From Spiroplasma sp. BIUS-1 (lineage in GTDB: Bacteria > Bacillota_I > Bacilli_A > Mycoplasmatales > Mycoplasmataceae): a stretch of DNA of 64,000 nucleotides. Positions within the stretch are counted from its first letter, which is position 1; every line of letters begins with the position of its first letter. Shown piece after piece: positions 1-64,000 of the stretch. The notes beneath the pieces were generated by a model that searched no databases, was not told the DNA's origin, and saw nothing but the letters and a program-made list of their open reading frames with translations. Made by a program: the position numbers and the translations under genes. Location: contig NZ_CP048386.1 of the NCBI RefSeq assembly GCF_010365805.1, forward strand, positions 310,001-374,000, written 5' to 3'.

Positions 1-683
1 ATAATTCTATAGCTATTAATGCATATAAATTAATTAGAGAAGTTGGTTTTGAAAATGTAAGTATTGATTTAATGTATAACTTATATGATCAAACTAAACA
101 AAACATCCAAACTGATTTAAATTACATTAACGAACTTAAACCTGATCACATATCTTGATATTCATTGATAATGAAAGAAAAATCTGTTTGAGGAAGAAAA
201 AATATGAAGGTTCCTGAAAATGATGAACTTTTTGACGAAATAGTAAATCAAGGTTTAAAAGAATTGGGCTATATTAGATATGAAATTTCAAACTACTCTT
301 TAGGAGAAAAAAATAAATCAATTCATAATATGTCGTATTGAAATAACTCGTTATTTGCAGGTGTTGGAATAGGAGCAACTGGTTTTGAACAAATAGATGG
401 TGAATATTATTTAACTAAAAATGAAGGTAATATATTAAATTACAAAAAAGAGTTTGAACACCTTTCAAAAGAAGATTATTACTTCCAAATAGTTATGATG
501 GGACTTCGTTTAGTTGATGGAATAGATATATCTTTAGATATAAATAAAGAAATATATGATTTCTATAAACAAAAAATAGAAGAAAAAATAAAAGATAATC
601 TTTTAGAAATAGTTGATAATAAAATTAGATGTACAGAAAGGGGATTTAATATCTTGAATGAGATATTAATAGATTTCTTATAG
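1..683 (+). CDS. hemW: HemW-like radical SAM protein (C-terminal part, cut by window edge)
   Basis: The open frame begins at base 3, so the N-terminal radical SAM core with its CxxxCxxC cluster motif lies outside the window. The visible 226 residues match the C-terminal half of the HemW/HemN family: a segment like IDLMYNL followed by QT, then HISWYSL and YEISNYSL, and a C-terminal winged-helix-like tail. Family members are heme chaperones or coproporphyrinogen oxidase-like enzymes. Mollicutes lack heme synthesis, so the role here is unclear. Two TGA codons encode conserved Trp residues. The TAG stop is one base before the pncA start, so the two genes are probably co-transcribed. Confidence 0.88.
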
Positions 684-684
684 A

Positions 685-1170
685 ATGAAAAAAGCACTAA
701 TAGTTGTAGACTACCAATTTGATTTTGCAGATCCAAAAGGTAAGTTATATGTATCTCAAGGAGAAACAATAAAGCAAGGTATTTTAGAAAAAATTGAAGA
801 ATACAAATTAAATCAAGATTATGTTATTTTTTCAGGAGATTTCCATCCAAGTAATCATGTTTCTTTTGCTGAGTGGGGAGAACATTGTCTTGTTGGAACT
901 AGTGGAGTAGAATTTTATGTTGATAGTTCAAAAGCTGATTTAATAATTAAAAAAGGTACAGAACTAAAATATGATAGTTATTCTGCTTTCTATGTTGCTC
1001 AAGAATTAAATGTGGATTCAGGTCTTGACTCTTGATTAAAGCAAAGAGAAATAAAACAATTAGAAATATGTGGATTGGCGTTAGATGTTTGTGTTCAAGC
1101 AACTTATGATGATTCAATAAAAAAAGGATATGAAAGTTTTATAAATTATGATTTATCAAAAAAAATATAA
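685..1170 (+). CDS. pncA: Nicotinamidase (isochorismatase-like hydrolase)
   Basis: This 161-residue protein fits a nicotinamidase, which deamidates nicotinamide to nicotinate for NAD salvage. Family features are visible: catalytic Asp9 in VVDYQFDF, the metal-binding DxH...H set (Asp52, His54, His58) in GDFHPSNH, a lysine at Lys90 in the catalytic position, and nucleophile Cys136 in ALDVCVQATYDD. It is shorter than typical PncA (about 180-210 residues), mainly at the C-terminus. It follows hemW by one base with no separate ribosome site visible, which suggests translational coupling. A strong hairpin terminator begins at its last codons. Confidence 0.9.
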
Positions 1171-1191
1171 CTATTTAGTTATATTTTTTTT
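1158..1191 (+). terminator. Intrinsic terminator after pncA
   Basis: An A-rich arm ending TATAACT pairs with AGTTATA followed by eight T residues, with a short loop. It overlaps the end of pncA. Confidence 0.8.
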
Positions 1192-1225
1192 GTAAAAAAG
1201 CGATTAATAAAAAAGGAGGAAAATT

Positions 1226-1978
1226 ATGTTAAAACAAATTATTAATAAGGAAGAAAATAACCTAATCTTTTCACAAATTACAAATAGTGAAGAGTTCATA
1301 GATTTCAAAGATGTTATATATAACTTCTTAAATCAGCCTCAAATTAAAATAGAATCTGACTATGATAAACTTTTCACAAGTGCAATTAAGAAAAACTGTT
1401 TTAAAGAAGTTGTTAAAGAGCTTGAAAAAGACTTTAAAAATAACTATACACTATGAAAAATTACAGAGAGAATATGTTATCTAACAAACTCATTTTTCTC
1501 AAGTAAATTTAAAAATGGCGAAGGTCTTAAAATACTTCAAAAAATATTTATGCTAAAACAAGTATTCTTAGCACAATTAAGATATAACCATAACATTTGA
1601 CTAAAGTTAGATGCAAATCAAAGTCAAAAGATTACATCTAAAAAAATAGAAAGTCCAATTAATTACAAGTTACTATTGCTTTTGTTTGATTTTAAAGAAA
1701 ATGACGAAAACTTTATAACTTTAACTGCTGATCAAAAAGCAACTTTAAATTTAGTTTTAAAATCAAATAAAATTGAAGATTTTGTAAGTTTAAAAAACTC
1801 TATTAAAACAGATATCTTTAAATATCTACCTTTAAATATGATGTTATTACAATCTCAGATGATAAAAAGTAACTCAAAACTTAACTTAAAAGAAAAAGCT
1901 AAATTATCATATTCAACATTTATGCAATTATTTTGTATATTTGTAGAAGAAAATTTATCTAGAAAAAAACTAAATTAA
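1226..1978 (+). CDS. Conserved hypothetical protein, 250 aa
   Basis: I do not recognise a family. The ATG at 1226 follows a near-perfect AAGGAGG ribosome site at 1214-1220. TGA at 1454 is read as Trp and the frame continues to TAA at 1976-1978. The protein looks soluble and helical, rich in Lys, Leu, Asn and Phe, with no signal peptide, clear membrane helix or cysteine motif. It has terminators on both sides, so it is likely monocistronic. The position just ahead of clpB gives no functional hint, since clpB has its own promoter and operators. Confidence 0.75.
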
Positions 1979-1983
1979 TAATA

Positions 1984-2011
1984 AAAGCACCTATTTTAGG
2001 TGTTTTTTTCT
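1984..2011 (+). terminator. Intrinsic terminator upstream of clpB
   Basis: GCACCTA and TAGGTGT form the stem, followed by a run of T. It separates the unknown gene from the CIRCE-controlled clpB promoter. Confidence 0.8.
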
Positions 2012-2029
2012 TATAAAAAAATCATAAAA

Positions 2030-2056
2030 TTAGCACTTTATCATTGACATTGCTAA
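2030..2056 (+). promoter_or_regulatory. CIRCE operator 1 of clpB (HrcA binding site)
   Basis: TTAGCACTT-N9-CATTGCTAA matches the CIRCE consensus TTAGCACTC-N9-GAGTGCTAA with changes in both arms. It overlaps the TTGACA -35 at 2044-2049. Confidence 0.8.
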
Positions 2057-2071
2057 AACAAAATGTATTAT
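2044..2071 (+). promoter_or_regulatory. clpB promoter
   Basis: A consensus -35 TTGACA (2044-2049) and a -10 TATTAT (2066-2071) are 16 bases apart. CIRCE 1 covers the -35 and CIRCE 2 lies just downstream of the -10, so bound HrcA would block polymerase from both sides. Confidence 0.75.
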
Positions 2072-2079
2072 ATTATTGA

Positions 2080-2106
2080 TTAGCAAATGAATAGATAGAG
2101 TGCTAA
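2080..2106 (+). promoter_or_regulatory. CIRCE operator 2 of clpB
   Basis: TTAGCAAAT-N9-GAGTGCTAA has a perfect consensus right arm and a left arm altered in its last bases. It lies between the -10 and the ribosome site. Confidence 0.82.
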
Positions 2107-2124
2107 TACAAAGGAGGAAATTTT

Positions 2125-4272
2125 ATGGATTTTACACAAAAACCAGATCCTTTAAATGATCCAGAAATCTTAAGTAAATATACTAGAGATTTGACAAAGG
2201 ACGCTAAAGAAGGAAAAATAGATCCCATCATCGGTAGAGATGATGAAATTATGAGAGTAATTAGAATATTGAGTAGAAAAACAAAAAACAACCCAGTTCT
2301 TATCGGAGAACCTGGAGTTGGTAAAACAGCTATTGCTGAAGGTTTGGCTCAAAGAATAAATAAGGGTGATGTTCCAAGTGTTCTTAAAGATAAAAGAATT
2401 CTTGAATTAGATATGGGAAGCGTAATGGCTGGAGCTAGTTTTTTAGGTGACTATGAAGCTAGAATAAAAGGTATTGTTAATGCAATACAAAAAGAAGATG
2501 GTCAAGTAATACTTTTCATAGATGAATTACATTTAATAGTTGGAGCTGGAAAAACTGGTAATGGAGGGGGAATGGATGTTTCCAACCTTCTAAAACCAGC
2601 TCTTGCAAGAGGTGGTATCAAAGTAATTGGTGCTACAACTTTAAAAGAATATAGAGAATATATTGAAAAAGATGCTGCATTAGAAAGAAGATTTCAAAAA
2701 GTTATTGTAAGTGAACCAACAATTGAAGAAACAATTTCAATATTAAGAGGTTTAAAAGAACGTTTTGAAACATATCATGGAGTTAGAATACATGATAATG
2801 CTTTAGTTGCAGCAGCTCAATTGAGTGATAGATATATTTCAGATAGATTCTTGCCTGACAAAGCTATAGATTTAGTTGATGAAGCAAGTGCTACTATAAA
2901 AACTGAATTAGCTTCTGTTCCAACAGAGTTGTATCAAATTGACAGAAAAGTTATGCAATTAGAGATTGAAAAAGCAGCTCTTTCTAAAGAAAAAGATGAA
3001 AAATCTCAAGAAAGATTAGAACAAGCTGATAAAGAATTAACTTCTTTAAAGCAAAAACAATCTGAATTTAATGAAAAATGAAATGCAGAAAAAAGTGCGC
3101 TTGAAAAAATAAATCAATTTAGATCAACAATTGACTCATTAAAAATTGAATTAGAACAAGCACAAGCACAAGCAAATTACCAAAGAGCTGGAGAAATTCA
3201 ATACTCACTTTTACCGGCTTTAGAAAAACAATTGGAAACTGCGCTTGATAGTAAAAAAGAAAAACTAATTTCTGAAGAAGTTACTGAAAGTGAAATAGCT
3301 TCTATAGTTTCTAGATGAACTGGAATTGAAATGGAAAACTTAATCGAAAGTGAAAAACAAAAACTTTTAGGATTAAATACTCAACTTAAAAAGATGGTAA
3401 AAGGTCAAAATCAAGCAATTGAACTTGTATCTGATGCAATCATTAGAAGTAGAAGTGGTATTAAAGATCCAAACAAACCAATAGGTAGTTTCTTATTTTT
3501 AGGACCTACTGGGGTGGGTAAAACTGAAGTTGCAAAATCACTTGCAAGAAATTTATTTGGAAGTGAAAAGAAAATGTTACGTTTTGATATGTCAGAATAC
3601 ATGGAAAAACATTCAGTTTCTAAATTATTGGGTTCTCCTCCAGGATATGTTGGATATGAAGAAGGTGGAAAACTAACTGAAGCAGTTAGAAGAGCACCAT
3701 ACTCAATATTACTATTTGATGAAGTAGAAAAAGCTCACCCAGATGTGTTTAATATTTTCTTACAAATATTAGATGATGGTAGAGTTACTGACTCTTTAGG
3801 AAAAACAATTGACTTTAAAAATACAATTATAATCATGACATCAAATATTGGTTCAGATTACTTAATATCAACTCCTTCTGAGTTGGTAGACCAAGATGTA
3901 TTAATGGAAAACTTGAAAAAATTCTTTAGACCAGAATTTTTAAACAGAATTGACAATATTGTTAACTTTAATTCTTTATCAAAAGAAGTTATAAAAGAAG
4001 TTATTGTAAAAACTTTAGATGAATTAAAAGAAAGAGTTCTGTCTACAAATGAATACATCATAAACTTCACAGATGCTTCAATTAAGAAAATTCTAGAAGA
4101 AGGGTATGATCAATTATATGGAGCAAGACCTATTAAAAGATATATTGAAAGAAACATTGAAACTTTAATTGCAAGAGCTATTGTTGGTGGAGAAATTGAA
4201 CCAAAAAGAAATTATGTAATAGATGTTAAAGATGACAAATTTGTTATATCAACTTCAAATAAATTAAATTAG
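2125..4272 (+). CDS. clpB: ClpB disaggregase lacking the N-terminal domain
   Basis: This 715-residue AAA+ chaperone works with DnaK/DnaJ/GrpE to pull apart protein aggregates. It starts directly at the first AAA+ module, without the roughly 150-residue ClpB N domain, as seen in other mollicutes. Walker A1 is GEPGVGKT at residues 61-68 and Walker A2 is GPTGVGKT at 460-467. Between them lies the charged coiled-coil middle domain at about 260-385. The RIDNIVNF and YGARPIKR segments near the end are typical sensor and C-terminal motifs. Two TGA codons (3079 and 3316) encode Trp. The ATG at 2125 follows AAAGGAGG. Two CIRCE operators control the promoter, and a third overlaps the stop codon. Confidence 0.97.
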
Positions 4273-4295
4273 CACTTGATTATTAAGAGTGCTAT
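4269..4295 (+). promoter_or_regulatory. CIRCE operator of hrcA-grpE-dnaK, overlapping the clpB stop
   Basis: TTAGCACTT-N9-GAGTGCTAT differs from the consensus at one base in each arm. The clpB TAG stop (4270-4272) is inside its left arm. A possible promoter, TTGATT (4276-4281) and TAAACT (4299-4304) with 17-base spacing, overlaps it. Confidence 0.85.
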
Positions 4296-4333
4296 TGATA
4301 AACTAGATATGTATTGTTATGGAGGTGTTTTAA

Positions 4334-5353
4334 TTGTTATCACAACGTCAGAGCATGATTTTGAAATCAATAATTGAAGAATATATCAAAACAGCTGCAC
4401 CTGTTGGTTCGAAAAGAATTCAAGAAGTTTTAGCAATTGAAGTATCTTCTGCAACAATTAGAAACGAATCAGCATCCTTAGAAGAACAGGGTTTTCTAGA
4501 AAAAGCCCATACTTCTTCAGGAAGAGTTCCTTCAACAAAAGGTTATAGATATTATGTTGATAACTTAATGGAATCAAATAATATTGACGATATTAAATAT
4601 CAAATAGATGAAATCTTTAAAAAAAGAGGAGCTACTATTGATGAAATTTTAGATCAAACTTCATCAATATTGAGTGAAATGACTAAGTTGGCAACAGTGG
4701 TTGCAACTTCAGATACAAATGATGAAGTTAGACTTTCAAAAGTAGAATTAGTACCTATATCAAATAAGTCGGCAATAGTTATATTTGTTCTTTCTAATGG
4801 AACTATCCAAAATAAAACAATTAATTTGGAATCAGTTTCATTAGAAGAGTTAAGACTATCAATTGATTTATTTAATGAAAGGTTAATAAATTCTAAAATA
4901 TCTGAAATAGAGACTAAATCACAAGCAATGATACCAGTTTTAAAACAACAAGTTAAAAAATACGAGTTTGTTTTACAAACATTAGTGGGTGCATTGATTC
5001 ATACAGATTCAAATAAATCAAAAACTAGTGGAGTTAAATATTTATTGGAAAACCCTGAGTTTAATGATCCAAATAAAATTAAAGACATTATTGAATTTAT
5101 TGAAAACGCTTCTCCTTTTGCTTGATTCAATTATCAAAGCAAAACAAATAAAACAACTGTGGCTATTGGGTTAGAAACAGGAAATGAAAATGACGATATT
5201 GCAGTCATTGGTACTAACTTCCCCACAAAGGGTGGGGGAAAAGGTGCTTTAGCACTAGTTGGTCCTAAAAGAATTGAATACGATAAGGTTTCAAAACTTT
5301 TGGAATGAATAAGTAATAAGATCGAAGAGAAGTTTTTATTAGAAGGAGAATAA
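4334..5353 (+). CDS. hrcA: Heat-inducible transcription repressor HrcA
   Basis: HrcA binds CIRCE operators and represses chaperone genes, with activity tuned by chaperone availability. The 339-residue protein opens with the winged-helix N-terminus (QRQSMILKSIIEEYI, then TIRNE, and SSGRVPSTKGYRYYVD), followed by the GAF-like HrcA domain. It starts with TTG at 4334, because GGAGGTG at 4321-4327 is correctly spaced from it and no ATG fits. Two TGA codons (5123 and one at about 5306) are Trp. It leads the hrcA-grpE-dnaK operon behind its own CIRCE, which implies autoregulation. The grpE ATG follows the stop by two bases. Confidence 0.96.
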
Positions 5354-5355
5354 TA

Positions 5356-5940
5356 ATGGAAAAAGAAAAAATGAAATCAGTTTTAAATCTTTTTGAAACT
5401 ATAAAAAAAGAGTTAAAAATTGAAAAAAAAGAAGTTAAAGACGGAGAAGAAACTAAAGTTGAAGAACTTTCAAATATTGAAAAGTTGGAACTTGAATTTG
5501 TTGCTCTAACAGAAGAAAATGCAAAATTAGAAGAAGCTAGATTGATAGCTGTTGCTGATAACCAAAATACTGTTAGAAGATTTCAAAACGAAAGTATTTT
5601 AGTTAGAAAATACGGTGGAGAAAAATTAGCTTCAGAACTTATCCCTGCAATAGATATGTTTAGAGGAGTTTTAAAATCAACTCCAGATAATCCAGAAATA
5701 AAAAATTATTTAATGGGATTTGAAATGATAATTAACCAAATAGATCAAGCATTAACAAATGCTGGTGTAACAATGGTTAGTGTAAAACCTGGAGATGATT
5801 TTAATCCAGAATTACATTCAGCTATTGAACAAGTTAAATCAGAAGAATTTGAAACAGGAAAAATAGCAGTGGTTGTTTCAAATGGATATAAATTACATGA
5901 CAGAGTTATTAAACATGCTGCTGTAAAAGTAGCAGAATAG
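5356..5940 (+). CDS. grpE: GrpE nucleotide exchange factor
   Basis: GrpE releases ADP from DnaK and resets the chaperone cycle. The 194-residue protein has an acidic, Lys/Glu-rich N-terminal tail, a long coiled coil (about 50-110), and the conserved beta domain with PGDDFNPELHSAIEQV near 145-160 and a C-terminal HDRVIKHAAVKVA. Its ribosome site, GAAGGAG, lies within the last codons of hrcA, so the two are tightly coupled. It contains no Trp codons. Confidence 0.96.
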   Translation: MEKEKMKSVLNLFETIKKELKIEKKEVKDGEETKVEELSNIEKLELEFVALTEENAKLEEARLIAVADNQNTVRRFQNESILVRKYGGEKLASELIPAIDMFRGVLKSTPDNPEIKNYLMGFEMIINQIDQALTNAGVTMVSVKPGDDFNPELHSAIEQVKSEEFETGKIAVVVSNGYKLHDRVIKHAAVKVAE

Positions 5941-5956
5941 TATAGAAAGCATTTAA

Positions 5957-7774
<1,818 letters not shown>

Positions 7775-7775
7775 T

Positions 7776-7810
7776 TTTAAAAAACAACTAATCAATAGTT
7801 GTTTTTTAAA
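7776..7810 (+). terminator. Hairpin between dnaK and dnaJ
   Basis: A 15-bp inverted repeat (arms ending in ACAACTA and starting TAGTTGT, loop ATCAA) has A and T runs on either side. dnaJ has no CIRCE or clear promoter of its own, so this hairpin may only reduce read-through into dnaJ. Confidence 0.78.
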
Positions 7811-7830
7811 GATAGAAAAAGAGGTGTGTT

Positions 7831-8955
7831 ATGGCTAAAAGAGATTATTATGAAGTTTTAGGTGTTGCAAAGTCAGCATCAGAAGATGACATAAAAAAAG
7901 CTTATCGTAAATTAGCTAAAAAATACCACCCTGATATTTGTAAAGAACCAGATGCTGAAGAGAAATTTAAAGAAGCAACTGAAGCAGCTGAAGTTCTTTT
8001 AGATGCAAATAAACGTCAAACTTACGACCAATTTGGACATGATGGACTAAATGGAATGGGATCTGGATTTGGCGGATTTGGTGGCGGATTTGGAGACTTC
8101 TTCTCAAATATGGGAGGAGCTGGAGACTTCTTCTCAGATATATTCTCAAACTTCTTTGGGGGTAGATCTGGAGGTTCTTCAAGACAAAGATCATCAAGAG
8201 GAAAAGATATTGTCATAAGTGTTAGTTTATCTTTAAAAGAATTATTATTCGGAGTAGATAAAGATGTTACTTTAGATCTTGTTTCTAAGTGTGATGATTG
8301 TGATGGAGTTGGAGCAAAATCTAAATCTGATATTGTTGAATGTGAAGTATGTAATGGACATGGGGTTGTTACAGTTTTACAAGATATGGGAATTGCAAAA
8401 TTCCAAACTCAACAACCTTGTCCAAAATGTAAAGGACAAGGTAAAGAAAATAAAAACCCATGTAAAAGTTGTAGAGGTGATGGAGCTGTTATGAAAAAAG
8501 AAACAGTTACAATGCCAATACCAAAAGGTTTAGTACCAGATCAACAAATTGTATTGAGAAATGCAGGAAATTATTCAGTTGATGGTGGTGAAAGAGGACA
8601 TCTTTATGCTGATGTTCACTTGAAAGCATCAAAAAATGTAAAAATAGTAAATGATCATGATATTAAATTTAAATTCGATGTTAGTTATCTAGATGCGTTA
8701 CTTGCAAATGAAATCACAATAAAAACTCTTGATGGGGATGTTAACATAAAAATACCAAGGGGTGTTAAAAACGGAGAAATTATTACTGTTAAAAATTATG
8801 GTTTACACAAGGGTGTTAAATCTTCACACAGAGGTAATTTATTGTTAGAAGTTAACATTGTGATTCCAAAAGAACTTGATAAAGAAGAAAAAGAAAAAAT
8901 TGAAAGTTTAATGCAATTAACTGAATTCAAAGTAACAAATAATTTAGAAGAATAA
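7831..8955 (+). CDS. dnaJ: Chaperone protein DnaJ (Hsp40)
   Basis: DnaJ delivers substrates to DnaK and stimulates its ATPase. The 374-residue protein has all class I domains. The J domain carries the His33-Pro34-Asp35 motif. A Gly/Phe-rich linker (about 70-110) follows. Four zinc-finger CxxCxGxG repeats begin at residues 154, 171, 197 and 211, and two C-terminal beta domains complete it. Ribosome site AGAGGTG precedes the ATG. It contains no Trp. With no promoter visible in the 56-base gap, it probably depends on read-through of the dnaK terminator. Confidence 0.97.
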
Positions 8956-8975
8956 CCCTTAGGGTTATTTTTTTG
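8952..8975 (+). terminator. Intrinsic terminator after dnaJ
   Basis: ATAACCCT pairs with AGGGTTAT, followed by seven T. It begins at the dnaJ stop codon. Confidence 0.82.
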
Positions 8976-9010
8976 ACAAAAGTATTTATTTTGATTTAAT
9001 CTTATTATTG

Positions 9011-9016
9011 TATAAT
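9011..9016 (+). promoter_or_regulatory. Promoter -10 of the acidic coiled-coil gene at 9037
   Basis: A consensus TATAAT sits 20 bases before the GGTGGAGG ribosome site. No good -35 lies at 17-base spacing. Confidence 0.5.
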
Positions 9017-9036
9017 CAATAGGTGGAGGTTTTACT

Positions 9037-10353
9037 ATGTCTGATAAAATTAAAGTTTTAAAAATCAATAAAGTCAAAGAAAATTTAATAGACGAAACTA
9101 CTGAAGAATTTTCTTCAGGAGATTTTTGATTTGAAAAAGACTTAGATCATTCTATATCAATGGATTTTGATAAGACAATTGCTATTAAAGATAAAAAAAC
9201 ATCTAAAATTGATATTGTTCAAAATGCAAACTCACATTTTTTTGAACCAAATAATAAAGATTTAGCAATCAAAAAAGAAGATATAGAAAATACAAAATTT
9301 GAATCAATAAACATAGTAGACAAAATGATTAAACCCACAAATTCTCATATTAGAAAAGAAATCATTGAAATGAGAAAAATGAGCTATGAGAATGAGCAAA
9401 GAGATAAAGATTATTTATTGAGTAAATTAAACGTTGACTTAAAACCCAATAATAATTTCAAAAATTATAATTTAGCAACAAAAGAAGAAGAAATGAAGCA
9501 ACAAAATAAAATAAATGATACTGTTCAAGAGCAAATGAATGTTTTAAATCAACAACAAACTTCTTTAGAAACCATGATCACAAAACAAGAACAAGATTTA
9601 AATCAATATAAAAATGATCAAATAACTAAAGTTATAAAAGATACTATTAAAGAATCATTTAAAGAAACATTAAACGAAAAATCTATTAAAAACGAAATTA
9701 AAAACTCAATTGATGATGAAATAACTAAAGAAGCTGAAAATAAAGACTTTGAAATAAAAAGTAATTTTCTTCTTGCTGATACAAAACTTGTTAAAAATGA
9801 ATTTAAAGAAACACAAGAAACAAAAAATGAACTTATAAAAACTGAAAAAAATGAAGTCACAGCACTAGATGAAGAAGTTAAAGAAGAAGAGAAAAATATT
9901 ATGGTTGAATTTGATAACTTAGAACACAAGCAAAATAATCAAGAAGCACTTTCTAAAAGTAAAATAAGCAAAAGAACTTTATTTGATGAAATGGATACAA
10001 AAGAATTAAGTGAATTTTTCAATGATGAAAGCAACAAGTATTCAGTTCCAGTTTTTAATAATAATGATTACACTGTTGCAAATACAGTTGATGATTTAGA
10101 AAAAGCTATTAATAATCTTGAGTTTGGTAGCAAAAAAATCAGAGAGAAAGAGAAGTTTTTTGATCAAGATGGTGGAACTACACAACTTGTTGAAAGTTTA
10201 CAATTAACATCAAGAAATGCTAAAAAAGCCAGTGTCGATCCAATTAACTTTGACTCTTTTGAAACTTGATTTAATAATTCTAGAGATGTTAAAAAAATGG
10301 CTAAATTAGCTAAAAAAGAAAATAAAAAAATGATAAAAATAAGTAAAAAATAA
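9037..10353 (+). CDS. Uncharacterised charged coiled-coil protein, 438 aa
   Basis: I do not recognise a family. The ATG at 9037 follows GGTGGAGG. TGA codons at about 9127 and 10267 are Trp. The protein is hydrophilic, dominated by Lys, Glu, Asn and Asp. Long Gln/Lys/Glu-rich stretches (about 130-275) predict a coiled coil. There is no signal peptide or membrane segment. The C-terminus turns strongly basic (MAKLAKKENKKMIKISKK), so the chain has an acidic middle and a basic tail. A structural or scaffolding role is possible but unproven. mnmA follows 12 bases after the stop, so they are probably co-transcribed. Confidence 0.75.
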
Positions 10354-11493
<1,140 letters not shown>

Positions 11494-11541
11494 TTAAAAA
11501 TAAGTTAAAATAAATATGATTTAAAGAAAGAGGAATGTTGT

Positions 11542-12171
11542 ATGTTTTTAAGTTCAAGCGCAAGTACAATTGTTATTGGTGTAGTAGTATTAGTTGTTTT
11601 AGTTTTTGTTATTGTTTCTTCAATAACAAGTAAAAAAGCTCAAAAAGTTGAGCAACAAAAAAGAAAAAAAGTAGTTAAAGAGGAAATAAAAAACTATCTT
11701 GCTAAAACACAAAATATTAAAAATATTAAAATAGAATATGAAAAAGTTTATGCAAGAAAAGGTCAAGAATACAAGTATAGAGACGTTTTTGACGTAGTTG
11801 TTCAAATTTTCGAACCAAAAACTAATAAATTAATGACAACAAATGCTTATGAAGTTGAAGGTATAACAACAAAATCTGGAAAAAATAATTATGTTACTGC
11901 ATGACAAGTAAATGGTGAAATAGATCTTGAAAATACTCAAAGAAGAATCGCTATTGCTGAGAAAAAAGTAAAATTAACAAAACAAGAAAAAGTTGTTCTT
12001 AAAAAAGAAGAAAAAGAAAAAGCTATAGAACATAAAGTTCAAATTAAAGAAGAAATGAAAAACATTAAAGAAGAGAAAAAATACCAAAAAGAAAACAAGG
12101 ATTTAAATCTTCAAATGGATAAAGCTATAAAAGCAACAACAGTTAAATTTATACCAAGAAGAAATAAATAA
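11542..12171 (+). CDS. Membrane-anchored coiled-coil protein, 209 aa
   Basis: Family not recognised. An N-terminal hydrophobic helix (about residues 7-28, rich in Val and Ile) is followed by a very basic stretch, so the protein probably has one membrane anchor with the bulk in the cytoplasm. A short mixed domain containing DVFDVVVQIFEP and NYVTAWQVNGEID lies at about 55-130. A Lys/Glu-rich coiled coil (about 130-195) and a basic tail follow. One TGA encodes the Trp of TAWQVN. The ribosome site is AAGAGGA. A possible promoter lies in the short gap after mnmA, and a terminator follows the stop. Confidence 0.72.
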
Positions 12172-12195
12172 CATATTTTTTAATATGTTTTTTTT
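12170..12195 (+). terminator. Intrinsic terminator
   Basis: ACATATT pairs with AATATGT, followed by eight T. It begins at the stop codon of the preceding gene. Confidence 0.75.
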
Positions 12196-12215
12196 GTTTA
12201 AAAGGAGAAGAAAAA

Positions 12216-14303
12216 ATGAAAACAAATATAAGGGTTACAAAAGAAGATTTTAAAAGATATATGGCTGAATGTCCTAAAATAGCTTGAATATTTCACAGTT
12301 TAGAAAACTTCAAATATACTATTGAACAAAAAAAGAATGAAATGATTGAAACTCATTATAAATCACCAATAGAAACAGATGATGATTGAAATACATCAGC
12401 TGGTTTTAATGCTATTGATCTTTACTCTGATCTTTTAGAAAAAGATGAAAGTGAGCTTAGCAAAGCAGAAGTTGCTCAAAAAGAAATGCTTATAAAACAA
12501 ATGGATGATCTTAATGGTTTTGAAATTTCAGGATTGCCTGCAGAAACTATTGTGGATGGTAATGCTGTTGGGGATGCTGCTCGCGAGTATTTCATTGAAA
12601 AATTATATAAAGATAATCTAAAAGAAAAAACTGATTTTGAATTTAGAGATTTTCAAGAAATGAGTTATGAAGAAAGTTTAGAAGAAACAAAAAAAGCTTT
12701 AGATAATAATAAAGTAAAGTATTTATTTGAACCTTCATTTGAGTATATGGATTCAATGTTGAAAGTTAGATGTGACGTTTTAATTAATCACGGAAACAGA
12801 CATGTTACTATAGTTGAGTTTAAAGCTTCAACTACATCTAAGGCAGTTCACTTCTTTGACGTGCTTTATCAAAAAAAAGTTCTTGAAAAAAATGGTTATT
12901 TTGTAGATGATGTTAAAGTTGGTCTTATCAATAAGTGCTATGTTAGGGGAATTGGGATTGATGAAAATAGACCTGATTTTTTCATAGAGAAAGATGAAAT
13001 AGATTTTGAAACAGAAGTTAAACCGGTTTTAAATAATTTAAAGTTACCTATTTCAGATGAGTCTGACTTAAATTACCAACAGTTAATAAGAATTACAGAT
13101 AAATTAGAAACTACAAAAAAAGATGTTGGTTTAAATGAAATGATATTGGGAATGGAAGATAATGGTTTTGATTTCGATGAAATGATATTAGAAATTTCAA
13201 AATATTTAGAAGATAAATCAAATTTATATAAACAAGATTGTGAAAAATATCAATTTGACTATAAAAGAGTTACTCATAAATTAAAGAAAAATGTCTGTCA
13301 TCATGTAGTTGATCATTATGATAAAAGTAAATTTAATTTATATGAACTTACAAGATTCAAACCAAAAGCAGCTATAATTCATTCTAGAGATGAAAATGCA
13401 ATTTATATTGAAAATATAAATGATGTTGAACATACTAAATTTCAAGGTGAGGGAAAATCTCTTTTTGGAAAAGATGAATTAAGAATAATTAAAACTGTTA
13501 GAAGTTACTTAGAAAAAGGTAGTTTATCTGCAGAAGATATAATAAGAGAAGATGGTAGAAGTAATCTAATGTCTTTATTGAAAGATTATTATAGATATCC
13601 AGTTTATATGTATGACTTTGAAACTGTTAAATGAGCAATTCCAAAATATGATAATTCTTGATCTTATGAACAAATACCATTTCAATATTCAATACATGTA
13701 ATTGACAATCCTGATTATGATTTTAATGACCCTATAAATACAATGAAACATTTAAATTTCATTGCAAGCAAACAAGAAGATCCAAGACCTGAGTTTTTAG
13801 TTAATTTCATAAGAGATTGTTTTGCATATGGTCCTGGAGTTTATGTAGCTTATAACAAATCTTTTGAAAGAAGTGTTATAAAGAACTTAATATATTCTTA
13901 TCCAGAATTTAGAAAATCATTAGAATATATTTATCACAACACAATTGATTTAATGGAGTTCTTTAAAAAGAAAGAAGACAATTGATTAATTTATCACCCA
14001 GACTTTAGAGGTTCATATTCTATTAAAAAAACACAACCTGCTTTGGATAGTACTTTAAGTTATAAGGATTTAAAAATAAATAAAGGAGATAAAGCAAGTC
14101 AAACATTTAGACAATTCTTAGATGATGTTATAACTCAAGAAGAATATGAAGTTATCCTAAAAGAAGATATGCTTAAATATTGTGATAGAGATACTCTTGC
14201 CATGATTGTTGTTTTGCAAAGAGTAGTTGATATTGTAAAAGAATATAACCCAAATTTTGAAATGTATATAAGACAAATGTTGGAGGATGAAAAAAATGCA
14301 TAA
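12216..14303 (+). CDS. DUF2779-type protein: RecB-like PD-(D/E)xK domain plus DEDDy exonuclease-like domain
   Basis: The 695-residue protein carries two nuclease signatures. The N-terminal part starts like DUF2779 proteins (TKEDFKRYMAECPKIAW) and contains Asp187 in RCDVLI and Glu201-x-Lys203 in VEFKAS, a RecB/PD-(D/E)xK pattern. The C-terminal part has a 3'-5' exonuclease-like arrangement: Asp467/Glu469 in YDFETV, AYNKSFE at 545-551, and Tyr655-x3-Asp659 in KYCDRDT (DEDDy type). The substrate is unknown. DNA repair or foreign nucleic acid degradation is plausible from the domains only. Several TGA codons are Trp. The ATG at 12216 follows AAAGGAG. The 3' end overlaps fmt by 8 bases. Confidence 0.85.
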
Positions 14304-15243
14304 AGTAATATTTTGTGGAACACCTCAAATTTCTGTAGAGATTTTAAAAGGATTAGAAAATACTGGTGTAGAAATTGTTGGTGTTATTACTCAACCAGAC
14401 AAGCAAGTTGGAAGAAAAAAAGAAATTAAGTTTTCACCAGTTAAAGAATATGCTTTAACAAAAGGTTATAAATTATTTCAACCTTATAAAATTGGCGAAA
14501 TCTATGATGATCTAAAGGGTTTGAGTGCTGATTTTATGCTAACTTGTGCTTATGGTCAGTTTATTACCCAACCAATTTTAGATTTATTTAAAAATTGCAT
14601 AAATACTCATGCAAGTATTTTGCCAAAATATCGAGGAGGAAGTCCCATTCAGTTTGCAATTATGAATGGAGAAAAAACAACAGGTATTTCTTTAATGAAA
14701 ATGGTCAAAAAAATGGATGCAGGAGAAGTATATTATCAAGAAGAAATTGAAATCAGCGACGATGATGATTCTGCAAGTTTATTTGGAAAAATGGCTATTT
14801 TAGGTAAAAAAATGGTTGAAGAAAAGTTGCTAGATATTTTTGAAGGTAAGTTAAAAGGTATTGAACAAGATGAATCAAAAGTCACTTTTGCTTATAACTT
14901 AAAAAATGAGCAAGAAATTATAGATTGAAATAAATCTGCTTATGAAATAAACAATTTCATAAGAGCTTTATCACCTCAACCAGTAGCATTTACTTTTATA
15001 GAAAAAGAAAGAGTAAAGATTAAGTCCGCAAGAGTGATTAGAGATGATGAAAACTTAATTACTGTTGATAGATTATTTGCAAATGGTGAAGTTATTTCAA
15101 CAGACAAAGAAGGTATTATTGTAAATACCTCAAATGGTTACTTAAAAATATTGGAAATTCAAAGAGAAGGTAAAAAAATGGTTAGTGCCTCAACATTTAA
15201 TGATCCTAACTCACCAATTAAATCAGGAATAAAATTTGGATAA
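14296..15243 (+). CDS. fmt: Methionyl-tRNA formyltransferase
   Basis: Fmt formylates initiator Met-tRNA using 10-formyl-THF. The 315-residue protein has the N-terminal FCGTP motif and the catalytic set Asn103, His105 and Asp141 (in CINTHASILP and KMDAGEVYY), at nearly the family's standard spacing, and then the C-terminal OB-like tRNA-binding domain. I choose ATG 14296 rather than in-frame 14287, because GGAGG at 14282-14286 abuts 14287 but lies 9 bases before 14296. It overlaps the preceding nuclease gene by 8 bases, which suggests coupling. A terminator straddles its stop codon. Confidence 0.96.
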
Positions 15244-15262
15244 TATTTCCAAATTTTATTTT
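15231..15262 (+). terminator. Terminator overlapping the fmt stop
   Basis: AAAATTTGGA pairs with TCCAAATTTT around the TAA stop at 15241-15243. A T-rich tract follows. Confidence 0.78.
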
Positions 15263-15337
15263 TTTATTGTAATTTTTTTCTTTTTTGTTAAGATAAGCCT
15301 AATATTTAAAATAAATACAATAGAAAAGGGTTTTAAA

Positions 15338-16066
15338 ATGATAGAAATTTTAAATTTAACAAAAGAATTTAAAAATGGTGGAGGCATCTATGATGTTTCT
15401 TTTAATTTTGATAAAAATGATATTATAGCTTTGGTGGGTCCAAATGGTGCTGGTAAAACAACCTTAATTAAGTGCATAATGAAAGAATATAAAATTAGTT
15501 CTGGAAATGTGTTATTGAATTCTAAAAAAATTGGTAATAAAGAACTGAAATCTATCGTGTTTTTTCCGGATACCAATAATATAATTTTGGATATAAAGCT
15601 AAAGGAATATATAAAATATTGTTATGCTTGTTCGGGATTACCACTAAAGGATTTTGAAAATACCTTAAATGAAGTATCTAGATGATTAAAAATAGAACCA
15701 TTTTTAAACAAAAAAATAAGTGAACTATCTGCTGGTCAAAAGAAAAAAGCTATTCTTGGATCTGTATTAGTTAGAAAGCCACAATATATAATTTTTGATG
15801 AACCAACAGCCAATATGGATATAGAAAATAAAAAGGAATTTATAAACATTATAAAGTCATTGGAAAAAGCTAATGTTTCTATAATGATAACTAGTCATAT
15901 TGTTGAGGAACTACAAATGCTTGCTAATAAATTGGTAATAATAAAACAAGGAAAAGTAATTTATAAAAATAAATTTGATAAAGAGAAAGAACAAATTATT
16001 GACATTTATTCAAGTTTATCAGTTGATTCTGATTTAAATCAGGAAGTTATGAGGTTATATTCTTAA
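15338..16066 (+). CDS. ABC transporter ATP-binding protein
   Basis: This 242-residue ABC ATPase has Walker A GPNGAGKT (34-41), a degenerate but recognisable signature LSAGQKKK, Walker B YIIFDEPTANMD and the switch His in ITSHIVEE. It resembles the single-subunit ATPases of ABC-2 type exporters. The open frame extends upstream to 15236, but that stretch overlaps the fmt terminator. ATG 15338, preceded by AAAAGGG, is the better start. TGA at 15683 is Trp. The permease gene begins one base after the stop, so the two form a transporter operon. Substrate unknown. A second, similar module lies at 48610-50839. Confidence 0.92.
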
Positions 16067-16067
16067 T

Positions 16068-17918
16068 ATGAAAACAACAAAAAGAAAAAGTAACTTCGAT
16101 TTTCTATTTTTTTTCCAATTTAAAAAAATATGAAAAAGCATTGGTGTTAATTTATTATCGTTAGGTTTTATAATAATGAATTTATTATTCACCTTTTTAG
16201 GTGTTAATGGCGCCTTAAACAAAGATCCTATTGAAGATATTGGTTTGTTTAAGATGCTAAATTTCATATTTTCACATGTAGTTTTGGGTGTTATGATAAT
16301 TTTTATTGTTTATACTCTGTTTAATAAACAAATTAAATCAAATTTTATTAATATAGAAATACAGTCGGGGAAAAACATATACATCAGTTTTTTATTAAGA
16401 TTCATAGTTTCCTATTTATATATATTTATAATAATCTCTATAAACCTAATAATAACTGAGTTAGTAGGTCTAAATTTAGATATAAATAATAATGATATTA
16501 AGTATTCATTGATAACTAGTACAGCTTTGTTCTTTTATCTTTCAAGCTTTATTTTTTACTCAGTTTGTATTATTTTTTCATTACTATTAAAAAGCACACC
16601 TAGTTTGGTTGTAAATATGATTTTTGTGTTTCTATTTGCTTTATCTTCAGTTACTGCGATGGGAATTTCTTTAATGTCAAAAGAAAATAAAAATAATATT
16701 AACTTAAATTCAAAATCTCTATTTGAATTACAAATAAATCAAGGACAAGAATTCTACAAAACTTTTAGTCAGGAAGAAGAATATAAAGATTTATTCGATA
16801 CAAAAAAAGTACAAGATTACTTTAAATCTTTTGATATTGATGGATTAGAATGATTTAACTATGAATACAATAAGGGAGTTAAAAATAAATCTGAATCTGA
16901 TTTAAAGGGAGTTTTTTCATATAGATACTTTAATTCTGGACAATTAAATTATGATTTCAGAAATTCAAATTCACATTATAATAAAGACTTTTTCTTTAAT
17001 CAAATGATAGAGGATATATATGAAGTTTTTAAAGATGATAAAGGTATTCCAATCAGCTATGAAGGGTTAGGGATGTCTTTAAATGATAGCAGATCTTCTT
17101 TTTTAATAAATAGCTCTTCAAGTGAAGTTATTGTTGATTTAAAACCAACAATCAGTTATTTGAAGAAAAATCCTAAAACTTCTAGATATGAAAAAATTTT
17201 AGATTATATAAACCATATATATAATGACATGTATGACTATTTTGGAAAAATGATAAATCAATCCCAAGGCTTTTTAAGAAAAGAAAGAATCAATTCAGAT
17301 TTTGAAGGAAACACCGGGAATGAATGTGATTCTAAAATTAAAATAATTAGAACGTTGTGAGTTGATAAAAACATTGATTGTGGCAATATTGGAAAAATTA
17401 GTGAAAATGACCAAGAGGCAATTAAAGTCTATTATGAACACCCTGAGTTAATGATAATAAACTTTTTACTATTTCAAACTTGAAGAAATTCAATGTATAT
17501 AGATACTAAATTAAACTTAAATAATACTTTCAATGATCCATCAATTTCTAATCAACTAGAAGAAACAAGGGAAAAACAAGTGTATTTAAAAAAATACAAT
17601 GAATTTATAGATTTTTCAAAGAAAAAAATAAATAGTAATTTTTTAAACTCATATACTTATGTCTATTTTGCTAGCAAGCCTTCGTTGTTAACTGATTTTA
17701 CAAATGTTGGAAACGGTATGCTAGAAATCTATCCTTCATTTAATTATAAAATAAGTGAAAATGACTTATTAAATTATGAAAACTCACCATTTGCTAACAA
17801 GGATATTGAAAATTTGATATTTAATAACAATAATATAGTTATTATTACAAGTATCATTATAAGTTTTGCTTTTATTGGGTTATCAATGTGATTATTTAAA
17901 AAACAACTAATTAAGTAA
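16068..17918 (+). CDS. ABC-2-like permease with large extracytoplasmic loop
   Basis: The 616-residue membrane protein is paired with the upstream ATPase. Five hydrophobic segments lie in the first 200 residues (about 23-47, 62-85, 103-135, 145-172, 178-200), and one more near the C-terminus (about 590-612) is followed by a basic tail. About 390 hydrophilic residues lie between, presumably outside the cell. This layout resembles ABC-2 exporters of the bacteriocin or NatB type, but I cannot name a substrate. Several TGA codons are Trp. The gene has the same layout as the 501-residue permease at 49334, which suggests an ancient duplication. Its two cysteines, near residues 425 and 440, may form an external disulfide. 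Confidence 0.82.
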
Positions 17919-17924
17919 ACTTGT

Positions 17925-17955
17925 AAAAATCACTATTTATTTGTGATTTTTTTAT
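17925..17955 (+). terminator. Intrinsic terminator after the permease
   Basis: AAAAATCAC pairs with GTGATTTTT, with a nine-base loop and a T run. Confidence 0.8.
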
Positions 17956-17956
17956 A

Positions 17957-17962
17957 TATAAT
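17957..17962 (+). promoter_or_regulatory. Likely efp promoter -10
   Basis: TATAAT lies directly after the preceding terminator and about 20 bases before the GGGAGA ribosome site. No consensus -35 is visible. Confidence 0.5.
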
Positions 17963-17993
17963 TTATTTAGAAATATTAAAGGGAGATTAATTT

Positions 17994-18551
17994 ATGTCAG
18001 TAAACGATTTAAGACCTGGAAGTACATTCTTATACGATGGAAACATCTTTGTTGTTTTAGAAAACTCATTTTCTAAAACAGGTAGACAACAAGGTAAAGT
18101 TACAGTAAAAGTTAAAAACTTGAGAACTGGAGCTAGAGTTGAAATTACATTTACAGGTGGAGAAAAAGTAGATAAAGCTTTAATTGAAAAGAAAGATATG
18201 CAATACCTTTACAATGATGGAACAAATTGTGTTTTAATGAATACAGAAACATATGAACAAGTTGAAATTCCTTCTTCTAAATTAGAATGAGAATTAAAAT
18301 TCATAACAGATGGAATAATGGTTAAAATGACTGAATATGATGGAGAAATCCTTGGTATTACTATTCCAGAAAAAATTGAACTTACAATAGTTGAAGCAGA
18401 ACCTGCTGTAAAAGGTGATACAACAAGTGGGGCTCAAAAGAAAGCTAAAGTAGAAACTGGTTTAGAAATAACTGTTCCATTATTCATCAAAGAAGGTGAA
18501 AAAGTGTTAATAAACACTACTGATGGTAAATATGCTGGTAGAGCAAACTAA
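17994..18551 (+). CDS. efp: Elongation factor P
   Basis: EF-P relieves ribosome stalling at polyproline. The 185-residue protein matches family length and its three beta-barrel domains. The first domain reads SVNDLRPGSTFLYDGNIFVVLE, interrupted by the tip loop KTGRQQGK (residues 28-35). The C-terminus has the conserved EITVPLFIKEGEKVLINT and ends in Tyr-x-Gly-Arg-Ala. The loop carries Arg31 and Lys35 near the position that is modified in many bacteria. I see no EpmA/EarP-type modification gene nearby. TGA at 18288 is Trp. Ribosome site GGGAGA. The small Asp23-like gene follows 27 bases later. Confidence 0.97.
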
Positions 18552-18578
18552 TTTTAAATAGAATAGAGGTATTTGTAC

Positions 18579-18869
18579 ATGTACATATCTATAGAAAGAA
18601 ATTCAAAGGGAACTTTGGAGATCGATGAAAAAATCTTAAGTAAAATAATAGAATTTGATGTTACTTCAAATTCAGTTGGATACAAAAGTATAGAAGCATC
18701 TGTAAGTATTCATCAAGAAACTAACTTATTTATCGTTGTTAGAGTTCACACAATTGAAAAAGGAAAATTTTCAATGGATGGAGTAAAAGTTGCTTCAATA
18801 ATAAATGAATCAATTTATAAAACTTTAAGAATAAAACCAAAAAACATAGCATTTGCATTCATAAAATAG
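18579..18869 (+). CDS. Small Asp23/Gls24-like protein, 96 aa
   Basis: Possibly a member of the Asp23/Gls24 (DUF322) group, judging from length, position next to efp and the alternating beta/alpha pattern (GTLEIDEKILSKII, then YKSIEASVSI and LFIVVRVHTIEKG). No catalytic motif is visible. The in-frame TTG at 18573 is only two bases from the GAGGT ribosome site, so ATG 18579 (eight bases away) is preferred. In other Firmicutes the Asp23-like gene near efp is followed by nusB, but nusB is not here. Family assignment is moderate. Confidence 0.7.
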   Translation: MYISIERNSKGTLEIDEKILSKIIEFDVTSNSVGYKSIEASVSIHQETNLFIVVRVHTIEKGKFSMDGVKVASIINESIYKTLRIKPKNIAFAFIK

Positions 18870-18891
18870 GTAAATAAAACCTATTTTTTTG
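18863..18891 (+). terminator. Intrinsic terminator
   Basis: AAATAGGT pairs with ACCTATTT across the TAG stop, followed by T residues. Confidence 0.78.
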
Positions 18892-18937
18892 TATAATATG
18901 GTGCTATCATATGCTTTAAAAATGTGTAGAAATAGTG

Positions 18938-18943
18938 TATAAT
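18938..18943 (+). promoter_or_regulatory. Promoter -10 of the gene at 18973
   Basis: TATAAT in a GTG-TATAAT-G context sits 16 bases before the GGAGG ribosome site. No convincing -35 is visible. Confidence 0.5.
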
Positions 18944-18972
18944 GATTTTGTATTTAAATGGAGGAACTAGGT

Positions 18973-20856
18973 ATGGCGGCAGCTAAAACAACAACCAAAA
19001 AAACAACTACAACAGGTACAAAGACAATTAATGGAAAACCTGGAGCAAGTGAATATGTAAATCAAAAGTTTGGTCCTAAAGCTTTAGCTTTAATAAACAA
19101 ATATAATTTACAAACAGATGAAAGTTACAAGAAATTAATATCATCTTTTGAAAGAATTGATTCATTGCCAAAAAATGATCCAAGAAAGCCAAATTTAGTT
19201 GACTTATGAGAAGGTGAATTCAACAGAATTTTTAAACACTTCTGAGAAAACTACGCAGTTGGTCAAAAGAGAAAAGATAATGGTGTATCAGGTTGAAAAG
19301 AAAGACTTGACGTTAAACCTACCGCTATGTCTCCTGACCAAAAGAGAAAAGATTTAATGACTAAATTATCTCCAGGTGTTGTTTCTTCAAACAGAAATAC
19401 TAAAGAAGAAATTCTTTCAAGAGCTGGTTATGTAAGCCAAGTTAAAACTGAACAATTTAATTTCACTGCAGTTCCAAGAACTGGTCAAAACATTTATGAA
19501 ATTGAAAACTTACTAAGTGCAGCTGAAGAAAAAGGTATGGGTGAACCAGAAAGCATTTTACAAAATGGTTTTGGAGTTGCTCAAAAAGTTGAAGTTATTG
19601 AAGAAACTCCAACTACAAAAGCAAAAGCTGAAAAAATTTCAATAGATGAAGAAACAGAACTTATGACTTCACAAGCAATACCAGATCCTAATTTATTAGA
19701 ATTTATAAATGAAGGAAAAGTTTCAAGTGAAGATTCAGTTTCAGAAAATAAATCATCAAAAGAAGAAAATAAAAATAATAAAACTGAAAAAAATGAAGAA
19801 CCTTTAGGATATGTTGCAAGAGAAAACATGTCAAGAGAAGAGTTTAATAGAGCAAACAACATCTACTTTGATGAATCACAATTAAACGAAGAAGATGATA
19901 ACTTTGCAGCTCTTGAATTAGGAACAGAATTCTTCCAACAACATTTAACTGAAGATTCAATTGGAAATTCTAATGTAGAGATCAATGAAGGTCTTGCAAG
20001 AAGAGAGTACAACGAAAAAGATGAAACAGTTGCTCCTGAAAAAAGAAACATTCTTTCAAAAGAAGGTTTTGAAATTAACTTAAACCCAGATAAAACAGAT
20101 TTATCAGGAAAAATAGTTTATGAAAGCAAAAATTCATCATCTTCAAAATCAAAACCATATCATGAAGAAAACCCTGTTGGTTACTACCCAATGAATTATG
20201 ATGCTGCAAAAAGACCTGCAATGCATGATTTAATGGCAGCACACCAAAGAGAAGGTAAAGCTCTTGATGAAATGACTCAAAAAATTGAATTCTTAAGAGA
20301 ACTAAGAAATGATCGTCGTCATAGAATTAATATGATGAAAATTGAACGTGCAAACAGTTACATTGTTGCTCGTGCAAGAAGATTAGCTGAAGCTCGTGAA
20401 TTAAAAAGACTTAAAAAACGTGAAGAATTTAATCTAAAAGCTATTGAAAAAGCTGAAAGATTAAGAAGATTACAAGAACGTCAAAAATTAATTGAATTGA
20501 TGAAAGAACGTCAATTAAAGAGAAATGAAGAAAAACGTGTTGCTACAGTTTTAAGATTAGAACGTGAAAGACGTCTTGAAAGAGATGCTAAATACAGAAC
20601 AGAAATCGCAAGTATTGATGCTCAAATTAGACACGAACAAGAAATGATTAAACGTACTGAATTAAAAATGAAAGCATACTTTACAAAAGTTCATGATGAC
20701 CAATTATTTGACAAATCATTAAAAATAGCAAAAACAACTACTCCAAATTACAAATCAATTGAACAAAAAGCAGAAATGATTCAACAATTGGAAGAACAAA
20801 AACGTAAGGATAGAGTAGAAAAAATAAGTAGAAAATTTATTAAAAATATTAAATAG
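18973..20856 (+). CDS. Large uncharacterised protein with Lys/Thr-rich tail and Arg-rich coiled coil, 627 aa
   Basis: No family recognised. An N-terminal tail rich in Lys, Thr and Ala (residues 1-25) precedes a Trp-containing domain (about 25-135, with LWEGEFNRIFKHFWENY). A long acidic, low-complexity region (about 180-390) follows, then a strikingly basic Arg/Lys/Glu coiled coil (about 430-580). In the coiled coil many arginines use CGT (for example 20310-20320 and 20580-20600), whereas neighbours mostly use AGA. This hints at strong expression. ATG 18973 is preferred over 18958 because GGAGG at 18960-18964 is eight bases upstream. TGA codons in the N-terminal domain are Trp. A structural or nucleic-acid-binding role is possible, not shown. 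Confidence 0.78.
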
Positions 20857-20866
20857 TCAAAATCAT

Positions 20867-20898
20867 GGGCAAGAATTTATTTAAACTTGCCTATTTTT
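20867..20898 (+). terminator. Intrinsic terminator
   Basis: GGCAAG pairs with CTTGCC across a 12-base loop, followed by TATTTTTT. Confidence 0.72.
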
Positions 20899-20925
20899 TA
20901 TATAAATTTGAAAAGGGGTGTACTT

Positions 20926-21951
20926 ATGGCAAATAGTAAAAGTAAAGTAATAAAAAGAATTCCTAGTATTAAGGTTTTAGAAGAGGCTAAATTGGGTATA
21001 AATACAATTAACTCTCTTTCTGGAAAAATAGGAAGTGCTAGCTTTAAAGAGACCAGTGATACACCAGAAGTTCATCAATCTGTTCAAAAGATGCAAAAAA
21101 GACAAGCAAGTCCCTTAGATGCTAAAAGAACAGATTCAAGAACAAGACATATTGAAAAAGTTAGAAATAAAACAGAAGTTATTAATGAAAAATTAACAAT
21201 TCTTCAAGAAAGAAAACTTGGTTTTCAAAGTGATAAAAAGCTTGACTACGAACTTGAGTTAGAGAAAAAGAGAAACGAATCTAAAAAAGCTGTTAAAAAA
21301 TCTCTTTTCAAAAATCAAGATTTTGAAAAAATGAATAAACAAGCAGCAAATATGTTTGCTCAAGATATTATTGTTAAATCTAAAATCAAAGATGGAAAAG
21401 AAAATATTAAAGGTAGAAATCAAAAGACTGCAGATCTTAAGTCAATGTTTGATACATCTACTTCAAGTAAAATATCTTTTAAATCAAATAATAAAGTAGC
21501 AGATACAAAAAGAATAACAAAAATACTTGGAGATATATCTTTTGATTCTGAATCAACAGAGTTTTTCTTAAAAGCACAAGAAAAAGAAAATCAAAGAATA
21601 TTTTCTTCGCCTTTAGAAGATTATAGAGTTGAAGAAAAAGAAACTGAAATAGAATCAGAAATCGAAGAGAATTTATTAGAATCAGAAGAACAAGAAATAA
21701 AGGAAGTAATTGATTTAAAAACAATTAACCAAATGGCTAAAAAGTATCAACAAGATGCTGAAAAAATAAGAAAAGAAATTGAAAAAAATAGTGAGAAGAA
21801 AGTTTTTAATAATAACATCTCAAGTGTTTATGAAAGAATTTTAGAAAATAGTAGTACTATTAAGTTGAGTAGAACAAAAAAAATGCAAAGCAATGTTAAA
21901 AATGGTGTTGATATAAGTAAAATGCCTTCTATTGCTTTTGAAAAGAAATAG
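20926..21951 (+). CDS. Uncharacterised charged protein, 341 aa
   Basis: Not recognised. The frame is open from 20887, but ATG 20926 has the AAAAGGGG ribosome site and a typical start. The protein is hydrophilic and Lys/Glu/Ser-rich without Trp or Cys. The N-terminal half is basic and the region around residues 225-265 is acidic (EEKETEIESEIEENLLESEE). Coiled-coil segments are likely. No signal peptide or membrane helix. It is the second gene of a run of uncharacterised proteins (18973-26205) and is 17 bases from the next, so probably co-transcribed with it. Confidence 0.72.
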   Translation: MANSKSKVIKRIPSIKVLEEAKLGINTINSLSGKIGSASFKETSDTPEVHQSVQKMQKRQASPLDAKRTDSRTRHIEKVRNKTEVINEKLTILQERKLGFQSDKKLDYELELEKKRNESKKAVKKSLFKNQDFEKMNKQAANMFAQDIIVKSKIKDGKENIKGRNQKTADLKSMFDTSTSSKISFKSNNKVADTKRITKILGDISFDSESTEFFLKAQEKENQRIFSSPLEDYRVEEKETEIESEIEENLLESEEQEIKEVIDLKTINQMAKKYQQDAEKIRKEIEKNSEKKVFNNNISSVYERILENSSTIKLSRTKKMQSNVKNGVDISKMPSIAFEKK

Positions 21952-21968
21952 AATTGGAGAAAATCCTA

Positions 21969-23153
21969 ATGACAAACAAAAATAAAAAAAGAACTGAAAA
22001 GGATTTTGATCTATTATCTTCAAAAGTAAAAGTAAGAGTTAAAAACTTAATTGATAAAAGACTTACAAGCCAAACAATTATGCTTTTTGCTCAAGAGTAT
22101 GAAACTTATGATGCAGAAGTAAGAGAACAATTAATAGATTACATTAATTTCTTGATGGAAATTGAAAGAGAAAAGTGAATGAATGAATCAAATTACTTGT
22201 ACGAAAAACAAAATGTACAAAATTTGACTACAATAAAACAATCTGATTTTTATCAAAGACAAGAAGAAATTAAGAAGTTCCAAGAATATCTTACAAAAGA
22301 TAGAACAAGCGCAACTCAAAAGGCTATAGAAAATTCTAGAAAAGAAACTCTAATTAAAAAACCAGAAATTACAAATGTTGAAAAAACAAATCAAAACAAA
22401 AATGTAGTTTCAATTGAAAAGAATTCTATAAACAAAATGCTTTTAGAGGCCAAAATTAGAGAAGAAAAAGAAGCTAAAGCAGCAAAATTAAGAGAAGCTA
22501 AAAAAGCTGAAGAAGAAAGACAAAAACAATTAGCAAAACAAAAAGAACTAGAGAAAAAGAAAAAAGAACTAGAAAAAGAAGCTAAGGCTAAAAAAGAGCA
22601 AAAAGTTAAAAAAGTTAAAAAAGTTAAAACTAAAAAAAGCCCTTCTCCACAAATTATAAAAATTGACAGAGATTATGAGAAGGAACAAGCAGAAAAAGAG
22701 AAGTTATGAAAAGAACTTTATGGTAAAACAAGACAAGAAACTATAAGTGAAAGAAAAACTAATGAAGAAGTAAAAGAAACATTTGTGGAATATGATAAAA
22801 AACCAAGTTTTGACTCTACAATTGAATTACAAAAATCATTCACTATTCTTGGTCATGAATTTTCAATTGAAGAAACAACAGATCCTAAAAATAAATACTT
22901 TAGCTTTTGATACGGCATTAAAAAGAGGGTTAAAACTTCAAATATTTCTATCTGATTAAGTATTAATCCAAATAAACAAAAATCTGTTTTAAGAAAAAGA
23001 TTAAGATTAGAGCAAAATATGGGGTTATGAGATAAAATAAAAGCTATTTTTGTTGCTCAACCACAAAAACAACAAGTTAAAAAACAACAAGTTAAAAAGA
23101 AAAGTAATAACAAAGAAAAAGAAAAGAATTCAAATAAGGAAAGCGTGAAATAA
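21969..23153 (+). CDS. Uncharacterised protein with Lys-rich coiled coil, 394 aa
   Basis: Not recognised. ATG 21969 follows GGAG at 21957-21960. TGA codons at about 22176, 22707 and several later positions encode Trp, joining what look like separate fragments. The N-terminal 70 residues are helical (LLSSKVKVRVKNLIDKRL, LFAQEYETYDAEVREQL). The middle (about 150-225) is a Lys/Glu/Ala coiled coil with KKVKKVKKVKTKK. A more globular segment at about 275-350 contains SFTILGHEFSIEE and several Trp. The C-terminus is Gln/Lys-rich with a repeated KKQQV unit. The next gene starts two bases after the stop, so the cluster is translationally coupled. Confidence 0.73.
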
Positions 23154-23155
23154 AT

Positions 23156-24109
23156 ATGTATTATGCAATTGGTATATCAATTTTCATATTGGTTTTAGTA
23201 TCTGGATTAGGTTTAACAATAGGTTTGGTTTTTAGATTCAAAAAACCCAAAAAAGTATTAAAACAAGTTACTAACCAGCCATTTTTCATAAATGAAGAAC
23301 ACAATAAGGAAAAATGATGAATCTCTAAAGATGGAAGTTTTGAAAAAAAATGAATGGAAGTTCAAGATTATGATTTCAAAATAAGATATTTTGATTATGA
23401 AGAAAACTTTTCAGAAGGTTTTTTAAACTCAAAATTTGTGAGAACTAAAATTTTCTTATATGAAATAATGGATATAAAAACTGTAAATAAAACAATAGAT
23501 AGAATAAAACTTTACACTACTTGTTTAGAGAATATTTGATGAAAAAAATACAAAATTTTATTAACTACTTCTTTTAATGAAATGCCTCAAATTACACAAG
23601 CTCCAGTATATTTCTTCTATAAATATTATCTGAAGTTTATATCTAAACTTAGAAAAATAATGGTATCTTACCTTTGTGAATATATAATTCCTAATGTAAT
23701 AATTACCGAGCTAAGTCAAGATAAATACAAAAAATACAAAATAAATATTTCAAATGATCCAAAGAAAAACATTTTATTTGCATTTGAGCAAGTGGCTCAA
23801 GAAGCAGATGATTATTCAACTTTGATACATGAAGAATTTAACAAAGAGTTAAGAGAAAAAGGACCAGAATGAAGTGTTGATTATTCTTCAAAAGACGCTC
23901 TTACTTTATTCTTGCCAGAAGAAATAGTTAAAAAGAACATGTTAAGAAAAAAAATAGTTCTTTTATCTAAAAAATACAAAATTCCTTTTAATGGAAACAT
24001 TGAAGAAGGGGTTAAAAATCTAGAAACTTATCTAAATAGTGTTGAACAAGATAAAATTAACTCTATTAAACAATTGGTAACCACTTACAAAGAAGAGGTT
24101 AACGGATAA
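23156..24109 (+). CDS. Membrane-anchored uncharacterised protein, 317 aa
   Basis: Not recognised. An N-terminal hydrophobic segment (about residues 3-28, ISIFILVLVSGLGLTIGLVF) followed by RFKKPKK predicts one membrane anchor with the remainder in the cytoplasm. The body is a mixed alpha/beta domain with many aromatic residues. Five or more TGA codons are Trp, including the pairs WW at about residues 54-55 and 127-128. It begins two bases after the previous stop with no clear ribosome site of its own, so it likely depends on translational coupling. A terminator overlaps its end. Confidence 0.73.
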
Positions 24110-24137
24110 AAAACCACTATCTAATTAGTGGTTTTTT
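24108..24137 (+). terminator. Intrinsic terminator
   Basis: AAAAAACCACTA pairs with TAGTGGTTTTTT, with a six-base loop. Confidence 0.85.
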
Positions 24138-24160
24138 ATTAGAATTATTCCAATAATAAT

Positions 24161-24188
24161 TTGTTTTAGTGCTATATGATTATATAAT
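24161..24188 (+). promoter_or_regulatory. Promoter of the gene at 24211
   Basis: TTGTTT (24161-24166) and TATAAT (24183-24188) with 16-base spacing lie 23 bases before the start codon. Confidence 0.55.
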
Positions 24189-24210
24189 ATTAGATATATG
24201 GAGGTACTGT

Positions 24211-25533
24211 ATGTTATATACTGCAAGTGATGCTATAAACTTGGTTTATAAAATAATTGGTAAAACACTTTCTTTATTAAGTGATGATTTTTCAAGTGAT
24301 AAAGAAAAGCAAAAACAAGTTGCTTTAAACTTAAAAGAATTCTATAGATATTCAATGAAAAAAAGAGTACACACAGAGAGTGAGATAATTGCTTGTGGGG
24401 AAACTTTTAACTGAAACTTTATTTCTAATGAAGAATTAATTGAATTAAAAAGACTTTTTTTAGATAACTGTTTAATTACTACAACAGAAAATCACTACTT
24501 AGATCATGAATATGTTGTTCAAGAATTAAACAAAACATATCACAAAGCGCTGGAAAACACTTTTATTGTGGAGAGAGAATTGATTGATTGAGACAAAACA
24601 ATAAAAATGGTTGAGTCAAGATTTTTAGCTTGAGTACATGCGAAAAACCTTAAACAAGATAAAGACTTAAAAGAAAAATTACTTTCTATAATGGCAAACT
24701 TAAATGAAAAAGAAGAAGTAAGTTATTATTCAAAATACAATATTTTGATAGAAACATTAAAAAGCTTTAAAACCTTTATTGAAGATTACGACAATGGGAA
24801 AGTAGCTCCAACACCAGAAAATCATAAATATTATGAAAAATGTAAGATAAGTATGGATGGTTTAAAATTTATTGATGAAAAAGATTTCATAGTATATTTA
24901 GACTATGATCAAATAGTTGATCAAATTCAAAAATTACCTGATAATTCTGAGTTATGAGACTTCAACTTTACTTTAGAGTTAAATATTAGAATATTCTTTT
25001 CAAATATTTTAAGTAACATAATAACTTCTCAAACAATAAGTGTTTGAGGTGCAAAAGCAGAAATGATCAGAAGTAATGGTGGATGATTAATTTCTAGAGA
25101 AAAAGAACTTTTCAAAAATCTTTATATTGCTTTAACTCAATCAAAAGATAATATTCAAAAGTTAATTTCTCTTTCAACAAAAAGATTAAATAGAAATTTA
25201 ATTCAATTAGTTAAAGATTTATTAATTAAGTATAAAAATAAATCAGGAGATGATTTATACAATCCATTAATTTTAAATTCATATTTTGAACAAATTGATA
25301 AATTAATAAAATATCACGAAGCAGGTGTTTCAGATTCATTCCTTTCTCATCCAAATGAAATATTAGATGGTTTCAACATTAAATCAGCTGATGCATTATT
25401 GGATTTTGAAAATATGTCAAGAATATCAGATGCTTTAATAGATTTAGATTCAACTATGAGCACACACTCAAAAGGTGACTTATTAAGAACGATTGAGTTT
25501 ATTAAAAAAATGAGTGATATTGAAGAGTTTTAA
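24211..25533 (+). CDS. Uncharacterised helical protein, 440 aa
   Basis: Not recognised. The open frame reaches back to 24169, but ATG 24211 follows GGAGGT at the right distance. TGA codons give several Trp. The sequence is soluble and probably all-helical, with no signal peptide, transmembrane helix or nucleotide-binding motif. It sits between two terminators with its own promoter, so it is a single-gene unit. Confidence 0.73.
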
Positions 25534-25556
25534 ATCGTTAATATAACGATTTTTTA
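25532..25556 (+). terminator. Intrinsic terminator
   Basis: AAATCGTTA pairs with TAACGATTT, with a three-base loop and T run, overlapping the preceding stop. Confidence 0.75.
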
Positions 25557-25572
25557 ATTGGGGGTAACGTTT

Positions 25573-26205
25573 ATGTCATGTTGTAAATGCGAAGAACTAC
25601 AAAATAGTTGTATATGCTCAATAATGGAGTGCAACTGTGCAAAAGACTTAGAGTGTTGATGTTGTTTGTTTACTGGTTGAGAAGAAATAGATAAAAAATT
25701 ATCGCTTACAAGTAACTTTTTAGAATATTCAAATGAAATTAGTAAAATAAAAGCTATACCTAAAGTTTTCAAAAAAGGAATAAAAAACTTATTGGCAGAT
25801 ATTAGAAATGCTAATAATAATTTAATGAGTTTAAATAAAACAGATTATATGGATATGATTGATTCCAATTATGATCCTTTAAAAATTGCAAGTATTATAG
25901 AAGAAGACAATATAGCAAAATTAATTTATTTCATAAATAAGTTAGAATTTTTCATTGAAATGTCGATTATATTAATAGAGATGAATAAAACTTTGGATTA
26001 TGAAGTCTCATATTTAGAGTTATTCTCTGTAAGTGACAATATTGAAGATTTAGTTCCATTGCTAGTTAAAGTTTTTTCAACTATAGAGAAAACTTTAGAC
26101 AACTCAGTGGAATATGAAACTTTAAAAGAAAAAATGTATAGTTTTGATGTTAATTTAACTAACTTAAGAAGTATGTTAGACATTAAAATACTTAACAATA
26201 GATAA
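25573..26205 (+). CDS. Protein with ten cysteines in its first 31 residues, 210 aa
   Basis: Not recognised. The N-terminus holds Cys at positions 3, 4, 6, 13, 15, 20, 22, 28, 30 and 31, arranged as CC, CxC and CxC pairs (for example CNCAKDLECWCC). Cysteine is otherwise very rare in this genome segment, and the rest of the protein has none. The remaining 175 residues are helical and acidic. The layout suggests a metal-binding or lipid-modified N-terminal module on a helical body. There is no hydrophobic signal before the cysteines. The ribosome site is atypical (GGGGGTAA). TGA gives Trp29 and Trp36. It precedes tig, which has its own promoter. Confidence 0.75.
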
Positions 26206-26210
26206 TAATT

Positions 26211-26219
26211 TGTTATAAT
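26211..26219 (+). promoter_or_regulatory. Extended -10 promoter of tig
   Basis: TGT-TATAAT (TGnTATAAT) lies about 20 bases before the AAGGAG ribosome site. Confidence 0.6.
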
Positions 26220-26254
26220 TAAAAATGTTATGTATAAAAAAGGAGAATATTTAT

Positions 26255-27544
26255 ATGAAATTTAGTGCAAAAAAAATTGCTGAAAAAGGACAAGGAACAT
26301 GAATTGTTACAATTGATGGTAAAGAATGAGAAGAAGCTGTAAAAAAAGGTAAAAATAAAGCAGCAGCTAACATTGAAATTCCTGGTTTTAGAAAAGGTAA
26401 AGCACCAAAAGAAAAAATCGAACAATATTTAACTCCAGTTAAATATTTAAATGCTGCAGTTCAATCAATTATGGAAAAAGCTTGAGAATTTGCAAGAGAC
26501 CAAAAATCTGATATTGAACCATTTACTTCACCAGTGCCTACACCAGTTAAGATAAGTGAAAAAGAATGTGAATTACACTTTGTTTTTGACTTAAAACCTG
26601 AAATTAAAATTGGTAAATACAAAGGGATTACACACAAAGATTTAGTAAAAGAAGAAATAAAAGTTGAAAAAGATGAACTTGAAAAAGCAATAGACCAATA
26701 CAGAGAAAGATTTGTAATGGAAAAAATCAAAGAAGAAGGTGGAAAAATTGCCAAAGGTGATTCAGTAACATTTGACTTTGAAGGATTTATTGATGGAGTA
26801 GCATTTAAAGGTGGAAAAGGTTTAGACTTTAAATTAACAATCGGAAGCGGACAAATGATTCCTGGTTTTGAAGATCAAATGATTGGAAAAACATTAGGAG
26901 AATCATCAATTAACGTTGTATTCCCTGAAGATTACACTCCGGATTTAAAAGGAAAAGCAGCAGAATTTAAATTAAACGTTAAAGAAATTAAAGAAAGAAT
27001 TTTACCTTCAAAAGATGATGAATTAGTAAAAGACTTAAACTTACCTGGAATTAAAACTTATAAAGAACTTGAAGATAGCTTAAAAACTCAAATTAAAGAC
27101 CAAAAATCAACTCAATCAAAAAATATTTTTGTAAATAAAGTTATTGATTTAATTAGAGAAGATTCAAAAATTGAAATTCCTAAGTCAGCAATAAACAAAG
27201 AAATTGATACTTTATACAGAGAATTTGAAGCAAAAGTTCAAAGTCAAAAACTTACAATGAAAGAATATAAAAAACAAACAGGATTATCAGATGAAGATAT
27301 AAGAAATGAGTTATTTGATGATGCTAAAAAACGTATTGAAAGTTACTTAATTACAGATCAAGTAAGAAATACTGAAAAATTTGAAGTTTCTAAAGAAGAA
27401 ATAGAAGCAAAATATGAAGCATTAGCTAAAACATTTGGTGTTGAAACAGATTTCATTAAAAACTCTCTATTACCTGAACCACAAATAAAAGAAGAAATAA
27501 TAAGAGAAAAAATTGTTGATTTCCTATATTCAAACAATGGTTAA
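26255..27544 (+). CDS. tig: Trigger factor (ribosome-associated peptidyl-prolyl isomerase)
   Basis: Trigger factor binds the ribosome exit tunnel and protects nascent chains. The 429-residue protein has the ribosome-binding signature GFRKGKAP at about 45-52, the FKBP-type isomerase domain (about 155-245, with GDSVTFDFEGFIDGVAFKGG and MIPGFEDQMIGK), and the helical C-terminal chaperone domain. TGA codons in the N-terminal domain are Trp. Ribosome site AAGGAG at the correct distance. It is followed by a terminator and the CIRCE-controlled lon. Confidence 0.97.
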
Positions 27545-27570
27545 AAAATACAATTAAATTGTATTTTTTT
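27544..27570 (+). terminator. Intrinsic terminator after tig
   Basis: AAAAATACAAT pairs with ATTGTATTTTT around a TAA loop, followed by T residues. It starts at the last base of the stop codon. Confidence 0.78.
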
Positions 27571-27575
27571 ATTTT

Positions 27576-27602
27576 TTAGCACTTAACACTTGCAAGTGCT
27601 AA
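27576..27602 (+). promoter_or_regulatory. CIRCE operator of lon
   Basis: TTAGCACTT-N9-AAGTGCTAA has two perfectly complementary arms. It differs from consensus only in the innermost base of each arm. Confidence 0.88.
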
Positions 27603-27617
27603 AAAATGTGATATCAT
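27590..27617 (+). promoter_or_regulatory. lon promoter overlapping CIRCE
   Basis: TTGCAA (27590-27595) and an extended -10 TGA-TATCAT (27609-27617), 16 bases apart, place the -35 inside the CIRCE element. Confidence 0.65.
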
Positions 27618-27642
27618 ATTTTTGTACCTAAGGAGGAATATT

Positions 27643-30018
27643 ATGAATAAAAAATTACCTATGTTAATAACTCGTGGTAGTTATATTTACCCAACTTTTG
27701 ATCAAGTATTAGAAATTGGAAGAGATAAAACTACACTTGCTGTTAAAGAATCAGTAGAAAAGTACGACGGAAAAATCTTAATGGTTTCTCAAAAGAAACC
27801 ATTAGAAGATGAACCTAAAATTGAGGATCTATTCACATTCGGTGTATTGGCCGAAGTTAAAATTAAAAAAGAATGAAAAGATGGTACATTAACTGTAAAT
27901 ATAAAATCATTGTCTCGTGTTGAAACAAGTGACATTGAATTAAACGAATTTTATATTGCAAATTATGAAGTAAAAGATAGCCTAAGAAGCTCAGATAAAG
28001 AAGCATTAGATAAAATTACAAAACATATTAAAGCAATGATAAGTTCACAAGATGAATTCCCATCAGAAGTAGAAGAAATAGTAAATTCTGCTCCTGTTGA
28101 TGTGGATCCAAACTTTATTGTAGATAGCGCAGCTAACCTAATGCCTTTCATGCCTATTGAAAAAAAACAAGCTATGCTTGAGGAGTTAGATCCTGTTAAA
28201 AGAATTGAAATAATTAATGACTTTTTAGATGAAAAACGTCAATCAGCTGACATTGAATCATCAATAAGTAAAAAAATTAAATCAAGAGTTGATGAACAAC
28301 AAAGAGAGTTCTATTTAAGAGAAAAATTAAAAGCTATTAAAGAAGAACTTGGAGATATGGATGGAGAAGGAGATGACTTGGCTAAATACAGAAAACGCCT
28401 TGAAACAGAACCTTTCCCAGAAAATATTAAAAAAAGAATATTATCTGAAATTGATAAATGTGAAGGAATGCCAGCTGCTTCATCTGAAGCAAACATTACA
28501 AGAACATATATTGATTGAATGATGCAAACACCATGATGACAAAAAACTGAAGAAAAAACTGATCTAAAATTCGCAAAGGATGTTTTAGATAAACACCACT
28601 ATGGTTTAGAAAAAGTTAAAGAAAGAATTATTGAATATCTTGCTGTAAAACAAAATACTAACAAAGTTAAAGGACAAATAATTACATTAGTAGGTCCTCC
28701 TGGAGTTGGTAAAACAAGTTTAGCAAAATCAATAGCTGAATCAATGGGTAGAGAATTTGTTAAAATGGCTCTTGGTGGAGTTAAAGATGAATCAGAAATT
28801 AGAGGTCACAGAAAAACTTATATAGGAGCAATGCCTGGTAGAGTAATCCAAGGAATGAAAAAATCAGGAGTTAAAAACCCAGTTTTCTTACTTGATGAAA
28901 TTGATAAAATGGCAAGTGACTATAGAGGAGATCCAGCTTCAGCAATGCTAGAAGTATTGGATCCAGAACAAAACTCAAAATTCTCAGATCACTATTTAGA
29001 AGAAGAATATGATTTAAGTGATGTTGTATTTATTGCAACAGCAAACTATCCTGAAAATATACCAGAAGCTTTATATGACAGAATGGAAATCATTGAACTT
29101 TCAAGTTATACAGAAATTGAGAAAATGAAAATTGCAAAAGAATATTTAATACCAAAAGTATTAGATGATCATGCAGTTTCAAAAGAACAAGTAATCTTTA
29201 CAAAAGAAGCAATCAACGAAATTATCAAACACTATACTAGAGAAGCTGGTGTAAGACAATTAGAAAGATGAATTGCATCAATAGTTAGAAAATTTGTTGT
29301 AAAAATGTTAAACAAAGAATTAGAAACTTTAACAGTTACTCCAGAAGTGGTAAATGAATTGTTGAAAAAACGTATCTTTGAACATACTGAAAAAGAAAAT
29401 GAAGCTCAAGTTGGAGTTGTTACAGGACTTGCATATACTCAATTTGGAGGGGATATCTTACCAATAGAGGTAAATCACTTCCCAGGTAAAGGTGGACTAG
29501 TTTTAACTGGTAAACTTGGAGATGTTATGAAAGAATCTGCAACAATTGCATATGACTTTGTAAAATCAAATTACAAAGCATTTGGAATTCCAAAAGAAGT
29601 GTTTAATGAAAATGATATTCATATCCACGTACCTGAAGGAGCTGTTCCAAAAGATGGTCCAAGTGCTGGAGTTACAATTACAACAGCAATTGTATCTGCT
29701 TTAACAAATAAACCAGTACCAAAAGAAATTGGTATGACTGGTGAAATCACACTTAGAGGATTAGTGTTCCCTATTGGTGGATTAAGAGAAAAATCAATTT
29801 CAGCTCACAGAAGTGGATTGAAAAAAATCTTAATACCATTTAAAAATACAAAAGACATAGAAGATATTCCTGAAGAAGTTAGAAAAGTTCTAGAAGTAGT
29901 TCCTGTTCAACAATACTCAGAAGTATATGAAAATGTTTTTGGAGATAAATTAAATGATTTAGTTAGGGAATTGCCAATATCAACTTCTTCAACAGAAGAA
30001 AGTAAAAAAACTCATTAA
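27643..30018 (+). CDS. lon: ATP-dependent protease Lon
   Basis: Lon degrades misfolded and regulatory proteins. At 791 residues it is full length. It has an N-terminal substrate-recognition domain, the AAA+ module with Walker A GPPGVGKT (351-358) and Walker [11 protein letters not shown], and the protease domain with the catalytic dyad Ser674 ([11 protein letters not shown]) and Lys717 ([12 protein letters not shown]), 43 residues apart as in other Lon proteins. TGA codons, including two adjacent ones at about 28535-28540, are Trp. Ribosome site AAGGAGG. The CIRCE upstream places it in the HrcA regulon with clpB and the dnaK operon. Confidence 0.98.
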
Positions 30019-30023
30019 TAATT

Positions 30024-30051
30024 AAAAACAACTCTTTAAAGAGTTGTTTTT
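30024..30051 (+). terminator. Intrinsic terminator after lon
   Basis: A near-perfect palindrome, AAAAACAACTCTTT and its complement. Confidence 0.85.
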
Positions 30052-30104
30052 CATATTTTTGTGATAATATATCAACAATGAAAATGTAAGAAAGGAATTT
30101 TAAA

Positions 30105-31979
30105 ATGGATCAATCATTTAGTGCAACAAACTCACCAATTGGTGATGTTAATATTGCAAGTGTAAAAGAAGAATCTAAAAGCTATGTTCCAGATGATAAA
30201 ATTTATAAACTTATCAAAGAAAAGAAAAAATTAAAGTTTTCTTGAATAGTTTTAATTTACGGATGAAAATATAAAGCTTTATTTTTAAGTGTTGTAATAG
30301 TAGTTACTTTTAGTGCCTTTTTAGTAAGTTTAAACACTTTATTTTTAAAAAATGTATTATCCGCAGCTCAATCTAAAGATAATGGTTATACATACTGAAA
30401 TTTAAAGTGATACTGATGAATGACTATAACAGCATCAGATTTAATTTTGCTTTATTTTTGTACTTATATTAGAAACTCGTGTTCTATTATGTTGGCTGTT
30501 AGAATTGAAGTTGAACTTAGAAACTTAACAATAAAAAGATTATTAGAACAAGATATCAGTTATTATTCTGACAAAAAAATAGGTAAATTAATGACAAAAC
30601 TTGTAGGGGATACAAATGTTATTGGTAATGAAATTTCAGGTTTAATCGCTTGAGTTATTCAAGCACCATTAGTAATAATTATGGGAACAGCAATGATGTT
30701 TGTTATTCACCCGCAATTAGCTATTGTTGCAAGTGTTTCTGTTTACTTATTAACTTTATTAGTTATTTTATTATCTTTACAATATCAAAAAAAGGTAAAA
30801 GTAGTAAGAGAAGTTATCTCTGATATTAATGGAGATGTTGTTGACAGAATTGGAGCTATTAAACTTGTAAAAGCAACTGGTACAAGAAAATATGAAGAGT
30901 CTAGATTAGAAAATTTACACACTCCATATATTAAAGCTTTTAAACCAATTTCAAAAATAGATGGATCATTGTTGGCAATACTTATTGCATCAGATGTTCT
31001 TATAAATCTATTAATGATAACTGTTGCAATAACTTTTTATAGAGATACAAAAGATATGATGACCGAAATTCTACCATCATTTATTTCTGCAATGGTTGCA
31101 TTAACAAGACCATTATGACAAATTTCTGCAATTATTCCAGGTCTTTCAAGAGCATCAGCTTCTTCAGCGCAAATTTATGAAACAATTGAAAAAGACCCAA
31201 TTTTAGATGATAAAGAAAAAAGTGGTTTATTGTTTGATGAAAATATTTCAAAAATTGAATTTAGACAAGTTAAATTTAATTATCCTGAAAAACCCGAAGT
31301 TAATATTGTTCCAAATCTAGACATAACTCTAGAAAGAGGAAAATCATATGCTTTTGTTGGTGAAACTGGAAGTGGTAAATCAACAATTTCAAAATTACTA
31401 TTAAGATTTTATGACCCAACCGAAGGTAGTGTTTTAATAAATGGAAAAGACATTAGAGACTTTAATTTAAAAAGTTACTTAAGCCATGTTGGTTATGTTG
31501 AACAAGAACCTTCAATAATATTTGGAGATGTCTATGATAATGTAAGATATGGTTATTTCCAAGCTACAGAAGAAGAAGTTCATGAAGCTTGTAGAAAAGC
31601 TCAAATAGATCAAATAATTAATAGTTGACCTTATGGATATGAAACTGTTTTAGGAGAACGTGGATTATTATTAAGTGGTGGGCAAAAACAAAGACTTGTT
31701 ATTGCAAGAATACTTTTAAGAAATCCTGAACTTTTAATATTAGATGAAGCAACAAGTGCTTTAGATAATATTGTTGAAAAAGAAATTCAAGCACAATTAA
31801 ATGAACTTATGAGAGATAAAACATCAGTTATTATCGCTCATAGATTAAGTACTATTAAAGATGTTGATCAAATATTTGTATTAGCTCCTGGAAAAGGAAT
31901 AGTACAACAAGGAACTTATAAAGAATTAATTAAAACTCCTGGTAAGTTTAAAGACTTACATGATGCAGGAAATGCTTAA
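30105..31979 (+). CDS. ABC exporter, permease-ATPase fusion (multidrug/lipid type)
   Basis: The 624-residue half-transporter has an N-terminal cytoplasmic stretch, a six-helix type IV ABC exporter domain (about 55-340) with the DISYYSDKKIGKLMTKL coupling segment, and a C-terminal ATPase. Walker A is GETGSGKS (419-426), the Q-loop is in VEQEPSIIFGDV, the signature is LSGGQ (523-527), and Walker B is LLILDEATSALD. Homologs (MsbA, LmrA, MdlB) export lipids, drugs or peptides as dimers. No partner gene is next to it, so it may act as a homodimer. Several TGA Trp codons, including three close together near residue 105. Ribosome site AAAGGA. Confidence 0.93.
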
Positions 31980-31980
31980 T

Positions 31981-32007
31981 AAACTAACCCAAAAGGTTAG
32001 TTTTTTT
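31981..32007 (+). terminator. Intrinsic terminator
   Basis: AAACTAACC pairs with GGTTAGTTT around CAAAA, with T residues after. Confidence 0.85.
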
Positions 32008-32035
32008 ATGCTATTATCAATTTGGAGTTGAAAAT

Positions 32036-33286
32036 ATGAACAAACCTTTAAGTTTTTTGTTAAGACCTACATCATTGAAAAATATAATAGGTCAATCACA
32101 CTTAATTAATAATAAATATGGATTAATTTCTAAAATGGTAGAAAACAAGTTTTTAGCTAACTTGATTTTTTATGGTCCTCCTGGAGTTGGTAAAACTTCA
32201 ATGGCAATATCAATTGCAAATGATTTAGGAGCAAAATATGATTTTTTCAATGCTTCTAATGATAAAAAAGAAAAACTTCAAAAGTTAATTGAATCTTCAA
32301 ATCATGAAGAACAGTTAATTTTAATAGTGGATGAAATCCACAGAATGAATAGAAACATTCAAGATTATTTATTAGAATATATTGAATCTAAAAAAGTTAT
32401 TGTCTTTTTAACAACTACAGAAAACCCTTATTTTGTAATAAATCCAGCTATAAGAAGTAGATGTACTATATTAAAACTAAAAGAAATTAATTCACAAGAA
32501 ATGAGTGAAGGATTAAAAAGAGTTTTAAAAAATAACGATATAAACCTAAATATTGAAGAAGATGCATTTGAGAGAATGTGTAATCTTTCAAATGGAGATT
32601 TAAGAGTTGCTCTTAACTCTATTGAGATATTGATAAATCTATATGCAAATGAAAAAATAAACAATGAAATAATCGATGCTATTTTTGATCAAGCAGTTAC
32701 AAAAGGTACTGGAGAAGGTGATGAATATCATGATTTAAAATCAGCACTTCAAAAATCAATAAGAGGAAGTGATGTAGACGCTTCTCTTCATTATTGAGCA
32801 AGATTGATGGCAATTGGTGATTATGAAGTTTTAATGAGAAGAATGGTTATAATGGCATATGAAGATATTGGACTTGCAAATCCTGCAATTCCAATTAGAG
32901 TTTACCAAGCTTGTCAAATATTTAGACAAATTGGAATGCCAGAAGGAAGAATAATACTTGGTCTTGCAATTATCGAAATGGCTTTAAGTGAAAAATCAAA
33001 CTCATCATATTTAGCTTTAGAAAAAGCACTTGATGATGTAAACCAAGGTCTTGCACCACCAATTCCTCAATACTTAAGAGATAATCACTATAAAAGTGCT
33101 CATAAACTTGGAAATGGAATAGGATATAAATATCCACATAATTTTGAAAATGATTGAGTAGATCAGCAATATTTACCCGATGATATAAAAGATATAACTT
33201 ATTTTAAATTTAAGCCTCATAGTGCTTATGAGAAAAAGTTAATGGAAATCTATATAAAATTTACAAATAAAAATAAGATAAAATAA
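32036..33286 (+). CDS. rarA: Replication-associated recombination protein RarA (MgsA)
   Basis: RarA/MgsA is a clamp-loader-like AAA+ ATPase acting at stalled replication forks. The 416-residue protein has SFLLRPTSLKNIIGQSHL at the start, Walker A GPPGVGKT (47-54), Walker B LILIVDEIHRMN, sensor 1 FLTTTENP and the arginine finger region NPAIRSRC. Its C-terminal tetramerisation region contains MAYEDIGLANP and the conserved YPHNFENDW. TGA codons at 32795 and in the C-terminal domain are Trp. GGAG lies upstream of the ATG at a somewhat long distance. Confidence 0.95.
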
Positions 33287-33316
33287 TATAAGTGGAAAGT
33301 AAAGGGGGATTTAAAT

Positions 33317-34096
33317 ATGAAAACTAGTATGCAAATAAAAGAAGAGTTAGCTAGTCAAGGATATATTTGAATGCCAACTTACAAAGACATTTTACAAAAA
33401 GTTTGATATCAAACAGAAACTTACTTTGATGATGACGAAACTGTTCTTTCAGCTCTATGAGCTAGTTTTAAAAGATATGAAGATGATATGGTTGGGGTTG
33501 TATTTATTACAACAAAAAGAACATTTACTTTAGAAATTTTGGACAATGATTCAAGTACTCAAATAAGATATTTACCATTTGACTCATATTCTTTACAAAA
33601 AATTCAACTCCAATTTGCAAAAAATGCTGGGGGGCTACACTATGTTTCTCTTCAAAACGACAGTTTTGGAAATGGTGTTACATTTGCAACACCAAATAGA
33701 GAAGTTGCACAACACTTTGTAGATACTCTTGCTGGAAGAACTAATGGTGAAATTGAAATTCTTCCAGATTCAGACAATCCTTTATTTGCCGAAAATGAAA
33801 GAGAACAATTAATTGATGAAAACTTAAATAAAGCTGAAGAAGTTGTTCCTCATAAGTTTGAAAAAAAACACGAAGAAATTAAACCTATGAAAGAGTTTGA
33901 TGGATGAAGAAAAGCGCCTCCAGAAGCAAAAGAAAAGGTTGTTGAAATAAAAGTTGTTCCTCCAAAAAAGGTCAAACCTAAAAAAGAGAAAAAGGGCGGA
34001 TATGGATCTAAATGACAATCAAAAACATGATTGTTTTGATTTATATTACCAGTTGGAGTTTTAGGAACAATATTGGCAATAATATTTTTAATATAA
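33317..34096 (+). CDS. Tail-anchored protein with PH-like domain candidate, 259 aa
   Basis: Not firmly recognised. Residues about 50-140 (VGVVFITTKRTFTLEI, then RYLPFDSYSLQKIQLQFA) have the strand pattern of bacterial PH-like domains such as YokE/bPH. This is a weak structural guess. A charged linker with many Lys and Glu follows. The very basic segment KKEKKGGYGSKWQSK then leads into a C-terminal hydrophobic helix (about 238-259), the hallmark of a tail-anchored membrane protein with its body in the cytoplasm. Five or more TGA Trp codons. Ribosome site AAAGGGGG. The next gene starts 10 bases after the stop. Confidence 0.75.
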
Positions 34097-34106
34097 GGAG
34101 ATTATC

Positions 34107-34538
34107 TTGAATATTTATAAAAATGAGTATTGAGTTTATTACGAAACAAAAAAAATGCAAAAATTAGAAAAAAATGTTGGAAAGTGAATAATTGGTTACA
34201 ACCTTAAAGACAGTGAATGAGCAATTTCTTTGTGTACTAAAGTCATAGAAAATGAAATAATTTCTAGTGTAAAACACACTAATCCTAACGTAGAAAATTT
34301 CTATAATTCTGGTGTAATTTGTTTCTATTTGGAATTAGAAGACAAAGAAGGTCATAGGAGACTTTTAGATTTTTTGATAAAAAATAAAGCGATATCTATA
34401 AATAAAAATGGATTATATAAAAATATCGCATTCAAACAAGATGAACAAACTTCAAAAAATGAGTATGGTGAAGATTTTAAAGCGAGCCTAAACCTTAAAG
34501 ATTTCGTAGATTTAAATACAGGTAAATTAACAGTTTAA
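34107..34538 (+). CDS. Small protein resembling DUF1917 (Bles03-like), 143 aa
   Basis: The order VGKWIIGYNLKDSEWAISL, a Lys-containing segment, GVICFYLELEDKEGHRRLLDFLI and GLYKNIAF resembles the DUF1917/Bles03 fold (annotated in some genomes as a putative phosphothreonine lyase-like domain). This is pattern memory, not a search result. The start is TTG at 34107: AAGGAG at 34095-34100 is six bases upstream and no ATG is suitably placed before conserved sequence. Three TGA Trp codons. It ends at a terminator shared with the convergent lipoprotein gene. Confidence 0.68.
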
Positions 34539-34567
34539 AAAAATCGCAATTATTTGCGATTTTTTTA
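34538..34567. terminator. Bidirectional terminator between convergent genes
   Basis: AAAAATCGCAA pairs with TTTGCGATTTTT. A/T runs on both sides let it serve both strands. It overlaps the lipoprotein stop codon. Confidence 0.85.
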
Positions 34568-37069
34568 AACTCTTTTAATAGAAGTAACTTTTCAATCAGT
34601 GCTATCTATATTTAAATTTAATTTTACTTCATAATTAAATGATTTATGTGTTTTTGGATCTGTGTAAGTGGTTACATAAGTAATACCCGCTTCAACATTT
34701 CCTTCATCAATTCCATAATAAGATTTAACTTTTGTTTTAAAGTTTTTGCTTTGAATTAATGTTTTATATACTTTGTTTGAAACATCTTTTTTAACATTAT
34801 TTACATTAGCAAATCCTTTTACTATTTGATCTAATAAGCTATCGATAGATTTGTCATCTATTATATTTTTTAAACCTAATAATAGAGAATTATCTCTAAA
34901 TGCTGTGTTTATTTGTTTTCCGTTTTCATCAAAATCTGTTCCTAAAGCACTCATTGCAGCTTTAGAACCTTTAACTTTATTGTTTTCTTTGCCATCAATT
35001 GAAATATAAATTCCTTTTGCATTTGAAGCAACCATTAATACTTGTAAAGCTGTGTATCCATCTTTTTCTTCATAAGAAAGAGGGTTGTGTTCTGTTTTGT
35101 TTTCTCCTTCGCCATAGTACATTTTGTATTTGTTATAAACTAAAGCGCTTGAAATGTCTTGTAAACCTTTTGCAAGTCCTGTTGATTCTTCTTTAAGTTT
35201 TTTATATCTTTGAGTATTTGAACTAGAAGAATTTATTGCATTGTAAATTAATTCCATAATTTCTGAAATTGTTTTACCTTTATAAACAGGACCTTCAAGT
35301 ATTGTTTGAAGAGATATGTTTTTATCTCCTCCGATAATGTCTTTTAGCATTGTTGAATCTTTACTTCATAATGCATCTCAGGCGTTTTTCATTATTTTAA
35401 TTGATTCATTAGATAGGGTGAATGGTAGTTTTGCCCCAAATGTTTCCAATAAACCTTGTATCCCACTTATATCCTTGTTTAATATTATTTTGTCAATAAG
35501 CGCTTTGAAAATGTTTCCTACATGGTTGGGTCCAACGCCCGCTACATTTATTTTTAAAAAAACAGCAATACCATTACCTATAGCAAAAAGGAGTGGTGAC
35601 AATCCTTCTTGACCTCCATAATTGAGTCCTAAAGTAAATGCTGAACCTATTAATCTCGCAATCCAAGCAGCTGTAGATTCTGTATAAGATAGATCTATTC
35701 TACCATCGTTTGTACCGGCACTTTCAAATAAAAGTGCAAATAATTTTATAAGATTATATCCATTTTCATCAGAAGTTAAAGATATTCTCAAATTATTTAT
35801 TAAAATCTTTGTGCTAAAATTATGCTTGTTAAAACTTTCATTTCCTAATTTAATTAAGAAATCCTGATTCCTATTTTTTTTAATAGAATTGTTATCAAAT
35901 AAATCTTGATTATTTTGTGCAACATTTGTTTCAAAATCAACACTTGTTATTCTTTGTAAAATTCCTGCAACTACAAATAAAATATCAGGAATTATTGTGA
36001 TTATATTTGAAGTGTTAATATTAGACATATTCTTAAAGAATCCCGCCATAACTTCTCCAAATTGTTTTTCAAAGTTATAATCAACATCTTTATATAATTC
36101 ATCTTTATCTGTTATTACTTTATCGTTTTGTCCTGAAAGAGTAGCGAATATATTGTAAAGTCTTTTGTTTGTAGCATTCATAACTTGCTTGTTAGTCATG
36201 TTTTGTTTATTGTCCATTGTTAAAATTGAATTAACTAATGTATCTAAAAGAGGGGTTAATATATCAAAATAGTTTAATAATTCTAATAAACCTGTTATTA
36301 AAGGTAAGAAATTAATAGAAGAAAGAGTTGACATTATTCCATCTAATAAAGATGTTTTTCCTTCTTTTAGATCATTTAAGAAATTAATGTTTAGTAAATT
36401 TGATATTGCACCATATGCAAAATTTGATTTTGATAAAGCTTTTATCAAGATAGCTAATGGTTCTGAAGCACTGCTTAAAATGCTTGAAATACCTTCCATT
36501 TTATCTTTTGAAACACTACCAATACTACTTTCTGATAAAGGAAGTTGTCCTAAAACACCTTCTAATAAACCTGATATGCTTGGATTAATTCCACCATTTG
36601 ATTTAATAGCACTTATAACTAAAGTTAACATGCTACCAATTGAATCAGCTGGTCCGTTTGGTGATTTAACTTTATCTGTTAAAAATTCCTTATCTGAATA
36701 ACTAGCGTTTGAAGGGTGATCTCAATTATTAATATCTTTTCTATTAAATCCTTGTTTTCCAAAATAATTATTTTTTAAAGACCCAACTGTTGTTTGGTTA
36801 TCTGTTTTAAAACCTGGCATTAAATCGTTTGCTTTACTTGAACTTATCAAACCATATAAATAGTCTGCATCGTATGGAAGTCCATCATTTAGTTCTTGAC
36901 TTGCGTTTTGAATCATTACTCCACGTAAAACTGTTGAAGAAACGTTTGTTAGATTATTAACTTTATTCTTAATTGAAGTTAATTTATTGTTAACTGTACT
37001 ACAACTTGCAACACTTGCTGTTGAAGCTGTAATAGATATTATTCCAAGTATGGAAATTAGCTTTTTCAT
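34565..37069 (-). CDS. Large surface lipoprotein, paralog A, 834 aa
   Basis: The N-terminus is a Mollicutes lipoprotein signal: MKKLISILGIISITAS, then a lipobox with Cys23 (SVASC). The mature protein would be anchored in the outer leaflet of the membrane. The rest is Asn/Ser/Leu-rich with long helical repeats and a C-terminal beta segment (ITYVTTYTDPKTHKSF). It is clearly paralogous to the adjacent gene at 37187-39610 at both ends: LRG-QNASQ near the N-terminus, KGSKAAM-ALGTD and SIKR/K near the C-terminus. It resembles the Mollicutes paralogous lipoproteins called MOLPALP in some annotations; I am fairly but not fully sure. Function unknown. TGA Trp codons join all fragments. Confidence 0.88.
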
Positions 37070-37163
37070 TTTCCCGACTACTCCTGTTCACTCTTAAAAA
37101 AATTATATAATAAAAATGTAAAAGAGTTTTTATTATTATAAAATATTTTACTAAAATAGGGGA

Positions 37164-37188
37164 TAAAAAAAGTCTTTGATAAGACTTT
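37164..37188 (-). terminator. Terminator of lipoprotein paralog B
   Basis: AAAGTCTT and AAGACTTT form the stem. On the minus strand it is followed by T residues and overlaps the stop codon. Confidence 0.75.
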
Positions 37189-39610
37189 ATATTTTTTTAA
37201 TTGAATTTATTTTTCATGAATTAGCGTCAGTTTTAAGTATTAATTGTATTTCATATACATAATTTTTATTTGTAAAAGGATCAATATAGGTGGTTTTATA
37301 TGTTATGTTTTGTTCTTTGTTTGCTTCATCAATGTTGGAGTGACTTACTAATTTAGTTTTAAAGTTTTCATCTTGAATAAGTTTTTTATAAACGCTATTA
37401 GATACACCATCATTTATTTTTTGAATATCTGTAAACGCTTTTTCAACATCATCTAAAATTCCTGTTGTTATTTGATCATCAAATATATATTCAACCCCAG
37501 CTAAAATAGAGTTTTGTCTAAATTTGTTTGTTTGAACTCCATTCGAAGAATAATCTGTTCCTAAAGCGTTCATGGCCGCTTTAGAACCTTTAACGTTTTC
37601 ATTTATCTCATTGTCACCATTTTTTAAATAGACGCCATTTTTGCTAGAAGATATAATAAATGCTTGTAAAGCGTTGTATTTTTTATACTGACTTTCTAGA
37701 GGTACAAGAACTCCTTTTTCTTTGTATCAAAGAGTGTAATTGTCTTCTTTAAGTGAATTTGAAAGGATATTTAATCCTGTTTTCATTTTATCTCCATTAT
37801 TTTCTTGTTCATTTCCGCTAGAAACTATATTTTCATAAATTAAATTGATAATTTCTGAAATTTTCAAACCAGCTATTACTGGGTTGTCGAATAGTGAAAA
37901 TAAACTAATTTGTTTTCCTGTTATGTCTTTTAATAGAGTAGAATCTTTATCTCAAAGAGCATTAAAGAAGTGTTTTAATTGTCTTGTTGAATTGTCACTT
38001 ATTTTTATATCTATTTCAATTCCAAGACCTTTTATTATTTCGATGACTTCTCTTAGCCCGCTTAAGTCGGAGTTGAATCCTAAACCATCTCCAATAACTC
38101 ATCTAAGAAGGTTACCTATTTGATCTCCACCAATTCCAAAGAAACTTCATCCCTTTCAAACAGCTATTCCTTTACCTATTCCATATAGCAAAGAAGAGTA
38201 ATTGTTTTTTTGATTTTGCCCAATAAATGGTGAAGAAATTTTTGATATTAATGAAAGCATATTTATGTTCTCATCAATATTTGTCACTTTTTCTCCTGAA
38301 TTGAATAGCATATAAAATAGTTTTTGAAGTTGTTTTCCGTTTTTGTTTAAATTTGTATCTGTAATGGTTTTAAGATTTTTAAGCAATATTTCTGTTTTAA
38401 AAGGAACTGCTTTTAATGTTTTTTTATTTAATTCACTTAAAAAGTCATTATTAGATTGAGAAGAGCTAAATAAGTTTTCATCACTTATGGGATCATATTG
38501 AGAAAAATCAATAGAAGAAATATATCTTAAAAAACCAGCTATAACAAATAGTAAATCTTTTATGTTTTCAGGTACTTCTAAAATAGGGGTAATAACAGAT
38601 TTAAAATCTGTTATTTTTGAATCATTGCTCAAACTTTTTAAGAACTTTCCTATTACATCTCCTAAATTTTTATCGAAATTTTTTACTAAATCAGAGTAAA
38701 TTTTATTATCTGCTATTATATTTTTATCTTGACCAGAACTTCTTGCAAAAATATTGTTAACTCTGTTTAAAGAAGCGTTTAAAATCATTTGACCTGTAAG
38801 TTCATCTTGGTTTTTATCCATAGTCAAAATAGTGTTTACTAGTAAATCAAGAACTTTGTCAAAGCCTTCAAAGTTAGTTTCATCAATAAAGTTTTTTACT
38901 CCTTTTAAAATTTCTTCTTGATTTTTTTCTTTTACAGCATTTTCAAATTCAGAATTAAAGAAATTCTTTAAAACTGAGTAAAATGCATTTGAGTTTTGTA
39001 AAAAACCAAGAGCATTTGTTAAAGGAACAGCTAACTTTCCAATTAGATCTGCAATTGGATTTATTGTTTCTGGGTTTAATTTTTCTGCTAAATCATCATT
39101 TAATCCAAGTTCAGGAATTACTCCTTGAATTAAACCTGATATACTTGGGTGAATTCCACCATTAGTTTTTAAAACACTTGAAATTATTACAAAAATTGCT
39201 GACACTTTGTCTAAAGAACTTTTTGGTGATTTAACGCTATCTGTTAAGAAATTATTATTTAAATCGTTGTTTATAGCATTTCTGCTTAAATCTTGATTAT
39301 CAAAATATGTTTCGTGTAAATGACTTATTCTTGTTTCACCATCAGTCTTTATTTTTGGTGTCAAATCATTTGCTTTTGAATTTCCTATTAAATCATTCAA
39401 ATAATTTGAGTCGAATGCTAGTTTTGATGCATTGTCCTGACTTGCATTTTGAACTATACTTCCTCTTAATAGAGTAGAAGAAATATTCATTAAGTTTTCA
39501 ACTTTATTCTTTATAGATTGTTTTTTCAAATTTACCATGCTACAGCTTGTTACACTAAAAGTAGAAGCTGTCATACTTATAACACCTAACATAGTCAATA
39601 ACTTTTTCAT
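37187..39610 (-). CDS. Large surface lipoprotein, paralog B, 807 aa
   Basis: The N-terminus has the Mollicutes lipoprotein signal MKKLLTMLGVISMTAS and a lipobox ending in Cys23 (SVTSC). It is paralogous to the next gene on the same strand (34565-37069). Shared features are the SIKNKV-NL segment after the lipid Cys, NGGI-PSISGL near residue 150, VNTILTMD near 260, and a C-terminal ITYKTTYIDPFTNKNY segment. I checked the 37574-38155 stretch codon by codon; only TGA (Trp) interrupts it, so the gene is intact. Ribosome site GGGGGA. It diverges from the giant permease gene, and its 5' region carries a TATAAT at 39637-39632. Function unknown; surface exposure is inferred. Confidence 0.9.
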
Positions 39611-39652
39611 TTTTATCCCCCGATATGTTTTATTATATTTTTTAATTATGGT

Positions 39653-39691
39653 AAAATTCTTTTGGAATATTAAAAGAATTTTATTTTTTTT
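39653..39691 (+). terminator. Perfect hairpin plus T-run between divergent promoters
   Basis: An 11-bp perfect inverted repeat (AAAATTCTTTT and its complement, 8-base loop) is followed by a T run on the plus strand. No gene ends here, so it may insulate the two divergent promoters or end a short transcript. Confidence 0.6.
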
Positions 39692-39708
39692 AAAGTAAAA
39701 GTATTAAA

Positions 39709-39737
39709 TTGAAAAAAAAAAAAAAAAAATCTATAAT
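39709..39737 (+). promoter_or_regulatory. Permease promoter with poly-A spacer (candidate phase-variable)
   Basis: TTGAAA (39709-39714) and TATAAT (39732-39737) are exactly 17 bases apart. The spacer is 15 A followed by TC. The A tract as a whole is 18 bases (39712-39729) because three of its A are in the -35. Gain or loss of an A would change spacing and promoter strength. Confidence 0.78.
39712..39729 (+). repeat. Homopolymeric A18 tract
   Basis: Eighteen consecutive A residues, the longest homopolymer I noticed in the window. Confidence 0.97.
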
Positions 39738-39768
39738 ATTAAAATGATTCAAGTCGGGAATGAAAAAA

Positions 39769-42700
39769 ATGAAAAAGTCGATTTTTTTATACTTAAAACA
39801 AGGTGTAAAAGGTGTATTGAAGTTCAAAATACAATTCATTGTAATTGTTATTTTGAGTTTTTTAGCTACCTTTATTTTAAGTACTTCTTTATCTGCGACA
39901 AGCAGATTAAAAAATGACTATAACCAGACAATGTCTAAAATGGACCCTTTTAGTTATGTTTCTCAAACAACTGTTGGTACTGAAACTTCAGAAGATGCAT
40001 CTACAAATATAATGGCGCCAATGGATATTTTAAATAATCAATTTTTATATGTGAAAGATTCGACAGATCCAAGTAGTAAGCTCAATAATAAAGCGATTGA
40101 GCTAAATTATAATTTAAGCAGTTTTGAAGGTCAACCAGGCTACGACGAAACTTTTTTAACAAAAACATTTAAAGATACAACAGTTCAATCAGATTTTTTA
40201 AAAATGTTAGAAGATAAAGAATTTTGAGGCACTATTTTTGATTATCAATACGATGCAAAAAATGATAAAGTGACCTGAAATCCATATGGTGTGGTTGGTG
40301 CTGCGGATGACTCTTCAAGTGTTTATCTTTCTGGTAAAGATGATAATTCTAAAATTAAAATTTTTTACACAAACACAATTGAAGTTTTGAAAGAAAATTA
40401 TTTAGAAGACTTGTTTAAAACTGAAAGAACACCTGATTATTTAAAAAATACTTTATTTTATGAATTAAAAAATAAAGGGATAATAACAATTGATAATTTT
40501 AAAATAAATGGTAACAATATAAAGTTAACTGATGAACAAGATCGTGATATTTATAATAGGTATCTTTATTTTTCTCTTGAAACATTTTTAAGACAACTTA
40601 TAAAAGCAGCTACAGAATATCCTATTTACTGAATTAATAAAGCTATTTCTTTTGAAGGCACAACTAAGGATAGAGATTCTGTTGTTACTTCATTTAATAA
40701 AAATAAAGAAAAAGTAGGATTTGAATTCTTAACTGATGAATCAACACAAAAAACTCAATTCGCATCAACTATTTTTGCATGAATTTTTGGTATGGGACCA
40801 TCAATTGAAGAATATAAAATTAAGGATGACAATGAAGTTGCTAAAAAATTTTTAGTAGAGAATGATGAAAAACCATGATCTAATAACATAGATTTGTCTA
40901 ATCCAGAAGGAAACTTCTTATCAAGTAAAGATGAAGTTTTTGAAAAGGGTATGAGAGGAAGTTTTTCTCAAATTATTACTTCTAAGGATAAAAGTGGAAA
41001 TATCACAAGTTTAAGCAAAACATTTAACACAAATTACCTTAGACATTACGAAAAAGAAGGTATAGAGTCAAAAGTTGGTAGTGGAACTAGTTTTACTGAT
41101 TTAGATTATTATACAGAATATACATATAACAATATAAAACCAGCTAGAGCATACTTTATGAAACAAGAATTATTGGCTCAAGCAATGGGGTTTGACTATA
41201 AACCAAGAGCTGAAGTTGAATATACAGACAATATAAGTGAAGTAACTTATAGAATTGTTGATGTTGAAAGTCAATGAAAAGATGATTTAACTTTATATGA
41301 AGGTAATATGCCAAGAACAGGAAATGAAATCCTTTTAAATGCTCAATATGCAAAATCAAATAAATATAAATTGGGAGATAATATTAAAGTTGGAGGAAAT
41401 AACTTTGTTATTTCAGGATTTGCATCAGAGCCATTAACATATTATCCAATGGCAAATACAACAAATCCTTTACCAAATAGTAAAAAAAGTGCTATTGTAT
41501 ATGCTAATAAAAGTGCTTTAGACAAAATAATAACAAGCGACTTGTCTAAAACTGCTACAAAAACAATGTATTCAATTATCACTTATAAAGACAAAGAAAA
41601 CAAAACAAATATGACAAATGATTTGAATAAACTAAGAGCATATTCATTTACAAATATGGTTGAAGTATATAATTCTTATAATTTTGTTTCAAAAACTACA
41701 AATGAATTAAACGAATCAGAGTTAATTCAACATTACTCTGCTTTTGAAAGTAGTAATTTAAAATTAAACTGAACAATAGCTCCACAAATGATTTCTGGAT
41801 TTAAAATAGCTTCAATAATTTTCTCTGTATTAATATTTGCAATAACAATAGTTGCAACTATTGTAGCTGTTAAAAAAACAGTGCAATTAAATGCAGGAGA
41901 AATAGGTATTCTAAAAGCAATGGGTGCTGGAACTGGTGAAATTTCATCTTCATATTTATCTTATGGTGTTATAGTTGTTCTTTGTGTTGTTCCTTTTGCT
42001 TGAATATTAGGATCTGTAATTCAAGAGTTTTTAACTAAAGTCTTTTTACAATTTGCAGGTGGGCAGTCCAATTTAATAATATTTAGTCCGATTGCACTTA
42101 TAATATCTGTTGCAACATTTGGAGTTCTGTTATGTGCAATTTCTTTTGCAACAGCATTTAAGTTAGTTAAGAGACCAACTTTAGAAATCATGAATAAAGT
42201 TGAAAGAGTAAAAAGAATAGAGTGAATGGATAAAACTAAAAACTGAATCACTAGAAAAAGATCATTTTCTTGAAAATTCAGTTTAGAGTTAGCAATATCT
42301 GGTTTTTCAAAAACAATTGCATCTGCTGTGACGGTGTTTTTCGCAGGTTTCCTAGTATCTTTTGGTCTAACTGTACCTGGTTTAGTTCAAAATGTTGTAG
42401 GAAGTTATTATAAAAATGTTAACTATTCTAACTCTATAGAAAATAGAGACTTAATAGGTAATGCTCCGCTTGCAAAAACATCATTGCAAGCAACAAAAGA
42501 AGTAGATGAATATGAAAAAAATTTATTTGACAGTAAAAATATCTTTGGAAATGGAATTAGCAAGATTTCTAAAAATGTCACTGATTTTTCATCAACAACA
42601 GATTCTTCTGCAATTCCTCAAATACTTTTATCTCAAGGAACAAATGGAAATGATTTGACTGCTAAATGGGTTTATGAAACTATTCAAGGAGTTTCATCTG

Positions 42701-44973
42701 AGCAAAGTTTAGCAAATGATAAAGATCAAAACTCTTTAATTGCTATTATTGCAAGTTTACTTGGTAACAATATAAGTCAACTTGTCGGAAAAGGTATACA
42801 AATAGCTGATATTCAAAAAATTATTGAATGAATTATCCACTCTGATGTATATGGAACAGGCGAAAACCAGTCAGAAAGAGTTAAAAAAATTGATGAAGTA
42901 TCAGGGTTGTTGACAAATGGTCTTCCAGCTTTATTAACAAACTTTATAAATGGTTCTTCAACATCAGAAGGTGATTGAAAAGAGCAAATAATAAATATTA
43001 TTATTTCTCAAACTCCAGCTTATATAAAACAATATGTTACAAAATCTGAGAATAGACTAAACAACTTCCAATTTGGATGACAAATAAACAAATACATACC
43101 TGGAGTAGACAATGTTTATACAAATTTAAATGTAATTGGAAAAAACAATAAAAATGTTCAAATTACAGGTCTTCAAAATACACAAAATGCTTTTAATATC
43201 TCAAAAGAAGTGAGTGATAAAACATTTATGAATGATTATCAAGCTCACTTAATTGAAAGATTGATAAAAGGTGATAAAACTCTAACACCAGATGAATATT
43301 CATCAATTTCAAACTTTTATCATGATAAAAATTTAGTTATACCAGTTGTTTCAAATGATCAAGCAGATTTCAATTTAGATTCAAACTGAAATAACTTAAC
43401 TAATCCTAGAATCAATAAATCTAGATTAGTTTTAAGAAATGGAAATATTAATATACCAAATCAAGCTTGAATGTATGATGATGGTGACTGAATGAAATAT
43501 CAAGATCCAAGCTATAGAGATGCCCAAAACAATGGTTATATTGAAATGGATAATTTATCTGCAAGTAGATTTACTTATGCGCCTATTTTTGAACAAACCG
43601 GATTTAATCTAGCAAAAAATGATGATTTAAAACTAAAAAACAATGCGTATGGTTTTTATGACTTGCAATCTGAATGGACTAAAGATGGAGAAAAACTTGA
43701 ACTTAACGTTAGACCTTATTATTCATATGATAATGTTACAATGTTCTTCCCTGAAAAATATTATTCAATGTTTGAAAATTTAATAAATAAAGGTAACGTA
43801 GATAAAACTCAATGATTTCAAAAAGATGCGACTTCTTTTGTTCCTGAAGCTACAAAAAAAGCTTGAGAAAAAACAAACGGAATAAGTCCAACTTCTAAAT
43901 ACTTTGCAATAAAACCTTATTCTTACTACTTTGACTCTTCTGGAAATTACGCTAGAGAATCAGAAAACTTATCAGGAACACCTGTTAACTATATAACTAA
44001 AGGTTTAGAAAATTTTTATTCTAGAACTTTAAGGGATATAGAAGGGCCAATTGGTTTTGGAAGTGCTGACTTAAATTGAACTAATGACAATATTAAAAAT
44101 ATTACATTTAAAAGAGTTGGTACAATAGGGGTTTATGGAAATCCAATTGTAATTGCAGATCAAAACATCGTAAACCTTCTTAGTGGTTATGGTATTTCTA
44201 AATATGTACCATTTAATATGCAATATGAAGAAAAAGTTTCAGGTAAATATACTCTAAATGGAGTAGAAATACAAACATACAAATATCGTGATCCAATTGA
44301 GTATGTTACAGATACAAAAACTCAAAAATGAGGTCAAGACAAACTTGTTTTTGGTCAAAACGATCATCAAAGAAGTATAAGACCAAGCAATTGGTTCACT
44401 GGTGTTTATTCAAATGCTGTAGAACCTTACTTTATAACTTCACAAGCATCATTTTCAAGAAGTACAAAAGCAGGACAAGATACATTGAATGGCTCAAACT
44501 ACGGTTCAAGTTCACTAGAACTGAGAAGTACAAAATTGCTAAGTCAACAAAAAACATTGATTTTCCAATTATCATCAATAATTCTTACATTAGCTTCTAT
44601 TGCAATTTCATTAATGATAATTATCATGATACTTACAATTACACTTATAAATGACTTATATGTAAATCAGTATAAAAAATTCATGGTTGTTATGAAGTCA
44701 ATTGGATACTCAAACAAAAGTATTGTTAGATATACATTCTCAACAGTTACAGTTCTTTCTGGATTATTCTATATTCTGGGGGTGGCTACAAACTTTGCTG
44801 TTATATTGATTGTGTTTAACATAGTAAGTAAAAATATTGGATCGATACCATTTGGATTTACTTGATGAAGTCCAATATTGGCAATTTTATTAGTGTTTGG
44901 AGCATTCTTTGCTTCAATTGCAATTACAACTAGAAAAATTAGAAAAGAATCACCTTCAACATTAATGAATTAA
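39769..44973 (+). CDS. Giant FtsX/MacB-type ABC transporter permease, 1734 aa
   Basis: Two FtsX-like units are fused. Each has one leading helix, a large extracytoplasmic region (about 630 and 730 residues) and three further helices: helices near residues 18-40, 677-800 (three), 848-870, 1597-1630, 1655-1685 and 1700-1725. The cytoplasmic loop ELNAGEIGILKAMGA-type motif is present (QLNAGEIGILKAMGAG), and MVVMKSIGYSNKSI is its second copy. These are FtsX-domain hallmarks for coupling to an ABC ATPase, but none is adjacent. ATG 39760 is also possible but abuts GGGA; 39769 gives nine-base spacing. I read 42841-43500 and 43801-44530 codon by codon; only TGA interrupts. Probably exports or assembles surface lipoproteins; inferred from position. 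Confidence 0.9.
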
Positions 44974-44998
44974 AAAAACACCTTTGGGTGTTTTTTTG
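44972..44998 (+). terminator. Intrinsic terminator after the giant permease
   Basis: AAAACACC pairs with GGTGTTTT around TTTG, with T run. Confidence 0.85.
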
Positions 44999-45020
44999 TA
45001 TTTAGTCTATTAAATAAACC

Positions 45021-45050
45021 TTTAAAAATGTTTTAAAAATATGATATAAT
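45021..45050 (+). promoter_or_regulatory. Promoter of the gene at 45080
   Basis: TTTAAA (45021-45026) and an extended -10 TGA-TATAAT (45042-45050) with 18-base spacing. Confidence 0.6.
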
Positions 45051-45079
45051 TTTAACAAATAACAAAAGGAGCTTTAATT

Positions 45080-45607
45080 ATGAGTGAAAAAGTATACCAA
45101 TTAAATTCAGACCAAATCGGAGTAGTTAACTTCCCAGAACCTTGATTCTTAGTGCATTTCGAAGTTGAAGGGGAAGTTGAACCTTTCCAACAATTCTTCC
45201 CATCACTTGCAGAAGGAATTCAAAAATTCCCAACTGTATTTGAAGAAAAAGTAATTAACCATTGATTATCACAAGGTGCTGAAGGACAAAAAAAATTAAG
45301 AGAATTAAAAGACTACTTAATTTCAACTTGAATGAACCCAGGAATTGAAACAATGAGAGAAGCTATGTTCCAAACTTATGGTCACCCAGAATTTAGAGAA
45401 AAAACAGGTCTTGAATTAATAGAATCAAATAATGACTTTTTAGCAGTTGTTATTGGTCACATTTGTTTAAGATACAACAAAAGTCACTTCTACTTCAAAG
45501 GACTACACATTGCAGGTAAAACTGTAGATAAAATGTTAGCTGTTAACTTTTGATCAAAAGTTAAACAAGAAGCTATGAACGATATTGGAACAACAATATT
45601 TAAATAA
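45080..45607 (+). CDS. Conserved hypothetical protein, 175 aa
   Basis: Not recognised. The protein is soluble, with several aromatic residues and one Cys (HICLRYNKSHFYFKG). It has no signal or membrane helix. Ribosome site AAAGGAG, an extended -10 promoter and codon choice (TTC, AAC, CAC frequent) point to good expression. Four TGA codons encode Trp. It stands alone between two terminators. Confidence 0.75.
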
Positions 45608-45610
45608 TAG

Positions 45611-45638
45611 AAAAAACTCAACTAATTTGAGTTTTTTT
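45611..45638 (+). terminator. Intrinsic terminator
   Basis: AAAAAACTCAA pairs with TTGAGTTTTTT, with T run. Confidence 0.83.
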
Positions 45639-45675
45639 ATTATCAATTTATAATTATTGAAAAGGAACTGTTTTT

Positions 45676-46341
45676 ATGAGTTTTAATGAAATTTTCACAA
45701 ATAAAGTAATTAATAAAAATAAGTTAATAGAATTTGGTTTTGTTTTTTCAAACAATAATTTTACTTATGAATGCAGTATATTTAATGATAATTTTCTTTT
45801 AAATGTATTTGTTGATTTAAATAACAAAGTCAATTTTAAATTGTTTGAAAAAGATACTAAAGAAGAATATGATTTAGTTCATGTAAAAAATGCAAATGGA
45901 GATTTTGTTTCAAACTTAAAGAAATTATGTAGTGAAAAACTACTGGAAATATCAAATAAATGTTTTGATATTGAAATTTATTCAAATATTCAAACAAAAA
46001 ATATTATTGAATATATGGATCAAAAATATTCAATTAAACCAAATTTTTTATGAGAAAAGCATCCAAAGTATTCGGTCTTTAAAAATAAAAAAAATGATAA
46101 ATGATTTGCATTAATAATGGAAATAAACCTAAGCAAAATAGGTTTTAAAGAAAATGAAATAGAAGAAATATTAGTTATTAAAGATTTGCCTGAAAATGTA
46201 GCCAATAAAATTGAACAAAATAATTATTATCCAGCTTATCATATGAATAAAAGTAATTGATATACAGTTATTTTAAACAATTCATTGAGTAACAACGTTT
46301 TGTATAATTTAATAGATACTAGTTATGAATTAGTTAAATAA
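45676..46341 (+). CDS. MmcQ/YjbR family protein, 221 aa
   Basis: The C-terminal half matches the MmcQ/YjbR family. It has KHPKYSVFKNKKNDKWFALIMEI, then LPENVANKIEQNNYYPAYHMNKSNWYTVILNNSL and finally LIDTSYELVK. Members have a CyaY-like fold and are predicted to bind DNA; the cellular role is poorly known. The N-terminal ~110 residues are an additional beta-rich segment. TGA codons give the conserved Trp in DKWFALIM and SNWYTV. ATG 45676 follows AAAGGAA. The gene ends at a terminator shared with the convergent DUF192-like gene. Confidence 0.82.
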
Positions 46342-46382
46342 AAACGACTTATTTAAGTATCTTTAATAAGTCGTTTTGTTTT
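46341..46382. terminator. Bidirectional terminator
   Basis: A 13-bp stem, AAAACGACTTATT and its complement, with an 11-base loop between convergent genes. On the minus strand it also overlaps the end of the DUF192-like coding region. Confidence 0.82.
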
Positions 46383-46771
46383 ATGTTTAAAAATTTATTC
46401 ATATTATTTGATAACACATAAACTGATGCTGCTTTTTCGTGAAGTTTTGTCATTTTGTTTGGATTAAAATTTGAATAAGTTTCAATAACTTGATTTTTAA
46501 TATCACAGAAAATAACATCGACTTTTTCTTTGAAACCAAATGAGTTAAAACCTTTTGAATATATTATTCTAAAACCATTTTCTGAAGAGAATTTCTCTTT
46601 GAAAATCAAAGAACTATATTTATTTGAAGGATTTCTTATTGTTCTTATATTAATATCTAATACTTCTTGGTTATGAACTAACTTTGAAGAATAGTTTTCC
46701 TTAAAAATATCTTTATTTTTATCTTTTCTAAATACCCTTGTAAGTCTTATTAATTTCTTTATTGAACCCAT
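46349..46771 (-). CDS. DUF192-like protein, 140 aa
   Basis: The pattern RTIRNPSNKYSSLIFKE, GFKEKVDVIFCDIKNQVIETYSNFNPNK and KAASVYVLSNNMNKFLNIKQNDLLKI follows the DUF192 layout (strand pairs ending in a VLE-type segment and GD-like turn). The function of this family is unknown. The frame allows GTG at 46780, but AGGTG there is better used as the ribosome site for ATG 46771. There is no signal peptide, unlike many exported DUF192 proteins. It has no Trp. It diverges from the DJ-1-like gene. Confidence 0.65.
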   Translation of the reverse strand: MGSIKKLIRLTRVFRKDKNKDIFKENYSSKLVHNQEVLDINIRTIRNPSNKYSSLIFKEKFSSENGFRIIYSKGFNSFGFKEKVDVIFCDIKNQVIETYSNFNPNKMTKLHEKAASVYVLSNNMNKFLNIKQNDLLKILK

Positions 46772-46809
46772 TTGAATCACCTAGAAATATTATAACTAAA
46801 AAATAGTAG

Positions 46810-46815
46810 TATAAT
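46810..46815 (+). promoter_or_regulatory. Promoter -10 of the DJ-1/PfpI gene
   Basis: TATAAT about 15 bases before the AGAGGA ribosome site. Confidence 0.5.
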
Positions 46816-46839
46816 ATTAAAAAGAAAAGAGGAATAATT

Positions 46840-47415
46840 ATGGCAAAAGTAGCTATTTTTGTTGCTAACGGTTTTGAAGATACTGAAGTTGTAGCAACTG
46901 TTGATGTTTTAAGAAGAGCAGAGAAATTATTTGCAGGAAGTTTTCCTGTTGTAGATATTGTTTCTATAAATGATTCTAAGCATGTTAAAGGAGCTTGAAA
47001 CATTGAATTAACAGCAGATAAATTAATAAATGAAATTAATTTTTCAGAATATGATTGTTTAATTTTACCTGGAGGTAGAGTTGGAGTTGATCGTTTAAAA
47101 GAGAACGAAACTTTAATGAATGCTGTTGAAAAACACGCTAAAGAAAACAAAGTTGTTGCAGCTATATGTGCAGCTCCTGAAATTTTAGGTAAATTAGGTC
47201 TTGTTGATGGAATTGAAATAACTCATTATCCTGGATGTACAACTGATTTAGATAAAGCAGTTAAAAAACCACATATGTCAGCTATTGCAGATAAAAACAT
47301 TATCACAGGAAGTTCAATTGGAGGGGCTTTACAATTTGCTTTACAAATAGTAGATCACTTTACTTCAACTGAGCAAATGTTACAACTTCATGAAACATTA
47401 GTATTTAATTACTAA
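46840..47415 (+). CDS. DJ-1/PfpI family protein
   Basis: The 191-residue class I glutamine amidotransferase-like protein has the nucleophile elbow AAICAAPEIL with Cys110, an acidic residue in NGFEDTE (Glu13/Glu16), and LILPGGRVGVDRL. Family members include glyoxalase or deglycase-like chaperones and stress proteins. The exact reaction is not certain. The C-terminal SSIGGALQFALQIV is typical of the DJ-1 subgroup (ThiJ/YajL-like). TGA gives Trp53. Ribosome site AGAGGA. A terminator overlaps its final codons. Confidence 0.92.
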
Positions 47416-47425
47416 TGTTTTTTTT
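47393..47425 (+). terminator. Terminator overlapping the end of the DJ-1 gene
   Basis: AAACATTAGTA pairs with TACTAATGTTT, followed by T. The left arm encodes the last residues. Confidence 0.85.
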
Positions 47426-47433
47426 GTTATAAT
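47425..47433 (+). promoter_or_regulatory. Extended -10 promoter of the secreted protein operon
   Basis: TGT-TATAAT sits in the tail of the preceding terminator, about 36 bases before the ribosome site. Confidence 0.55.
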
Positions 47434-47483
47434 TAATTTGTAATATTAAAAAATGAGTAAATTGAAAAAGGAGAAATTTATAT

Positions 47484-48605
47484 ATGCAGTTAAAAATTTT
47501 TTTAGCGACCATTTTTGGTTTTGGATCTGGTTCTAGTTTAACTGGAATATCAAGTTTATCAAACGGTCAATATCAAAATATACAAAGCATTGTTGAAAAT
47601 TATCAATTTGGAAATGAAGAAAAATCAAATGAAAATATAAATTTACAGGGTCAAGAATACGGAAAAGAGTTTAGGTTATACATAGATTCTTCTTCAGATA
47701 AAAATTTACCAGAATCAAATAATTCTGATGACTACATAGTTTCTAAGGCAAAAAAAGATGAGTGATATAATCACTTAATAAAAGGAATAAATATTAATGT
47801 TCTAGATTATTCTTCTAGCAAAGAAGAGTTCGTTAAAAATTACGGCATTTTGAATATTAATTACGAATATATGTTTAATTTTTGAAATTCTAAGGAAGGT
47901 TGAACTTATCCGGGAGGTAAGAGTAATTCATATATTAATGCTGGTTACACATATAAACTCAAAGGTCAAAATTCAAGTGAATTAATAACAGAGAAAACAG
48001 ACCAAAGTCATAGTTCAAATGAAAGGGCTAGAATAGTTCTTTATGAAGAATGAAATAATAATCAATTAAAAATAAAAATGCATTTAGGCACAAGAATACA
48101 TTGAGCTTGAGGTAGCGTTTATCATCATGCTGCATTAGCACAAATGAAAAAAGATGAATATACATTTTTATATAATGATAAAAATATTGACATTAAAGCT
48201 GAAAGTGATATTGTAAATTCAAGTTTTGAATTAGGTAATTCTAAGAATGTATCTGGTATAGAACAATTAGATAATAAATTAAAATCAAAAAAAGCTACAT
48301 ATGGGCTTGCGACAATTACAAATCAGTTTTTTTTCGGTACTAAGGTTGTCGAGAATACAATTTACTTTGTTCAAATTTCTATCATATGATTTCCAAATGC
48401 GCTAATCAATATAGATGCCTCATCTATATTGATGGGACTTCCAATATCAAGGGCATTAAGATCTGATTCAATTGGCAGCAGTTACTTTTTCACTTATAGC
48501 AATAATCTGGGTTTAACAGAGAAGACAAATGGTTCTATTTTAATTTCAGAGATTAAGGGTACATTTATGTTAGGAACTACTCAAACATTCTATGTATATG
48601 GTTAA
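47484..48605 (+). CDS. Secreted protein of unknown function, 373 aa
   Basis: Not recognised. The first 20-25 residues (MQLKIFLATIFGFGSGSSL) look like a signal peptide with a short hydrophobic core and no lipobox cysteine. I see no cysteine anywhere in the protein. The mature part is Asn/Ser/Tyr/Gly-rich and beta-like, with LNINYEYMFNFWNSKEGWTYPGG and GTRIHWAWGSVYHH. A more hydrophobic stretch (IWFPNALINIDASSILMGLPI) lies near residues 290-315. Several TGA Trp codons. The ABC ATPase starts four bases after the stop and the permease overlaps that, so this could be the substrate or accessory protein of the transporter. Ribosome site AAAGGAG. Confidence 0.72.
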
Positions 48606-48609
48606 ATAA

Positions 48610-49341
48610 ATGATAAAAATAAATAAAATTAATAAAAAATTTGGTGAAAAAACCGTATTAAAAAATATAACATTTAATCTTGAAAAAGGAAAGTGTTATG
48701 GTATTTTTGGTAATAATGGTGTTGGTAAAACAACCCTAACCAAGATAGTTTTTAATGAAATTATTGCAGACTCTGGTGAAATAACTTTGGATGAAGTAAA
48801 TCAAAAAGAAATTGACTATTTAAAATGATATTTTTTTGTTGAAAACAATGAACTACCAGCAGATATTAGTGTAATTAGTTACATAAAAATTATTATGAAT
48901 ACTCATAATATAAAAAATAGTGATTTAAATTACAATATAGAAACTTTTAAAAGTTTTTTAGATATAAATTTAATTAAAAATACCTTGATTAAAAAAATAT
49001 CTGCAGGTCAAAAAAAGCTTTTATCATTATTTATTATGGTCTTGTTAAAACCAAAAGTTATTTTTTTTGATGAACCAACAGCTAATTTAGATATTGCGAA
49101 TAAAGATTTATTGCTAAAAGTTATTCAGCAAACAATTGGTCCAGAAACATATGTTATTATAATCACTCATTTAATTGAAGAGGTAAAAGATTTAATCGAT
49201 CATATAATAATTATTGATGATGGTGAAGTAACCTATGATAAAAAATATGATAAACAAGAGAATATTACAAAAATATTTAGAGAAAATACAAAAAATTTAA
49301 ATAAAGATATTGAAAAAATAATGGGGGTAAGTAATGCTTAA
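48610..49341 (+). CDS. ABC transporter ATP-binding protein
   Basis: The 243-residue ATPase has Walker A GNNGVGKT (34-41), the signature ISAGQKKL, Walker B VIFFDEPTANLD and the switch His in IIITHLIEE. The position and wording of motifs match the ATPase at 15338-16066, so the two are likely paralogs. It is the middle gene of an operon with the secreted protein (four bases upstream) and the permease (8-base overlap). TGA at 48826 is Trp. No clear ribosome site of its own; coupling is likely. Confidence 0.92.
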
Positions 49342-50839
49342 AATTGGTGATAAGTATAGGCTTGTTTTTAACAATCAGCTTATTATTTTTAAAAATAATT
49401 GATCAAATATAATTTGATTTTCAATTTTAGCAATTCTAACGCTAGTAATTAATGTAACTTGCGTGGCCATGTTCAATTCAAATAACACTATTGAATCTAA
49501 ATATATAATGGTGAATATGTTTATTATTTTGAACTCTATAATTTTTATGGTTGGCTCTTTATATTTTTCTTTAAGTGTAATTTTTAATCAGTTAAAGAAT
49601 GGAATCCATAAGTTAGAATTAAAAGTTGGTATTAATATAAAAATAATTTATATAGTAAGAGTTTTATTTATATTGGCTTTAATGTCGACTTTACTTTTAA
49701 TAAATTTAATTTTTTCAGCTTTAATTTTTATAATATATAGCTCAAATAATGCAAGTGATATTTTAGTTTATAGATTATTAATATCTTCAATTGCATGATA
49801 TTCTATTTGAGTTTTATTTTCTGTGACGATAACTATTTTATTTTCGGTTTTATTTAAAAGAGAAGGAACTTCTGCTTTGATGTCATCTTTAATGGGATTT
49901 CTTATGTTGGTTAATGTAGTTATAACTCCAATGTTTGGGATGTTATCTAATAATAGTCACTTTAAAATTGACACTACTAATAAAATGGCTTTTAAAATAA
50001 GTTACAAAAACAAATTAACAAAAGAAATAAAATCAAGTAATAACCTAGAAAATCTCTTTAAAGAAATGAGGGAATTAAACCTTTCAGATGATGAATTGAT
50101 TGACGGTTATAAATTATGAAATCTTAGTGGAGATCAAAAAGCTGAAAACTTCAAATCAGTATCAGAAGTTTTTGAAAAGACTTATTATAACTCTAATTTA
50201 TTAAAATGAGATGATGTAATAGGTTTTAAAAATAATACTTTATTTAATGAAAAAATAAAAGAAGTTTCAAAATACGGAATGAATAAAAACAAAAATAATG
50301 AATACCATGATGTATTTGAATTTATATATAATAATTCAGACAATATGGCATATTTTAAATATTTAGGATTAGGTTATACAAGTAATGAAAATGAACCAAA
50401 TCGTTTACAAAAAATAAAGGAAAAATATAAAACGCCAGAAGAATATTTAATGAATAGAGTTTTAACTGAAAAACTTCTATACTCAAGTCGAGATAGAATG
50501 TTTTCAACCTCAATGGATTTAACAATTATTTTTGACAATATTAAAGAGCAAAGGTTAAAAAATATATTGAACCCATTAAATCATTTTTGTTTAATGTTTA
50601 GTTCAGTTGATTATAAAAATGACCCGTTGATAAATGTTGTTGGTACACAACAAATGTTTTTTAACTCAATTCCAAATATTAAAGTTAAAACGGATAAAGA
50701 CAAACCTAAAAATAGTGAGAAATGAGAAGTTAAAAGAGATATAAAAGTTGAAGTTATATATATAATTTATGCTTCATTGTTCGTCGGATTAATAACATCC
50801 TCTTATTTCATTTTTAGAAAAAAAGTATTTTTAATTTAA
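49334..50839 (+). CDS. ABC-2-like permease with extracytoplasmic domain, 501 aa
   Basis: The hydrophobic layout matches the permease at 16068: five segments in the first 220 residues, about 245 hydrophilic residues that would lie outside, and a final helix (about 478-495) with a short basic end (FRKKVFLI). It overlaps the ATPase gene by eight bases, and its ribosome site GGGGG is inside that gene. Several TGA Trp codons. Substrate unknown; the co-encoded secreted protein is the best candidate. It could alternatively be an immunity or stress exporter. Confidence 0.82.
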
Positions 50840-50864
50840 ATTATGCTTTTTTTAAATTATTAGT

Positions 50865-50870
50865 TATAAT
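50865..50870 (+). promoter_or_regulatory. Likely nusA operon promoter -10
   Basis: TATAAT about 100 bases before nusA, giving a leader of about 95 bases. Confidence 0.55.
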
Positions 50871-50889
50871 AAAAGAGTCATATTTAAGT

Positions 50890-50913
50890 AAAAGAAGGCG
50901 AAAGTCTTCTTTT
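50890..50913 (+). other. Hairpin in the nusA leader
   Basis: AAAAGAAG pairs with CTTCTTTT around an eight-base purine-rich loop. It could be a pause or attenuation site, but no strong T run follows. Confidence 0.45.
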
Positions 50914-50970
50914 CTATTTGTTAAAACCAAATTGACAAATTATTAAATTTATAACAGGAGGAAAAAAGCC

Positions 50971-52314
50971 ATGATCGATGGTGCACAACTATTAGATGCG
51001 ATTTATGAAATCGTTCAAGATAAAAAAATTGATAAAGAAATTATTTTAGAAGGAATTAGAGAAGGTTTTCAAAAAGCTTATGAAAAATTCTTTGACCCTG
51101 AAGCTATTGTTAGAGTAGATATTGACCAAAATACAGGTCAAATCAAAGTATTTAAGGAATTAACAGTTGTTCAAAAAATTGAAGATGAATGATTGGAAAT
51201 TGGTTTAAATCAAGCTAAAGAACAATACGGAGATAATGTATCAATAGGAGATAATGTTTATGAACCAGTTGAATTTACATTAGAATTCTCAAAACTTGCT
51301 GTAATGCAAGTTGGACAAATCATTAAACAAAAAATTCGTGAAGGTGAAAAGAATAAAATCTATCAAGAATTCTTATCAAAAAACCACGAAATTGTTGGTG
51401 GATTTGTAAAAGATGTAACTGAAACAAGCTACTTAGTAGATGTTGAAGGTTCAATTATTCCAATTTGAAATAAAAAAATGATTCCAGGAGAAGATTTTGA
51501 TATTGATCAAAGAATTTGTTTCTACATTGAAGAAGTTTCAAGAGACAACAAACATTCACAAATTCAAGCATCAAGAATTCACCCAGAATTCTTAACAAGA
51601 TTAATGGAAACAGAAGTTCCTGAAATTTTAGAAGGAATTGTTGAAGTTAAATCTGTTGCTAGAGAACCAGGACACAGAGCAAAAATTGCTGTTTACTCTC
51701 ATGAAGAAGGAGTAGATCCAATTGGAAGTTGTGTTGGTGCATCAGGAAGCAGAATTAAAAACGTTACTAAAGAATTAAACGGAGAAAAAATTGATGTTGT
51801 TTTATGAAATGAAGATAAAAAAACATTTGTAATGAACTCATTGGCTCCAGTTAAAGTAATTAGTATTGATATTGATGAAGAAAACAATGAATGTTTCATT
51901 GTAGTTCCAAACGAACAATTATCTTTAGCAATTGGTAAAAAAGGTATGGCAGCAAGACTTGTTGCAAACCTTGTAAATATGAAAATTAATATCTTTTCAT
52001 TAGATAATGCTAAAGAAAAAGATATTGAAATTAAATGAAATGGAAACATTGACGAAGCTGAATTAAGCAATCCAGAATTCTTAAACAAAGTTAACAAAAG
52101 AAGAGAAAAAACTGCTGGAAACTATGTAAAAGAAAACAACTTTGCTAAAAAAGAAGTTGAAGAAGAAATTGTATTTGTTGAAGAAGACAAATCAATTGAC
52201 GAAATTCAAGCATCAATTGCAGCATTTGAAAGCTTAAGCGAAGATGACAGTACTTTAGATTTTGAAGAAAGTATCGGTAGTGATGATGATTATGATTCAT
52301 ACTACCAAGACTAA
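50971..52314 (+). CDS. nusA: Transcription termination/antitermination factor NusA
   Basis: NusA binds RNA polymerase and modulates pausing, termination and antitermination. The 447-residue protein has the N-terminal polymerase-binding domain (to about 130), an S1 domain (about 135-200), and two KH domains: GVDPIGSCVGASGSRIKNV and LSLAIGKKGMAARLVANL. A long acidic tail ends DDDYDSYYQD. TGA codons give several Trp. Ribosome site AGGAGG. It starts the nusA-ylxR-L7Ae-infB-rbfA operon. rimP, which usually precedes nusA, is not here. Confidence 0.96.
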
Positions 52315-52321
52315 TTTCTAA

Positions 52322-52591
52322 ATGTCAAAAGATTTAAATCTTAGAAAAGATGCTGCATCTAATAAGATGTATCCTAAAATAGAATTAATAAGAGTTGTTA
52401 AGAATAAAAACGGAGAAGTTTTTATTGATAATACTAAAAAAGCAAATGGTAGAGGCGCATACATCAGACCTACTGTTGAAGCTGTAAATAAAGTTAAAAA
52501 AACTAGAGCTTTAGAGAGAAATTTAAAAACTACTTTAGAAGAACAATTTTATGAAAAACTTTTAGAAGAGGTAAAATTAAATTGGGATTAG
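52322..52591 (+). CDS. ylxR: YlxR-like RNA-binding protein
   Basis: The 89-residue protein sits in the standard place between nusA and the L7Ae-like gene. It keeps the family core ELIRVVKNKNGEVFIDNTKKANGRGAYI, including the GRGAYI motif. The N-terminal conserved cysteine region (usually RKCVVT-like) is altered to RKDAASNKMYP, so any Cys-dependent feature is lost. YlxR is thought to bind RNA and influence RNase P or transcription. It has one TGG Trp near the end and overlaps the next gene by 10 bases. Confidence 0.88.
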   Translation: MSKDLNLRKDAASNKMYPKIELIRVVKNKNGEVFIDNTKKANGRGAYIRPTVEAVNKVKKTRALERNLKTTLEEQFYEKLLEEVKLNWD

Positions 52592-52890
52592 ATTTAGATA
52601 GACTTTTAGGTTCTCTTGGAATGATTTCTTCTGCTGGTAAATTGATTTATGGTGAAAAACTATTTGATCAAATCAAACAAAGCAAAATAAAACTAGTATT
52701 AACAACAACTGATATGGGTCAATCCCAATTAAAAAAAATAAATGATAAAGCTAATTTTTATAACATAAAAATCATCAATAATTTATTTGACTCTACTACT
52801 TTAAACAAAGCAATAGGTCGAAGTAATGTAAAAAGCGTTGGAGTAAGTGATGAAAATTTTGTAAAGTTACTTTTAAAAAACGTCGAATAA
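52582..52890 (+). CDS. ylxQ: L7Ae-family ribosomal-like protein (YlxQ)
   Basis: The 102-residue protein has the L7Ae/L30e pattern (AGKLIYGEKLFDQIKQSKIKLVL, then KVYNIK-like and GRSNVKSVGV). Family members bind kink-turn RNA. It starts with TTG at 52582, with GAGGT at 52567-52571 about ten bases upstream; an internal ATG at 52621 would delete the first helix. It overlaps ylxR. Position between ylxR and infB matches the standard operon. Confidence 0.87.
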   Translation: MGLDLDRLLGSLGMISSAGKLIYGEKLFDQIKQSKIKLVLTTTDMGQSQLKKINDKANFYNIKIINNLFDSTTLNKAIGRSNVKSVGVSDENFVKLLLKNVE

Positions 52891-52906
52891 GAAGGGAGAT
52901 GTAGTT

Positions 52907-54775
52907 ATGGCAAAAAATACAAAACAAACAAACACAAATAATAAAGTTCAAGCCAAAAACAAATCCAAAGCACACAGTGCAAATTTAAAAAATCAATTAA
53001 AACAAACTACAGAGACAGGATTAATAGATGGGGTTTTTGTTTATACAGAACCTTTATCAATTGCAGACTTTGCAAAAAAACTAAATAAAGGACCTGCAGA
53101 AATCGTTAAATGATTTTTTACAAACGGTTCAATGGTGACTCAAAATCAAGTACTTTCAGAAGAACAAATGGGAGAATTGTGTATTGAGTTCGGATATGAC
53201 TTTAAAAAAGAAACTACTGTTACAAAAGAAAACATCTTTGAAACTTTCAATGAAAAAGATGATCCAAAAGATTTAAAAGCAAAACCTCCAATAGTTACAA
53301 TTATGGGACACGTTGACCATGGTAAAACAACACTATTAGACTCAATAAGAAACGCAAATGTAACTGAAGGAGAATTTGGTGGTATTACTCAACATATTGG
53401 AGCCTATCAAGCTACAATAAAAGATAATAAAATAACATTTATTGATACTCCAGGTCACGAAGCTTTCACAGAAATGAGAGCAAGAGGAAGTGAAGTTACA
53501 GATATAGTTATTTTAGTTGTTGCAGCAGATGATGGTGTTATGCCTCAAACAGAAGAAGCAATTGACCATGCTAAAGCAGCAGATGTTCCAATAATAGTTT
53601 TTGTTAATAAAATCGATAAACCTGGAGCAGATCCAAGTAAAGTTAAAATGGAATTAATGAACTATGGAATCGTTGCAGAAGAATACGGTGGAGATATTCC
53701 ATTTATTGAAGGTTCTGCAAAAGCAAAAACTGGTTTAGATACTTTATTAGAAACTATCTTATTAATTTCAGAGCTTAAAGATTTAAAAGCAAATCCAAAT
53801 AAATTTGCTCGTGGAACAGTTATTGAAGCTAAATTGGATAAAAATAGAGGTCCAATAGCAACAATTCTAGTTCAAGAGGGAACTTTAAGAATGAGAGATA
53901 TCGTAATTGCTGGAGGTACTTTTGGTACTATCAAAGATTTAGAAAATGAAAATAAAGCTAAGTTAAAAGAAGTGTTACCAGGTCAACCAGCAGTTGTAAT
54001 CGGTTTAAATGAAGTTCCAAAAGCTGGAGATAAATTCATTGTTGTTACAGAAGAGAAAATGGCAAGAGATATTGCAAAAGCTCAATTTGAAAAACAACAA
54101 AATGAAGCAAGACAAAAAAATCAAACTTTCACTTTAGACTCAATTAAAAATAAAATTGAATCTGGAGAATTAAAATCAATTAACATTATTCTAAAAGCAG
54201 ATACACAAGGGACTGTTGAAGCTGTTAGAAACTCAATGTTAAAAATAAATATTGAAGGTGTAAAAATTAACGTTATTAGAGCAACTGTTGGAGCAATATC
54301 AGTAAGTGATGTTACTTTAGCATTAGCATCAGATGCCTTAATTTACGGATTCAACGTTAGACCAACTGCTCAAGTTAGACAAAAAGCAGAAGAAGATGGT
54401 GTTGAAATAAGACTTCACAATATTATTTATAAATTAATTGAAGAAATAGCAGAAGCTGCAACTGGTATGTTAGATCCTGTATTTGAAGAAAAATCACTTG
54501 GAGAAGCTGAAGTAAGACAATTATTTAAGCACTCACAAGTTGGTACAATTGCTGGATGTAGAATTATTAGTGGTACAGTTCCAAGAAACTCAAAAGTACA
54601 TATCTTGCGTGATGGAATCGTTGTTTATACTGGTGAATTGTCATCGTTAAAAAACAAAAAAGATGACATTAAAGAAGCTAAAGAAGGTGCTGAATGTGGT
54701 TTAACTATTAAAAACTTTAATGATTTAAAAGAAAATGATATTATAGAAGCATATAAGGTAGAAGAGGTGAAATAG
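52907..54775 (+). CDS. infB: Translation initiation factor IF-2
   Basis: IF-2 is the GTPase that brings formyl-Met-tRNA to the ribosome. The 622-residue protein has a short Lys/Asn-rich N-terminus and an IF2N helix domain (LSIADFAKKLNKGPAEIVKW). The G domain carries G1 GHVDHGKT (134-141), G3 DTPGHEAF and G4 NKID. Domains II to IV complete it. The N-terminal region is much shorter than in E. coli, as usual for mollicutes. TGA at 53110 is Trp. Ribosome site AAGGGAG. The rbfA ATG follows its stop by two bases. Translation of fMet ties it functionally to fmt. Confidence 0.98.
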
Positions 54776-54777
54776 TT

Positions 54778-55122
54778 ATGCCAAACGATATTAAAATTGA
54801 AAGAAATCAATCAACTATTTTAAGAGAATTAAACTTAATTTTACAAAGAGAATTTCCAGATTGTGAGTACTTAAACTCACTTACAATTCATGAAGTAAGA
54901 CTATCAAATGATATGGGTCATGCTAAAGTATTTTATTCATTTATGGATACAAGTGCAGATAAAAATGATGTACAACAAGAAATAAATGAGAACTTAAAAG
55001 AAATTAGAATGATTTTAGCAAGTAAAGTTGAAATGAGAAGTGTACCTGAATTGGTATTCGAATTCGATAAAACTTTAGAAAATGCAAACAAAATTGAAGA
55101 AATCTTAAAAGAAATTAAATAA
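54778..55122 (+). CDS. rbfA: Ribosome-binding factor A
   Basis: RbfA is a KH-like 30S maturation factor. The 114-residue protein has the expected fold pattern: RNQSTILRELNLILQREF, LTIHEVRLSNDMGHAKVFYSF and MILASKVEMRSVPELVFEFD. Its ribosome site GAGGTG lies at the end of infB. It closes the nusA operon at a perfect palindromic terminator. Confidence 0.95.
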   Translation: MPNDIKIERNQSTILRELNLILQREFPDCEYLNSLTIHEVRLSNDMGHAKVFYSFMDTSADKNDVQQEINENLKEIRMILASKVEMRSVPELVFEFDKTLENANKIEEILKEIK

Positions 55123-55147
55123 AAAAACTGCTTTAAAGCAGTTTTTT
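55122..55147. terminator. Bidirectional terminator, rbfA and convergent membrane protein
   Basis: A 13-bp palindrome, AAAAAACTGCTTT and its complement, with A/T on both sides. Confidence 0.87.
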
Positions 55148-55827
55148 TATTTATTATTTAGCAATTTTTCAGTTATTAATTGAATTCTATTGGTAGTGAG
55201 TGTGAATAAGACAATTGCAAATAGATCAAAAACCATAAAGGCCAGTCATGCATTAAAAAATTGTAAAATACCATACATTGTTCCATATTCAATATATGAT
55301 CATGCAAAATTAATCATCGCTGAACTAAATGGACCAAAAATAAATACTAAAAATCCTGAGAATAATAGTGAAATGCTTCTATTAAAAGAGCGACTTTTAC
55401 TATAAACTTGGAATATTTTATCGTATATTAATCAAAATAGTAATACTCAAATTGCTAATCCAATTCCTGATGTAAACCTAAATAAAGGACTCATTCCTCA
55501 GATTAGAAATTGAAGTAAACCATCTAACAAACCTATTGTCATACCCCAGTATATACCTACCACTTGAAAGCTTATAGCAATAATAAAGTATTTTAAGACA
55601 AATCCTACATTCACACCAGTAATAACTAGTGGAATGACAACATTTATCATACTAACAGCTGTGGACATACTTAGTAACAAACTAACAAGAGTTATTTTTA
55701 GAGTCTCACTCTTAAACCTTGCGTGTCTGTTTGTTTTGTTAAGTTTGCTGATTTCATAATCAATATCTATTTCATCAAAGTTAGTGATTAAATTAGACTC
55801 TTGATTATTTTCATCAGTTTTCTTCAT
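55147..55827 (-). CDS. Integral membrane protein, ECF transporter S component-like, 226 aa
   Basis: A 40-residue charged cytoplasmic N-terminus precedes five or six hydrophobic helices (about 45-65, 68-90, 92-110, 118-135, 150-172, 180-210). Size and the motif-like GLLDGLLQFLIWGMSP recall the substrate-binding S components of ECF vitamin transporters. This is a fold-level guess and the vitamin cannot be named. No EcfA or EcfT gene is nearby, which is normal for group II ECF systems. TGA Trp codons are frequent in the membrane part. Ribosome site GGAGGAG. Confidence 0.72.
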
Positions 55828-55925
55828 CGGTTATTTCTCCTCCTAAACAAACGTGTGCATAGAATTCAATAAATATTCACCTCAATTAATATTATATTAT
55901 AATATATAAGGAATTGGGGTAAATT

Positions 55926-56639
55926 ATGCACAGTTTTTTCATAGATAAAATAAATTTAGATACTTTTGAGATTAAAAATGATGATTTTCATCATATTAAA
56001 AATGTTATAAAACTAAAAGAAAATGAACAAATATTTTGTATTTTTGAAAATGAAAAATACTTGTGCAATATTTCAAAAATAACTGAAGATACTTGTGTTG
56101 CAAAAATTATAGACAAAGTATCATCAAATAATAAACAATATGAAGTAAATTTGATCTTGGGTATAATAAGAGAACAAAAATGGGATTATGTACTTCAAAA
56201 AGCCACTGAATTAGGTGTAGATAAGATAATACCTGTGGAATTTAAAAGAAATGTTGTAAAAATTGAAAGCAAAAAAGAAGATAGTAAAATTAATAGATGA
56301 ATTAGTATTTGTCAAAGTGCTGCAAAGCAATCAAAAAGAACTAGTATTCCAAAAATAATGAATGTAGTTAAAGATTTAAATGAATTAGATAAATACAAAT
56401 CAGACTTAAATCTTGTTTGTTGAGAAGAGGAAAAAAACAATTTTATTAAAAAAGAAATAAAAAAAGAATTTTCTTCTATCAATATCGTTATTGGACCTGA
56501 AGGTGGTATTTCAAGTGAAGAGATTTCTAAACTAAACTCTATAGGCTATAACAATGTATCTTTGGGTGATAATATAATGAGAGCAGAAACTGTTCCTTTA
56601 TTTGTTTTGAGTTGTATAAACTATGAAAAAGAGGGTTAA
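55926..56639 (+). CDS. rsmE: 16S rRNA (uracil1498-N3)-methyltransferase RsmE
   Basis: RsmE methylates U1498 of 16S rRNA using SAM. The 237-residue protein has the N-terminal PUA-like domain and the SPOUT domain with KWDYVLQKATELGVDKIIPV, the knot motif VIGPEGGISSEEI and LGDNIMRAETVPLFVLS. TGA codons are Trp. GGGGT is a weak ribosome site. The next gene starts two bases after the stop, so it heads a three-gene operon with the two nucleotidyltransferase-like genes. Confidence 0.95.
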
Positions 56640-56641
56640 TC

Positions 56642-57823
56642 ATGGAAAAGAATTTTAGTAAATTAATTACAGCAGATTTAGAACAAATCAACAGTCAGTT
56701 AAAAGGCGTTGCAATTAATAAAAATTTAAAAAACTTTATCGATAAAAATATAAGCTTTATTAAAAGAAAATTAAAAAACTTAGTTCAAATCAAAACTCAC
56801 GGATCTTATGCAACTGGAGAAGTTTATAACTTTGATAAAGTTCTTAATATTGATCTTTTAGCTATTAAACATGTCAACAAAAATATGTATAAAACATATG
56901 AAGACGAAATTGAAACAAATGATCATTTTGGGGATTGTTGAATTTGTGAAATAAACGAAGATATTTTCAAAGTGCTTAAAGAATCTTACAAAATTGATGA
57001 TGAAATTAAAATTTCATGAAATCAAAAAAAATATGCAAAACCAAATTCAGAAGAACATGTAGTATTTAATGATTCTCTTAGAATAGATTTTTATAAAGAA
57101 AATGAATTAGGTTTTTCAATAATTATTAGAACTGCACTGCAACACAATGAGTTCCCACCAATTATTTGTAATAAAACTATGTACAAGAGAACTTTTTCAT
57201 TAGAGTATGTTAAAAAATTTAGAACACTAAATAAATTATTGGTTAAAAAATTACAAATACTTTTTTATTACATAAGAATAAAATTCAGAAATACATTAAA
57301 CAAAAATGAAAGATTAATTTTAAAGTTAAGTGTAATGTCAGACATTCAATATGAACTTACTAAAAATAATTTTTTACAACAGTGATTAGATTTTTCTTTT
57401 GATTATAATTTTTCAAATAAAAAAGTTGTAGATAATATTTTAGAATCAAAAAATATTTACTATAAGAGACCAAAAAAAATTACAAAACTATACAATTCAT
57501 TTAAATTAAAAAATTTAAATTGAGTTTTTTCAAAAACTTATCCAAGTACAAAAGAATTTTTAGATAAATATTTTGAGTATACAAATAATTTTATCGAAAA
57601 CAAAGAAGAATATATAAATGGAAACTTTTATTTTTGATATGATTCAGTTTCGTATTTAAAAAATACAGTTGGTTCAACAAGTATTTCTATAAAAAAAGAA
57701 AATAAAAAATATGATAACTTACACATTCAAATTCATTCAAGAACAATTTATCCAACTGATAAAGAGAATGGTTTGTTTTTAATATTCTTGCAATATTATA
57801 CTTTTGAAGTAGAGAGAGATTAA
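56642..57823 (+). CDS. Nucleotidyltransferase-fold-like protein 1, 393 aa
   Basis: Residues about 50-80 read like the Gly-Ser motif of the nucleotidyltransferase superfamily (HGSYATGE, about 14 residues later NIDLLAIKHV). A third strand with an acidic residue (SLRIDFYKE) follows near 140-150. The canonical D-x-D is N-x-D here, so catalysis is doubtful. The layout recalls CD-NTase/OAS-like or poly(A) polymerase-like proteins, but this is motif reasoning only. The C-terminal 200 residues are basic and aromatic with many TGA Trp codons. It is paralogous in plan to the next gene, which starts one base after the stop. rsmE precedes by two bases. Confidence 0.65.
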
Positions 57824-57824
57824 A

Positions 57825-59159
57825 ATGAAATTAAATAAAGATATATGAAAATTTAATAACGCAATAAAAATTCTCACAGCTGAAGACAAGGAGTTAAGTT
57901 TAAAAATAAATTCTTACTTCAATGACTTAAGAGAATTATTTTTAGGTGAGGGAATTCATTTAAAAAAAGTTGGAGATTTTTCATATAACTCTTTTAGAAA
58001 AGTTAACAAGATTTTTAATTTAGATCTTTGTGCTGTTAAATATGTTTCAAATTCTAAAATTAAATTTTCTGAACTTCAAGAATTTATTTTAGAAGCTTCA
58101 AAAAAATACAAAGGGTTGCCAGAAATTCACACAGATAAAAATTATATTAATTTAGTTTTTAATTTTAAAAATACAAAAATAAATTTTAGAATAATTCCTG
58201 TTATCGCAAAAGAAGTTGAAGGGGAAATGGTTTGCAAAGTAAATAGAAATGGAATAGTTCAAGAGGATTTAGTTTTAAACTTAACATCTGATTTTAAAAA
58301 AGCAAACAAATTAAGTTCGGGACTTTTAGTTTCTTTGAAGAGAATTATAAACTACATAATGAATGGTGAATTCAATTACACTTATGATATTGATTTTCTA
58401 CTTTTAAGATGATTCTATGAATACACTTCTAAAACATTAGATGAATATATTTTGGAAAAATATATAAAAAGAGAAACTGATTTAGATGTAAAAGAATTTA
58501 TGAAAATAAATAATTTCAGAAAGTGAATTAAAAGAACTGTTAGTTTTTATGATCTAGTTAGCTTCATATTTTTAAAATTAGATTCTACAAATACATACTA
58601 CTTTAATCAATTTAATTTTGAGTTTGAAGAAATGTTTGATGGAATTTCTCGTTACTCATTAAACACAAATTCTAACTTCAAATTACCAATAGACTATTTA
58701 TCTGAAATAAAATTATTTGATACAACTTCGATTGAAGATAAAGTTTACATACAAAGTAATATATCAAATGAGAATGGTTTATCTGGAATATCTTGAGAAA
58801 AGTTTAAAAACGACGGACACAAATATATTGTCACTCCAGTAATAAAAAGTGGGGTAGCAAATTTTGCAATGTTTCAAAAATGACTTACTGTAAAATCAAA
58901 TGAACTTTACATGAAGTTGAGTGATGAATTAAAGTCGGAGATAAAGTCAACAAAACAAAGAGAAGCTATGAGTGAATTAAATGAAATAGCAAATGAATGA
59001 TTAACAAAATACAGTTCAAAACTAAAATATATTCAGCCTTACTTTGATAAAAAATATCCTTTTTCATCAACTTATGAGGTTGATCAATTGGCTTCTTTAA
59101 TTATTCAAACAGTGGATAGAATTGATGACAAACAATGAATAATAAAAAATGATAATTAG
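57825..59159 (+). CDS. Nucleotidyltransferase-fold-like protein 2, 444 aa
   Basis: A parallel to the preceding gene: VGDFSYNSF replaces HGSYATGE, IFNLDLCAVKYV replaces LNIDLLAIKHV, and KINFRIIPVI looks like the third strand with Asn for Asp. The active-site acids are thus even more reduced. The rest (about 180-444) is helical and unrecognised, with many TGA Trp codons. The ATG at 57825 overlaps no gene and follows AGAGAGA. The pair with its neighbour suggests either subunits of one complex or one active and one structural copy. A terminator overlaps its end. Confidence 0.65.
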
Positions 59160-59177
59160 TAATAATTATCATTTTTC
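59145..59177. terminator. Bidirectional terminator
   Basis: A 14-bp inverted repeat (AAAAATGATAATTA and its complement) around a five-base loop between convergent genes. Confidence 0.8.
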
Positions 59178-59198
59178 TTCTTCTACAGTTTGGTTTTT

Positions 59199-59696
59199 TA
59201 AGATTTCTGTACGTTTTTTTACATAGTCTTTTTCAACTTTTCCGATGTGGTGATATAGGTCACGACTGGCTTTAATTCTTAATTTCTTTAATTCTTCATC
59301 ACAGAAAACTCATGTTAATCAAACTATGTGAAAGTGTCTTAAATATTTAATTTCTCTTTCATCATACATTTCATAACTTAATGTTTGAGCTTCTCTTTGT
59401 GCAAAGTCAACTCATTTTTGAGGATTAATGTTTTCGTTATAAGCTTCTTTAGCTAATGCTTGATAAGCCAAAGCTTTTTTAACAATAATATCTTCTAATG
59501 ACTGTAAAGTATTTGCGATTTCAGCTACGATTGCTTGGTCGAATTCATCATAAGAATTAAATTGGTGTTTTGATAAATAGAACATCTTAGTACTTAAGTT
59601 ACTTACTGGATTCCCACCACTACCTAAGTGTTCTTTTTCAGAGATAATTTTAAACTCTGTTTCAATTTCTTTATAAAATTCTGATTTAATACGCAT
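59199..59696 (-). CDS. Uncharacterised protein, 165 aa
   Basis: Not recognised. The soluble, helical protein starts RIKSEFYKEIETEFKII and contains two TGA Trp in HIVWLTWVF. In the strict reading it ends YVKNVQKS at 59199. At the six-A run (59215-59220, minus strand) a single added base would switch to a longer, equally charged tail (KKRTEILKNQTVEEEKW) that ends within the terminator at 59165. So the true C-terminus is uncertain. It diverges from truB. Confidence 0.68.
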
Positions 59697-59817
59697 AGTG
59701 TCACCTGAATTCCTTTATTATTGGTATTATTATATCATAATTTTTAGAAATTAATAGTGTAGAGCCTAAGGTATATGTGTAATAATAAGAATATATTGTT
59801 TATTTGGAGGTAGTGTT

Positions 59818-60738
59818 ATGAATAATAAATCAGGAGTTTTTTTAATAAATAAGCCAGAGGGAATTACTTCAAATGACTTAATCCAAAAAATAAAAAGAAA
59901 ATTCAAAGTTAAAAAAATAGGTCATGCAGGAACTTTAGATCCTTTAGCAACGGGTTTGATGGTTGTTTTAATAAATCAAGCTACAAAGATATCTAACTAC
60001 CTTTTAACAAGTGATAAGAGCTATGTTGTTACAATGAAGCTATTTGTTCAAACAGATTCTCAAGACATCACAGGAAATGTTGTTGAACAAGAAGAATATA
60101 GAAAAATATCAAAAACATTAGTTAAAGAAATTGTTGATAAATATAATGGTTATATTTATGATCAATATCCTCCAATTTATTCTGCAGTAAAAGTTAATGG
60201 TAAAAAATTATATGAATATGCAAGAAAAGAACAAGAAGTTATTATAAATCCAAGAAAAGTAACAATTAAAAGTTGTGAACTTTTGGACTTTAATCAAAAA
60301 TTAGGAACAATTAAATTAAAAGTAAGATCAAGTAAAGGAACTTATATAAGAAGTTTAGTATCTGATATTGCAAAAGACTTAGAAACTATTGCAACTGTTT
60401 CTCAATTGGAAAGAATAAGTTCTGGTGGTTTTGAATTACAAAATGCAAAAACAATTGATGAAATTGAGCAAAGTGACTTAATCAATATGTATGATTCTTT
60501 AATGTTAAATGAACATCCTTTAATTGAATATCATAGAGTAAAAGACATTAAACAAGGAAAAGCAATAACTTTAACTGGAATAAATTACCCAATAGTTTTT
60601 ATAATAAATGACGAGAAAGAAGTTATAGCAATTTATAAACATATTGCTCATGACTTATACAAATGCCAAAGAGGTCTTTGAGATGAGGTTCCTTTAGATC
60701 AGTTAACTGAAGCTGAAAGGAATGGGTACTATGATTAA
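59818..60738 (+). CDS. truB: tRNA pseudouridine(55) synthase TruB
   Basis: TruB converts U55 of tRNA to pseudouridine. The 306-residue protein has the KPEGITSNDLI start and the catalytic Asp41 in HAGTLDPLATG, followed by QYPPIYSAVKVNGKKLYEYAR and the KGTYIRSLVSDI segment. TGA at 60679 is Trp. Ribosome site GGAGG. The stop overlaps the ribF start by eight bases, the usual truB-ribF pairing. Confidence 0.97.
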
Positions 60739-61462
60739 AATAGAAACTCTTTTAAATAAAAAAGAAGTTTTTAGTTTTTCTAGCGAAGTTGTCTGTATTG
60801 GTTTTTTTGATGGCGTTCATAAAATGCACAAAAAAATATTGGAAAAAACAAAAAATATTGCAAAAGAAAATAATTTTAAATGATCAATTATAACTTTTAC
60901 TGAAAAGGTTAGTGATTTTTTAAACTCAACTAAAAATAATATTCAACTTAAAGAAAAAAAATATAATATTTTTGAAAAAGAATTTAACCCCAATGGTTTG
61001 ATTGAAATTCAAGTAAATAATGAAACTATAAAAAAACAACCTGAAGAATTCTGTGATTTTTTAAAAAATAATTTAAAGGTAAAAAAAATAGTTGTTGGAA
61101 GTGACTTTAAATTTGGTTTCAAGGGAGAAGGTAATGTATTATTACTTCAGAAATATTTTGGAAAAGAAAATATTATTATTTTTGATAGAGTTGAAAATAT
61201 ATCAACATCTTTAATAAGAGAAAAAATATCTACAGGAAGTGTTCAAGAAATTAAAAAAATTTTAGAACATGATTTGATTGTTTCTGCAAAAAGAACAGAT
61301 GTAAGTAGATATTTAATTGAAGATTTTAAAATAAAACTACCAAATAGTTTTTATCTTATTAGGCTAAAAGATCAAATTTTAGAAGTAGAGATTACAGATA
61401 ATTCATTCAAAATAGACTCAAATTCAGACGTTATTGAATTAGAATTATTGGAAAAAAAGTAA
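60731..61462 (+). CDS. ribF: RibF-like FAD synthetase without a recognisable riboflavin kinase domain
   Basis: The 243-residue protein has the N-terminal adenylyltransferase domain: CIGFFDGVHKMHKKI, VVGSDFKFGFKGEGN and STSLIREKISTG. These positions match FMN adenylyltransferase (the HxGH motif reads HKMH). Standard bifunctional RibF is about 310 residues, and its C-terminal kinase carries a Pro-Thr-Ala-Asn motif. Here only about 60 residues follow and no such motif is visible, so the riboflavin kinase activity appears to be missing. TGA at about 60881 is Trp. It overlaps truB by eight bases. Confidence 0.88.
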
Positions 61463-61583
61463 AAAAATAAAGTTTTTTTTGTTATACTTTTTAAGTATTG
61501 ATGTTTTTACGTTGAATTGATTTATCCCTGAATCATTTCTTTGTTCAAACAATTTCAATCAAGATTAAAAGGGGGATTTAGAA
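61463..61583 (+). promoter_or_regulatory. rpsO leader with possible S15 autoregulatory structure
   Basis: A T-rich promoter-like start (TATACT near 61482) leads into about 90 leader bases. TTGATT (61517-61522) can pair with AATCAA (61557-61562), and ATCCC (61524-61528) can pair with the GGGAT of the ribosome site (61573-61577). This could hide the start of rpsO. Confidence 0.45.
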
Positions 61584-61850
61584 ATGGTTTCTAAAACACA
61601 AATCGAAAATATCGTTAAGGAATATGGTTCAAATGCAAATGATACTGGTAAAGCAGAAGTTCAAATTGCAATTTTAACTCAAGATATTCAAAACTTAACA
61701 GAGCACTTAAACTTACACAAAAAAGATATTACTTCAAGAAGAAGTTTATTGAAAAAAGTTGCTCAAAGAAGACACTTATTAAACTTCTTGTTTAAAAAAG
61801 ATGTTGAAAGATACAAAGCTATCATTGAAAAATTAAAAATTAGAAAATAA
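61584..61850 (+). CDS. rpsO: 30S ribosomal protein S15
   Basis: The 88-residue protein matches S15 throughout: [45 protein letters not shown] and [13 protein letters not shown]. It binds the central domain of 16S rRNA early in 30S assembly. Ribosome site GGGGGAT. A terminator overlaps its stop codon. Confidence 0.98.
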
Positions 61851-61877
61851 AAAGTCTTTAGACTTTTTATTTTTTTA
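61844..61877 (+). terminator. Intrinsic terminator after rpsO
   Basis: AAAATAAAAAGTC pairs with GACTTTTTATTTT around TTTA. Confidence 0.85.
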
Positions 61878-61918
61878 AGTTAAAGCCGTTGGCAGTAGAA
61901 AACTTGGAAAATTTAATG

Positions 61919-61924
61919 TATAAT
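61919..61924 (+). promoter_or_regulatory. Promoter -10 of the HNH-like gene
   Basis: TATAAT about 75 bases before the start codon; no good -35. Confidence 0.45.
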
Positions 61925-61999
61925 AAAATCATATTTTGGTACAAAAAATAAATTTTTATCAAAATTTAATATTGTTTATTAGAAAGACGGTGTTACTAT

Positions 62000-62569
62000 A
62001 TGGCAACTGCAACAAAAAAAACAGCAACTAAAAAACCAGATCCAACTGCTGTTAAAAAAGCTGCTTCAAACAAAAAAAGAGCAGAACACATTCAAACTAG
62101 AAAAAAAGCTACTGATCCAAAACCAGAGAAAATTGTTAACAAATCTATCAAATTAAGTGATGGACAAGAAAAATTTATCTGAGAAAAAGCAGATCCAGTA
62201 TCAGCTACAAATGCTTCAATCTACAGACAAGATGTAGCTGGAGCAATTATGAAAATTAGTGAATTTGGACAAGCTTCAGAATTCGGTTGAGTTTACAGCT
62301 TAATTGATCCAGAAGGAGAAAACGATGATGTAAACAACGTTGTTGCTCTTCACTGAATGAATGCAAAAGTAAAACGTAAACCAGATCAAAATTGAACAGC
62401 TGTTGTAACAGGTGGAAGAGACATTACTGGTCTATTTAACCAAAAGAAAGAAACTAAAATTTCTGGAACTCAGTTATCAAAAACTAGAAAAACTGTTTTA
62501 TTCCAACCTTCAAAAGTTGAACCTAAAAAAGTTAACGTTCAAATTAGAACTGCAACTGGTAAAAAATAA
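62000..62569 (+). CDS. Basic protein with degenerate HNH-like domain, 189 aa
   Basis: A Lys/Ala/Thr-rich N-terminal tail (residues 1-50) precedes a domain that follows the sequence plan of a widespread HNH endonuclease group: FIWEKA, YRQDVAGAIMKISEFGQASEFGW, then DDVNNVVALHWMNAKVK. In active members the Gly-Trp is followed by Glu-Ile-Asp-His-Ile; here it is Val-Tyr-Ser-Leu-Ile, so the catalytic Asp-His pair is gone. It may still bind nucleic acid. Codon choice (TTC, AAC, CGT) and the short K-rich tail recall abundant proteins. Four TGA Trp codons. The ribosome site is weak (AAAGACGG). Family call is from memory of the pattern. Confidence 0.7.
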
Positions 62570-62570
62570 T

Positions 62571-62601
62571 AAAAAAACCTTACTTCAAGTAGGGTTTTTT
62601 T
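62571..62601 (+). terminator. Intrinsic terminator
   Basis: AAAAAACCTTACTT pairs with AGTAGGGTTTTTT, with one mismatch or wobble and T run. Confidence 0.8.
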
Positions 62602-62605
62602 ATTA

Positions 62606-62611
62606 TATAAT
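62606..62611 (+). promoter_or_regulatory. Promoter -10 of the miaA leader RNA
   Basis: TATAAT in the tail of the preceding terminator, seven bases before the likely start at G62618. Confidence 0.6.
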
Positions 62612-62617
62612 ATTTAT

Positions 62618-62738
62618 GTCCTTCGGGACGCCAAGAATATTTGTTATTCTTTATGTTTGCGTGAGATATTAAAGACCGCTCAATAAATAAGTATTTCCTT
62701 TCTCATGCATTTGATAGCGGGTGGGAATATTTTTTTTT
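62618..62738 (+). ncRNA. Structured leader or small RNA upstream of miaA
   Basis: From G62618 the RNA can form: a 5' hairpin GTCC-TTCG-GGAC (62618-62629); a second hairpin AAGAATA/TATTCTT (62633-62651); a 9-bp stem TGCGTGAGA/TCTCATGCA (62658-62666 with 62701-62709); CCGCT/AGCGG (62676-62680 with 62716-62720), which would make a pseudoknot with the previous stem; and a terminator-like stem AAGTATTTCC/GGGAATATTT (62689-62698 with 62723-62732) followed by T. The last three compete or interlock, as in a riboswitch or attenuator. I do not match it to a known class. No ORF here has a start and ribosome site. Confidence 0.62.
62689..62738 (+). terminator. Terminator-like hairpin of the miaA leader
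   Basis: AAGTATTTCC and GGGAATATTT (with G-U pairs) followed by T. It precedes the miaA ribosome site at 62750-62755 and could stop transcription before the gene. Confidence 0.6.
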
Positions 62739-62765
62739 GTCTTTTTTTAGGAGGTTGGAATAATT

Positions 62766-63686
62766 ATGAACAAATTAATAGTAATAGTTGGTCCAACAGC
62801 AAGTGGAAAAACTGATTTGTCAGTAAAAATAGCAAAAGAATTTAATGGTGAGTGTATTAACTCAGATTCTACTCAAATATTTAAAGGAACAGATATAGCA
62901 ACAAATAAAATTACAAAAGAAGAAATGGATGGAATTGAACACCATTTACTTTCTATAAAAGAAGTTAATGAATCATATTCTGTAGCTGATTTTCAAAAAG
63001 AAGCTAGAGAAAAAGTTGCACAAATTTTGGAGAAAGGAAAAACTCCAATAATTGTTGGCGGAACCGGATTATATACAAATGCATTGCTTATGGATTATAA
63101 TTTCACAAGCGATGATCATATAAAAGATTATGAAAAACAATATGAAAAACTTTCAAACCAAGAGGTTTGAGAAATTTTAAATGAAAAAGATAATCTAGAA
63201 GCTCAAAAAATTCATCCAAATAATAGATATAGGGCAATTAGAGCTTTAGAAATTATTGAACTTAATGGAAACCAAAAATCAGAATTAATTAAAGATAATA
63301 AAAAATATGTCTACAATAATTTACTAATTGTTGGATTATTTCCCCAAAGAGACAAATTATATAGTAGAATAAATAATAGGGTACTTAGCTTGGAGAAGCG
63401 AGGTTTATTTAAAGAAATTGAAATGGCTTATGAAGCGAATAACTTTAATAAGAAAGCTCAATCACTTAAATGCATTGGTGGTCCAGAAATTATAAAATAT
63501 CTTGAAAAAGAAATAACTTATGATGAATGTATTGAACTTATGCAAAAAAATAATAGACATTATGCAAGAAGGCAATTAACTTGATTTAGAAATCAACTAG
63601 ATAATGTTGAATGGTTTGAACATGATTATGATAATTTTAATAAAATTTCAGATGAAATAATTGAATACATTAAACTGAATATTTAG
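62766..63686 (+). CDS. miaA: tRNA dimethylallyltransferase MiaA
   Basis: MiaA adds dimethylallyl to A37 of tRNAs reading UNN codons. The 306-residue protein has the P-loop GPTASGKT (9-16), NSDSTQIFKG, ATNKITKEEMDGIEHHL, and IIVGGTGLYTNAL, followed by the NNRYRAIRALEI and KNNRHYARRQLTWFRNQ segments. TGA codons encode Trp. Ribosome site AGGAGG. A structured leader with its own promoter and a terminator-like stem precedes it, so expression may be attenuated. Confidence 0.96.
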
Positions 63687-63723
63687 TTTTTTTAAAATTG
63701 AATACAAGTTAGGAGACTTAACT

Positions 63724-64000
63724 ATGTTATCTGTATACGAACGTGTGGAGAACTTAATTAAGGACAATAAAAATACTACTTTTAAATTAATAGGAAAACA
63801 AATCTTAACTGATTGATCGGTTGGGGTTTTTAAAAGTCAAAACGAGATTAGTGAGTCTTGTTTTGTGTCTTTGGCAACTGTAACGCAATTTGCAAAAGCA
63901 TGTTTGTGTGAAGGTTACAAAGAACTTTCTATTAGATTAAAAGTTGAGTATGAAAATGTTATGCAAAACCAACTTAAAACTGCTGTCGGATCCGAAGTTG
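63724..64000 (+). CDS. RpiR/MurR-type transcriptional regulator (N-terminal part, cut by window edge)
   Basis: The visible 92 residues have the RpiR-family helix-turn-helix: KSQNEISESCFVSLATVTQFAKACLCEGYKELSIRL. Family members regulate sugar phosphate or amino-sugar metabolism via a C-terminal SIS domain, which would lie beyond base 64000. TGA at about 63814 is Trp. Ribosome site AGGAG. The target genes cannot be seen here. Confidence 0.85.

Follow-up and report, generated by a model that had tools for sequence, protein, structure and literature searches.

The permease locus and its promoter

The DNA examined here, referred to as the window, covers positions 310001-374000 (64,000 bases) of a single-contig Spiroplasma genome of 915,326 bases (G000). 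It contains the gene of a giant FtsX-type permease, two lipoprotein genes on the opposite strand and, in front of the permease gene, a homopolymer of 18 adenines (A18). The features of the locus, in window coordinates, are the following.

34565-37069, minus strand: second lipoprotein of 834 aa, assigned to the MOLPALP family (TIGR04547 match with 75.7 bits, exceeding the cut-off of 65)
37070-37077, minus strand: leader motif TCGGGRR upstream of the second lipoprotein gene
37187-39610, minus strand: divergent lipoprotein, 807 aa, MOLPALP-like (TIGR04547 match at E 3.8e-14 with 52 bits, short of the curated cut-off of 65)
39616-39623, minus strand: leader motif TCGGGGGA of the divergent lipoprotein
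39709-39714, plus strand: -35 box TTGAAA, which ends in the first three A's of A18
39712-39729, plus strand: A18 homopolymer, candidate slippage switch
39715-39731, plus strand: promoter spacer of 17 bases (A15 and TC)
39730-39731, plus strand: TC dinucleotide between A18 and the -10 box
39732-39737, plus strand: -10 box TATAAT (direct sequence reading and promoter scan)
39744-39768, plus strand: short 5' leader, the transcription start at about 39744 being predicted from the position of the -10 box
39754-39761, plus strand: leader motif TCGGGAAT of the permease, common to the divergent lipoprotein gene
39769-44973, plus strand: giant FtsX-type permease, 1734 aa from the ATG at 39769 (genetic code 4)

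The length of 1734 residues given in an earlier note on this DNA agrees with a start at ATG 39769, while an in-frame ATG at 39760 would give a protein of 1737 aa. A Pfam profile search assigned two stretches of the protein to PF02687 (FtsX; E 8.4e-20), and its hydropathy profile displays about 8 membrane segments (near residues 26-44, 686-704, 736-754, 778-796, 852-870, 1607-1625, 1668-1686, and 1706-1724) together with two extracytoplasmic domains, one of about 640 and one of about 735 aa. FtsX domains are combined with large extracytoplasmic domains, as in FtsX-type ABC permeases, and the large extracytoplasmic parts are backed by both analyses. The N-terminal region contains no cysteine, and thus lacks the lipobox cysteine of the vlp products of Mycoplasma hyorhinis.

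Direct reading of the sequence confirmed that TTGAAA and TATAAT are separated by exactly 17 bases, 15 of which are A. The promoter scored 11/12 in the promoter scan and was the joint best promoter-like match within the surrounding 1 kb. A pure simple repeat is accordingly found between the -35 and -10 boxes, the arrangement that characterizes phase variation by promoter-spacer slippage. The run, whose length is taken from one assembly, is the sole A/T run of more than 9 bases in the window. Two other readings of the leader were rejected, namely a structured leader, as its predicted RNA fold was no better than those of shuffled sequences (z -0.11), and a known RNA element, as the window had no Rfam match.

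Long A/T runs in the genome and the genus

The whole genome was found to carry 21 A/T runs with lengths of 17-27 bases and no run of 10-16 bases, while a simple geometric model derived from the window (GC 27%) predicts about 2 runs of at least 17 and about 415 of 10-16. The A18 of the permease is not a chance run. Runs of at least 16 bases occur in 18 of the 20 genomes of the genus, in which runs of exactly 14 are nearly absent, and many other genera of the order also carry long runs. Two genomes of the genus (G004 and G010) have no run of at least 16 and G019 has one, and other species present their own narrow range of run lengths, e.g., 15-17 in G015.

In G000 the long runs are intergenic or situated at gene starts. 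Many of them are T-runs on the sense strand directly after a hairpin and are therefore terminator tails, while a smaller part are promoter spacers. Since most tracts follow hairpins or lie away from any -10, long runs evidently also arise without a promoter role. Furthermore, when three relatives (G012, G013, and G007) were compared, at least one of them carried a run in the corresponding intergenic region for 18 of 20 tract loci, with a looser match at 508014 and none at 455090 and 599667, indicating that positional persistence is not special to promoters. At some of these places an A-run in one species corresponds to a T-run in another. At one locus a T18 is joined directly to an A21 (L054:4528-4566, genome 675527-675565), forming an A/T palindrome beside a gene start; similar T-A junctions were seen in G001, G002, G007, G012, and G015.

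The mismatch repair background was also considered. A profile search for one family, MutS_V, had no match in G000 and matched 11 of 14 control genomes; it appears that G000 is devoid of MutS-type mismatch repair, a background that, as judged by this single search, permits slippage. In addition, G015 has eleven near-identical repeat copies, seven with T15 and four with T16, which shows a one-base length change between copies, in assemblies that may miscount such runs. These repeats (L147-L178) are spaced about 1.25 kb apart and are probably a mobile element; in one kind, the run stands behind TTGAC or TTGC and is promoter-like.

These observations bring up neutral expansion, according to which, where mismatch repair is missing, intergenic A/T runs past a threshold would lengthen until an equilibrium is reached and would then be maintained, and the run of the permease would be in a promoter by chance, with no selected switching and possibly some noise. 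The gap in the length distribution suggests such a mutational attractor, and the many runs in terminators, likewise kept, together with the persistence of 18 of the 20 loci, are in line with it. We nevertheless regard this explanation as unlikely, on account of how the runs are placed relative to promoter boxes.

The promoter layout as a class

A layout was defined, after the data had been seen, by a TTG no more than two bases ahead of the run together with a -10 that follows the run within about six bases. In the A sense it was found at 10 of 103 long runs and at 9 of 1118 short intergenic runs of 6-9 bases (odds ratio 13, p 6e-7), and in the T sense at 10 of 103 and 10 of 1118, respectively (odds ratio 12, p 1e-6), counts that pool several genomes and include orthologues, which are not independent. 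For this reason G000 was also counted alone, and the layout was present at 5 of its 21 tracts vs. 0.36 expected (4 without the tract of the window). A -10 adjoining a long A-run was by itself not enriched, and the idea that every long tract has a promoter role was discarded on this ground and on that of the many tracts following hairpins. The promoter-spacer tracts of G000 are shorter than the rest (mean 18.0 vs. 21.7, Mann-Whitney p 0.016), as would be expected if spacing matters. Both the over-representation of the layout, against short runs as well as within G000, and the shorter spacer tracts argue against neutral expansion, and so does the retention of the run between intact boxes in several species, described below.

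The five layout loci of G000 are listed here with their run and spacer length.

Giant permease: A18, spacer 17
241-aa gene ahead of a paralogous giant permease, in the operon of the latter: T20, spacer 22
C5 DNA methyltransferase with a neighbouring restriction gene: A18, spacer 19
Lipoprotein-like protein, 593 aa, VVACG motif: T17, spacer 14
Short-chain dehydrogenase: T17, spacer 14

A small membrane protein encoded with a PTS gene also presents the layout in G012 and G013, the TTG being absent in G000. The products behind the layout include FtsX permeases, a lipoprotein-like protein and a C5 methyltransferase whose gene adjoins a restriction gene, with a PTS permease added in relatives, and they are of a kind that suits phase variation. 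The methyltransferase locus is arranged as follows.

L051:9399-10661, minus strand: C5 DNA methyltransferase
L051:10694-10711 (genome 577693-577710): tract before the methyltransferase, TTGC-A18-CAA-TAAAAT
L051:10724-13759, minus strand: adjoining restriction-type helicase/nuclease gene

The run of this promoter is A17 in G007 and A16 in G015, and the two genes are a candidate for a phase-variable restriction-modification system. A scan of named GTDB contigs for TTG-A15+-TATAAT, which serves only to show rarity as near relatives are possibly absent from them, returned 23 matches, many in metagenome-assembled contigs and none in a record named Spiroplasma.

The permease promoter in related species

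An A-run was found in the same promoter spacer of the permease in G000 and in five other Spiroplasma genomes, whose run-bearing orthologues are 38-63% identical to the query at the protein level, G012 being the nearest relative by this measure. Their promoters read as follows.

G012: TTG-A19-CC-TATAAT, spacer 18
G013: TTG-A17-C-TATAAT, spacer 15
G015: TTGT-A16-C-TATAAT, spacer 15
G008: TTG-A16-C-AATAAT, spacer 14
G006: TTGAC-A16-G-TAAACT, spacer 16

The -10 box begins 1-2 bases past the run in four orthologues, and the TAAACT of G006 lies one base past it. Among the orthologues the run varies from A16 to A19 and across the six species the spacer varies from 14 to 18 bases, i.e., the repeat is kept at the locus while its length changes, a comparison made between species with one genome each. 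According to general promoter rules a spacing of 17 bases between -35 and -10 is optimal, and five of the six permease spacers deviate from it.

The run is absent from the permease orthologues of G002, G014, G016, G018, G001, and G003, and G007 possesses two permease copies, in one of which a hairpin is immediately followed by a T18 that lies upstream of the -10. On the gene tree of the permease family the run trait needs at least three changes, and it has therefore been either long kept or repeatedly gained. Outside the genus, no run of at least 10 bases was found upstream of those permease homologues from other genera for which upstream sequence was at hand, and a scan of named GTDB contigs for the permease returned no confirmed relative.

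The permease orthologues of G015 (spacer 15) and G008 (spacer 14) are broken by stops or frame changes. As the gene of G013 is intact despite a spacer of 15, the association between a short spacer and a broken gene is only suggestive. The A-run promoter is still present in front of the broken genes (L016, L020, and L030).

The comparison between species also bears on two further explanations. In the first one the run would be a static element, a spacer whose stiff or bent DNA keeps expression at a constant level, with changes in length being incidental or purged. Long A-runs do alter the shape of DNA, and the run is kept in several species. However, a structural role needs no pure run of 16-19 bases, interspecies spacers of 14-18 are unlike stabilizing selection on one spacing, and T-runs take the same layout at other loci, which renders this explanation quite improbable. 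The second one, that the run acts mainly on the divergent lipoprotein gene or is the tail of a terminator, draws on the start of that gene being only 101 bases from the run and on the leader motif that it has in common with the permease. It seems to us very improbable indeed, since in six species the run is located between the -35 and -10 of the permease and not near the lipoprotein start, and since no terminator hairpin is present at the run, for which reason a terminator reading of A18 was rejected.

A probable slippage-driven switch of permease transcription

Taken together, it is likely in our opinion that A18 is both the spacer of the permease promoter and a switch of transcription operated by slipped-strand mispairing. 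The layout, its recurrence and its conservation across species with changing length are observed. Since relatives keep the run in the same promoter at different lengths, the permease is probably switched by slips in copying. We infer that slippage at this locus takes place in culture, that the -35 and -10 boxes are used and that the outcome is an ON/OFF effect. According to the proposed mechanism, replication would gain or lose A's in the run at a high rate, which the apparent absence of MutS-type mismatch repair would favour; TTGAAA and TATAAT would consequently be brought closer together or farther apart, and transcription of the giant permease would go up or down. With A18 and a spacing of 17 bases, the permease is predicted from general promoter rules to be ON in this genome. 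Points against the switch are the orthologues lacking a run, the five spacers that deviate from 17 and the long runs that arise away from promoters; tract lengths, moreover, are those of the assemblies and vary with their quality. The phase switch put forward in the earlier note gains from the run being kept in the same spacer in six species at varying length, from the recurrence of the layout and from the missing MutS_V match, though switching at this locus keeps the status of a proposal.

The permease promoter would in this mechanism be one member of a group of Spiroplasma promoters in which an A/T run forms the spacer. A more tentative extension, to which we give somewhat less than an even chance, is that such spacers across the genus are independent switches in this clade, acting not only on surface proteins but also on a repeated element and on the DNA methyltransferase belonging to a restriction system, that their tract length is kept in a narrow range, and that a population would accordingly be a mosaic of expression states.

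Relation to known systems

Control of spacer length by slippage in a sigma-70-type promoter is known from the phase-variable porA promoter of Neisseria, where the repeat lies between -35 and -10. The switch proposed here would share this control, while the base composition and the host group are different. In M. hyorhinis, a homopolymeric A-run is present in the promoter region of the vlp genes (Yogev et al., 1991; Citti and Wise, 1995, in PMC10502178). In both cases an A-run is located in the promoter of a surface-protein gene of a wall-less bacterium and its length is proposed to control transcription. However, the vlp genes are a family encoding repeat-bearing lipoproteins with observed switching, whereas here a single FtsX permease is concerned and switching is proposed from sequence; moreover, the Spiroplasma layout also uses T-runs, and its targets include a methyltransferase and a dehydrogenase. 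The vlp parallel drawn in the earlier note consequently holds for the promoter layout and fails for the gene. The mechanism would be an already known one (PMC10502178), at a gene that is not a vlp gene. In Mycoplasma mycoides SC, a dinucleotide repeat in the promoter spacer of vmm alters the -35/-10 spacing (Persson et al., 2002, in PMC10502178); the permease promoter is similar in having a repeat in the spacer that would change this distance, but the repeat is a single-base run and the gene encodes a permease instead of a variable surface protein.

Among the titles and abstracts returned by a full-text literature search, none dealt with phase variation by homopolymers in Spiroplasma, and a homopolymer promoter switch in this genus is apparently unreported. 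In two Spiroplasma genome papers, indels in homopolymers are regarded as likely or possible artefacts of sequencing (PMC12408004, PMC5034139). If the proposed switch is true, insect-associated spiroplasmas possess contingency loci comparable to those of the mycoplasmas of vertebrates, and transporters, lipoproteins and a methyltransferase are under their control; the loci reported here would then be a ready list for testing, and a warning that homopolymer indels may be real.

The leader motif of the divergent genes

The motif TCGGGRR is found just upstream of the permease gene and of both lipoprotein genes. A G-rich ribosome-binding site is one possible role of the motif, and a control signal common to these genes is another. 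The pattern TCGGGRRN{3,16}ATGAAAAA occurs 17 times in the 20 genomes of the genus, mostly at this divergent locus, where the occurrences are paired.
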